Source: Saururus chinensis (taxonomy: Eukaryota; Streptophyta; Magnoliopsida; Piperales; Saururaceae). Taken from it: a stretch of DNA of 64,000 bases. Positions 1 to 64,000 of the stretch are shown one piece after another. The stretch covers positions 27,572,756 to 27,636,755 of the forward strand of contig CP141147.1 in the NCBI GenBank assembly GCA_035235625.1, in the 5' to 3' direction. The notes under the pieces are model-generated. The model searched no databases. It saw only the letters and a program-made list of their open reading frames with translations, and had not been told where the DNA came from. Both the position numbers and the translations under genes were made by a program. Numbering within the stretch: the stretch's first letter is position 1; each line of letters begins with the position of its first letter.

Positions 1-885
1 TGAAAAGTTTTGGTCTTTATTTGTCAAAAGATGTAAAAAGAAAAAAGTGCTTTCTCTTTAATTAAAATTTTAAAATTATACTATTTATACCCTTTGTCCT
101 TTGCCGTAAAAGAGTTTCCAATGCTTCTCATCCACAATGAGCTTGAGTATAACAAATACATAAAAATTATTTATTTATAAAATTCATAGATTAATTATCC
201 TTAAGCATTCCTTACACTCATAAACAATGAACATAAAATGTTTTTCCTTCTCTCTCCCCATTCATCACACTCTTTTGTCAATGCCAAACTTGGCAATCGC
301 AGCCACTAAAATGTTGTCACTAAATAGAGATACGACCAGAGTAATTGGTAAATAAAAATCATATTTTTCACTTTAAGATAGAGCCTAGCTGACTTGTTTT
401 TATCGTTTTCATCACATTTAAAGGAAAGGAAGGAACATGGCTTTTAAAGATCGTAGGACCAGAGTAAATATGGCCTTCGTCGTGGCTTACCATTTTGCTG
501 TCTACAAGATGTGGCATTGGTCTTACGTCTAAAAATTACTACATTAAATTTAGAAGAAGTAAACCTTAAAGATGTTTTTTGTAATTTAAGAGAAGTCTAT
601 CACAATAAATAAAAGGTCATTTTAGAAGAGATTTTGAAATATCTCCTCCACTATGAGGAAGAGATGATATTTTCTCCCAAACTCATACACCTTTTACACA
701 ACACCACATGTATTTGACCATGGGCCTTTCCATTGACAATGAGAGAACCAACCGCCGTAACATACGCGTTTCAGCTATTGGTTTGTTTAATTAATTATCA
801 TCGTGACTCATGATTCAAGGGGCATGCGGATTAACTCTCTTTATTCAAAATCCAACTGTTAGAGATATATTGTAAATTTTAATTA
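1..885. other. AT-rich intergenic sequence, no gene seen
   Basis: Stops are frequent in all frames and nothing resembles a protein family or an RNA gene. No clear repeat structure was found before the Tourist-like element that begins at 886. Confidence 0.5.
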
Positions 886-1753
886 GGGTACATTTGGTAA
901 TATGGTTTTAAGGGGTATGATTTTTAAATGTATGAGATTTGGTCCAAATCTCATATTTGGGAATCTGTCTTGGATAAGATTTGATTTTAGCCTAACTTCT
1001 ACCCTAATCCCATGATTTGAAATTTTGAATAGGCTGCTTTTGGCAACATAGTTTTAAAGGATGTGATTTTTATGTGCATAAGATTTGGTCCAAATCTCAT
1101 GTTGGGAATCCGTCTTGGATGGGATTTGATTTTTGCCTAATTCTCACCCCAAATCCCATTATTTATATTAGTTGTAAAAATATACAATTTAGAAATCACA
1201 TCCTGATAGATGCTCTTTTGAAATCTCACAGTTGTGAAATTTGTTTCCTTTCTTTTTACTTGTACACCTTTGTTCTTCTCTCCCACAACTCTCTCAATGT
1301 CTTCATTCAATCAATCTCTCTCATCTCCCCCAACCCTCTCTTGAAAAATAAAATTAGGTTGTATTTATTAGCCATATAAACCCCCTCTCCTCTATTTATT
1401 CCAGCCCTAGAGTGATATTATTGTTGCCTTATATTGACACCACCCCCGCCTTATTCTTTTGAGGTGCCATGTCTATCTTATTCAATCGAAGTGAACCACA
1501 AGAATAAAAGTTCCGCAAAAGTTCATTTTCTTCATACTTTGCAAAAGATGCAAAAATTAATATTAATAGATTTAGTAGTATTAAAATCTAAATCTAAATC
1601 AGACCATCACAAGTTTTTTAAAATCTCACAATAAAATTACACTATTCCTAAATATCAATAATATTAAATATTAATTTTAAAAATCACATGATTTAAATTT
1701 ATGTAAATTTAAATTATACCTAAAAACTAAAATCAAAGTTGCTAAATGCATTT
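886..1753. mobile_element. Tourist/PIF-Harbinger-like MITE
   Basis: The left end reads GGGTACATTTGGTAATATGG. The right end, reverse-complemented, reads AAATGCATTTAGCAACTTTG, so the ends form an imperfect terminal inverted repeat. Both ends are flanked by TTA (883-885 and 1754-1756), the 3-bp target typical of PIF/Harbinger elements. The first 300 bp hold a tandem copy of the subterminal segment: a block with GAGATTTGGTCCAAATCTCA near 928 recurs as AAGATTTGGTCCAAATCTCA near 1080. There is no coding capacity beyond short chance ORFs. The class call rests on the TSD length and the terminal sequence only. Confidence 0.5.
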
Positions 1754-1764
1754 TTATAATGTAA

Positions 1765-1866
1765 TATTCTCTTTGTTTTAAAATAAGTGTCCTATTTAGA
1801 AAATTAATTTAATGTAAAATAAATGTCCTATTTACTTAGTTGTCACCTACATTCTCTTTTTTTATG

Positions 1867-1954
<88 letters not shown>

Positions 1955-2081
1955 ATATATATATATTATTAATTTATTCTATGTATTAATAAATAAAAAG
2001 TAAGTTTAATTTTTTTCTTAATATGAGATAACTTAAATATTTAACTTTTATAAATAAAATATTTATTTGTGAACGGAGGGT
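1765..2081. mobile_element. Stowaway-like MITE expanded by a TA microsatellite
   Basis: The left part (TTCTCTTTGTTTTAAAATAA, with GTGTCCTATTTA following) and the right end (GAACGGAGGGTTA) resemble the familiar CTCCCTCCGTTC-type ends of plant Tc1/mariner MITEs, with TA at the left boundary. The centre is occupied by a long TA run. The boundaries are approximate. Confidence 0.4.
1869..1966. repeat. (TA)n microsatellite
   Basis: Nearly uninterrupted alternating TA over about 95 bp with one TTTA interruption, lying inside the Stowaway-like element. Confidence 0.9.
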
Positions 2082-4806
2082 TAAAATGGGTAAATTTTTT
2101 CATATTCCTATCTGACGATGAGCCCACCCCAAGTTATGCAATGGAGCTATTGATTTTTAAAATTAACGACATACACACAAGCACATGTTATTATATTACT
2201 TACACTAATGTGTATTAGCATGTACACTATTGATATTATAAATGAACAATTCTTATACATGGCTAATTATAATAAGGAACATGAAAATTCTTTCTAAAGA
2301 AAGGGATAAAAATTAGGATTTGCAAAGCGTAGGAAGAAGGCAAAGGTTTGTAAAAGCAGGTTCGTGGGGGTTGTAGCCGCTAACGGGAGACGGCGCATAT
2401 GGGAGGGGGCATGTGGGGCCAGCTAGGGCATGTGTGCCTCGGTTGTAGGTGGAAGCAATTAAAGGGAAGAAGGGAAGGACAAGGCATGAATCATGATTAA
2501 AAAGCCTTCTTAAAAAACGAGTTGCTTAAAGGGCCAAGGGTTGGGATTTGGAAAAGATAGCAAGGGCGAAGGGGATTGAATCGGGTTATTAGTGGTGAGG
2601 ATTCTGCAGTGTTCAGTCGCTGTCTTCTTGTTTAATTAGGGTTAGTGGTGGGGGCTGCTTGTGGCTTTTTCCTTGGACTGTAGGCAGGGCATCTATTGAT
2701 CAAATGATTAAAAGACAAAGCTAGGGATTATGATAGTAAATGATGATAAGGTGTTTTGTATTACCAAACAACAGAAGGGTTTTCATCATTTGGCAGCCAC
2801 CACGGGTGTTCGTTGGCAATGCTTAGCGGCCACCTTAGTTATGGGATTTGATGAGAGGCCTGAATTATCATATATCACCAGCCAAAAAAAGCCAATAAAT
2901 TATTAGTTTTAAATTAGATAGAATTTTTGTTACAAGGGTTGTTTCACTCTTTAGGACCTAGTCTCTTAGAGTACGTATCTTGCAGCCAATGATCTCCTTA
3001 GAGCACAAATAAAATTCATACGAGTAAATCGGTTTTAACTGACGACATGAGGTCTCATGGTCCTAACCATTGGTTATACTAATTTTGTAGTGTCAGTACA
3101 TTATTATTTATTTTTAAGAAGATAAAAAAGATAATTTAATTTTAGGGTATTTTTAATAATGCTCATTTTGTAGAGTGGTGTCGCAGTGGCTGGTGGGCGA
3201 GGCTAAAGGAGGCACAAAGTATAAAAATTCTGACTTTAAATCAATTTACTACACAAAATACATAAACATGCATAATTATAACTAATAATCATGCAAATTA
3301 GGGCATAAGATGAATCAAAATGTAATAGAGGATAAATACGGACTTACATGTGGCTCCCCATGACGTCATTTTCCCCTTATGCCCATTCTCAATTGAATCA
3401 CAAATTAATTAAGCAAGGAGAGAAAATTACTTTGTAGATCCTTCAAACAACTTTTTTCTTAGATGGAGAACTCAACAATGAGGCATCTGATTCCTTGTTC
3501 TTGAAGCCACAAAACCGTGAAGAAGAGGATTCCTCTCTAACACCACGCACAAGAGAGAATAGGGGGAGAGGAGAGGGCGGCCAGCAAACAATGGGCCTCA
3601 CCACACAAGGGGGGGAATGGGAGAGAGAGGAGAGGAGAGGAGGCGGCCCTTCATTCAGGGCCTCCTCCTCTCTCATAACCCCTATTTATACTCCCTCTTC
3701 TATTCTTAAGTGAACTTCAATTAAATACGCCTCCTTTTGATTTCACTGGGTTCTTCTTAGAGGTTATGACACAATAAGAGCGGGCTCTAAAAAGGACTGG
3801 ACCCCCTACACATGGCCGAGCCAGCGACAGAGTCGGACCCCTCGATAACTATAGGTTCGACCATCAACATTAATTTGTGAGTCGGGCCTCACAATGTGAT
3901 AATGTACACCCTAGTCACATGTCTAGTATGTGTATATGATGAATGTGGGTCCTATACGAATTTGTGTCGTAATGGCTCATATTGGGACTGTGCGACTACC
4001 CCCACTAACCTTGGACCCTGTAGCCCATACTGACTTACCCGAACCACAAATAAAGTAGACTAACATGGGCCCAATCCCATACCCTGGTTCAACAAATTTC
4101 ACATAAAATCTTGTCTTAACCTAAATTCTAAGTCTTGTCATTACTACTTAATTCTTATATTAATTTTCAAAGTGGAATGTTGCCTTCTTGCTTTCCTTTC
4201 CTATGGCTCAACTAACATAGGGGCAGTTCGCCGCTCAGCAGCCATCTTTTAGATCAGGAAGCAAAACAGATTATCAATTGAAACGGATTTCTAAATAACT
4301 TAGCATGTTTAGAAGAGTAATACTATTTCTCCTTCAACAATCTCACTTTACAACCCAATAATGACCTTTATTAAATTATGAGGCCCACTATGTCAAAATA
4401 CGGTGATCAATACAAATAGTGGGTTCTAACACGAGATTTTTGACTTTGAAGAAGCATATTTTTCTGTTCACATTGTATAGTGCTCAACCTGTGGTAATTT
4501 CTCCAAAGCGTAGGAACCAATTTGCATACTTCAAATCTATGGCAGCTAAAATCAACATGATTGCAAGGTTGAACTCTATATTCAGTAATTGTCGACAATC
4601 TAAAACTTCGTTGATTCTCATAAAGGTTGTTCATTTGCATTTTCTACTTTTTTGTCACTCTGTTGAAAAGATTTGCTAGATATTTGCATGTATATTAAAA
4701 CTTTGTAATGTATAAAAAACACTCAAAATTTAACTAAAAGAGATCCCTACAGCCATGGAGGTAGTAAGAAGCAAAAAGTTCAAAATATATAAGGATAATA
4801 ATTTTT
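2082..4806. other. Intergenic sequence, no supported gene
   Basis: ORFs here are short, overlap on opposite strands (for example 3443-3713) and have low-complexity GA/CT-rich composition. No splice-consistent conserved peptide was recognised. A GA-rich patch lies at 3530-3650. Confidence 0.4.
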
Positions 4807-4940
4807 CTACGTCACTTTTTGTCCAATAAAATTTTACACTAAGTTTTGATTAGAGGAAGAAAAGCGGGTCTTTGTTCCCTTTTCTCCTTCTAATCAAAAC
4901 CGTGCATGTATATAATTTTGTTATGTAAAAAGTAATGTAG
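4807..4940. mobile_element. MITE-like 134-bp near-palindrome
   Basis: The two arms, about 65 bp each, are reverse complements of one another with modest mismatch. The left arm begins CTACGTCACTTTTTG and reaches GTTTTGATTAGAGGAAGAAA; the right arm runs from CTTCTAATCAAAAC to AAAAAGTAATGTAG. Almost no loop remains. Such structures are usually short MITEs or hairpin-forming elements. No clear target-site duplication was found. Confidence 0.5.
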
Positions 4941-5608
4941 GGTTATCACCGTCCTATACATAGCTCTCACACCCTGAATACAAGAAGTTACAACTCTTGA
5001 TTATGGAATTCTAGGCCAGTCATGCCTTTTTTAATACCTTATCAGTCATGGTAAGGCAAGACAGTAATCTTAGGAAAAGAAAAAAGTGATGAACATCATC
5101 TCTTCAGTATCCGTTTTTTGGTGCATGTAAGTACAACATATGCTGCTTATACTTCTTTGGCTTTATCAATTAATACTTTACAGTTTGCGCAAGTCTCATG
5201 TGTGAGGTTGGTGGAAGATTTGACACTCGGAAATGGACCATACCTACAAATACAAAAGAAAAAGTTACAATGGAGATGTTTACGTTGAACACACTTATCA
5301 TACATGTAGTGTGCTTGTGATTAGTGTGTGTCGTTTCCACCATACCACCACTATTAGCTTGGTACATCTTCGTTGGTTTAGGATGGCTCATTGGTGTTGA
5401 TATCTCGGGGAAGCCTTCCATGAACTGTCAATTAAAGCGAACTCTCAATCTATTGTCTAATGTAGCAATATAACATTATTACATGTCTTCCAACAACACC
5501 ATTAAACTTTAGTTTCTTTTACTAAATAAGCATAAACAAATAGTCTCAATGCTATTAATAACTGCCTACCCAAGTCTCATATGATTAGTCTTTTATTCCT
5601 AAGTGATA
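4941..5608. other. Intergenic sequence, no supported gene
   Basis: An 83-codon minus-strand ORF at 5170-5421 has no recognisable domain and no upstream gene context. Nothing else was seen. Confidence 0.4.
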
Positions 5609-6048
5609 AGTGTTATTTTTGTACCTTAGTAAGTATTATGATGAAATAAATTCACTGGAAAAAAAATAATTGAATCAAGCAAAAATGCTCTATTCTTAAG
5701 ACAGAATTTGTCACCATACTGGTGTTAAGGATATACTTGGGTGCCTACCTCCTACGATAAAATAATCAACCACACATTGTAGAAGCACCTTCACACAGCG
5801 CCTGCAACATACCACATTGTAAAATGCTCTCACTGAAAACTCAGAGACGGAAATCCAATAAAGGATGATGCAAAAAATAATTTTTAGTATTTTATAAGAA
5901 ATCACATTGAAGACAACCCATCCTATTCAAATAGATGCGTCTGTCCTTTAACAGACACATTTTAGTGAGAATAAAACTTAACCCAATTTGGGTGAAGAGA
6001 AAACCAAATGAATTTATCCCAAAAATAATTATCTTACTAACCCAACCC
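5609..6048. mobile_element. LTR-like repeat, probable partner of the repeat at 22982
   Basis: Starts TGTTATTTTTGTACCTT and shares several blocks in the same order with 22982-23210: a TATAAGAAATC block followed by TTGAAGACAACC, then AGAGAAAACCAAATGAATTT. Together the two copies flank the first LTR nest and the copia-like gag remnant, as expected for two LTRs of one old minus-strand element. The pairing is an inference. The element is a broken fossil. Confidence 0.45.
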
Positions 6049-7319
6049 TGTAAGAACTCTTATTTTGAACCAACTTACTTTCAATTTTATTTATTATTTA
6101 ATCATCATTATGCGATTCAAGCTATTTCTGATTAATTTTGATAATTTTTAGAAATAAAGGTGATTGCTAAAGGTTTTAAATAAAAATAACTTCATATTTA
6201 CAAGTTTTAAGTGAATCTAAACCATTTATGAATTTTTAGATTTTTTACAAATTTCTCAAAAATTAGGGTTTCGTGGGACCCCCCCTGTGGGCCCCACGGT
6301 CGAATTTGGGGGTTTTAGTCCAAAATGTCCCATACATCAAAGCAAGTCATTACAAAAAAAAATTAGATTTTTTCTAGTCCAAATTAGAGTTTAAATGGCC
6401 AAAAATACCTATTTTTAGTTAAATATTTTATTCTCACTCTAAGTTTTAATTAGATATAGTTCATTCTTTCCTATAAAATAAAAGAGGCTAACCTTTTCCC
6501 ATTTGGGAAAGGGCTGAGCCAGAGAATCAGGAGCCTAATCCCTAATTAGGCCCAAAAAGAAAGTAATTAGAGGTAATATTTCCTTAATTATTGCTTAATC
6601 ATTACAGTTTTCTTAAACTCCTCTTAATCTTATCTTCCTCCATTGATTCTGTCACGCCCCGGCGATGCCCAACCCGAGCCGAACCCGGTCCAGGGGCCGG
6701 TCAAGCGCGCGGGGGCGACGAAGTGAAATTGAGAAAAGATCTAGCAGAAGACTTAACCCTAACCACGGGCGATTTAACAGAATTACGGAGTACGCACAAT
6801 CCTTTGAGCAAGAGTAAATAAGAAGGAAGAAAGAGAGTTGTTTATCACAAAGTAAACAACCAATCTCAAACCCACATACATAGTTAACTAAAGCCCACAC
6901 TGGCTCAAATAAGTCTTAAGCAAACATAACTATAAAATGTGACATAAATCCAAAACAAAGAACCCTACACAAAGGTTCTAACATAAAGCATAAAACCAAA
7001 GAAGATAAGTCACACAACGATCTCCATGATCACATCCTAGCCATCTCCGACCTTTCCTCAAAGAGGAGATCTTGTCCGTCTGCGTGTCACGCAGCCCCAA
7101 ATCAAAATACAAGAAAGAGGGGTGAGTTTAACAAACTCAGCAATGGTTTTTAATATCACTATCAACATCGAAAATACGATAGCATAGCAATATAAATATT
7201 CCGATCAAAGATTAACATGGTGCATCATTTTCTGATCACACATACACATCACCTAAAAACTGCATCATAGTGCATAATCCACATAATTTCATTCTCATCA
7301 TAATCACCCTGCATGAAAT

Positions 7320-7750
7320 GTATCTCTAACATACATATTCTATCATGCATCACATCAAAATCAACCTGCATGGATGTATCTCTAACATACATATTCCCAC
7401 ATGCATTATATCATAATCAACCTGCATGGATGTATCTCTAACATACATATTCCCACATGTGTCATATCATACTCAACCTGCATGAATGTATCTCTAACAT
7501 ATATATTCTATCATGCATCACATCATAATCAACCTACATGAATGTATCTCTAACATACATATTCCATCATGCATCACATCATAATCAACTTGCATGAATG
7601 TATCTCTAACATACGTATTTCATCATGCATCATATCATAATCAACCTGCATGAATGTATCTCTAACATACGTATTTCATCATGCATCATATCATAATTAA
7701 CCTGCATGAATGTATCTCTAACATACATATTTCATTATGCATAATATCAT
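7320..7750. repeat. 56-bp minisatellite inside alpha LTR copy 2
   Basis: About eight units containing TGTATCTCTAACATACATAT. Unit starts at 7367, 7423 and 7479 give a 56-bp period. The repeat is much degraded in plus-strand alpha copies 1, 3 and 4. Confidence 0.9.
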
Positions 7751-8989
7751 AACATCCTCCATCAAGGAGTAATCACAAATTGGTGTCACACAGACGGGAA
7801 CATAGACAAGGCCACGAAGGCGTGTCATAGTCCAAAATTCTACACAAGAATTCAAGAAAAATCGGGGTTGTCAATCCCTAAAGATCTGCTCACCCTGGAC
7901 GATCCTAGCCAAGGATGTCCATTCTCACACAGAGAATCTAGAGCAGGGGTGTTCGCCCAGGGACATCTCCTGCGGAGGGAAAAGCCCGAGTTCTCACACA
8001 GAGAACCCTAGAACACGTGGTAGCGGGTGCACGTGGCATACCACACTGGATTCTCAGGGTCCAGATGACACTCATAATAGCATTCTCACAATCCGCAAGA
8101 CAAGTACACAACTCGTCCCCACATAATTCCATTCAACTAGACTCAACCCGGGGAGTGCACTCGTTCCACACAGGAACTCAAATCAAAATATGTCCTTTCG
8201 GACCAATCAACTTACGATTAATCCACGATCGATCAATCCAGCACACAATTTCACCACATTGCATCCAATCGGTCAAATTCGATTAACCTCGATGATGCCT
8301 CAATTGGAAATCTATTTTCATGATGCATACAACATGGTACATATGTGGGCAAGGCATACATGAATCTTAATCCATGATAAGTGTTTTCATTAGCCCCTAA
8401 TGCATCATTCATAATCACAATATCAAGCTTCAACATCATCATTTAACCCCCACATGTGTGTGTGTAACTAGTAGAAGCACTCCACACAATGCATGCCAAC
8501 ATGCTTGAAATTAAACTCACTACCACACTACACATGTGAATTACCATCTAAACATGAATTCCAGTGGAAATCATAGGAGAAGAATCGTCGAAATCATAAC
8601 TCAAATCAAAACTCAACCACAAAGGTTAAACACATATAAGATCATTCATTTCATCATTGAGTCATGACATTCACCAACATCCACACATCAACTAACTACA
8701 TTCTATCATGACAAATCAGTCCATTAATAGGTTGTAGTTCTACTGAAAATATGCTTAATCAAAGGGAATCAACCATTCATAATTCCAAGATGACAATTCC
8801 AACATCATGTCACAAAACATAAGTCATTCCACAAATCTCTAAGCATATATCTCAACTCCATAACCTCAATAGTATGCCTTTCCAGTAGCATAATATAGCT
8901 TAAAACACTCCACATTCATATGAAATTGGCAAGCTAAAGTGGAATCGTCAAAATAAACATCATGCAATAGAACACAAATCTGCTGTGTA

Positions 8990-9155
8990 GCCGTTCGAAC
9001 GCCCTTCAGGCCGTTCGATAGGCTAAACGTAAAAATTTGAAATTCACAATTTGGCTGTTCGAACGCCTAGCAGGCCATTCGATCGGCTGAACTAGAAAAC
9101 TGTCGTTCCGACAGTGTTGCCGTTCGAATGCCTAGAAGGGCCGTTCGAACGCCAA
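8990..9155. repeat. Paired CGTTCGAACG-type palindromes in an alpha LTR
   Basis: Three successive pairs of a 10-bp palindrome (CGTTCGAACG or one-base relatives such as CGTTCGATAG), the members of a pair about 10-15 bp apart. Other alpha copies carry the equivalent box at 10755-10815, 18655-18712 and 45095-45200, partly with CGATCGATCG in its place. Confidence 0.75.
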
Positions 9156-11990
9156 CAAGGCAGAACTGAACCATCTTCTTCCTTTCGCAATTCCAAACCG
9201 AAACACCATTAATAACACTTCAAATCCACATCTAACACCCTAATCATCATCAAAAGTCCTTCATGACTTCCAAAATGTTAAACCATAACATAATAATACA
9301 AAACCCTAAGAAATTGGGATTAAGTATTTCTATTTTCTAATCATGCCATTAACAAACCAAATCAAGTAATCTCCATTCGAAATAAGCCAAAAATTAAGAG
9401 TTTTACCATGGATAAACTGAAGTTTCAAAAATCCATTACCTTAGCACTTGATTAAGCTCGGATTTGAGGGTCACCCTTCTTGAAAACCTTCCAAACACAT
9501 TGAGTGAATTAAACTCCATTAAAAATCGATTTACCAAAGAAATCCCTAATTAAAACTTAGATCTAGGGCTTGTTGAACATAAAAATTGAATTTTGAAAGC
9601 TATGGTTTGTAGTAAAACACAAATCAGTAGTTTTTAATGTCCAAAAACGAATTGAAACAAGAGGGAAATAGTAGATTTGGAAGAGATTAAGAAGAAAGCT
9701 AGGGTTTAGTGCTTAATTAGAGTAGGCTTACCTTAATCGCCTTCTAATCCGAGCCTAATTGGGGATTAGGCCAGACCTCCCTCCTTAGCCTATTCCCAAA
9801 AATGAAAATGGCTCAGGTTTGCCATTTTATAATAAGGGTTGGGGTATGCATGGGTAAGTTATGGGGTGTAAATAGAAAAAGTAGGCTAAAAATGGGTATT
9901 TTGCAAATTTAAGCACTAATTAAGCCTAAGAAAATTCTGAAAATTTTTGTATGGGCTTAAGTAGACATTTGGGTTCATTTGACCCAAAAACCGAAATTTC
10001 GACGGTGGGGCCCACAAGGGTCCTGCCAAAACCCTAATTTTTGGAGAAATAGTAAAAATTCAGAAAAATCCCAAAAATTCACATTTGTTTCAAAATCACT
10101 TAAAACCACTAATCTTAAAAATAATTTTGATTAAAACCATCATAAATACTATTTATTTACAAAATCACCGAATAAATCAGAAAAAGCTTAATATCACGAT
10201 AACCGATAATTTAAAGAAAACCAAAACCGGTTTAGAGATGAGGGTCCTTACAGATTCAATCCATTTCCAAACTATTATATCACAATTTTACTCCTCTACC
10301 TCAAACCCTAGCATTCAAAAATTCGATTTTATGTCTCCTATGCTTTAGATTTAGGGTTTATTTTATGATTTTTAAGTTTAAATCGGGTTTAAATGAGTAT
10401 TAACATAAAAAACATACTTTTGGAAGGTTTCGAAGGTGATAAAAGAGTAAATCCGACTCAAACAAAGTTGAGAGGTAATGGATTTTTATCCCAGTCATAA
10501 TATGTATGCAAATCTCGATTTTTATGTGTTTTGATTAAATGAGTTTCATATTCAGGGCTTTAATGATAGATTTTTAAAAAGTTAATCTTTTGCCTTGATT
10601 ACTAAGGGTTTTAATTTGAAATGAGTTGATTTAATATTTAGGAAATATTTAATTTAATTTTGATGGTGTATGAGACTTGGAATGAAGATTTTAAGCTCCA
10701 TTAATAGTGTTTTGGTTTTTAATTTTGAAAGGAAGCAGAAGACTTCGATCTGACTTGTTGGCGATCAATCTAGTCTAGTGGTTGATCGATTGGGCCGATC
10801 GATCAGCTACACAGCAGATTTGGCCCTTGTTGGCTGTTTTACTTATTTTGGTATTTTTACTTCCAATTGATATTTCTATTGTTTATGTGAAGTGTTTTGA
10901 ATTAGAATAAACTACTAGAAGGATATGTTTTCTAGGTTGGGATTTATGAAGCACGCTTAAGTAATTTGTGGTATTACATGATTATGATTAGACATGTTAG
11001 CATTGATTTCCTTAAATCTATGGTTGATGAAATTCTTATCTTGAAGCATGTTCTAGTAAGGTTAGTATATGACAATGTTATGATATGTCATCTTATAATA
11101 TGAATGAATTATGGGTGAATGGTGATATCATGTTTTAGCTTCATGTATAAATTAATTATGCTTGTAGAAGTTGAGTATTTGATTTCACATGAATGAAATG
11201 ATAATTTAACGATAAATTTTACCCATGATTTCAGTTGGTAAATATGATTATATTTTATCAAAGCATGTGTGTATTGCCTTATGAGATATTGTCAAAGCAT
11301 AGTCATGTACTTAAAAATGTATGAGCACACACATGGGGAATTTATTTATGAAATGGTGATTGTTTATGACTCGAATATTATGCATGTGGAGACTGATGGG
11401 AGCACATTCTATGAGTTGGAATTCACGTAGAGATTGCTCATGTATGTATCATGTTATGTGCATCATGAAACGGACTTCATGAATGAAAATTTTACCGATG
11501 TTTAGCTGTGATTGAAAGATTGGATGCAATGATGTGAGATTGCATGCCGGATTAATCGATCGTTGGCTTAATCGAAACCTTGTTGATCCAAAAGGACATG
11601 ATTTCGATTTGAGTTCTTGTGTGGAACATGAATACTCCCTGGGTTGAGTAGATCTGAATTGTTAATGTGGTTGAGATTTATTTATTGAGACAGTCAAACC
11701 TGGACCCTCAGAATCCATAGTGGTATGCCTTCGTGCACCAGCTACCATGTGTTCTAGTTTCCCATGTGGGATTCAGACTCTCCCAAGGCACAGATGTCCT
11801 CGGCAAACATGTTTCACTATGGTTATGTAAGAAATTCAGACGTTCTTGGACAGGACTGTCCTGAGCAAGCAGACCAACTCTAGGTTTCCGAAAGGAAATT
11901 GGACTTCCCTTGTGGATTGTCCTGGGTGAGTAGTGGGGCTCACTACACCCAAACAACCTAGGTTTCCTTTCGGAAATCGGATTGATGTCT

Positions 11991-13600
11991 TGTAATAACC
12001 CTATTTTCTGATATTTTATAAATTTTATTATTTTTCCTAAGTCTGATTATAACTTGTTAAGACAAGCTTAATTAGTCAAAAATACAGAAAATTTGAGACC
12101 GGGAACAAATGTTACGGCCTCGAGAAGCGTGCTCTAAAAACTGGCAGGACCCACTTCAGAATTAGGCGTAAACCTATCCATAAGTGGTCTAGTATCGTAG
12201 GGCTCGTGAATACGAACTTAACGGTACCAAGAACGTGCAAATCAGAGTTCGGGATAGGAAGTTACAATTTTTTAAAATTTTATAGAAATTAAATAAATAA
12301 TAAATTTTTTTCAGACCGGCTCGTCTCGGCGTAGCACGGCGCGCGCTGGACGCGCGCGTCATGCGTGATGAACGCGCGTGACGAGCGCGTGTTTGTCACG
12401 TGTGCCCACCGTTCCGGCGGCGCCAATGGGCGCCAGCCAGTTTCTGCGGTGGCGCCGGCGGGCGCCTGCCAGAAAACATGCCCTCCTCCCCTATAAAAGG
12501 CCACTTCGGCCAGTTTTTTTCACCACATCCGATTTTCAACTCCTTTCACTGTTTTCTCCGATCCTGACCCATTTTAAGTCCGAATTGCGTGATCCAAGAC
12601 CCATTTCCTACTAAATCAAGGGTGCTCTACGCACCGGAAGGGTTATTTTCTCAAGGTGACCCCTCTAAGACCTTGAAAAATGTGCCCCTTCTCTAAACTC
12701 TCCCTTTCACTTCTTTTACTGTTTCTGGACCATTTTACACCCGTTTCAGCCCGTTCAAAAGTCGTACCCCACTAAATCAAGGGTGCTCTACGCGTTGGGA
12801 CCGTTATTCTGCCAAATTTTTTGCTCGAAGGAAGGATCTTCTACGAGGGAGTTCTCTTATACTTCGCGCGCGTTATAGGTAGGTAGCTTTAAATTCTAAT
12901 CGTATGCCGAGATTTTGACTCGCCGAAGTTTTGTTAAGAGTTTTCTGCTGCTTTTATGAAAACAAAGCTTTGTCTTTAAAATCATCTTCTCTTTTCGAAA
13001 ATTTCTCCGAGTTTTGGGTAATCGTACTGTCTGGATAGTTTTCGGTTCTTCGGAACTAAGAATTATTATGATTTTGGATACCGCAAAATTTGGCATCTGG
13101 CACGCACAAGACTGGGATATCATGGGTAAATTCCTTTCCTTTCTGTCTCTCGTTGCCCCATAAGTGCGGGTGTAAGTCGTCTAGTATCGCAACATTCTGT
13201 GACTGTGTTTTTCAGATTTCTGAATGATTTCAAAAGAAAGAGGACACGATATTTTCTTACGTGCATGAAGCATATTCTTAGAACTTAATTCGACCTACTG
13301 ATTATGAATTTACTCACCCACCCCCAAATTCTGCAGGTATATCACTTGAATCTGACGGAGTCGACGAAGGGTTTCCTTAATTTACAGTCTTGTACTATTG
13401 TTTTTGTACTTTATGTAAATTATTGTACTGACTGATGTATAAGGGCATGTGATGCCCAATTTTGGAAATCTTTGTATAATACAAAGTGTGTTGTAATTAC
13501 TGTTTTAGTACACGGTGATCCTTGGCAATTGTAATTAAATTTTGTTACGTTTTCAAAAAAAAATTGTTTTCTTTTATTCGAAAATACGAGGGATGTTACA
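11991..13600 (+). mobile_element. Beta-family solo LTR (1.6 kb), copy 1
   Basis: Starts TGTAATAACCC, ends GAGGGATGTTACA, and is flanked by the exact duplication TGTCT (11986-11990 and 13601-13605) within alpha copy 1. A CTATAAAAGG TATA-like box lies at 12491. A module CCTACTGATTATGAATTTAC, then TCACCC and TTCTGCAGGTA, lies at 13294-13340. No internal coding region is present. It looks whole as an LTR. Confidence 0.85.
12491..12500 (+). promoter_or_regulatory. TATA-like box in beta LTR copy 1
   Basis: CTATAAAAGG in the GC-rich middle of the LTR. The sibling LTR has GCCTATAAAAACTC at the matching place (about 17192). The position suggests the LTR promoter, with the downstream TTCAC region as a possible transcription start. 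Confidence 0.5.
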
Positions 13601-13897
13601 TGTCTAGAGCGGGTTAACACCCCAGGTTTCCATGTAGGAAATCAGACATTATTTAGGGCGGGGAAGTAAGATCTCAAAACTTGAACAAGTTTTAATTTAT
13701 TATATTTAAATACTTTTATGTGGTTTAAGCCGTTTTATGATCAATTTTAATATTTTTTTTAAAAAAAGTTAATTTCCAAAGGTTTTAAAAAAAATAACTT
13801 CATATTTGTGATTTTTAAGTGAATCCAAACCATTTGGGAATTTTTAAAATTTTTTATATTTTCAAAAATTAGGGTTTTGCGGGACCCCCGTGGGCCC

Positions 13898-16236
13898 TAG
13901 GGATGCCACTTGGGTCGGGTTTTTGGTAAACCCGACCCTAATGGGTCGGGTTTGGATATCCTTAATGGTTAAATGAATCGGGTTTGGGTTTAAATATTGA
14001 CCCGAACCCTTCGGGTCAGGTCGGATTCGGGTTTTGCCTGACCCGACCCGACCCGGCATCCACTAATATTCACTCGAGTCTCGACTTCCCCTGCCCTAAA
14101 TTCTTTCTCTCATTTCGAATTCCACTTCAGTCTCCGCCGCCCAAAATTCCCCCCCGATCCGGCGATCTCATCGGCCAGTCTCCCTATTTTTCCGGCCAGA
14201 ATTTTCCCAGTCGATCGTTCACCACCGTGCGGCCCTTGCCCCAATTTTTCCCCCGTCCGGCGATGCCATTCGTGAATGCCCAGTCCACCGCCGTGCCCTA
14301 AAATTTTCCCCGCCCATTTTCACTTCACCAGCGACGATTCAACCGGTCTACTGCCTCCAAAGGTCGTCCAACGGCCATTGTTGGGACGTCTTCTCCATTT
14401 CGCCAATCCGCCGCCTCCATAGTTCATCTAGACACCGCCTTCATTTTTTTGGTGCCTCTTCTCTATTTCACCGACGCCTGTGTTCCAAAATTTCGATGAG
14501 TTCTACTTCTCCATTCTTTGATTTACAGTTGCATTTTGGCCGATTTGCTCAAGATATCATGCTAGTTTGGCAAAAAAAAATTTGGTGGATTTGAAGTGCT
14601 GCAACTGTGTTCCGGTTAAAGGAGGGTTTTTTTTTAGGATTTTTCGACACTCAACTATTTTGTGGTTTTCGTTGTTTTTGTGCTGTTGTTTTGGATGATC
14701 ACGAATCATTGGAATCATTTGGAGTGTGGATACAGTTCAGTTCAATATTTTTTTAAAATATAATTAAATAGAGACTTGTGTATAAAATTGCATTATCGGA
14801 GAGCTTATCGGAGAGCTTGACAAATAGGCAAAGCATGTTTCAATACGAGTCCCAGCTGCTGATCCCCATCAGGAAATTAGTTCCCAGGCAATGCCCAAAA
14901 TGTGAAGGTATGAGATTTTCGAGCCTCACTATGTACAAGCAATAGATATTTTGCGGATGCTCTGGCAGTTTATTTCACTCTCTCTCTCTCTAGGTAACAT
15001 AAAGATGTTGTTTCTATCTTGCAAGTTAAACGTATAGTGTTCTTTTATGGCCACAGGTAGCTCCCTTTGCCATAGAGTTAAAATTTCCTATAGTTGATAT
15101 GCGTCTCCATTTTCAGATATGTTATGCTGTGATGGTAGGCATCCTTCATATTTGGTAGTCCTAAATTTTTTGAAATTCTTGCTATTGATAAAGGTTGTGT
15201 TACTTGATGCGCAGACAGCCAGAAGTACATGGAAGAATGGCTTTCTTCTCTTCAGCAAAGCTGAGCTCTAAGTACATCATTCTTGATAGGTGTGGCCCTT
15301 CAAATAAATGTCTTGTTTTCTTCCTGTTTATTTCTTATTCCAGAGAAGGAGAAACTTAAAAAAAAATGAGAAAGAAATGAAAACTATAAAGATTTGAGAA
15401 GAAATGGGAGAGCACATGATTGCAATTCTTGTGGAAAGTGGCAGTTTTTTCTGCTTCAATGAGGGATTTGAACCTGACAAAGTAGCAGTGAAGGCACATA
15501 TAATCTTTTGAGAAAATGAGAGGGAAGATGCAGCTTGATCATGGTGGGTGTATGTTTCAGATTTCGTGCTGACTAAATGAAGGGATCAATTGTTTCATTC
15601 TTTTTACATGATTCTGGTATTTCCCTTTAGAAGCAGGGGCTGAACTTGGATTGGCAGTGATTGGATTAAAAGAAGAATTCTTTGTTGTAAATACTAATAT
15701 TGTACATACTTGGACAAACTTTACTTTTATCTTTTGTTTTTAGCTTTTGCAGTGTATATATATTGTATATTTTTGGAAGGGCCAGCTTCGTGTTCTAGTC
15801 AACTGTTTCTTGCATTAGCTTGTATTACGATATGCTATATTAATACGTTGCTTATTTCAATGAAGAGATGCTCTTAAGGGTCAACCCCAAGTAATTTGTT
15901 TCATTTTTTTGCCCTTTAATCATCTCCATATCGCATTATGGCCTAGCAGGTTAGGATATATTTATATTTGACTATAACAGGTTAGGATGTATTTATTTTG
16001 AGGTCGGTTTGTATTAATTTGATTTTTTTTTTCAAATTCGGGTCGGGTCGGGTCGGGTCGGTAAATTATTCGGGTCGGGTCGGGTTCGGGTTTTGAATTT
16101 ACCATTAGGGTCGGGTTTGGTACAAGTTTTTTAACCCGTGACGGGTTTGGTATAGGGTTCGGGTTTTGATATTTTAAATGGTATCGAAGTCGGGTTTATC
16201 AAAACCCGACCCGAACCCGACCCGATGGCATCACTA
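13898..16236. mobile_element. Non-autonomous hAT transposon with GGGTCGGG subterminal repeats
   Basis: The ends TAGGGATGCCA and TGGCATCACTA are inverted repeats, flanked by the exact 8-bp duplication GTGGGCCC (13890-13897 and 16237-16244). This is diagnostic for hAT. Both subterminal zones (13905-14060 and 16035-16225) are crowded with CGGGT/ACCCG motifs, likely transposase-binding repeats. No transposase was seen. The interior has a proline/serine-rich open stretch (13984-14301) and an exon-like segment near 14822-14910 that could be captured host sequence. Confidence 0.85.
14822..14910 (+). pseudogene. Possible captured exon fragment inside the hAT
   Basis: An open frame reads QSMFQYESQLLIPIRKLV, then PRQCPKCEG, followed by a donor-like GAAGGTATGAG. 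The peptide has a plausible protein composition and a CPKC pair, unlike the surrounding intronic-looking sequence with CT runs before AG. I cannot name the parent gene. It could equally be chance, although gene-fragment capture by non-autonomous transposons is well known. Confidence 0.25.
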
Positions 16237-16771
16237 GTGGGCCCCACGGTCGAATTTGGGGTTTTTGATCCAAAACGTCCCAAACATCAAAGGAAGTCAT
16301 TACAAAAAAAATTAAATTTTTTAGCCCTAATTAGAGTTAAATGAATAAATTTTCTAATTCTAGTTAAAAACTCTATTTTTACCCCAAATTTTAATTAGGT
16401 ATAGCCTAACCCTTCATATAAAAGGATAGGGGTTGAGCCATTTTCAAATTGGGAATAGGTTGAGCCAAGAGATGTGGAGCCTAATCCCCAATTAGGCCAA
16501 AAAATGAAAGGATTAGAGGTGAGTTTGGCTTAATCCTTACTTAATTTTTAGGGTTTTTCTTAAAATCCTCTTAATATTGTCTTCCCCCATGGATTCAATA
16601 CATTTTGAACGCATTAAAGCACCATTTTATGTCCCTATTTCAAACCCTAACCTTTAAAAAATTAGTTTTTATGTCTCCTAAGTTCTAGATCTAGGGTTTG
16701 CTTTATGATTTTCAAGGTTAAATCGAGTTTAGGTGTGTTTTAACATAAAAAACTTGTTTTAGGAAGGTTTC

Positions 16772-18327
16772 TGTAATGACCCTAATTTTTTGACACGATA
16801 TTTTTTATAAAATTTATTATTTAAGAATTTCCTAAGTTTGGTTAAAGCTTGTAGAGACGAGCGTAACAAGTCAAAAAATGCGTAAACCGGAGGTCGGGAA
16901 CAAAAGTTACGACCTCGTGAAGCATGCTCGACCAGTAGGACCTACTTTTAAATTATAGGTAAACAAGTTCATAAGTAGTCTAGTCTCGTAGGGCTCATCA
17001 ATACAAGCTCAACGGTACCGAGAACGGGAAAAATTGAGTTTGGGATGGGAGGTTACGTTTATTCAAAGTTTGTAAAATAAATAAAAAATAAACTCGGCTT
17101 GGCGCGCACCGAACTCATTTTTGTCACACACGCGCTACCATTTTTGGAGGCACCCACCGGAACGGCTGTGGCGGCGCACCACCCTCCCTTCCGCCTATAA
17201 AAACTCACCTCTGGCCATTTCATTTTCACCTAAGCCCGATTCTTACCCCTTTAGTGTTTTCACTATTTCTGACCCATTTTAAGTCCAATTTACCTGATCC
17301 AAGACCAGTTTCCTACTAAATCGAGGGTGCTCTGTGCACCGGAATGGTTATTTTCTCAAGGTGACCTCACTAAAATCCAGAAAACCCTACCCTGTTCCTA
17401 ATCCTCCCCATTCTTTTTTTTACTATTTCGGGACCGTTTCAAACCCTTTTTACTCTGTTCAAAAGCCTAAACCCACTAAATTGTGTGTGTTCTATGCATT
17501 GGGATAGTTATTCTGCCAAAATTTTCACTCAAAGGCTAATATCTTAAGGAGGGACTCTCTTTATTCTACGAGGGGATTTCTTTATGTTCTGCATGTGTTA
17601 TAGGTAGGTATAAATTCTAATCGTATGCCGAGATTTTGACCCACCAAAGTTCTGCTAAAAGTTTTCTTCTACTTTTCTGAAAAGAAACTCTATCTTTAAA
17701 AGCTTCTCCTCTTTTCAAAAATTTATCTGAGTTTTGGGTAATTGTACCCTCTGGATAGATCTTGGTTTCTCAAAACTAAGGATTATTATGATAATTCTGA
17801 ATATGGCCAAATTTAGCTCTGGCGAGCACAGGACTGGGATATCATGAGAAAATCCCTTTCCTTCTGTCTCCCATTGCCCCATGAGTGCGGGTGTAAGTCA
17901 TCCGGTATCGCGACATTTTGTGATCGTGTTTTCAAACTTTTATCATTTTATGAATGATTTTAAAAGAAAGATGGCACAATATTTTGTTACGTGCACGAAG
18001 CATATTTTTAGAACTTAACTCAACCTACTGAGTATGAATTTACTTACCCACCCTCAGATTCTACAAGTGTGTCACTTAAATTTGATGGAGTTGAAGAAGA
18101 GCTTTCTTAAATTACAGTTTTTGTACTCCTTTTGTACTTTGTGTAATGTTTGTATTGACTGATGTATAAATGCATGTTATGCCCAATTTTGGATATCTTT
18201 GTATAATAAAAAGTGTTTTGTAATTACTCTTTTGGTACATGGTGATCCTTGACATTAGGAATTAAATTTTGTTACGTTTTCAAAAAAAATTATTTTCTTT
18301 TATTTTAAAAATACGAGGGGTGTTACA
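16772..18327 (+). mobile_element. Beta-family solo LTR (1.56 kb), copy 2
   Basis: Starts TGTAATGACCC and ends GAGGGGTGTTACA, with the exact duplication GTTTC at 16767-16771 and 18328-18332. It is collinear with beta copy 1, including the GCCTATAAAA box (about 17192), GCCCCATGAGTGCGGGTGTA (17876) and the CCTACTGAGTATGAATTTAC module (18023). It is inserted in alpha copy 3 and has no internal region. Confidence 0.85.
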
Positions 18328-21265
18328 GTTTCAGAGGTGATTGACTATTAATCTGACTCAAATCAAGTGGAGAGGTAATGAGTTTTTAAATCTCAGCCTT
18401 GTTATGGTAAAAATCTCAATTTTTATGGGTTTTACTTGAATGAGTTTTCTTGATTAAGGCTTTAATGGTAGATTTGTGAAATGTTAATCTTTTGCCTTGA
18501 TTTCTTAAGGTTTTTACCTTGGAATGGGTTCAATTAGCTTTCTAGAATGTTTGATTTAATTTTGATATTGTATGAGGCTTGGGATGAAGGTCTTATGGTT
18601 CATCAATGGTGTTTTGGTTTTAAATTCGAAAGGAAGAAGAATGCTCAAACTATGTGTTGGTGATCGATCGGGCCGTTCGAACGGCTAGCCAGGCCGATCG
18701 ATCGGCCATACAACAGTTTTTACCTTTTTTATTTTCATACTTATTTCGGTGTTTTCCTCCCCAATTAATGCTTCCAATGTTTGTGGAGAGTGTTTTATAC
18801 TAGAATTAAGCTATTGGAAGGGTGTAGAATTTGTGATGGAGATTTATGAAGTATGCTTAAGTACTTGTTATGTTGATAGTTAATTTTGAATTATCTTGAA
18901 TATATGGATGATAGAATTCTTATTATTGGAGCATGTTTCTAGTATTATATGGTAAAATGATAAGATGTGTCAACATATAATGAGAATGGATGTAGAGTAA
19001 TCATGCTTGGAGGAGTTAAGCATTTGATTTTTACATGAACAGGTTTATGGTTTATGGTAGATTTTACCCGAGATTTCAGTTGGTAATCATGATTTGAATG
19101 TATTTAAGCATGTGTGTTTTTCCTTATGACTTTATATCAAAGTATTGGTCATGTGCTTAAGAAAATGTATGAACACACACATGTGGGGAATTTACTATGA
19201 AATCATGGTTACTTATGATTCGATTATGATACATGTGGGGACTGATGGGAGCACGCTCCATGTGTTGGAACTCATGTAGATCTTACTCACAGATGTATTA
19301 TGAATTCATGCATCATGAAATGGACTTCATGAATGAGATTTTACCGATGTTTAGTCGTGATTGATCGATTGTATGCAATGATGTGAGATTACATGCCAAA
19401 TTAATCAGTCATTGACTTAATAGGAACTTGGCTAGTCTGAAGGGACATAATTTCAATTTGAGTTCCTGTGTGGAACATGTATACTACCTAGGTTGAGTCA
19501 ATTTGAATGTTAATGCGGTTGAGATTTATTTATTGAGACAGTTAAACTTGGACCCTGAGAATCCAGAGTGGTATGCCCCTGTGCACCGGCTACCATGTGT
19601 TCTAGTTAATTTGGACTCTTCCACCGCAGAGATGTATTGAGTGAACACACTGCTCTAGTTAATTTGGTGGTCTCTGGCCCGGACTGTCCAGAGAGAACAA
19701 ATATGCTCTAGTTAATTTGGACTTCCCGTGTAGATTGTCCAGAGTGAGCAAAGGGGCAGACTACCCCTACACCCTAGTTTTCTATATGGAATTCCGACCG
19801 TATCCAGAGTGGACAATGCCCTAGGTTTTCGGATAGGAAATCGGACTACGTCCAATACGGGTGATATGATTGTATTCTTGATATGATTGTATTCCTCTCT
19901 ATGATGGAGACATTTACCATTTTATGAAAATACATGCGTATGAGATAATATTATGCCCATATTTACACAGGTTGTGTAGGGATATATTTGAGATTATGTG
20001 ACACATGTGGATGCAATTTATTATGTATGATCTTGATGTAGTGTGGTTTAGACACTTGTCATGTAGGTGAATGAGCTATGGAATGTATGAGATTTATATG
20101 AATGCATGATCTGAATTATGTGTTAGATACACTATCGTGCAGATTGATGTGATATGAATACATGATCTGAATCATGTAATTGAAACTACTAGGCAAATTT
20201 ATGTGATATGAATACATGATCTGAATGGTGTGAGTGAGACACTATTATGCAGGTTTATGTGATATGGTCGCATGATCAGAAAGTGCGTGAATGACACTTC
20301 CCATGTTGTTTATGGTGATATTATGTTTGATTTGATTAGATGAGGATCATTACTTATGCAGGAAGGATGTTAAGTTATGATATGATTATTTATGCCTTGA
20401 CTTCGATAGGTGTGTCATATGAATGCTAGCTTTTATGTTTATGGATAAATAGGGGCTTAGCAAGGGAGTGATCAGAAAAGGGTATATCATGTTAATTATG
20501 AATCTGAATTGCTATATTGTCATGTCGTGAGGGTTTTCTAATTATTGTCACTATATTCAAAACCTTACTAAGTTCTACTCACCCCACTTTCTTTGTTTTT
20601 GTTTTGGGGCTACATGATGTGACATGCAGTCGGGCAAGACCCTCTATTTGAGGAACGGTCGGAGAGGGCATGGGATTAAGCGTTGATGCCTCTAGAGTTT
20701 ATTATATTTTTTTTATTTACTCTATTGTGATGTTAGAATATCATGTATGGTGGTTTCTCTTTTCAGACTTGTGTTTATATTATATTTTTAGATTTGTTTG
20801 AGACCTTTATTCGAGCTATGTGTGTTGGCTCAAGTTTGTAAGCTTGTGAGTATAAGACTTGTGGATTAGTTCAAAGTTGAAGTCTTTTTTTTATTCTACT
20901 TATTACTTTTGCTTAAAAGGTTATGTGGTGCATAACTACGCTAGTTAAACTGCACGTTGGAGGGGCCAAGTCTTCCGCTATCCTTTAATCTCTTTCAATT
21001 CCATCGCCCCAGCGCACTTGACTGGCCCTTGGACAGGGTTCGGCCTGGGTCGGGAAGTGTTGGGGCATGATAGGCTGTATGTTTGTATTTACTCCTTGAT
21101 GGAGGCATTCACCATTTGTTGATAATGCATGTGTATGAGATAATATTATGCCCTGATTACACTGGTTGTGTAGGGATAATTGAGATTATACGACACATGT
21201 GGATATGATTACTATGCATGATTTAATATAGTGTGATTGAGACACTTATCGTGTAGGGTGAATGA

Positions 21266-21753
21266 TGGGAAAACCCCTCTTCTTTTGATCTCATTGCCCC
21301 ATGAGCACGGGTGCATGTCGTTTTAGTATCAGCGACATAATGTGAATGAAATATATTTTATATAAGTTATGCAAATGGTTTGAATTTGAATTCTAAGTTA
21401 TGAATTTGTTATACTATTTATTTTCCCCCTACATGTTAGTAGAATTTCATGCCACCTACTGGGTATAAAACTTCATATTCACCCACCCCTAAATATTGCA
21501 GGTATAGATACAAGTTTGGGGTTGTAGCATATAGGTCCGTCGAAAAAGGGACCAATACGAACTATATTTTTGTATACATTGTATATTTATGCTGACATGA
21601 TTTTATGGTGTGTATAGCCCTAAATTTTGAAATTTTGTACTTTAATATTATTAAGGGTTTTTTGTTTATACACAGTCGATCTAGGCCCTCTCTGCTTACA
21701 AATTTTATGAAACTCCAACTTTTAAGTTAATCTAAAAAGTTGGGGTGTAATAT
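21266..21753 (+). mobile_element. Beta-like LTR 3' fragment
   Basis: Collinear with the last third of the beta LTRs: CATTGCCCCATGAGCACGGG at 21286, a CACCTACTGGGTATAAAAC module at 21453, ATTGCAGGTA at 21496, and the end GGGGTGTAATA. The start is missing. It belongs to a divergent relative of beta copies 1 and 2 and is broken. Confidence 0.6.
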
Positions 21754-21754
21754 A

Positions 21755-22981
21755 TAGCACATTGCTGAGAGTGACTTCTTTGCCCAAAGTCATCTTCAAC
21801 ACCACCTTTTAGTATCTTCAACCTTGGCGGTAGAAGAATTACCCATGAAAAGTTTTTCTCTGGTTGATAAATAGATAACATTTTTCTATTTGAGCACACA
21901 TGACGACTGGCCCCTGTATCCACCCATCATTCTCTTGCATTAGTGACCATGTTCACTTCAAAAATCACAACAGAAAAGTTGATGTCATTTACATGGTTGG
22001 AGAGATTCTATACAGCAGTCACATTGGCTTGTGCATTTTTTCTTCTTGGAATCCTCTTATTTATTCCACTTGCAACAATCCTTAGCCTTATGGTCTTGCT
22101 TGTCACACACATAGCACTTGCCCTTAAACTTTGCTTTGTTGGAGTCATTGTTTGACTGTCCTTCAGGATTTTGCATCTTCTTGTTGTTGAAATTGTTGTT
22201 TTTATAATCTTGTTCCACAACATTGACTTTGGCTTCTATGCTATGACCCCCAGTTTTCTTTTTAAAAGCACAATTATCCTCTTTTATCCTCAAACTTACA
22301 ATCAAGTCTTCCATGTTCATCTCCTTGTGCTTATGCTTCAAGTAATTTTTAAAGTCCTTCTTGGAAAGGGGTAATTTTCTACTATTGCTACCACCTGGAA
22401 AGGCTCACTTAAAGTCATACCTTTTGCCTGAATATCATGTATGATAACTTAAAGTTCTTGGAACTTGATTGATCACTATCTTACAATCCATCATTTTGAA
22501 GTCAAGGAATTTGCCTACCACAAATTTCTTCGTTCCAGCATCTTCTGTCTTGTACTTCTTATCTAAGGACTCCCATAGTGCCTTAGCACTTTTCATCAGA
22601 CTGTACAAGTTATATAACGTGTTGTCCAACCCATTAAGGATATAATCACGACATAGAAAATTTCATGCATCAACTGCCACAATAGCCTTTTTGTCATCCC
22701 TTATCTCCTTAGGGAGAAAAAGTACTTTCTCTTTAAGGAATCGGGCCAAATTAAGTGTGGTAAGATAAAACAACATCTTCTGTGAACTTTTCTGGTTTTT
22801 TACCCTTTCACTTGAACAAGAGTATTCACCAAAGTGGGCATTATGACCAAAGTTAAATTGGTACCCTTTGCAGCCATTTCTGTTCCAAAAGATAGTCTCA
22901 ATTTTGAAATTTTTAGAACACAATTTTGAAATAGCAAACACAACAATAAAGTACAAAAAAATTAAAAATATGTCTTAAGAT
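21755..22981 (-). mobile_element. Broken copia-like (Ty1/copia) gag-protease remnant
   Basis: On the minus strand, recognisable parts in element order are a gag-like region (22440-22960), a CCHC zinc knuckle of the form CYVCDKQDHKAKDC (about 22070-22110), and an aspartic-protease start containing MDTGASRHVC (about 21890-21923). This order is that of copia-type Gag-Pol. Integrase and reverse transcriptase were not recognised. The remnant carries several breaks and is a fossil. It is bounded on the left by a beta-like LTR fragment and on the right by an LTR-like repeat shared with 5609. Confidence 0.8.
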
Positions 22982-23210
22982 TGTTATTTTTGTACCTTCA
23001 TAAGTATTGTGATTAAATAAACTTACTGGAAAAAGATGATCAAATCAAGCAAGAATCATCTGCCCTTAAAGAAAGTGCTAAGATTCATTTTATAAGAAAT
23101 CTTATTGAAGACAACCTGTCCCGTTCAAACGGACACGTTCGTCTTTGGATTTAGAGAAAACCAAATGAATTTGCCCCAAAAATAGTTATCTTGTTGCAAC
23201 CCGACCTAAC
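22982..23210. mobile_element. LTR-like repeat, probable second LTR of the copia-like fossil
   Basis: Begins TGTTATTTTTGTACCTTC and shares ordered blocks with 5609-6048. It adjoins the gag end of the copia-like remnant, where a 5' LTR of a minus-strand element would lie. The outer boundary is not resolved and no clear primer-binding site was found. Confidence 0.45.
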
Positions 23211-23918
23211 TCGGCTGACTGTGCGTGCAAACCAAGTTGGCCAGCCGAATGGACAGACACCAACGCATGCATATGGGTTAGCCCACCTAAGTGCATAAGT
23301 CTAACATGTATCTCCCCTACAAAAGTAGGGTGGCCTGAGAGCCTAAGTTGAATGGCCAAACTTATGGCTTATACACCAACACCAATATTTTTTTTCTAGG
23401 CAATGTGGGATTATTTACCTTTTCAACCAATTCACATGTATGATTCTAATTCACTTCAAAGTGAGCTTAGGCTCTCAATACCCATATAAGCTTAACCCAT
23501 ATAAACTGATACTCACTTCTAAGAATAAGAGTCTATTGAAGGAAGATGCTCGGAGTCTTGATTAAGCTACACCTATGACTGTAACTAGTAAGTGGGCATA
23601 ATCATCTTTTTCTTATTTATGTAATAAATCATGGTAATGTAAGTAGTGGACATCAGGTAGGGTTTGGGCCTAGCAATCTTTTATAATTTGTGAACTTTAT
23701 GTCCTTAGAATAGTGCTTTGTGTGCATACATGAGGTTTTAAGGTAAGATTGGTGGACTTCAATCAGTTATCCCTATTATTTTTTTCAAAAATTAGAACCT
23801 TTTACATAGTTGGATTTATTTCCTTGGTCTCTTCATTCCTTTTTTCATTCATTTAATGGTGATTGCTTGCGGTATTTTTGGTCATTGAAATTAAGCTAAT
23901 TTCACGAGTGTCTATAGT
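23211..23918. other. Repeat-derived or intergenic sequence, no gene seen
   Basis: AT-rich, without conserved ORFs. It may continue the copia-like LTR or leader, but no second copy in the window supports that. Confidence 0.35.
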
Positions 23919-26900
23919 TGTCACGACCCGGATTTTTAAAAGCATTTTTAAATAGCACGAACAGTAAGTAGTGAGAAATTTTTTTTTCTTTAAATACAAA
24001 CAAACCATTTGATTAAATATCCAGGTCATGATAATTGGGATTCACAAATACAAATATCAAATCATACGATATTATTAACGTCTGAAAATTCATAAAGACC
24101 AGCTCATCCATCTAAGTACAAGTTCATCGCCCGTCTAAAAATAAATAATAAGTTGACTCTCACACTTAAGGTACACTTACGTACCGGAGTTACAGAAACG
24201 TGGAGACCTCTTGTGCACACCTGCCTTGGTCTCACTTTTCGTCAACTGGAGAATCTGCAACAAAGCAAACCAAACAACAACCACAATGGAGCATCTCCAC
24301 CTATAGGAGAAGAGCTTCCAAAGGACAAAAGGTTTTATTAATATTATTCGGATCGGGCCAACATCACCCGATGTTAGTTGCCTATGTACTCATTAGACAA
24401 CATCTCCAATGTTTCCAACAAGATCAGATCCAGACGTAGTTCTGCCTAATACTACACTATACTAAGAAGCATAGCATCACATATGCAATGCTTAAGTATT
24501 TTCAAGCAACCTACATTTTATGCAAGTCCTTTAATCATTCCACTTGTTCTAATTAAACAAGCAATATCAATCAATGTTATTAATTATTTCTTGAACCATT
24601 GTTCGATAATTAATATCCATGTCTAATCCCAATGATAGATAGACTCATCAGATGTCAACCTAAGTGACAAATGACAACGAAACACCCTGGAATCCACCAG
24701 GCCCCTGGAATCCACCAGGAAGTGCCATCTCCCAACCTAGCCCATAAGGACCTGACCAGAGTGGATTCGATAATTAATATCCATGTTTAATCCCAATGAC
24801 AGACAAACTCATTAGATGTCAACCTAAGTGACAAATGACAACGAAACATCCTGGAATCCACCAGGCCCCTGGAATCCACCAGGAAGTGCCATCTCCCAAC
24901 CTAGCCCATAAGGACCTGACTGGAGTGGAAAGGCATGGCCCACAACTGCACCTAAACAGAAGTGGTCAGAGACGCCAACCAAGCAGGATGTCAGCGACCC
25001 TAATTGCGTGTACACTAAAAGATCCTCAATAGATCTGGGGTGAGCCCGGCTCACAAAAAACTCCCTCCAATGGGGAGGTGCAACTACACGGTCAAATCAG
25101 CGGCTCCTCATTAGAGCTAAAACTCAGGAAACCATTCTGAACCCTATCTTGCTTATCTATAAGCCAGGATTCCGAATGACTATCCCAAACCCTATTAGTC
25201 CCTTCTAGACTAAGGTTTACAACTCGAGACATGTCATCGGTTCATCAACCAAGGCAAATTGTCAAGTCAAAGGCTTTGTTCACTGTATGAACTAGTCCCA
25301 GACCCCTCTGAGGTATTTTAGTCTTTATCTTGATTAGGTGTTCTCGCCTAATCCAAAGCTATCAAACCCCATTAATTAATCTTTCAATAATCTTAAGATA
25401 GTGATAAATTACTATTACAACATCAATATCAAAAATCAAAACAAATAACAACATAAACCATAAGAACTATACAGGTTCAAGCAAATCATAATATCAATAA
25501 TAAAATTCATTAATAATATCATAATTATTCGAGCTCTCGTGCCCTAACCCTCCTTAGGTTAGCTTATTAATCTTAGTAAAACTAGTCATAATGCACCTAA
25601 GGGCATTAGCATAATTATCCAACATTGGATACAGTCATCTCTCCACTTGAGTAAGTCTTTAACCTCTCAAAAGATTTCAGTATCACATTGGCCCATTAAC
25701 AACATCCACGCAAATGCGGGCCAGTTTGCATAGGGGTATTTCTGTCATTTGGTTTAAAACATTAATGACATCCAATGGGACCAAAATTAAACTCAAGGGT
25801 ACTACTTGACTTCATGGACCCTGTGTAATTTTTCTGGCATGTGACGGGGTTGTGAACCCCTTGAACCGACCCAGGTTGTCTTAACGGTTTACTATAAACC
25901 CTAAGGGTAAAATGGTCAATTAACCACTCATTGGTATTTTTATTCATCAAGATATTTGGCCTATAAATATTTTACCCATTAAAATCTCATTGAGAATTTT
26001 CTCAATTTTTAAATAAACTCCTAGGCCCCTGAACCAAGGCCCCGAAGTCGGGCAAATGGTTCTCACACAATGATTTTAACTATCAAGGGTAAAAAGGTTA
26101 TTTCACAATCTCTAGGATTTTTCCCCAATCTAAAACTCGGTCAGAATAGTCCCAAACCTCTCCAGGTCCAATAGTAATTTTCTAGGATTTGTTGGACACA
26201 ATTAACCCCCTAAACCAGACCCGGTTCACTCCCTTCTCTCTTCTTCTTCTCTCTCTTTTTTTTACCGACCCGGACCAGGTCGGTTTGGGTTGACGACCCG
26301 CAATGCAGGTCGTCTTCCCCGCGTCCGGCCAGAGGCGTTTCGGCCTCTGGCGCCACCGCCCGCTACCACGACGAAGGGATGGCGGCTCACCGGTTTTCCG
26401 ACCACTGGTACACGGCAGAACCGATGACGTCGGTCCCTCCGCCATCCAGTAGCCGGACGGTGGCCAAAACCGCCACTTTCCCCTACTGTCACCTTTTTTT
26501 TTATCAGACGGCAAAGCCGCCGTGGCCAGGCCAGCGCAGCCCAGGCTGGTGCGTCCAGGGTCGTCGTGGCCTGGGCCAGCGCGACCACCGCCACGGCCGG
26601 CACGGCCTCGGCCAGTGCGGCCAGCGACAGTGTCTCGCTGTTGTTGTTTTTTTTTATTACTGTGCGCCAACGGCAGAAGCCGCCGCCACCAAGTATCCCT
26701 GGTCGCCGCGGCCATGGCCAGAACCGGCACGCCGTTCCAGCCATGGGTCCAGCCACCAGCGGTCGGCTGGTCGGCAGATGAACAATAAATAAATAACTAA
26801 AAAAAAACTGCATGAATAGTTTTTGCAGATATTACTGTTAATGTCAATTACGAATATGGTTTATCTTCTAATTTACAAATCTATGCAAATCTCGACTTGA

Positions 26901-27414
26901 AATCTAACCTCAATGGCCAAGTTGTCTCGATCCACCACCGCAAACGCTTCGCCAGAGTCTCGCCGGAGAATTCCCTCATCTCCTTCACCGTCCTAAAAGC
27001 TCCCCAAATCCGACCCAAGATCCACCCTAAATTGTGCCCTAAGAAGGCATTTTATAAGCATGGGATTAGGGCTCCTAATCCCATGAGAAATTAGACATCA
27101 AAAACCCAATTTCGGAACAGTAATTGATCGGGCCCGTATAGTGACTTAAATGGACAATTCGCACGTTTAATTCGGGTAAACGGGTCCTATACGATGTGTT
27201 CAACTTCAAACGGTCGTATCTCCCTCATCCGGACTCCGATTCACGCATTCTTGGTGGTGTTTCGAAGCTCTTTCTGTCTACTTTCCAATAGAATTAGTTT
27301 CAGCCCCAAATTCTATCTAGAGAGAAAGTTATTCTAATAAGAATGTCAATAGGTCAAACACCATATTTTCCACATATTTAAATTTTGAAACTCGGGAAAA
27401 TTAGGGATATTACA
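23919..27414 (-). mobile_element. Delta LTR (3.5 kb) of a Ty3/gypsy-type element
   Basis: The plus strand reads TGTCACGACCCGG... to ...TTAGGGATATTACA, i.e. a minus-strand LTR starting TGTAATATCCC. Immediately outside its 5' end (27415-27440) the minus strand carries a purine tract (AAGGAGGGAAGAA) preceded by GAGGACGCAATTCTTTT. This is typical of the pol end plus polypurine tract of plant chromovirus-type (Tekay/Del-like) elements, so this is the 3' LTR. It holds a 165-bp tandem duplication and a GC-rich central zone (26260-26780). Broken element. Confidence 0.75.
24604..24933. repeat. 165-bp tandem duplication inside the delta LTR
   Basis: CGATAATTAATATCCATGT begins at 24604 and again at 24769. 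The following about 160 bp, including CTGGAATCCACCAGG twice per unit, is nearly identical between the units. Confidence 0.9.
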
Positions 27415-27600
27415 TTCTTCCCTCCTTAAAAGAATTGCGTCCTCGCAATTCGCCACAACCAACCCTTTTCAAGCTCAGCCTATATCTCAAAAGTCATTCT
27501 ACCCTTTCAAACCACATCAACTGCAACTTATAATTTAAGTAGCACATACTTAAAATCCCACAAAATTGAGGTCGTTATAATAGTAGCTTTGAAGTCTGCT
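27415..27600 (-). mobile_element. Short internal remnant of the delta element
   Basis: Contains the polypurine tract and the last few codons of a pol-like frame on the minus strand, then degenerates into unrecognised sequence. Only this short stub adjoins the delta LTR; no further internal region is seen to the right. Confidence 0.5.
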
Positions 27601-27989
27601 TTTAGCACAGAAAACAAGGTATTGGATGATCGAAGGAGTCGCTCAGATCCAATGACATTGGAGTGCTACGTCTACTTCAAGGATTAGCTAGATGCAGAAG
27701 ATAATGAACAAGCTCCAAAATTATAAGATGAGCTAGAAGAAGACTTTAATGTAATTACAATTTCATAGAAAGTTCAAATGTATTTTTATTTATCTTAGAC
27801 TCTTAGAGTAAAGTTGTAGAAGTATGTTAATCATAAATTATAAATGATAAATAGGTGAGTATGTGCCAACCTAGTTGGGATATACTTATACTATAGTGAT
27901 GCAATTTTTGCCTCTTTACAATTTAAAATTTTATAGATTTACTAGATTATTATAAATTTGAGAGTTTATTTTAAAAATAAAATTTATTA
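27601..27989. other. Intergenic sequence, no gene seen
   Basis: AT-rich with short ORFs only. Confidence 0.4.
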
Positions 27990-28155
27990 CTCTCCATGTT
28001 CTATATTAATAGCTACATTTAAAAAAATAATAATTTTTATTGAATTGTGAAACCCACTTCTTAAGAGATATACTCAACCACTTTAACAAAATGAAGCTAT
28101 TAATAAAAAATAAACTTTTTTTCTAAATAGAACTATTAGTTTAGGGTGGAGGAAG
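27990..28155. mobile_element. Stowaway MITE (166 bp)
   Basis: Flanked by TA on both sides. The left end CTCTCCATGTTCTATATTAA pairs with the right end, which reverse-complemented reads CTTCCTCCACCCTAAACTAA. AATAGCTACATTT pairs with AATAGTTCTATTT. The size and ends fit Tc1/mariner MITEs. Confidence 0.7.
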
Positions 28156-28506
28156 TATTTGTCAACCCCACTAGCCAGGCCTGGTATAACCTTTGACACC
28201 TCTACTCCTACATGTCCTAAGCTTTGTGTCCATCCACCTTCCACATCTAGATTAAAGTGTGTACAAGTTTCAAACCGCTTATCTTTTCATCCATTCAACC
28301 ACCTTGAATCCAACTCCTTAACACCAACACCAACATATAAAAACAAATCCACAATTTCATCTCATGTCAATTGTGCCACCAAAATGACAATAGAAAGAAC
28401 AAATTAGCAAACCTAAAAAAGTGCTTGTGATTTGTAACTTCAATGGCCGTAGGGGTCTGGATTTTTATGTTGGATAAGTTCCTGGCTTACCTTTTTTAAG
28501 AGACAG
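28156..28506. other. Intergenic sequence, no supported gene
   Basis: The 82-codon ORF at 28159-28407 has no recognisable domain. Confidence 0.4.
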
Positions 28507-28514
28507 GCGAGGAC

Positions 28515-29078
28515 CAGGGCCGGCTCAATGCCTAGGCAGTTTAGGCAGCTGCCTAAAGCCCACCACAAAGAAAGACCTAGTTATATAGAAATGAATATAA
28601 AGTATTAGGCCCTCCATTTATTCCTATACTAAATTTTCTATATTTAAGGCCTCACTTTGTAAGTACAAACAAAAAATGCCTCACCTTACTATTCCTTCTT
28701 TATGTAAAGGCCTCACCTTACCATTCGTCATTCATGTTTCCTTTATATTAATCATCTCCAATTATTAGAATTTAAAAATATTTAGGTCACTTATCCAAAT
28801 AAAGAAATATATACCTAGAGTTAGATGTTGAGCATAAAATCTCTCTAACCTCTATATTTTGTGCACTAGACATTTATATCTCAATTTATTTTTTATTTTT
28901 TCTCTTTTTTATCTTATTAGTGAAATTTAAATAAGTAATTTTAGACTTAAATTTATTTTAAATAAACTTGTTAGCTCTATATTGACAAGCAATTAATTAT
29001 ATATATTTTAATATAAAATTAAAAATACTCCACTTAAACATTTCGCCTTAGGCCTCTAATAGTACCAAGCTGGCTCTT
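28515..29078. mobile_element. Small non-autonomous hAT-like element (564 bp)
   Basis: The left end CAGGGCCGGCTCAATGCC and the right end, reverse-complemented AAGAGCCAGCTTGG, form a short imperfect inverted repeat. Flanking octamers GCGAGGAC (28507-28514) and GCAAGGAC (29079-29086) differ at one base, consistent with an aged 8-bp hAT duplication. Internal GCCTAGGC/GCCTAAAGCC repeats and an AT-rich core are present, without coding capacity. Confidence 0.65.
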
Positions 29079-29086
29079 GCAAGGAC

Positions 29087-31042
29087 CACCTGCGCACTCC
29101 ATCCAGTATGGGAGCTCCTGGCCCATGAAGGCTGAGCCTTTCTGAGCAGCCCCTTAGTAGCCTGTCATGCCTATTATAGAAATCATTTTTTAATGAAAGT
29201 GATAGAAAGTATAAAAGCATGAAAAGCCACCAAAGCCTGCATTGATATGTGATTGCCATGAATCACGATTGCCGGAGTTTCTATCAATAGTCCTACTTCG
29301 TTTCAATGCTTACTTTATAATTCTATTTTAGGAGTTAAATTGCCAAAAGGAATTAAAAATGCTTTCCATACACCACTATCGAATGCTTTATCATACTCCA
29401 CATAGTCCTAACCTTAAGATGGAAATGCCCACCTTAACATGAATGAAGAAATATATTGAGTTGTGAAGTTAATAAGGAGTATGAATGCTTTATCATACTC
29501 CACATAGTGTTTGACAAGGAGTTGGATTAGGGTGCAATTTTCACTCAATAAGAATGACAGAATTCTAATTGACTTAAAAAACCTAAAATGAAGGCATCTT
29601 TTGTTGTTTGATTCTTAGCTAATAGGATTTGGGTCAGAATACCTCTAATCTAGTCTTTAGTCACCGAATTAGGTCGCCAATAGGTTACTTCTTACATGAG
29701 ACAGGCTACATTAATAGTGCCAATGTTGCATATTATGTATAGGATAGGTATTGACCAATTTTTCTATACCCTTCCGGTGTTGGCTAAAATAAATAAGACG
29801 GGGAGATTCTCATGCATGGAAGGACTCAGTCATGGTCTTCAATATGGGTATTGATTGATCTGTATTATGAATTCTTGCCTTTATATATCATTTCAATGGG
29901 AAAATACAACAAAGATACTTCAAAGGGACAATTTCAATTGGAGAAAAACAATATGGAGTAAATATATATGCCAACAAAAATGTTTTCCCAACCACTCCGT
30001 GACTAGAGCCCTGTGACCATGTTACTATTATTGAACGCCATGGTAAGTGTCAGCATATATGTACCATTTTAAGAGCCCCATGTAATCGCAGGGTTCGAGC
30101 TCGGGCCCAATCATGCTTTTAAGACATGTCCAAATGGAGTCTAGTTAGTATGCACCCAAAGACAAATACATGTGCCAAAAGATCTATCACCTTTGCCGGT
30201 AAATTATCATCCATCGGCTGAGAAGCATCCGCGAGGGGTTTCTCAAACATTCCTTTATAAATATTCTCTATATGCAAACCGGTTAACGTCATTGTGGGCT
30301 ATCTGATCTGGTCATTAGACACATCCCCCAATTTTTAATTAACAGTCTTAACAGCTAACTGCTAATCCTCTCTGCTCACTGCCAAACCTACCAAACCATG
30401 ACATTATAAACGCCAAAAACATGCTAAGTATCGACCGATTCGCCACATAAAAATGCCACAATTAATTATGGCGCCACTAATTAAGGATTTACTTATCTTA
30501 ACAGGACCACAACCCGTTTTCACTTTTTCAACAAAAATATCTACAAAAATTGTCACAAATAAATTTGATTTGGACTTCACAAATAAGCCCCACACAAAGT
30601 TAAGCTCACTTATCTAAGACTCTTTACATTTATTTTATGTAAAAATACTATTTAAAAAAAATACGTTGTTAGAGAAATTTTTTGTGGGGCCCGGGTGGCG
30701 CACATGGTTTTCTCTGATAATTGATGAGCCCTATGCACGGGAAAAATAAAATATTACATTGCTCAAAATAAATAAATAAAAATAAACAAATAATTAAAAT
30801 GTAGCCTAGGAATCCAAAAAGGTCCACCACACACGCGTACACACATCCGGCCAACCGACAGACACTGAATTCGACCAGACCGGACCGGCCGGGCCGACCC
30901 AATTTTACCACAAACCGACAAGACCAAGTTTTACCTATCGCGGTAAATAAATAAACAAGCAGAGTGAAAAAAAAAGTGAATTAAAAAACTAAATAAAAAT
31001 CAATAATTTTTCGGGGAAAAAGGCTTCGGTCGTGCACCGGCA
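29087..31042. other. Intergenic region downstream of the FLA gene
   Basis: No supported gene. A direct repeat of GAATGCTTTATCATACTCCA occurs at about 29383 and 29482. The stretch next to the FLA stop codon (30900-31042) is AT-rich in the transcribed direction and probably holds the 3' UTR and polyadenylation signals, but no single signal stands out. Confidence 0.4.
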
Positions 31043-32299
31043 CTAGAGAGCAGATGCGGCTAACAGGGCCCACGAGCAGACGATGGCGGCGGCTCCGGCG
31101 GCGGATTTGGACAACGACGGCGCGGACGACGGTGGGCTGACAATGTCGGCCGCGGAGGCTCCCGACGGAGACATATCTGGGGATGGCGTTGCTGGGGCTG
31201 GGGGCGAGGAGGGCTCCACTGGGGAGGGCGCAGCCGAAGGAGTGGTGGTTGGAGTTGCGGCGGGAGACGGTGTCGGGGAGGACTCTGGGACCGGTGCCGG
31301 TGCTGGGGACGGGGTGGCGGCGAAGAGCTCCGGGGGGAGGAGGAGGCTGTCGACGGTGCACATGAAGACGGGAGGGATGTCCACGACGGGGCTGGCGACG
31401 CGGGAGCTTACGACGCCGGTGTGAAGGGTGACGTCGTCGCCCGCGGCGGTGGCGCGGAGCTCGTACTTGGCGGCGCCGTTGGAAGCGAGGGTGGAGAAGG
31501 GCTTAGCGCCGGCGGTCTTGAGGGTGCCGGTGGGGTTGTAGCCGGGAGTAGCATGGTAGAGGAGCAGCGCCACCCGGTCAGCATTGCTGAGCTTGCTCAC
31601 GTCCGGCACGCCGGCCGCTTTGAACGCCTCGTCGTTGGGGGCGAAGATGGTGAGCCCCTTGTCCATGGCAGCACGGTACATCTTGAGGACACCATTATCA
31701 ACCAGAAGCGCGGCGAAGGTCTTGCATCCGGCCTTTTCGAGGGCGGCAGTCAGGTTGAGATCAGCCGCGGAGGGGGCGGGGGCGGTGAGGAGGCCGGGGG
31801 CGACGATGGGGGCGCTGATCTGGAGGACGGAGATGTTGTAGGGGATCTGCTTGACGGACTTGGTGAAGGTGGAGGCGAGGGGAGAGCCAGGGGCGGCGGA
31901 GCCAAAGCCCACCTTACCGCCCTTGAGGTCGGTGATGTTGACGAAACCCAGGTTGCCGGGGACCTTGCCGGTGGTCTGGTAGAGGGTGGTGGAGAGCGTG
32001 GTGCCGTCGGAGATGTCGTGGAGCTTGGCGGGGTCGAAGTAGTCGAGGAGGATGAGGAGGCTAAGGGCGGACTTGACGACCGAAAGCGGGTGCTTGGAGG
32101 CGAGGGCAGACATGGCGGCATTGTCGAGGACGAGCACGGTGATGGTCTGGCGGACGTTGACCTCGTCGTCCAGCCTGGTCTGGGAGAGGTAGCTTCTGTA
32201 CTCGCTGTACTCGGGGAAGGGAGCGAGTATCTCGGTGATGTTGTGAGCGGCGGCGCCGGCGGCCAAGAGGAGGAGTACGAAGAGGGAGGCGGCGGCCAT
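31043..32299 (-). CDS. FLA: Fasciclin-like arabinogalactan protein (FLA), two-domain type
   Basis: A complete, single-exon, 418-residue protein, as is usual for plant FLAs. Residues 1-18 form a signal peptide (hydrophobic core [11 protein letters not shown], cleavage after AAA before HNITEIL). A first fasciclin domain spans about 19-170, with the H1-like [15 protein letters not shown] (52-66) and [14 protein letters not shown] (120-133). A second spans about 185-325, with [15 protein letters not shown] (216-230) and [10 protein letters not shown]-glycosylation sequons are at N20, N121, N155 and N182. Residues 329-392 are a Pro/Ala/Ser/Thr-rich stretch full of SP, AP and TP dipeptides, the substrate for proline hydroxylation and arabinogalactan addition. 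The C-terminal hydrophobic tail (about 399-418) after small residues predicts a GPI anchor, so the mature protein should sit on the outer plasma-membrane face or in the wall. The order matches the FLA1/FLA2/FLA8/FLA10 group, with roles in adhesion and wall assembly. The exact orthologue is uncertain. The start is the only Met before the signal peptide. Codon use is extremely GC-rich, giving long shadow ORFs on the other strand. Confidence 0.93.
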
Positions 32300-32480
32300 G
32301 GCTGGAACTCGGGGCAGTGGGTGGAGGTGTGGGGAGTGACTAGAGAGTAGGGAGGGAGTGTGAGGAGAAGAGTAGGGGAAGAAGGAGGTTGGGTTAGATG
32401 TTAACCATGGTTAGGTTGAGATGGGTTGTGGGCACGTGATGGACTGCCATGAGTTGGGGCACAGCTGGAAAATAAAAGGG
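32300..32480 (-). promoter_or_regulatory. FLA upstream region with G-box and AC-like elements
   Basis: Reading toward the gene (minus strand), a CACGTG G-box (32434-32439) is followed by CAACCTAACC and AACCCAACCTCC, which resemble MYB-bound AC elements of wall-related genes. A pyrimidine-rich stretch (CCTCCTTCTTCCCC) lies about 70-90 bp before the ATG, as in many plant core promoters. Motif matches are by eye only. Confidence 0.4.
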
Positions 32481-32617
32481 CAGTGCAGAAAAGTGGGCCG
32501 GTTGGATTCGGATGGCTCAGTCCACAGATTTTTATTTTCTCAGACCGGCCTTGTTTTTATAAGTGGATGGAAGTATATTTTACGTAATAATAATAGAGTT
32601 TCGTTTATAAGCGCCGA

Positions 32618-32730
32618 GTGAGCCCGGGCTCTATTGCCGTCAGATTTATATCATCTAACAGCCCGTAAGTATTATAGCGTATTATAGCTCACATGATATG
32701 AATTTGACGGCCTATAGAGCCCAGGTTCAC
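32618..32730. mobile_element. Short inverted-repeat element (113 bp, MITE-like)
   Basis: The left arm starts GTGAGCCCGGGCTCTATTG and continues CCGTCAGATTTATATCAT. The right arm, reverse-complemented, starts GTGAACCTGGGCTCTATAGG and continues CCGTCAAATTCATATCAT. The arms are about 40 bp with a small number of mismatches. It lies about 320 bp upstream of the FLA start. No clear target duplication was found. Confidence 0.55.
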
Positions 32731-33737
32731 GTGGGTATGTGTGAGCTTAGGCTCATATAAATTTTTTTATGATATTAATTTTTAATATAAATTAGTATAT
32801 ATATTATCGATTTTAAATATTAATAATTTTTATATATAATTTATATTATTAATTAAAAATATAAAAAATATTTTTTTAAAAAATAAAAAAATATTATTCT
32901 CTAAAAATTATTAATTAAATAATTTTTTTATAAAAAAATAAAATATGTGCGGAGTCGCGCATTCCCATGAGCATCACTCGAACTATCAAAATTTGATAAT
33001 GCACATTTATCACAAAGCAAGCGGGTGGATCTAAATGCACCAACCTGTGAGTTAACATGGTCGTGTAATTTCCATTGTGTAGCTCAAACACGTCTAGATG
33101 GGCGTAGTCAGGTGCATATAAACGAGGCTATTTGTCGATCTCCATTTTATGTTAGATAGTACTTTAGCATCAGCATTTGATTGTGAAATTTTGAGGAAAG
33201 AAGGCATTCTACTTGTACATTGTGATTTGTTTTGCTTGTATGCGTAATGACTTAATCGAATTGCTGCTGAAGCCTACCCGACAACCTTCTTCAACACTGT
33301 GGTTTATTTTGGACAAGGAATCCAATTCTTCAGCCATAAACAGTTGCTTTACCTGACCATTAGCTACAAAGTATGGTTTTCCTTGACTCGTTTTGGGAGC
33401 ATCAGGCACGCAGCAGGGAAGAATCTGACCTGATTACCATTCAACCTAATGGATTTGAGTTAGAATTTTCTTAGCCACAGAGTCAGAGTTTGCTCCACTT
33501 TTAACTTACTGTTAATTAGTTCAATTTTTTTGTTAACAAGACCAAAAATTATTATTATCGCTGTTCATATGTCTTAAATTTTGGTGGAATGATGAGCTTT
33601 TTTTTTGACAAAAAATATATGCTAAAGCAATGTGAAGATATCTAGAAAAAGAGAGTGCACCGATTAATTTTTCCATTGTTGGCGCCTTTTTTTGTGCAGG
33701 CAACAAATACCAGGGTGAGTTGTATTTCAAAATTTTA
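32731..33737. other. AT-rich intergenic sequence, no gene seen
   Basis: 32760-32950 is almost pure A/T with many TATAAT/ATTAAT runs. No conserved ORF. Confidence 0.45.
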
Positions 33738-33836
33738 CTCCTTTTATCTTATATTAATAGTTATATTTAATTTTTTAAAATAAATTTAATTTATTTTAAA
33801 AAATTAAATATAATTATTAATTTAGGACTGAAGGAG
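33738..33836. mobile_element. Stowaway MITE, near-perfect hairpin (99 bp)
   Basis: TA on both sides. The left end CTCCTTTTATCTTATATTAA pairs with the right end CTCCTTCAGTCCTAAATTAA (reverse-complemented), and the arms continue with TAATTATATTTAATTTTTTA on both sides to the centre. Confidence 0.8.
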
Positions 33837-35240
33837 TATATTTTCAGGGCGTACGTTTGCCATTACAGTAAGGTAAACTCTCTCCTTTATCCTCTTTTTA
33901 ATGATCTCTTTTATCTTATAGTGATACAATTGTAAATGCCCTAAAAACTCAGCTAGGACTGAGTTGCCCAGGCCTGAACAACTCAATCCCGACCTCCGTT
34001 TTTGTAGTGTGTTGGTGATGAAAATTACTCTCTAAGGAACTCATGATTTATCAGTTTCAATCCAGGAATGCTCCAAGTGAAGCTCTTTTAATTCCTAATA
34101 TTGGCGAGTGCTGCTGCATTTTTCAAAAGGACTGTCAGCGATCTGTTCCTCAAAATGGTTCCTTCCTCTATGATGCAATCGAATTAATGGTGGGACACCA
34201 AATTGTCACCTTTTTCTAGTGACTTCCATGTGTCATGTCCTCTTGACCTAATACAAGAGTTCATCTTGTAGCTGTCCTGGACCAAGGTGTCAGACATTTT
34301 TGCATTGACACACATCGTCAGTGTCATCAACTTCCCTCAAGAAATTCACCGTCTGCAATTGAGCTTGCTTAATCTTGTGACAAAAAAACTTGAAATCCTT
34401 TATCTCTTTGGTAGTGTTATGATCCTCCGTTTCCTCACTTTACAATGCCAAAGTCCCATCTTGATATTCGATCTACTTTTGACTGTTTGGCGTTGTAGCT
34501 GCATTTTATATCTGTCTTCAAATGGGCATTTATAATCTTTACTTAGATACCGTCCCTTTCATGATCAATTTCCCATATTATTTTCCTGTAATACATGAGT
34601 CCACCCAACTCTGTACACTAGTTGGTGGGGACTTGGATGCAAGCCATGAGATCTGTCCCGGCGGCCGGCGGACTCAACCCCAGCCTCCATTTCCGTTGCA
34701 GGTGTGAAGAAAAACACCGGTGATGCCTGTTGCACATAAGCCGGCATGTACGGGTTAGATTTCCTTTAAAAGAAAAATTATTTAGTGGAGCATGTTATGA
34801 CCCGCTGGGTAGGGTCCACCTTTAATAATTGAAATAAAATTAAATTTTAATTATTAATAATTATATTTTAAAGTAATTAAGATTTTATTAGGCTTAGGCT
34901 TATGTTAGAGGCCCGTTCCAGTTACAGGTTTATTCTAAATAAGAACTTTAATAATATTTAGATTATACTTATTAATTACCTATAAATATGTAGAGGTTAT
35001 GCCTATTTTGATTATTATAGAGTTCAAAAATTATATTTAAGTTAATTTATTTTTATTTATTATTTAATTATTATTTTTATATATTTTTTTAATTTTGTTT
35101 ATGTAAACATCGGTCTACATCAAAACCGTGAGTCACATGATAGATATGCCTTATTAATATTTGACATATTTAATTAATTTATAAGTGTTTGAAAGTAAAT
35201 AATTTAAGACATGAGTGTCAATGTATGTGTTAAAACATCA

Positions 35241-35290
<50 letters not shown>

Positions 35291-35699
35291 GACCACGTGA
35301 TAGAATGGTTCACCTCCCTCTAAGGGTACCAATCTTGGACACCTTTAGTTATACATAGTTATACATGGTTGTATGCTTTGTTCATAATAACAAGGCTCGT
35401 GCTAGTGGTTGTATTCACACACAGAAATAACTATTAGTGGGTGATTAAATTTGGTATGACCTATAAAACCCTAACATTATAATCTCATCTAATTTTAATT
35501 TCAGCGTTTAAAAGTTCAAGTAACATGGATTAAGTGAAGCAGGCGAGCAAGCAGACCCTCTGTCTATATGTCAACAACTTAGGATCTGGTGGTGGATAAG
35601 GTTATAAAGCTGCAGTAATGGCATGGGTGGCTGTATCATGTAAAAGTTAAAACATCTCAGTACTTCATCCCATGGCCGGGAGGCAAGGAAAGCGCACAT
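33837..35699. other. Intergenic sequence, no supported gene
   Basis: Short ORFs only. A TA microsatellite lies at 35241-35286. An LTR-like start TGTTATGACCCGCTGGG at 34794 has no matching end that I can find. Confidence 0.4.
35241..35286. repeat. (TA)n microsatellite
   Basis: About 22 uninterrupted AT dinucleotides. Confidence 0.9.
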
Positions 35700-36998
35700 C
35701 TTGTCTCTCAAGCATCCCTACTACCCTTAGGTACTAGTGACACATATAGACAAGTCTTTAGGTAGTAGCGACGCATATGGCCAAGCGTAAGTAGTAGCAA
35801 TGCTTCAAAGTACGCGTCGCTACCATTTTTTAAAAAAAAATTAAATAATTTATAATTAAAATATCTTTCTCTCTTCTCACACACTCACTCTCTCTTCGTC
35901 ACTTTCTCTCTTCTCTCTCTCTTCCCTCTCTCCCTTCTTCTCTCTCTTCTCTCTCTCTCTCTCCTCTCTCTCCCCTCTTTCCCTCTCCTCTCTCTCTCCC
36001 CTCTTTCCCTCTCCTCTCTCTCCCCTCTTTCCCTCTCTCTCTCTCTCTCTCTCCCTCCCCCTCCTCTCTCTCTCCTCTTTCCCTCTCCTCTCTCTCTCCC
36101 TCCCCTCTCTCTCTCCCTCTCTTCTCTCCCTTTAGGTAGTAGCAACGCTTCAAAGTATGCGTCACTACTATTATTTTTTAAATTTTTTTTAAAATAAATT
36201 ATAATTAAAATATCTCTCTCCTCACTCTCTCTCTACACTCACTCTCTCTTCCTCACTTTCTCTCTTCTCTCTCTCTATTCTCCTTCTCTCTCTTCTCTCT
36301 CTCTCTCTCCTCTCTCTCCCCTCATTCCCTCTCCCTCTCTTCTCTCCCACCTTCCCTCACTCTTCTCTCTCTCTCACTCTCTCTCTACCCTCTTTCTCTC
36401 TCCCTCACCCTCTCTCTCTACCCTCTATTATTAAAACTACATTTTATTAAAAATTTAATATTTATTTATTATATATACAAATAGTAAATAATTAATATAT
36501 TTAGAAAGTTTATTTTTACTTTTGTTTAATATTTATTTGTTATATAATTATTGATTAAATAAAATTAATTAAAAAAGCTAATAGCGACATATGTCGACAA
36601 GTGTCGCTATTAGTAATACTATTTGCGACGCATATTTATAGGCATCGCTAATAGTTATAAATTTTTATTTGTTTCATTTAAAATTTATTACTATTAGTGA
36701 CGCTTTTATTAAGTGTTGCTAATAATATATGTATTAGCGACGCTTAAGAAAAAATGTCGCCAATAGTTATGAATTTTTTTTCTTTTTTTTAGAAATGTAC
36801 ACCTTTTAGTGACGCTTTTGAAGTAAGCATCGCTAGTAGTTTTTGTATTAGTGACGCTTTAAGCTAAGTGTCGCTAATGCGTGGCTATTAGCGACACATA
36901 ATATTACGTCACTAATAGTGATTTTTTGTTAGTTTTTAGCAACGTTTGTGTATGGGTCACCAATAAATGCGTCGCTAATAGTTAGTTTTGTTGTAGTG
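35700..36998. mobile_element. CACTA (En/Spm) element remnant with intact right end
   Basis: The right end reads TTTTGTTGTAGTG at 36986-36998, i.e. CACTACAACAAAA reversed, the hallmark CACTA terminus. The adjoining 400 bp carry many subterminal repeats built on TTAGCGACGC/GCGTCGCTAA in both orientations. Similar motifs (GTAGTAGCGACGCAT, AAAGTACGCGTCGCTACC) occur at 35740-35830 and 36130-36175. A matching left CACTA terminus was not found, so the left boundary is approximate. No transposase is present. Confidence 0.75.
35810..36430. repeat. Duplicated CT-rich microsatellite block within the CACTA element
   Basis: Two tandem units of about 300 bp, each with a GCGTC-type subterminal motif, then AATTATAATTAAAATATCT, CACTCACTCTCTCTTC and a long (CT)n/(CCTCTC)n tract. 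The reverse-strand Arg/Glu/Gly-rich reading frames are low-complexity artefacts. Confidence 0.75.
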
Positions 36999-37558
36999 CA
37001 AATTCATCACCTAAGAGTCCACGCCTATTACAACAAGGAAAACAACCGACAATCCTATCCAAAACCATGTCGTTGGAGTCCTAGCCTAGCTAGAAACCCA
37101 GTTGAACACTCTTTCAAGAGTCCCACCTCATCTAGTTGCCTTCAGGTCTCCTACTCTGGCTCCAAGTTCTCAACTTGCATGCTTCTTGCCTCAACAAAGA
37201 CCTGGTTGCGTCTACCTCTCGCATAGAGTTTATTCCCTTAGGATTTGGTCGTCTTGAGTAGTCATTCTTGCATCCAACTCTGTATTCACATTCTCCACTT
37301 GCTTAGGGCCTCTGAGCACACTCCTAATCATGCTAGGAATTTTGGCAATGAATTAGCAACAAGCCAAAATGTCTCCTACTCCAAGTATGAGTCCTCCACA
37401 TGAGTCCAACTCTCATAGGATTCTCCTTATGCTAATGCTACCTAGCCTGCCATCAAGTCGCACTCCTAGTAGGACTAAGAAACAAGTCCTACTCCTAGTA
37501 CGACTACAAAACATGTTTGTCTAACGTACCAACACTACCAAAATTTAGCATACTCACC
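36999..37558. other. Unassigned sequence between the CACTA and alpha elements
   Basis: No recognisable gene or repeat structure. Confidence 0.35.
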
Positions 37559-39079
37559 TTGTAAGAACTCTTACCTTGAATCGGTTTACATTCAATTTTA
37601 TTTATCATTTTCAAGGTCATCGTATGGTGTAAGCCATTTTTGATCATTTTTTATAATTTTTAGAAATAAATGTGGTTTTCAAATGTTTTAAACAAAAATA
37701 GCTTCACATTTATGAGTTTTAAGAGAAATTAAGTCAATTGTAATTTTTTGGTATTTTCTCAAATTTTTAAAAAAATTAAGGTTTGACAAGACCCCCTATG
37801 GGCCCCACAATCAAATTTGAGATTTTTTTTTATCCAAAATGTTTCAAACATTAAAACAAGTCATTAGAAAAAATTTCAAAATTTTTCTGGACTTAATTTG
37901 GGTTTAAATTGCCAAATTACCTACTTTTAGTTAAAAATTCTATTTACACCCCAAGTTTTAATAAAGTCTAATCATTTCTTTTCTATAAAAGGAAAGGGGT
38001 AGGGAAATGGCTGACTCAGGGAATCAAGAGCCTAATCCCCATTAGGCCAAAAGAGGAAGGTGATTAGATATAAGATTTTCTTAATTCTTTCTTAATCATT
38101 AGGGTTTTTCATAAACTTCTTCTAATCTCATTTTTCTCTATTGATTCAATTCGTTTTCAAGTCATTAGGTCACTGATTTACACCTCGACTTCAAACCCTA
38201 GCTTTCAAATTTTCATTTTTATGTCTCTAAAGCTCTAGATCTAATATTTTTCCAATGTTTTTCAAGTTCTCAATCGGATTTAAGTGGGTATTAACAAAAA
38301 TCATATGTTTAGAAGGTTTCGGAGGTGATTAGGGAGCTAATCCGGCTCAAAACAAAGTGAAAGGTAATAGGTTTTAGTCTCAGCCTCACTATGTTTACAA
38401 ATCTAGATTTTTTTATTGAGACAGTCAAACCTAGACCCTGAGAATCCATAGTGGTATTGTAACACCCGAGATTTTTCCTTGCATTTTCTTTAAAATTCAC
38501 AAAAAAATTGTAATATAATGATTGTAAATCGGGGAAAATGACAAATACAAAACCTGTGAAATCAGTTTTATAATTTAAAACATCAAACAACAATCATTTT
38601 CCCATCCAAATTTTTTTTACAAATTCGATCAAACATCGTACGGCCAAACCAAACATCTATATGCGCTACTCGAAAACAAACATATGAATAAATTGCTATG
38701 ATAATAGACTTTAAATACAAATCACTCTCAGGCATCCCTGAGTGCAAGTCCCATAACAGTCCACAGTCTAATCCAAATTACAAATCTAGAAAGCATAAAC
38801 ATCTTAATTATCATCTCACCCAATACATCATATCATTGCACAAATAATACTCGCAGTTAGTCAAGTAGATACCTAAGTCCAAGGGAATCAATCCACTGCA
38901 GAAATGAGCATCCATCTCCCGGAGCTCCCTGCCACATACTTGTAAAAGTCTTCCGAACAACGGGGCTAAAAAATAGGGTAATGAGTATTTTCATACTCAG
39001 TAGGAAATACCCAGTAGGGGAGTTCTAAACAGTAAACTTAGTAAGTCCATACATAGATACATTCATGCAACTCAAACAT

Positions 39080-39475
39080 GAAGCCGACAACATATAATAT
39101 TCATATACATATGCATATAATTATGCATAACACATCATCAAACCAAACTTACACAAACACCCTTAATCAGGTCTTACATACTTACTCGTACAATCATATG
39201 CTAACTCATACAACTTGCACGTGCTTGTATGACCTTACTCATACAATCATACGCTTACTCATATAACTTACACATACTTGTACGACCTTACTCATACAAT
39301 CTTACTCTCAAACATACGCTTACAGTCTTGCTCAAAATCATACTCTTACAATCTTGCTCATACTCTCATACTCTTACAGTTGTACTCATACTCTTACAAT
39401 CTTACTCAGAAGTTACGCTTACTCATAAACATACGTACTCACTTATACAATCGTACACATACTATCGACCACTGA
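39080..39475. repeat. Degenerate CATACTCTTACAATCTTACT-type tandem repeat
   Basis: Variable short units mixing CTCATAC, ACAATC and CTTAC. The counterpart in gamma copy 2 is the TGTAAG/GAGTAAG-rich stretch at 49250-49620. Confidence 0.7.
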
Positions 39476-40601
39476 AGCTCATTACAATTAATAAGCTCCA
39501 GCGTCGAAATAGAAAAGAATGTCACTGGGTCATCACCTTAACCTCCAGGGAGTAACTAGACGCCATGAACTTTTCTGAAGGCAAGGCACACCAATGCTCA
39601 TGGGGCACAGGATCAAACAGGTAAGAGCATGTTCATGATACTACTTACCTGAGTGCGCAAACATAAATACCCACACATAAGGGGTTATACAATTGCCCAT
39701 ACTTTTAAGGGTCTTATAATGTCATACAATTGCCCACCATTATGGGCCTTATAGTGTCAGTGCCACTCCTGGAAAGAAATCATACAGTGCCACTCTTGGG
39801 CAGAAATCATACAATGTCACTCTTAGGTAGAATCATACAACACTCTCAATAGAGCATCAAACGTCTGGGTTTATACAACACACAGACCAAATAAAAAATA
39901 TACATCGCTCTCAACATAGCATCAGACGTCTGGGGCTTAATACAGCACACAGACAACATCCTGCAAGAAAAATACCATGGCAAGACATGAGAAATGCTCA
40001 GCCGACTCATTACCTGCTAGCTCAAACATACACACTATCATTAGCTTTGCTTATAATTCAAGTTTGAATTAAGTAATTTATGCAGGTACAATTATGCCAC
40101 ACAAACTCTCAAACGTACAGTGTTCCACTGATCAAACTAAAGTTGAGCCCGATTCGAAACCCTAGTTCGTCAAGGCAGCATACTTTACTTAACCCATCCA
40201 TCTCACAACATAACTCACCGTACCACAAATCCTTACAGTCTTACATACTCTGCCATCCACCTTATGGCCAAAGCATCTTACACAAATATCATCAAACTAA
40301 TCTCCTCAGAGCCAAACCCAGTTATCACCCTCTTACTTATACCTCACTTATTATGCTTACTTTTTACTTCATAATCTGTACGTTATGCTTGTACAATTAT
40401 GCACACTCTTGCTATCTGACAATCCCCTAACATACGCTATGATCCAAACCAATCCAATCCAAACCTCGCCCATCAAACTTACACCCTCTGTCTTCCATCA
40501 TACGCATATCCATCAGATAGGCGTATAGCCATCATACATACGTATGTCTATCACACATACGTATAACATATATATACTATTCCATACATAGCTTACCAAC
40601 A

Positions 40602-40829
40602 TACTTGTTAGCCATCACTAGCACATATATACACATTCATATACGTAGCTTACCAAAATACTTGCTAGACATCACTAGCACATACATACACATTCATACA
40701 CGGAGCTTACCAATGTACTTGCTAGCCATCACTAGCACATACATACACATTCATACACGTAGCTTACCAATATACTTGCTAGCCATCACTAGCACATACA
40801 TACACATACATCATACATACTTACAACTC
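40602..40829. repeat. 57-bp minisatellite, four units
   Basis: Units starting TACTTG(T/C)TAG at 40602, 40659, 40716 and 40773, with few differences. As 57 is divisible by three, they create an artificial 98-codon frame with a 19-residue repeat. Confidence 0.9.
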
Positions 40830-42938
40830 ACATGCATGTCATATGCATTTCAACATGGCATAAGTCATCCTCTTACATCATGCAAACAGTTCATGATTTA
40901 ACATCCAAAGCATTGAATCATACAATCCTAGCATGCTACTACTCAATCAAAGCATGCTATCATAAAATTACGAGTCCAAAGCTCCCCTACCTCGTAATCA
41001 TGATGTTTGATGGCGAGCACACAATGGTGGCGGTGTCGGCGGCAGTGGAATTGGTGGCCAAAAGCATTTCCAATTAGAGAGAGTTGTTGTCCCGATGTTT
41101 TAGGAAGTGCCAAAAGTACTCACAGCCAAACAAGCTGTCAAAAGTCAATGCGGAAAAATTAGTGATCCATGACAGCACACTAAGGGCAGCCAGAAGAAAG
41201 GTTATGCCAACATAAGTGGCGGTGTGACCAAAAGTCGATGGTGTACTCACTAAAGGTAAGCCGACAGCTGAGAAGTACTCGACCAGCCGCAAGACGTCCA
41301 ATTCAGTCATGGACAGCACCCAACAGCGCTGATTTTGCATCATCAAGGACCCACATACAGGCGGAGGGCATGGGGCAATGCTCAAGGACAGAGGAGAGGT
41401 GGCGGAGGGCTCTGATGTCGACTCCATTCAGTGGCAGAGCCATCCGATGGGCAAGCGGCACGAAAACGGTGCTTGAACCCTAAGTAGCATGCGCAGCTAC
41501 TTGCACACGTGGTCCGAAGGGGCGGGGGAGAGGGCTGAATGGAGGCAGGCTAAGACCCACAAAAGGCCGATAGGGCTAAGGCCCTAGTGGTGGCCAATCA
41601 AAGCAGCAATATCGCCGATCACTACCCACAACCAAAACTAATGGTGCTGGTGGTTGTTCATCTCACACGGCAGAGTGCATGGGGAAGGTTCAGGATCCAG
41701 CAAAGGCCACAAGGCCGTCATTGGCCAAGGCCTATGCAGGTGAACTCGTCCACCTTCGGTCAAGGTAGGTCATATAAATTCTTGCCATAGACTGTCCAGT
41801 ACCGACGGCATAAAATGGGCAAGAGGGGTCAATAAGCAAACATGCCGGCAAGTGGAACTAGTTGGGGCTGTGCGCCATAGGGAGGAGCACGGTTCATAGG
41901 CGATCAAACTGGGTCAAGTGGGACCGTCTCTGGTCGTTACTAGGCCGAGGCAGAATCCACGGTGGTTGTTCGGCCATTGCCGGCCAAAGCCGATGGCGTC
42001 AAAATCCAAAACAGAGGGCCAACTGGGGGAAAAAGTGGAGCCGGGATGGGCCAGGGCGGCTGCACCCGCTACATCGGGCTAAGACTAGCCGGCCAGAGTG
42101 TAATATCCCTAATCTTTCTGTAATTTTTCTGCAATTTCCGGTCGTATTTTTGATAAATAAATTTTATGCTTTGGCGTATTTGTATTTGTAATATTCGTGA
42201 CCGTAAGAGTCGGGAGTAATGTGTAGTCACAGGTCTTGGGCCTCGACGCGTCCCATAAATTCTTCGGCGTGAAAAATCAGATGCAACGCGGAAGAATGGA
42301 AATGTGAAGAAATGAAGAGCTGAAAAAAAAAAGAAATACATAAAGCGGATCGGGCGCGTCTCAGCACTCCCGACCCGCTGGATGAACAGTGAAACCGGGG
42401 GGTGCAGCCCCTCACTGTTTGATGCCGGAGGCAGTGCCGCCGGTGGTTGCCGGCTTCCACCCGGCCGGCCTCGGCCTGGCGACGCCGCTACTGCCTCCCT
42501 GGCTTGGCCCCGCCGACTGTCGTCGCCTTGTTCCTCTTCCGTTTTAGCACAACAAACGCCGGATCTTGAGTTTCGCCCCGAATCGCCGCCGCCGCCGGCT
42601 GCATGGCCGCCAGCCCGTCTCCACACTTTCGCCCCAACCAGAGAAACCTCTGGCCATCGCCATCCTGGCCTCCCCGCCGGCCGCCGCCGCTCCACTCCCT
42701 ATTTTCCGTTGCAGCCCAAACCACCCCCATGTTTTTGCTCTAATTGCCGTTGCCGATGGCTGCATGACTTCCAAACCACCGCCATAGGTTTCGCCCCGGA
42801 TAGAGCGACCTCCGGCCACCGCCGTCGTCGTCCCTTTATTCCATTTTCCTATTTCGGTCTGGCGAACCAAGATTCTCAGCTTTGTACTGATCTGCCACCG
42901 CCGCCGTTGCATGGCTTCCAAACTGCCGCCACGGCTCC

Positions 42939-45900
42939 TGTCACGCCCCGGCGATGCCCGACCCGAGCCGAACCTGGTCCAGGGGCCGGTCAAGCGCGCG
43001 GGGGCGACGAAGTGAAAATTGAGAAATGATCTAGCGGAAGACTTAATCCCTAACCACGGGAGATTAATAGAAACACGGAGTGCGCACAATCCTTTGAGCA
43101 AGAGTAAATAAAAGGGAAGAAAATGTGTTGCTTATCACAAAGTAAACAACAATCTCAAACCCACAAGCTTAGTTAAGTAAAGCCCACACCGGCTCAAAAT
43201 AAGTCATAAGCATCACAACTGCAAAATACGACATGAATCCAAGACAAGAACCCTACACAAAGGTTCGAACATAAAGCATGAAACAAACGCAGGTAAGTCA
43301 CGCAACGATCTCCATCATCACACCCAAGCTACCTCTGACCTTTCCTCATAGAGGCAATCCTGTCCGTCTGCGTGTCGCACCACGCAGCCCCAAATCAAAA
43401 CACAAAAGAGGGGTGAGTTTTAACACTCAGCAATGGTTTTAATATCACTGTCAACGTAGAAAATATGATAGCTTAGAAATGAGATCGTTCAGATCAAAGA
43501 TTTACATAGTGCATCACTTTCTGATCACACATTCATATCACCCAACACGTCATCATAATGCATAATTCAATCTGCATTGATGTATCTCTAACATACATAT
43601 TCCCACATGCATTCACATCATAACCAATCCCGCATGGATGTATCTCTAACATACAAATTCCCACATGCATAACATCAAAATCAACATGCATGGATGTATC
43701 TCTAGCATACATATTCCCACATGCATTCACATGATAACCAATCCCGCATGGATGTATATCTAACATATATATTCCCACATGCATAACATCAAAATCAACA
43801 TGCATGGATGTATCTCTAACATACATATTCCACATGCATAGTATCAAATCAAACTCCATCAAGGAGTAACCACACAATAATGTCACACAGACGGGAGCAT
43901 AGACAAGGCCACAAAGGCGTGTCATGGTCCAAAATTTCTACACAAGAATTCAAAAAAGATCGGGGTTGTCAATCCCTAATACTGCTCGCCCTGGACGATC
44001 CTGGCCAAGGATGTCCCATTCTCACACAGAGAATCTAGAGCAGGGGTGTTCGCCCAGGGACATCTCCTGCGGAGGGAAGAGCCCGAGTTCTCACACAGAG
44101 AACCCTAGAACACGTGGTAGCGGGGTGCACACGGCATACCACACTGGATTCTCAGGGTCCAGATGACACACATAATAACATTCTCACATATCCGCAAGAC
44201 AAGTACACAACTCGTCCCCACATCATTCCATTAAACAAGACTCAACCCGGGGAGTGCACTCGTTCCACACAGGAACTTCAAGTCGTTCCACATAGGAACT
44301 TCAAATCAAAATATGTCCTTTCGGACCAATCAACTTGCGATTAATTCACGACCGATCAATCCGGCACACAATTCCATCACATTGCATCCAATCGGTCAAA
44401 TTCGATTAATCACGATGAAGCCTCAATTGGAAATCCATTTTTATGATGCGTGCAGCATGGTACATGCGTGGGCAAAGCATACATGAATCCTAATCCATCA
44501 GCCCCTAATGCATCATTCCTACTCACAATGTCAAGCTTCAACATCATCATTTAACCCCCACATGTGTGTGTGTATAACTAGTAGAAGCCTTTCACATAAT
44601 GCATATCAACATGCTTGAAAATCAACTCACTACCACACTACACATGTGAATTTCTATCTAAACATGAATTCCAGCAGAAATCATAGTAGAAGAATCATTG
44701 AAATCATAGCTAAATTCAAAACTCAACCACAAAGGCTAAACACATATAACATCACTCATTTCATCATTGAGTCATGACATTCACCAACATTCACACACCA
44801 CTAACCACAATCTATCATGACAAATCAGTCCAACAATGATTGTAGTCCTATTGAAAATATATGTTTAACCAAAGAGAAATAATCATTCATAATTTCAAGA
44901 TAACGATTCCAACATCATGCCACAAAGCATAAGTCATTCCACGATCTCTAAGCATATATCTCAACTCCATAAACTCAATAGCATGCATTTCCAGTAGCCT
45001 AACATAGCTTAAAATACTCCACATTCATATAAAATTGGCAAGCTAAAGTGGAATCATCAAAATAGACATCATATGCACAACATACAATTTCCTGTGTAGG
45101 CGATCGATCGCCCTTTAGGCCGTTCGATCGGTTACACACAAAAATTTGAAATTTACAGTTCAGCCGATCGATTGCCCTGCAAGGCCGATCGATCGCCAAC
45201 ACGGCAGAATAGTCATCTTCTTCCTTTCGCAAAATCAAACCGAAACACCATAGATAACACTTCAAATCCACATCTAACACCCTAATCATCATCAAAAGTC
45301 CTCCTTGACTTCCAGAATATCAAACCAAACCATAATAATACAAAACCCTAAGAAATCGGGATTAAATAATTTCATTTTCTAATCTTACCATTAACACACT
45401 AAATCAAGCAAACCATTTCGAAATAAGCCAAAAATGAAGAGTTTTACCATGGATAAACAGAGATTTCGAAGACCCATTACCTCAGCACTTGATTAAGCTC
45501 GGATTGAAGAGTCACCCTTCTTGAAATCCTTGAAAACACAATGAGTTTGAATTAAACTCTAATAGAAATCGATTTACCCAAGAAATCCCTAATTAAATCT
45601 TAGATCTAGGGCTTGTTGGTAGTAAAAATCGAATTTTGAATGTTAGGGTTTGTAGTAAAACACAAATCAGTAGCTTTTGATGGTCAAAAACGAATTGAAT
45701 CAAGGGAAAAATGGTAGATTTGGAAGAAATTAAGAGAAAAGCCATATATTAGTGCTTAATTAGAGCAAGCTTACCTTAATCGACTTCTAATTCGGGCCTA
45801 AGTGGGGATTAGGCCAGCCCTCCTTCCTTAGCCTATTCCCAAAAATGGAAATGGCTCTGGTTTGCCCTTTTATAGTAAGGGTTGGGGTAGGCATAGGTAA

Positions 45901-46301
45901 GTTTTGGGGTGTAAATATGAAAAGTAGGTTAAAAGTGGGTATTTAGCAAATTTAAGCACAATTTAAGCCTAATAAAATTCTCAAAATTTTTGTGTGACCT
46001 TAAGTATATGTCTAGGTTCATTTGACACAACAATAAAATTTTCGACGGTGGGGCCCACAGGGGTCCCGCCAAAACCCTATTTTTTTTTTGGGGAAAATAG
46101 TGAAAATTCTGAAAAATCTCAAAAATTCACATTTGGTTTAAAATCACTTAAAACCACTAATATTGAAGTTAATTTTGGTTAAAACCATCACAAACACTAT
46201 TTATCTACGAAATCACCGAATAAGATCAGAAAACGCGTAAATCTCACGATAATCCATAATTAAAGGAAACCAAAACCGGTTTAAAGATGAAGGTCCTTAT
46301 A
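42939..46301 (-). mobile_element. Alpha-family solo LTR (3.4 kb), copy 5
   Basis: Starts TGTCACGCCCCGG and ends AAGGTCCTTATA, flanked by the exact duplication GCTCC (42934-42938 and 46302-46306). It is closely similar to alpha copy 2 along its whole length. It is the innermost and so youngest layer of this nest. It carries a 56/58-bp minisatellite at 43570-43850 and palindrome pairs at 45095-45200. Confidence 0.85.
43570..43850. repeat. Alternating 58/56-bp minisatellite inside alpha LTR copy 5
   Basis: Unit starts at 43573, 43631, 43687, 43745 and 43801 alternate in spacing 58, 56, 58, 56. Units contain GGATGTATCTCTAACATACA. The alternation points to a two-unit higher-order repeat not present in alpha copy 2. 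Confidence 0.85.
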
Positions 46302-49249
46302 GCTCCGCCCCGACCACTGTGACCTCGGGCCACCACCATCCCGGCCTCCTGCGCCGCCGTGAGGTAGCACTCCGCCACCCATTTTTCTTGTTCTGTTTTG
46401 TTTCTTTGGTTTGCAGCCGCCAATTGTGCCGCTGGTGGCCAGCCACTATGACCTGCTGTTAGCCATAACTCGGCCTGGTGATGGCAAGGTTGCCGCCCCA
46501 GCCGCAACCAAGGCCATCGTCCTAGCCCAACAACCGCCTCCCCGGCCCTTATCCCCTTCTTCTTCTATTTTTCGATCCATACAGAAATTTTGTCGTGACC
46601 TTTTGCCTTGTGTTCCAGCTGTCGTCCGCAAACCACTGATTCCCCATTAGTATGCCATCTCGAGCCTACGACGGCAAGGTGCCGAGGTCTGGCCTCCCTT
46701 GCCTCGATCGGTTCTAATTCATTTGTTTGGTCGACCCGCATTAGAGCAAAGTTACACTCTTTCTCGAGCTGTGTCCATCCTCCGCAGTCGGACGTCAGAC
46801 GGTATTGGGCCGATGTCCATTGGACGTGCCACTATTCGGTGACTGTTGGGTCCCGTCTTCTTCCAAGTCTAGCCCCGGCCATGTCGGGCCATTCGTAACT
46901 CGGTGAGGCGTGTATGCTGCCCCAATTTGGTGCACTGTCGCCACCGCTAAATTAGGTCTTAGGTCACTTCAATTTTCTGATTGATTGTTCTATTATAGAC
47001 AGCTGCATATGTCAGCTTTACCCAATAATGGAAAGGGGTTGCCGCTCCCGACCTCCTCTGTATGTCTTCTGCACACACCAAACGCCCCTAAACTTTGGGG
47101 TACACCTCTGACCACTGTCGAGTGAACCACCCCAGCCTAAGGCCAACCTAGTGTTCCGCCTGACGTGCGTGGACTTGGGCATATGTCCAACCGATTTGGG
47201 CTTTGCCCCGGCCCAATGACATCAAGGGCCAATAACTCTGGCCCAATTCCATCTCTGACCCCCACTTCCTATGGCATACTACCCAAAATTTACTGGAAGT
47301 TCCCGAATTCTGATTCTTCCAAGGGGAAATAAAATTGTCAATTGTTAGACTCAGTCCATCGAAGGCTCAACTGATGTCGTGGCCTATCCTCCACCGTAAG
47401 TTATGCTTAATGCACGATTGTCTGTACAATGAATTGGTTGTGGGTAGCGTTTAGAAATGACGCCACCCTTATCGGACACCTACGCCAAGCCTTAATGCCT
47501 TAATGTATGTTTAGGGAACGTCTACACCACTAAGCAATATGGTCGTTAAAGCCCTCCACCACCTTGTGAGGCTTCGACAATGCAGAATTGTTGCCGTTGG
47601 TTGTAGTCCGCTATCCATTTTCATATTTTGTGGCCAACGATGTGTTTTAAACCGTTGGCAGACCTCCAATCAATCAGCCCCTATTCTGTGGTCGTTCTTG
47701 CCATTTCTAGTGGCATGACCTTGTATCTGCCCGCCCTAATGCGCGCAGTCTTCTGCTTTGAGTGTAATTAATCTAATCTTATCAAGATAAATTCCAGCAT
47801 CTCTGAAAATCCTCGGGACATAACAACTTTCTCAACGCGATGCTTTTGGCCGCCTATTCCGCTATCGACGCCGCCACCGTCGTTTGCTCACCATCAATCT
47901 CCTATGGATTATGAGGTAGGGGACCTTGAACTCGTAATTTCATTATAGCATGTTTTAATTGTGTAGTAGCGTGCTAGGAGTTTATAATTAAATATTTTGC
48001 ATGTTTATGCTGATTAGAGAAGCATGTTGTATGTGTGAATTGTATGCGTACGTTAGTAAAGACTAAGGGCACGTAGTAAGTTTCTATGAATCATATGCAT
48101 GTGACCAGAGTATGTGATCTTTGTTGTGGACTGGTGGTAAGTGATTGATGGTACGAGAAAAAGTGTTCGATTGTATGTTTGGTGAAGGAGTACTTCGTGG
48201 ACTATGATGGGGAAACTATGATTGTATGTCAGGCGAGGAAAGATGTAAGATTGACAAGTGAAGGTTAGATTTGATGAGATTGAAGGATTAGTTTGGATTA
48301 AGTCGGATGGTACATCGGAGCATTGAGCAGAAGACGTAAGCAATGTAAGGATTTAGAAGACTTAAGGTTTTGAACATCTTGGGGGATTGTGAGTTAGTAA
48401 GAGAGAACGACATAATTGTACATACATAATATACGTAATATGAATTGTAATGAAAGAATAATGAGTAAGGAATTAGTAAGGGTTTGATGACAGGACTTAG
48501 GTCAAAAAGGGTCTCATTTGAGGAGTTTGAGTAAGAATTTTCAGTTTTAAGGCGGATGCTGTAAGTTGTAAGGTCGTTAGTGTATGATGGTAAGATTATA
48601 AGTATGGATCACGAGTTAAAGTAAGACTGCAGAGATTTGTAAGATGGAAGTTGTTCCAATCATAATTGTACGTGCATAAGTTACCTAATATGAACTTGAA
48701 TGTAAGTAACCCTAATTTTATAACGTTATGAGGTTGAGACTGAGGGTTTCGACGGATTAAGTTCCGTTTTGTGCCAGTCGATAAGTAATCGATTGAGCAT
48801 CCTTTCTAGTCTAGCCATGGTGTTTTACTGCGGAATTTAGTCTTGGTGTTGTACTTGGCCCAGACGTTTGATGCTCTGTTGAGAGTGTTGTAAGTTTCTG
48901 CCCTTCGTGGGCTTTGTATGTCTTCTGCCTACCGATGGCATTGTATGTTCTGCCCAAGAGTGGCACTGTAAGATTCCTGCCCAAGAGTGGCATTGTATAT
49001 TTTCTGCCCTTAGTTGGCACTATATGGCCCCAGAGAGTGGGTATTTGCTCTCTCAGGTAAGTAGTATCATGGATCTGCTCTTACCTGTTTGATCCTATGC
49101 CCCATGAGCATAGGTGTGCCTTGCCTTTGAAAAAGTCCATGGTGTTTAGTTGCTCCCCGAAGGTTAAGGTGACGCCCCAGTAGCATTTCATTCCTTTCCG
49201 ACGCTGGAGCTTATTAATTGTAATGAGCTTCAGTTGTCGGTAGTATGTA

Positions 49250-49620
49250 TATGATCGTAAGAGTAAGTGTATGTTTCATATTTTGAGTAAGTTGTACGTG
49301 TAAGATTTAGAGTAAGTGTGAGCTTCTTTGGAAGGCAGTAAGAGTAAGTTTATGAGTATGAGTATGTTGTACGAGTAAGTTTGTGAGACTTTGATTCAGG
49401 CAGTAAGCGTAAGTGTAAGTGTAAGCTTCTAAGGAAGATATAAGAGTACATTTATGTGTAAGTGTATGATTGTACGAGTAAGGTCGTACAAGTAAGTTCG
49501 TACAAATAAGGTCGTACGAGTAGGCATATGTTGTAAGTGTAAGTGTACGTTTGTATGAGTAAGACTGATTCAGAATGTAAGTGTAAGAGCATGATATGAG
49601 TAAGTGTAAGTTCGGTTTGC
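49250..49620. repeat. Degenerate GTAAGTGTAAG repeat in gamma LTR copy 2
   Basis: Mixed TGTAAG, GAGTAAG and GTACGAG units over about 370 bp, the same-family counterpart of 39080-39475 in reverse orientation. Confidence 0.7.
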
Positions 49621-52007
49621 ACGATGATTTGTATGTGTTACAATATTTATACTTCTTATTCTTTTTGCTTCATGTGTAAGTTCGGTTTGCACGATGCCTG
49701 GGAGGTTTTTTATTTTTAAAACCCATGGCCATGGTAGGTTTTAATCGTACGCTTTTGTTTTAGGTCACGCCTGAGAACGTTTGTTTGTTTTAAGATGATT
49801 TAATTTATGAAAGTTGTTTTCACCCCTTTTGAATTTTGTTAATTTAGTCGATTTACATATGTATTTTGAAAATGGAATTTTAGTAAAATTTTAAAGTAAA
49901 TGTGTGGAAAAACCTCGGGCGTGATACAGAGACCTATCGAAGGCTACCGGCCATTGGCCAACTGTGGCTCGCCCAAGCAAACCAATAACAGTGAAAAAAC
50001 ACCATTCTTAAAAATAGAGGCAAAACGGATGGAGGATGATGGAGCTCAACCGAGGTGAAGGAGGTGGTGCTGGACCGAGAGTGGTTGCCTGCCTCCATCA
50101 TAGGGCCGGGGTAGATCCAAACAGTGGTCTGGTCGGCCCACAAAGGCGACAGAAAGAAGGGAAATAGAGCCCGGAATATAGGGGAGAGAAGGAGAGGCTG
50201 GAGCGGTACGGGGCTAGGCTGAGGCTGAACAAGGCCCGGAGGGGTAGCCCACTGGTGTCACCTAGTTGGGGCGGAGCCAGACGGAGGTCCATTGGTCGTG
50301 GCTTACTGTCGGCAGCCACTATTTAATCAAAATAGTTCACCGGCGGAAAACACGGCAGAGGGGGATAAAACATGGGGTGGCGGAGGAGAGGCCCACTGGG
50401 GCCGGGAGGGAAGCCTCCCACCGTCGCCAGCCCAAGGCGGAGCCATGGGCGGCCGGCCAGCCCTTGCTGGCCCACGGCGGCAACACAATCAAAATAGAGA
50501 GGGAAGGGGAGAAAGCTAACCTAGGAAGGGGAAATTTGGCTAAGGGCGGAGCGGCCGTGGGGGCCAGGGCGAAGGCCCCCTGCCGTCACACCACTGTGGC
50601 AGAGTCGGCGGTGGCAACCCTATGGCCTACCGGCAGCCACCAGCGACTGGGACAAAGGAAACTGAGGGGGGCACTATCCAGACGTTTCTAGATTGGGCTC
50701 GGACGAGCCCGAGCCCGATCTTTTCTCTCATTTCGTTTTTTTCCTTTTCTCTCCCTTAACCTCTGCTCTCTCATTCTTTCTCTCTCTCTCTCTCTTTCAC
50801 GCTGTAAGTGCGCATGAAGGCCTGTGGCCTACGACTGAACCCCTCACCCAACTCTACGGGTACCAATACTGACACCAAATACACCGAAGTGTCACATTTT
50901 CCCACCCAAAATGATCAAAAAAATAGTAAAAAAATCACAAAAAATCATAGAAAAATCAATTGCATTACAGGTATGCCTTCGTGCACTGGCTACCACATGT
51001 TCTAGTTTCTCCGTGTGGGATTGGACTCTCCTACCGCAAAGATGTCCAAGGCGAACACACTGCTTTAGGTTTCCATAAGGAATTTGGATGTTCTTGGTTA
51101 GGACTGTCAAGGGCGAGCAGACCTGCTCTAGGTTTCCGTAATGAATTCGGACTGTGTCCAAATCGGGCAATGCCCTAGGTTTCCAGTTAGGAAATCAGAC
51201 CACGTCTAGGGTGGGTGATATAATTGTATTTCTCTCAATGATGGAGACATTTACCATTTGTTGATAATGAATGTGTATGAGATTATATTATGCCTAGGAT
51301 TGCACAGGTTGTGTAGGAATCATGTGACACGTGTGGATATTATTTATTATGCATAATTTTGATATAGTGTGATTGGGACACTTGTTGTGCATGGTGAATG
51401 AGCTATGGAATGAATGGGATTTATATTTGTATGATCTGAGATGTGTGTTAGAGACACTTCTCATGAAGGTTTATGTGATACGAATGCATGATCTAAATTG
51501 TGTGATTGAAACACTATCATGCAGGTTTATGTAATATGGTTGCATGATCAGAAAGTGTGTGAGAGACACTTCTCATGCGGATTATTGTGATATTATGCTT
51601 GATTGCAATTGGATGACGATCACTACCTATGCAGGATGGATGCTAAGTTACAACATGATCATTTATGCCCTAACTTAATATATATGTTATACGCATGCTA
51701 GATCTTTTACTTATGGATAAGTAGGGGTTTAGTAAGGGGATGATCAGAATGGGTATACCATGTCATTTATGGATCTGAATTGCCATGATGATGTGTTGTG
51801 ATGATTTTCTTATTAATGTTACCTTATATGAGGGACGACATGTGTACTCGTGGGATTAGCCTTCATGGCATTTTGATGATGTTTTATTTTCTAATTTTAT
51901 TTTGGTTGACCTTAGAGAACATTATATGGTGGATTATGTATTATGCTCGAGTTTATTTGTTGTTCTTAGACTTGTCTAAACTCATCTGATTTTGAGTCAT
52001 GTGTAGG

Positions 52008-53380
52008 TAAGGGGTCTTAACGAGCCGAGCTGAGCCGAGTATTAGGCTGTTACGGCTCGAGCTCGAATTGCTGAAGCTCGGCTCGAAGCTCGAATAAACT
52101 CAAACCTTTCAGCTCAAGATCGACTCGAATTAAAAATCTCAAGCTTGGCTCGACCTCGAGCTCGAACTTGAATAAGTGAATCATAAGCCTTGGCTCGAAT
52201 TGGGCTCGAACTAAAAAAATAAAAATAATCTATATATAAATATAAAGTATATGAAGTATCACATATACTAATATACTTTTAGTATTAAATATTAATAAAT
52301 ATGCTTCAACAAGTATTACGACTACACCATGAACATTTGATTATAGTCACTATGAAAGAAGAAAACTATGACAAATAAGTTTTAGTTACATATGCTAAAA
52401 AAATGCAACATTATTATTTTTCTCTCTTTATGTACATATAATCACTAAAAAAGATGTAAAAAATAAAAAATTATTTAGGCAACATTGTCATCTACTTTTT
52501 TGTGTTTTCTTTTCTTTACATGCTTATAAATCACTAATAAAAAAGTTATTCTATAATCTTAGTGTGCCTCTAAAACATTCTGAAGTACATGTAAAAATAT
52601 ATACATTTTGTAAGATGAGGACGGTCCCAATGTCATGATTCAACTTTTAAATGAATATCTAATTATTCTTTTCTAAACTAAGTTTGGTCCATAAATGTCA
52701 TGCTTCTTTTATAATTATTTTTAAGTATATTAGTATGATATCATGTTGACCATCTGTCATATACTTATAGCTTCATTTGGTTTTTCAATTAAACTAATTT
52801 TAGTTTATCTTCAAGAATCAAATAGCCCTATTAATTTGGGACAAAAGGAATATATTAGTGTTTGTGTCTCTCCAATATTTTTATTTTTATAAAATATATA
52901 TATCATATATAAAAATTATATATCCGTTATAATTTAACAAGGATATATATCATGAAATTTTTTTATATAAGTTTAAACTCTCGTACGTTAGCATGAGAAA
53001 AGACATCATGGGCCATCAGATCGAGATCCAAATGCGCAAGAAGACATAAACTAATCTACCTCCCGAGTATGTTATAAATATATATTTAAATTAACAATTA
53101 TATTTATATAAAATATACATATATATATGCATCATTTATTTTATAAATATTATTTATATATAATTTTAAAATTATATTCGAGTTCAAGCTCGAGCTCGAG
53201 TCAAGAAGCATCGAGTTCGAGTTTTATTCAAGCCGAGCCGAGTCAAGCAGGGGTCTGCTCAAACTCAGCTTGAACTTATTCGAGCTCGAATCGAGTTCGA
53301 GTCGAGCCTAATTCGAGTCAAGTTTAATTCGAGCCGAACCAAGTTTGCTCACGAGCCAGCTCGGCTCATTTACAGCCCTA
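52008..53380. mobile_element. Non-autonomous hAT with GAGCCGAGC subterminal repeats
   Basis: The left end TAAGGGGTCTTAACGAGCC and the right end, reverse-complemented TAGGGCTGTAAATGAGCC, form the inverted termini. Octamers TGTGTAGG (52000-52007) and TGTATAGG (53381-53388) differ at one base, a slightly aged hAT duplication. Both subterminal regions are packed with CTCGAGC, GGCTCGA and GAGCCGAG. The core is A/T-rich and noncoding. Confidence 0.85.
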
Positions 53381-53622
53381 TGTATAGGCTCTGGAGATTA
53401 TTATGTGGGTTATGTGAGCATTTATGATAGTTTAGTATCCTCTTCTTTATCCTTATTTCTATTGCTCAAAGGACATGAGGTGCGCTACTCCGTTAGTTGA
53501 ATCGTCCGTTAGATGGGCTAAGTCTTCTGCAATTCATTAATCCGTAAATTTCTATCTCCCCCGCGTGTTGACCGGCCTTTGGACCGGGTTCGGCTCTAGT
53601 CGGGCGGAGCCAGGGCATAACA

Positions 53623-55305
53623 CGTCGTAATGTATGTGTTACTTGGTTGTCCGTACACAGAGGCTGAGAATTATCCAGCCCCTTCGCTTATTCAGCGGCT
53701 AAGGGTCTAACAACATTCCATACACAAGTCCAAAACAATATGCATTAGTAATATATTATAGTCTGATTTAGCAAATATGAGTTAGCTAAGACTTGCCCAA
53801 GTCTATTTCAGCCTTTTAGCTAATACCCGTTAGGTAGTAAGGTTCAACATGCTAGGTTTGTGCATTTTTTACATTTGATTTTAAGGTTAGGGTTGGGTTG
53901 TACCCAAAAAAAAATGATTGGTTGGGTTCAAAGTGGTTAAGTTTCTCTCTCTAAGCGGTCAATGAATAGTTTCGGCATTATGCTGCATTGTAGTGACCTT
54001 AAGCTTTGGCTAGCCCTTCTCTATTCACTTACCCAATTCAAAGGTGGATTGTAAGGTAATTTAAAAAAACCTCAAACACCAATTGACCACCCTCCTTACA
54101 ATGTAGATCTACCACTATATTAAAAAGAAACAAATAAATATAAGCACGAATGAGTTTACAAAACAATGGGTATAAATTATATTAGCCACTAACACTAACA
54201 GATCCTCCCCGCTCCTCATATAGCATAAAATATTTCTTATATATTATTGAAATGCCAGCTAAAATGGTTGTACATGCATGTTTGCGTAAAGATAAAAGAA
54301 ATTACATAAAACCATAAAGAAAGACATTAAAATATATTTACAATGGTTTACAAGACTTATAAACTTGTGTGAGGTGTCTAAACCCTATTTGCGATAGGAC
54401 AAGGATTGGGTGCCAGACCCGGGGTCAGCAAAGGGCGGTGCAGGCGGGCAAGGGGGGTGGTAACTGCGGAGAAGGAAGGTAGGGTGCAGGGTACACAAGA
54501 GAAATTATGTGGGAGATATTTGGTAAGAAACTAAAAATATATTATAAATTCTACTTGGGAAATAATTTCCTTAACAACCAATCTTTTAACCAAACCCTAG
54601 GTTTTGATTGGACACACAAAAGTAGGCCCTTTATTATCATGTGAAGCTCACTTTTTTTTTCTAATAAAAACCTAGGTTTTGTTGTCCATATACTCTTTTT
54701 TTTGTTGGATCGATTCAGTGTTATCAGCTGTTGCATCTCTCAACAACAATGGGAATCTAAGTTTAGGACCAAAAGTGGTGTGGGATTAACAGCATACTAA
54801 ATCCAAATGAGGCGCCAAAACTTAGCCTTCCCAAGGGATTCAATTCCTAAATAATCTCAACTTCCCTGCCTTCTGTTAAGTGTTCACCAATACGTAAACT
54901 GTTCATCTTTATTCACGCACAACTGCGTCTCTCTCATGTATTCTACCCTACCAATCAAACTTCGGTTGCAGATCTCAAAATCCCGAAATGCATCAAGCAT
55001 TAATCAACTTACTAATTAAGGGCTTAAGCGCTCAGCCGTATACGAAGCCATGCCCGTGATCAATTAGCACCACAGCCTCTCAAGTCCGGTCATGGACTCA
55101 TGTGAGTGCCCCTTTACGCAACCACCTTCACCGCGCGAGCACGCTCAGCTCCCTTCTCGTGACCAAGAAAAGCTTGTGATCTGATGCATTCACACGTATC
55201 CTGACACTGTGATATGCATTTTGTACATGTATACCGCGTTCATCATCTCTGAACAAGCTCTAGCCTTTTTAGCTTCTGATTTCCCAAGCTGAACAAGTCC
55301 CTGCA
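53623..55305. other. Intergenic region upstream of SLAC1
   Basis: Gene-free to about 54540. 54540-55305 should hold the SLAC1 promoter and 5' UTR. ACGT cores occur at 54893 and 55194. No unambiguous TATA box was identified. Confidence 0.45.
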
Positions 55306-57451
55306 ATGGCAACAGAGAAAACGGCCATGAAACCATCTTCTCCAAGCACTCCGGGCGGCCATTTTGTGGACATCCACCCCGTCGTCCCTGAGGAGGAGCC
55401 GGCGGGCGGAGATGATCATGGGAGACTATTGAACAGGCCCATCAGGCTCAGGGACCAGAGGAGGCCACAGAGGAGCTTCAGCCGGCAGGTTTCCCTCGAG
55501 ACCGGGTTCTCGGCTCTTGACAGGGAGTCCAAAGCCGGCAAGGATGAGAAGAGGGTGCTCTCAAGGAGTGGGAAGAGCTTCGGGGGTTATGCTTCGGCCA
55601 ATAGAGGAATTGGGGAAGGGAGAAAGGGTGATTTCAGTATATTTAGAACAAAATCCACCATTAGCAAGCAAAACTCTATGTTACCCATCAGAAAGGAGGC
55701 TGAGATGGACGCAGTGAGGCCAGAAGGACTGGGTTCTTTGGATGAGTCTGTTGGACAAAGCGTTCCTAATGCTGGCCGCTACTTTGCTGCTCTCAGAGGA
55801 CCCGAACTAGACCAAATCAAGGTATTTAAGATATGCAGTATTCAGATGATCAAAGTTCTATGTATTGTATGTTTGCTATAATCAAATTGTTGATTATCAT
55901 TGTCTTATTTATAAACCACTTTACCGGCGGTTTGATAACTTTTAACGTCAGTTTGGTTACTTTTAGCGGCGGTTCTGAGTTGTGTGCACCACCATTTGTC
56001 CCCTAATATTATTGCCATGCAAGACCTGTTACAAGTTCTGAAGATTAAGACAGCTTATTTGATGGATAGATTAACAAACTTTAGATTGTAAAAATTGAAC
56101 ATGTTTAAGAATCAGAAAAGTCCTTTTTATAGTGATAATTCGATCAGTGATTTCTTTTGTTTTGCATAGGATTCAGAAGACATTCTGTTGCCGAAAGATG
56201 AGCTATGGCCATTCCTTCTGAGGTTCCCAATAGGCTGCTTCGGTATATGCCTGGGCCTGAGTAGCCAGGCCATACTTTGGGGCACCCTCGCCACCAGCCC
56301 GGCCACCGGCTTCCTCCACATCCCCCCCATCATCAACCTCGTCCTCTGGCACCTCGCCGTCGCCGTCCTCCTCTGTGTCGCCGCCACCTATGCGCTCAAG
56401 TGCGCCTTCTACTTGGAGGCCGTCCGGCGGGAGTACTACCACCCTGTCAGGATCAACTTCTTCTTCGCGCCGTGGATCGTCTGCATGTTTCTCTCCATCG
56501 GGGTGCCGCCGGCGCTGGTACCCGACCAACGCCTGCACCCGGCCATCTGGTGCGCGTTCATGGCGCCGGTGTTCTTCCTCGAGCTCAAGATATACGGCGA
56601 GTGGCTCTCTGGGGGGAGGAGGCGGCTGTCCAAGGTGGCCAACCCTTCCTCCCATCTCTCGGTGGTAGGGAACTTCGTTGGGGCGATCCTGGCTGCCAAG
56701 GTGGGGTGGATGGAGCCGGCCAAGTTCTTCTGGGCGGTGGGGTTCGCCCACTACCTGGTGGTGTTCGTGACATTGTACCAGAGACTTCCCTCCAGTGAGG
56801 CCCTGCCCAAGGAGTTACACCCCGTGTACTCGATGTTCATCGCCGCCCCCTCTGCCGCGAGCGTCGCCTGGAACGCCATCTACGGAGAGTTTGATGGGCT
56901 GGCCCGGACATGCTACTTCATTGCCTTGTTCCTCTATCTCTCGCTCGTGGTCCGCGTCAACTTCTTCTGGGGCTTCAGGTTTGTTGTCAACGAAACTTGA
57001 GTTATATCGAATTCCATCTAATCTTTGAAAGCTATTTACATGTTGCAAAAATTGGAGTTGCAGGTTTTCTGTGGCCTGGTGGTCCTACACCTTCCCCATG
57101 ACGACGGCCTCCCTGGCGACGATCAAGTACGCAGAGCAAGAGCCATGCGTGATAAGCAAAGGGCTGGCCCTGACGCTGTCTCTCATGTCCTCCACCATGG
57201 TCTGTGTCTTGTTCGTCTCCACGCTCCTCCACGCCTTCGTGTGGAGGTCTCTCTTCCCCAACGACCTCGCCATCGCCATCACCAAGAAGAAGATTATGCA
57301 CGGCAAGGAGAAGAAGGGCTTCAAGAAGCCCTACGACATTCGCCGGTGGACGAAACAATCCCCTCTCTCACTCGTTTCTTCCATTGCCAAGGGCAGCAAC
57401 AGAGGCAGCAAGGAGCAGGAGCTTTCCGGGAACAATGAATCAGCCTCCTAA
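55306..57451 (+). CDS. SLAC1: S-type (slow) anion channel SLAC1
   Basis: A three-exon gene: 55306-55821, 56170-56978 and 57064-57451 (junctions AAG|GTATTT, CATAG|GATTC, TTCAG|GTTTG, TGCAG|GTTTT). The product has 570 residues, against 556 for Arabidopsis SLAC1 as I recall it. It is a plasma-membrane anion channel of guard cells that releases chloride and nitrate during ABA- and CO2-triggered stomatal closure. The cytosolic N-terminus (1-185) contains RQVSLETGFS (S63), RSGKSFGG and STISKQNS (S124), matching the S59 and S120 kinase sites of the Arabidopsis channel targeted by OST1 and calcium-dependent kinases. The TehA/SLAC1 fold follows with LRFPIGCFGICLGLSSQA (188-205), EYYHPVRINFFFAPW and GNFVGAILAAKVGW. 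The pore-gating phenylalanine equivalent to F450 is F452 in WWSYTFPMT, encoded by exon 3. The C-terminus ends PYDIRRWTK and a Ser-rich tail. Exon 2 is strongly GC-rich while the introns are AT-rich, as often in monocots. No sign of damage. The ATG chosen is the first in frame with the conserved N-terminus. Confidence 0.95.
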
Positions 57452-59495
57452 TGTGAAGGATGCAGCAGGACTCAGAAGAAAACCATTCATTCGTACATCA
57501 GCTAATTCTTAAGGGAAGAGAATGTGATTAAATGTATTATTATGGCCTAACAGCTGCTCTATTACACATTTACTAGAGCCATGGCCAATTGGAAGAATGA
57601 AGTACATGTCCAAATGAGATGCAAATGAAGAACAAAAGAGAAAAGCTGCACAGTTCTTAAAACTGGGATGCATGTATTCTCAATCTGTTTTCAGCAATGG
57701 AGCCTTTTTAGCTTCTGAATAGGTTGGTTTCAGAAGTTGAATTTGCATTGAATCATATGAGGAAGCAGCATATAATGATAGGAAAACCGAGCTTTCTTAT
57801 CAATTATGCTGCAAATGGCCTTGATTAATTCAAAAACTCACATGAGATGGATGGGATTGATAGAAAAGTGGAATTAATCAATGTTAGAGCAGAGCCTTCC
57901 AGCCTGCTAACACTTGATCCACTTTGGAACAGATGAGGACGCTCAAGTGAATTTGGAAAGCAGAGCTTATGCAGTCAATGCTCCCAACATCATGAATTTG
58001 TAAAAGAAAAAGATAACTTTAGCTTTAGCCAGAGGAGGAACATTAGGACTCCAAGATGTACAAGTCCCCCCACAATTAACACTCACTAAGGCCAGCAATA
58101 TGGCAATAGTCCTGGATTACCATTAACCAGAATAGTAGTGTTGCAGAACATCACATGCTCTAGACAGTGTGATTCAAATCCTGACCTTTGCAACATATTT
58201 CAAAAAAAATCCCATGGCAGTCTGCCATAAGAGAATAACATAATTAAACTAAGCACATGATGGTTGTTACCCAAACTTCACCATTTATGTAATTGAGCAT
58301 TATTAGCTTCTTTCTATGTTGAGACATATATAATCATTGCTTTCCAAATCACTGTAAAGGTGTCAAAAATTAAATTTGTTTTGAATCATACAAGGAAGCA
58401 ACAAATAACCATGGTATCAAAATATACAGAAATTTAAGTAAAAGTCTATTTGGATTGGTAGAAACTGAGAGAAAGGGTAAAAGAAAGATAAGGTGAATCC
58501 AAGAGAAAAGATAAATTAGAAGATTCCTAAAAAAATTTCATTGTTTGGTTACATAAATCATATTAGAGAAAATTGATATTAACAATGGTAGTAGCGGTGG
58601 TAGTAGTATTAGTATTAGTAATAGTAATAATGGTGGTAAAAGCAACGGCGATAATGACAATAATAGGGATGGTGACAAGGGGTAGGGGCAAGGGCGGCAA
58701 CAATGGTTGTGATAGTGATAATGACAATAACCTTTAGTATGTTAATTTTCTCCCAAAATTTATAAATTAATAAGTAAAAAAATTTTAAGCCAATTTTTTA
58801 TCAATTTTCTCTTAATTTTTACTTGAGTTTTTCTTCCCCATTGCACCAAACGGTGGAAACTAAGAGATAAAGAAGTTACTTTCCCTTCCCCCATTTTTTA
58901 CTAATCCAAACAGACTCTAAACAGATAGAGGCACTACATGTATTCCCAATCTATTTTCAATAATTGAGCAATATTAACTTCTTTCTATCTTGAGACATAT
59001 ATAATCATTGCTTTCCAAATCACTGTAACGGTGTACGAAATTAAATTTGCTTTGAGGAGGCACCGCTTTTAGAACTGCTTCATCTTTGCTTTCCTTGAGT
59101 TGCATTATATACAGAAGAGAAAAAAAATTACAAAAACAAGTACCTGTACTATCTGATATCTGTACAACTGCAAACACGGTTACAATTTTATTAGCAGAAA
59201 TTTCTTTACAAGAGCCAATTTATTTGTGCAAAAAAGGGAAAATATTTCCCCACTGCAAAAGCCATATACAAGATCAATCCCTCTGCACAGTCAAACATAT
59301 GAAGGGCATTTTCCGGCACATATTTAAAGAATAGTATGCGCAAAATCATTTGAAGTTGCGGGGAATGTGAGTGCTTCATATGGACATGAAGATTCAAGAG
59401 TGGCGAGCTATCTGGATGTAAAATGACTCCATTGTGAAATATGCTCCATTCAATCCAGTGTAAAATAAGCGTCAACTATCATAGTTCTATGCTTC
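57452..59495. other. Convergent intergenic region between SLAC1 and the TPX2-like gene
   Basis: Holds both 3' UTRs at its edges and no other supported gene. A sequence near 58262-58345 (TTCTTTCTATGTTGAGACAT, then ATATAATCATTGCTTTCC) is repeated near 58978-59030, suggesting an old about 700-bp duplication. A GGTAGTAG/AATAGTAATAAT trinucleotide-rich tract lies at 58575-58720. Confidence 0.5.
58575..58735. repeat. Trinucleotide-rich microsatellite tract
   Basis: Degenerate (GTA)n/(GGT)n/(AAT)n units such as GTAGTAGCGGTGGTAGTAGT. Confidence 0.7.
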
Positions 59496-62400
59496 CTACA
59501 AAGAATGGTGAGTTTCCTGGTGAAGGTCATCGAATGCCAAAGATTCTGCAATTCAAAACACCTTGATGAGTTTTAGGATATTGCAAAAGTAAATGCATTT
59601 TTTAGTGTAGATGTGTTTATATTTAAGATGCACTCTGCCAACTTGATTTGAGCTCTGAAACTACTCAATAATGTTCTTTCTCAAGAATGCAAATTTCCTG
59701 GTTGTGAAAAACCGCCTTACATAGAACTAAAAAATTCAACACAGGCGGTCAACTTTATGAAAACTGCTGTATTTATTTTATATATGTTCGGCTAATTAAA
59801 TACTCCTAAATTAATAGCTCCATTTGATTTTTCAAATGAGTTCATTTTAAAAAACTAAATGAAGCTATTAATGTATGATGGAAGGAGTACGTATTTGAGC
59901 TATATGTACAACTAATGTGGATTTTGTATATTGAATTAAAATAAATCTTCATTTGAGCTATATCATGCTCTGGTTTCTACAGTAGCCATATCATGCTATG
60001 GTTTCTACAGTAGCTATATCATGCTATGGTTTCTAGAGTAGCTATGACAGCAATTTTCTTGGCTTAACGAAAATTGTAGCAAAAGTGCGCTTCATGATTT
60101 TTGTTATTATACATGTAGAACAAATGTGAATTTATATATGTTGAGCTAAATAAATCTGCATTTGAGCTATATCATTCAATGGATTCTACAGTAGCTAAGA
60201 TATTAATTATCTTGGCTTAATATTATGTAGAATTAATATTATCATTCAATGGATTCTTTCATATTGTTAACAAGATGCTTGTAGATTTCGATGATAAAAT
60301 AAAATATTACCTGCACATATTTTCTCGAGATCTATTTTCTATCAAAGTTCTATTATTCCCATGTGTGTTTGTAATGTTCCTCCCATGACCTTGCATTGGG
60401 GCCCGGCTTGAGTGTAAGCCCTGAAAAATGTAACTCGTCAAAAAACCGTCCTACACAAGTGGAAAGATGTTAGGACATTACTTATTCTTCAAGTAACTTG
60501 CCTTGAATTCTTGCTGTGAGGAATCAGATATATTTTCCTTGGAGACCTTATAAAAGATGAAAACAACTTGTGAGAAAAGTTGAAAACAAAAAATGCAAGT
60601 CCTGAGGTATTGAGGAATTGAAACCTTAACAGGTGTGCGAGGTGGCCGAAATATCTTTGGCTCGGAGCTAATAGTGTGCTTAATGTCTGACGTCAGTGAC
60701 AGCTGATAAAGTTGAAAGGAAAAGGCAAATCAACTACGATTGTTATACATCTATGCCAATAAATGCAGCAATTCAACTTAGTATGCATTAAAATACTGTC
60801 TAATGCTGACGACAATGAGAATATTGCTGTCAAGATAACTAAAGCCACTGTAACCAGAATATGAATGTGTTTCCGTCTATCTAAGCCAGGAATAGATATG
60901 ATATTAATGGCTTTCCAAACAATCTTAATGACAAGTGATGGGTACAAGTGATGATTCTGCCATATATATACTGGATTAGACACAAGCAAGATACAATCAG
61001 AAGCACAAATAACTAGGACTATTTTTGATTAATTCTTATAATACTGGAAATTTCTCCCTTACAGCACATGGCCCTTTGTTGTTCCCAATATCAATATACA
61101 AATTCTTTTGCTTACCTTACTGAAGAGTTCAGTCGGTGGATTTTGCTGAAATCTTTTATCAGTTGAAAAACTGAATGCCTGTGAGGTAGATAAAGCAAAA
61201 TGTTAGAACAATAAAATTCTACTTAGAAATATAAACCACCACCCACATCCGATAAAAGTGATGAGTACCACAGGTGTTGTTAGTTGAGGCTTGCTTGTTA
61301 CAAACACACCCATATCCCCTTTGCTCAAAAAAATCTGCACTATAACAAAAGCCTACATATGTTATGCTGTGATCTAAACAATTGGAGAATAAACAATATT
61401 TACCACACATGACCTTCTGGTTGAGGGGCCGAGCTTTAAATTTATGTGCAGTTCCATCACATTCATGTTCTTGATGTTCTCTGAATTTAGGTCCAGTTAT
61501 ACCAATGACAAAAGGGTATAATATCCAGTGAGACATGTAAAGGTATAATAAGGCAAAAACATTATAGAAGAAAGAAACCACAGTAAAGAAAAATTGAAAC
61601 TGAGATAAAATTTAATGCTCTCCTAGAAGAATGCCCACAGATGGCACTCATGAATTATCAATTGGATGAAAAGCTAATGGATAACAAGAATCTAGAAGTT
61701 ATGCCATGTCAAATATTAAGACTAGGGATGCTCCATTTTTATTGGGAAGATGCTACAGCATATTCACACAAAAATGAAGAACTCAAGACTTTTTATTTTA
61801 TTCCAAAAGATATAAAAGAAAAAAAAAATTATATTTTTTCGTTCAGATTTACCTTTGAGATTGGGTGGGTGGACACTGGAGCTTCTTTGAATCTACAGCA
61901 CTACTTTGACCAAAATTAGTAGTCCTTTCCTTTTGTACAACCTAAACAAAAGAATAATATAAATCGGATTAATGACCAATAATTAGCCTTGGTGTTGAAT
62001 AATCAGGTTTTATGTTCTTGGCCGTGCAAGACTTTATTGACTCTCATCCATGTTGATAACCTAATTGCACCTGATGAAACTACGATAATAACTACTTCTA
62101 TTTGAGCTATAATAAATTCTTTAATTCTTTTCGTCCATCTCAATTTAAATTGGTTATTTAAGATAATAAAGAATTTGTCACTTACAATGAAAACATAAAG
62201 TAAGATATAAAATAATAATTGAAATCATGAAATAATTGGAAGGAATGAGCAATACTGGATCCCCATAAAACAGCAGTGAAAATTGTCTAAAAGTTGCTAT
62301 AGTTTTTCTTAAGAACAATAACTAATGGGTGAGTTACATGATTAATCGTTTTTCCAGCCAAGTATGTCGAAGAGGCAGCAGAAATATGTTGCATGGCCCT

Positions 62401-64000
62401 CTCTGATGTCTTCAAGCTAAACTCCTGGACATATATGAAAATCTGATTTAGTCTAAAATAGCTCTATGCAATTTGACAGAAATCATGAAATAATTGGAAG
62501 GAATGAGCAATACTGGATCCTCCACAAAAAAGCAATGAAAATTGTCTAAAAGTTGCATAGTTAGTTTTTCTTAAGAACAATAACTAATGGATGAGTTACA
62601 TGATTAATCGTTTTTCCAGCCAAGTATGTCGAAGAGGCAGCAGAAATATGTTGCATAGCCCTCTCTGATGTCTTCAAGCTAAACTCCTGGACATATATGA
62701 AAATCTGATTATAGTCTAAAATAGCTCTATGCAATTTGACAGAAACAAAATGCATACTTCTAACTACTTACTTGAAAGACAGGTAATTGTGGAGTGCTTT
62801 TTTGGCGGAGTGGAATAGAAGGCGCCTCAAAAATCTGCAGACAATATAAAGCAAATGTAGTAAAAAAAATATCTTGTTAGTGTCATATTTACAATTTAAA
62901 AATTAGATTCACAGGAACTAGTTACCAACTTTTCGGTTCAAAGGTCGTGCTCTGAACATCTGTGTGCTGCGAGGAGCATGGTCTGCTAAATCTGTCCCAT
63001 GCTTGGGCCTGGAACATTAAATTAGAATAAGCAAAATTTCATACGTTACGATCACTCTTGTCATTGAAAAATATCTCTACCTCATTTTTTGTGCCCTTTG
63101 AGCTGTTACCAATTCTGGTTCTCTTGGAATTGTGAGTTTCCGCCTTGAAAGTTCAGAGTGACCATCAGTGGGCATGTTCTGCATTTAATTGAATTGTTAC
63201 ACCAAAGCTTCTATAGCATATGGGGAGAATGTATGAAACACAGGTAAGAAAAAAGAAGAAACAGTGTTACTAGTATTAAGGGAACCAGACGTGTTTCTGG
63301 TAGTTATTACCTTCCTTGAAACCTTGTGTGCCAGATTAGACTGCTGCTGCATGTGAAGTACCTGGCATGAAAGAAAGGGGACTACTTAGTCAAACTAGAC
63401 AAAGAGTAGCAATGAAAGAAATCGAGCATCTAAAAGTGTCAAAAGCAGTCTAACCCAGATCTCACACCACCTTGCAAAGCAAGCCACCGTCCAACTTTTG
63501 CCTCTTGGAAGCTTGATTCTCAGAAACAGTTGGTTTCTCCAGGATTTGCCCAGCTTTCAAAGCCAGCGGCTGGTCAAATCTAGAAAACAAAGGATCATAT
63601 AACCTAAGTCACTTTGGCAAAGAGTATGATAGAAAAATAAAATGATGGAATCAAATCACAAGATTATGAGGTAATAACAGGCGATAGTTATTACTGCTTT
63701 TGACAGAGTTGTGCTAAAGATAGAAAAAGTTTAAAATTGCACCACATTCTATCCAGCAGATTATTGCTAGCACATGAAGCAGACAAATTTGCCAAATCGG
63801 GGGTGTCTATAATGCTTCTTAGAAGATGAAATTTACATATAGAATATCACCCAACCAAATCTGACCAAGATTAGTTCCAGATCTTGTCTTAATATATAAA
63901 AATATGTATAAGGTTTGGTAGAGTTATGGCGAATTTTAACTTCTGAAAGGTAGCTATCTGTTCTTCTTCTCCAAATACTGAATGTAACTTAAAATCTGAC
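59496..64000 (-). CDS. TPX2: TPX2-family spindle assembly protein, 3' part (TPX2-like)
   Basis: Fifteen exons read leftward on the minus strand: 63471-63579, 63311-63361, 63081-63178, 62930-63008, 62772-62834, 62600-62686, 62338-62424, 61853-61941, 61414-61480, 61269-61334, 61116-61178, 60631-60702, 60502-60546, 60390-60420 and 59496-59545 (stop). Together they give about 351 residues; the 5' exons lie beyond the window. Landmarks in order: KRQKLDGG, KLTIPREPELVTAQRAQKMR, FRARPLNRK, APSIPLRQKSTPQLPVFQ, EFSLKTSERAMQH, FKARPLNQKIFLSKGDMGVF, FSTDKRFQQNPPTELFSKLS. These are the central importin-binding/TPX2 motifs of plant TPX2, which nucleates spindle microtubules and activates Aurora kinase. 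It ends without the C-terminal FQLESLVRHEE-type TPX2 domain, as in the shorter TPXL2/TPXL3 group, so that assignment is likely but inferred. The 87-bp exon 6 occurs twice in frame. The intron after 60502 has a GC donor (AAG|GCAAGT). The last two exons are less certain. Confidence 0.85.
59803..59887. mobile_element. Stowaway MITE (85 bp) in a TPX2-like intron
   Basis: TA on both sides. CTCCTAAATTAATAGCTCCA pairs with the right end CTCCTTCCATCATACATTAA (reverse-complemented), followed by TAGCTTCATTTAG. It lies within the last intron of the TPX2-like gene. Confidence 0.75.
59959..60042. repeat. 28-bp tandem repeat, three units
   Basis: Units starting TATATCATGC/CATATCATGC at 59959, 59987 and 60015, containing TGGTTTCTACAGTAGC. 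A more diverged copy lies near 60165-60197. It is intronic in the TPX2-like gene. Confidence 0.85.
62221..62748. repeat. Tandem duplication carrying exon 6 of the TPX2-like gene
   Basis: Units 62221-62478 and 62479-62748 both start GAAATCATGAAATAATTGG and run in parallel with few differences. Each contains the complete 87-bp exon with its acceptor (TATATGTCCAG) and donor (CAT|GTAACTCA). The two exon copies encode the same 29 residues; the one base difference seen is synonymous (GCT/GCC, Ala). Both exon ends are phase 0, so inclusion of both keeps the frame. Confidence 0.9.

Follow-up and report, generated by a model that had tools for sequence, protein, structure and literature searches.

A probably young in-frame tandem duplication of a TPX2_importin exon in a TPXL2/3-like gene of Saururus chinensis

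The window analyzed here, a stretch of 64,000 nucleotides from the genome of Saururus chinensis (contig CP141147.1, hereafter C8), contains on its minus strand a TPX2-like gene that runs past the window edge. We modelled this gene manually, guided by its open frames and splice signals and including 10 kb past that edge (locus L003), and obtained 16 exons between an ATG at extended coordinate 66555 and a TAA at 60478 (Table 1). All introns (15/15) are of the GT-AG type, the phases are consistent and the frame is open from end to end, giving a predicted protein of 463 residues with both copies of a duplicated exon and 434 residues with one. About 3.5 kb past the 3' end of this gene an open frame on the plus strand (56170-57000) contains a SLAC1 anion-channel domain (PF03595, 112 bits). 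Further away, a 455-residue open frame on the minus strand (31043-32410) matches the fasciclin domain (PF02469, 68 bits) in two stretches, and by its pattern the product is presumably a fasciclin-like arabinogalactan protein. The window also contains a long imperfect TC-rich microsatellite region (35864-36419) and two minisatellites with units of 56-58 bp (7297-7752 and 43567-43852), which lie 36 kb apart and have consensuses that look related, with CATACATATTCC and CATGCAT present in both.

Table 1. Features of the TPX2-like gene and of the tandem duplication, in transcript order
Feature	Positions	Strand	Basis
Exon 1	66555-66378, extended coordinates (L003), outside window	-	
Exon 2	65733-65659, extended coordinates (L003), outside window	-	
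Exon 3	64571-64403, extended coordinates (L003), outside window	-	
Exon 4: ENQASKRQKLDGG	63471..63579	-	
Exon 5	63311..63361	-	
Exon 6: KLTIPREPELVTAQR; PF12214 match begins here	63081..63178	-	
Exon 7: terminates in FRARPLNRK	62930..63008	-	
Exon 8: 63 bp, phase 0-0, IFEAPSIPLRQKSTPQLPVFQ	62772..62834	-	
TTTC at the upstream end of the duplication, 4-bp microhomology; TTTC also closes each copy	62742..62745	-	
Tandem copy 1, the earlier one in the transcript: exon 9 between an intron tail and an intron head	62479..62745	-	Repeat call and alignment
Exon 9: 87 bp, phase 0-0, EFSLKTSERAMQHISAASSTYLAGKTINH	62600..62686	-	
Intron between the copies: 175 bp, made by the duplication	62425..62599	-	
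Tandem copy 2, the later one in the transcript: exon 10 between an intron tail and an intron head	62221..62478	-	Repeat call and alignment
Exon 10, duplicate: 87 bp, phase 0-0, peptide as exon 9	62338..62424	-	
Exon 11: phase 0 in	61853..61941	-	
Exon 12: second FKARPLNQK	61414..61480	-	
Exon 13: 63 bp, phase 0-0	61272..61334	-	
Exon 14: AFSFSTDKRFQQ, phase 0-0	61116..61178	-	
Exon 15	60625..60702	-	
Exon 16: inferred last exon, TAA stop; least certain exon, picked by acceptor and frame alone	60478..60513	-	
Exon blocks with common plan (FKARPLNxK or FRARPLNxK, 63-bp exon, F.x.T..R)	61116-61480 and 62600-63008		

Within the window, Tandem Repeats Finder reported 62221-62745 as a two-copy head-to-tail repeat with a period of 262 (2.0 copies, 96% matches, score 972). 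The original prediction had placed a tandem duplication here, with its end at 62748, 3 bases beyond the one we find. As the gene lies on the minus strand, the transcript passes through 62479-62745 before it reaches 62221-62478. When the copies are aligned, 253 of the 258 paired bases are identical; internal indels (4 events) account for 5 more bases, and at one end 4 bases have no partner. This similarity far exceeds chance, and the description of the event as recent and in-frame is supported. The intron parts account for 4 substitutions and 4 indels over 171 bp, of which all 4 substitutions and 3 of the 4 indels lie downstream of the exon, the 54 bases ahead of it being nearly identical (one inserted base), while the sole difference between the exon parts is a silent change in an alanine codon, GCT in exon 9 and GCC in exon 10. 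Exons 9 and 10 therefore encode the same 29 residues, EFSLKTSERAMQHISAASSTYLAGKTINH, and both are bounded by the same acceptor (atatgtccag/GAG) and donor (CAT/gtaact), so that the predicted pair of 87-bp phase 0-0 exons with identical peptides and intact splice sites is indeed present. In a comparison of the exon flanks (40 bases before and 20 after) the only differences were at donor position +9 and one insertion about 25 bases upstream of the acceptor; among the donors of the gene this one is not the closest to the usual consensus. In the whole 516-Mb genome a 528-base query spanning the repeat recovered only itself, and the 29-residue peptide at E of 10 or below matched only the two tandem places, both searches scoring only the best candidates from an initial look.

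To the family profile PF12214 (TPX2_importin) the 463-residue two-copy model scores 136.8 bits, the Pfam cut-off being 29.5 bits, and partial proteins score 142.8 bits with two copies and 135.5 with one. The duplicated exon with the 6 residues before and 5 after it matches positions 65-90 of the profile (E 6e-5, 23.8 bits), by itself below the family cut-off. Positions 41-89 align with a piece made up of the last part of exon 7 plus exons 8-9, and positions 99-131 with the next piece, which joins the last part of exon 12, exon 13 and a single residue of exon 14. These scores support the suspected relationship to TPX2. The C-terminal TPX2 domain (PF06886) gave no match in the 463-residue model at E of 10 or below, and of the 10 matches to it in a genome-wide search at E of 1 or below, 7 of them above the cut-off, none lies at this locus. 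Two of the ten, one above the cut-off, fall on a gene on contig C3 (about 49451400-49456500), in which PF12214 scores 58.5 bits for the best exon and PF06886 33.5 bits; since both domains are matched, it looks like the canonical TPX2. The canonical label considered for the C8 gene was accordingly dropped, as it lacks the C-terminal domain and the C3 gene fits the label better. In a pairwise comparison the N-terminus of the C8 protein shows 49% identity over 41 residues to that of the C3 protein; going by the role described in PMC7139753, this region may be Aurora-binding. The TPX2-like proteins of Arabidopsis are divided in PMC7139753 into group A, with Aurora-binding and importin domains (TPXL2, 3, 4 and 8), and group B. 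The presence of PF12214 and the absence of PF06886 fit a TPXL2/3-type (group A) paralogue for the C8 gene. In the C3 gene a 63-bp exon, whose peptide ends in PQIPEFQ, precedes a single 78-bp exon of phase 0-0, EFQLKTTERAAIHAAKMPSSLSTSSE, and in TBLASTX both C8 copies pair with this latter exon. Against PDB sequences the C3 paralogue matches the TPX2 of 6bjc_T at 2.7e-7, in a patchy alignment of three pieces, and the C8 segment has no match at E of 10 or below.

The PF12214 profile likewise contains the segment once (positions ~71-90), and with the single exon of the C3 paralogue this makes one copy the most likely ancestral state. The upstream flank of the repeat reads ...TTTTGTTTC followed by TGTCAAATTG, and the junction between the copies ...CATGATTTC followed by TGTCAAATTG; as TTTC is common to flank and junction, a tandem duplication driven by this 4-bp microhomology would be the natural reading. 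The intronic substitutions amount to 4/171 sites, or 2.3% (95% range 0.6-6.0%), so that the central age, if substitution rates between 4.5e-9 and 1.5e-8 per site per year are assumed, comes to about 0.8-2.6 million years, and the extremes to 0.2 and 6.7 million years. As an assembly artefact the repeat would consist of two alleles, or a mis-joined read, placed head to tail, and the 2-4% divergence of the copies would also fit two alleles of a heterozygous plant. However, the copies adjoin exactly, and the 4 bases that the junction has in common with the flank are probably too short for an assembler overlap; this, together with the divergence of the copies, makes an artefact unlikely. The assembly moreover consists of 11 contigs for 516 Mb, and comparable two-copy duplications occur elsewhere in it (as seen in the assembly), so that the present one is no lone anomaly; we regard an artefact as very improbable. 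Slightly less improbable, but still remote, is an older duplication with its copies held similar by gene conversion. The concentration of differences in the downstream intron part, against one substitution in the exon and one insertion in the preceding 54 bases, speaks for such conversion, but this clustering is based on 9 events, the intron parts align over their full length with few differences, and paralogue and family profile each hold the exon or segment once.

The 144 kb covered by the analysis yielded 4 two-copy tandem duplications that are 100 bp or longer. Two of them lie in the window and have periods no shorter than 100 and matches of 95% or more, namely the TPXL exon repeat and 24602-24929 (period 164, 95% matches). 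Also in the window are a third two-copy duplication with 82% matches (874-1164) and a 114-bp period that is part of a shorter-unit array (43573-43839). Among 17 other loci of the same genome (79867 bases), searched with a higher score threshold than the window, two more were found that have fewer than 2.6 copies and a period of 100 or longer; as 3 of the 17 are neighboring C2 glucanase genes, these loci are not all independent of one another. Inside the C3 canonical TPX2 gene, between two exon-like stretches and so probably in an intron, there is a 114-bp two-copy duplication in tandem with 100% matches (L009:6282-6515). At about one duplication per 36 kb small exons will be caught now and then; one hitting a small symmetrical exon is not extraordinary, and the event is of a known kind. 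Among the papers listed in literature searches, judged by titles and abstract openings, none deals with exon duplication in TPX2 or in a TPXL gene.

The duplicated exon comes after FRARPLNRK and a 63-bp exon, and begins with EFSLKTSERA. In PMC7551519 the repeat unit of TPX2 consists of a ridge-like loop, a charged helix and an FKA+/-PxP loop, and PF12214 corresponds to human repeats 3-6; the ridge (300-311) and wedge (323-341) that contact tubulin in cryo-EM (PMC5679754) are there assigned to repeat 2. We therefore rejected an identification of the exon, which lies in the PF12214 region, with that ridge or wedge, and it is probably an element of the central repeats rather than a known tubulin contact. 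The helix-forming binding segment of the original prediction remains a conjecture; by position and pattern the exon carries a ridge-like F-polar-hydrophobic motif in the importin-domain region. According to PMC12012799, TPXL3 is essential in Arabidopsis and required for spindle building, and its mitotic function needs the Aurora-, microtubule- and importin-binding parts, not the C-terminal part; microtubule binding is ascribed to domain II, importin binding to domain IV and nuclear localization to domains III and IV. Hence, with the duplicated exon in the importin part by Pfam and TPXL3 microtubule binding in domain II rather than IV, any effect of the extra segment would be likelier on importin binding or nuclear import than directly on microtubules.

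The gene also displays signs of an older repeat plan. Exons 12-14 mirror exons 7-9: in the one block an exon that closes with FKARPLNQK is followed by a phase 0-0 exon of 63 bp and then by F.F.T..R, and in the other the elements are FRARPLNRK, 63 bp and F..L.T..R, in the same order and phases and with middle exons of equal size. A piece running from the last part of exon 7 through exon 8 into the first 20 residues of exon 9 aligns to the last part of exon 12 with exons 13-14 at z = 6.3 (0/2000 shuffles); once the ten residues of FKARP are removed z falls to 2.4, reached by 30/2000 shuffles, so that the older repeat rests mostly on FKARP and the matching exon plan. This plan is not fully common to the C3 TPX2, in which the counterparts of exons 13 and 14 are in one exon. 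The two blocks perhaps derive from an ancient exon-block duplication. That the new copy is likewise part of a TPX2-type repeat array that is lengthening one exon at a time in a mitotic Aurora activator, with both copies in the protein and selectively kept, we consider distinctly unlikely. In favor of the use of the second copy, there are in the duplicated exon no nonsynonymous changes and no indels, against about 1.6 and 2.0 expected at the intronic rate (joint P 0.027 if the rate is treated as known and 0.051 if the counts are conditioned on, both calculated post hoc); over all events, 8/171 intronic against 1/87 exonic, Fisher's P is 0.28. This signal of exon constraint is weak, and with the differences concentrated in the downstream intron part the cleanness of the exon could also be due to gene conversion or to locally differing rates.

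We consider it rather probable that this is a genuine young duplication born of microhomology, with both exons in most transcripts and a near-neutral product of 463 residues. On this reading a tandem duplication at the 4-bp microhomology would have copied exon 9 with parts of both flanking introns of a TPXL2/3-type gene, and because the copy carried its own acceptor and donor in phase 0-0, the spliceosome most likely takes both exons; with moderate confidence we treat their joint inclusion as the default. The predicted product would have the 29-residue piece of TPX2_importin, which holds a ridge-like motif and may include the beginning of a helix, twice in succession. As the region is probably disordered and already repetitive, the extra piece is likely to be tolerated and nearly neutral in effect; it may slightly shift importin binding or nuclear import, or, less likely, microtubule binding. 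The same symmetry means that the frame survives skipping of either exon, and a real duplication whose transcripts usually contain one copy, by alternative skipping or mutual exclusion, so that the ancestral 434-residue protein is mostly made, appears unlikely, though by no means far-fetched. In PMC2674458 tandem exon duplication is cited as a source of alternative splicing, and about 38-43% of the splice patterns that remove a domain in three plants are reported to delete a tandem-repeat unit. But the splice motifs of exons 9 and 10 are alike, and the 175-bp intron between them exceeds 8 of the 14 other introns (those eight being 72-132 bp), so that a steric bar to the use of both is not evident. 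Mutually exclusive use is possible, though nothing found argues in its favor, and as both exons encode the same peptide an exclusive choice would bring no gain.

If both exons are used, as we favor, the gene would offer a natural test of one added ridge-like segment in a TPXL protein and would illustrate, at an early stage, a way in which TPX2 proteins may have gained their repeats; with a single exon in use it would be an ordinary duplication within a gene. Annotation of the locus should admit both isoforms. In kind the event does not differ from tandem exon duplication (Kondrashov and Koonin 2001, as referenced in PMC2674458): adjacent frame-symmetrical copies of an exon with their splice sites and frame kept lie in one gene, in this case not yet diverged in peptide. 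With the canonical plant TPX2 represented by the C3 paralogue the gene shares the order of motifs and the preceding 63-bp exon, whereas the paralogue has one 78-bp exon in place of two and retains the C-terminal PF06886. Arabidopsis TPXL2 and TPXL3, compared by their descriptions in PMC7139753 and PMC12012799, resemble the predicted protein in a putative Aurora-binding-like N-terminus and in TPX2_importin without the C-terminal Xklp2/TPX2 domain, and differ from it in that the importin-domain exon is here doubled. Finally, the EFSL..T..R of exons 9 and 10 resembles the ridge-like pattern of the TPX2 repeat units, as described in PMC7551519 and PMC5679754, but lacks the proline of the published PF+/-O pattern and sits in the PF12214 region.
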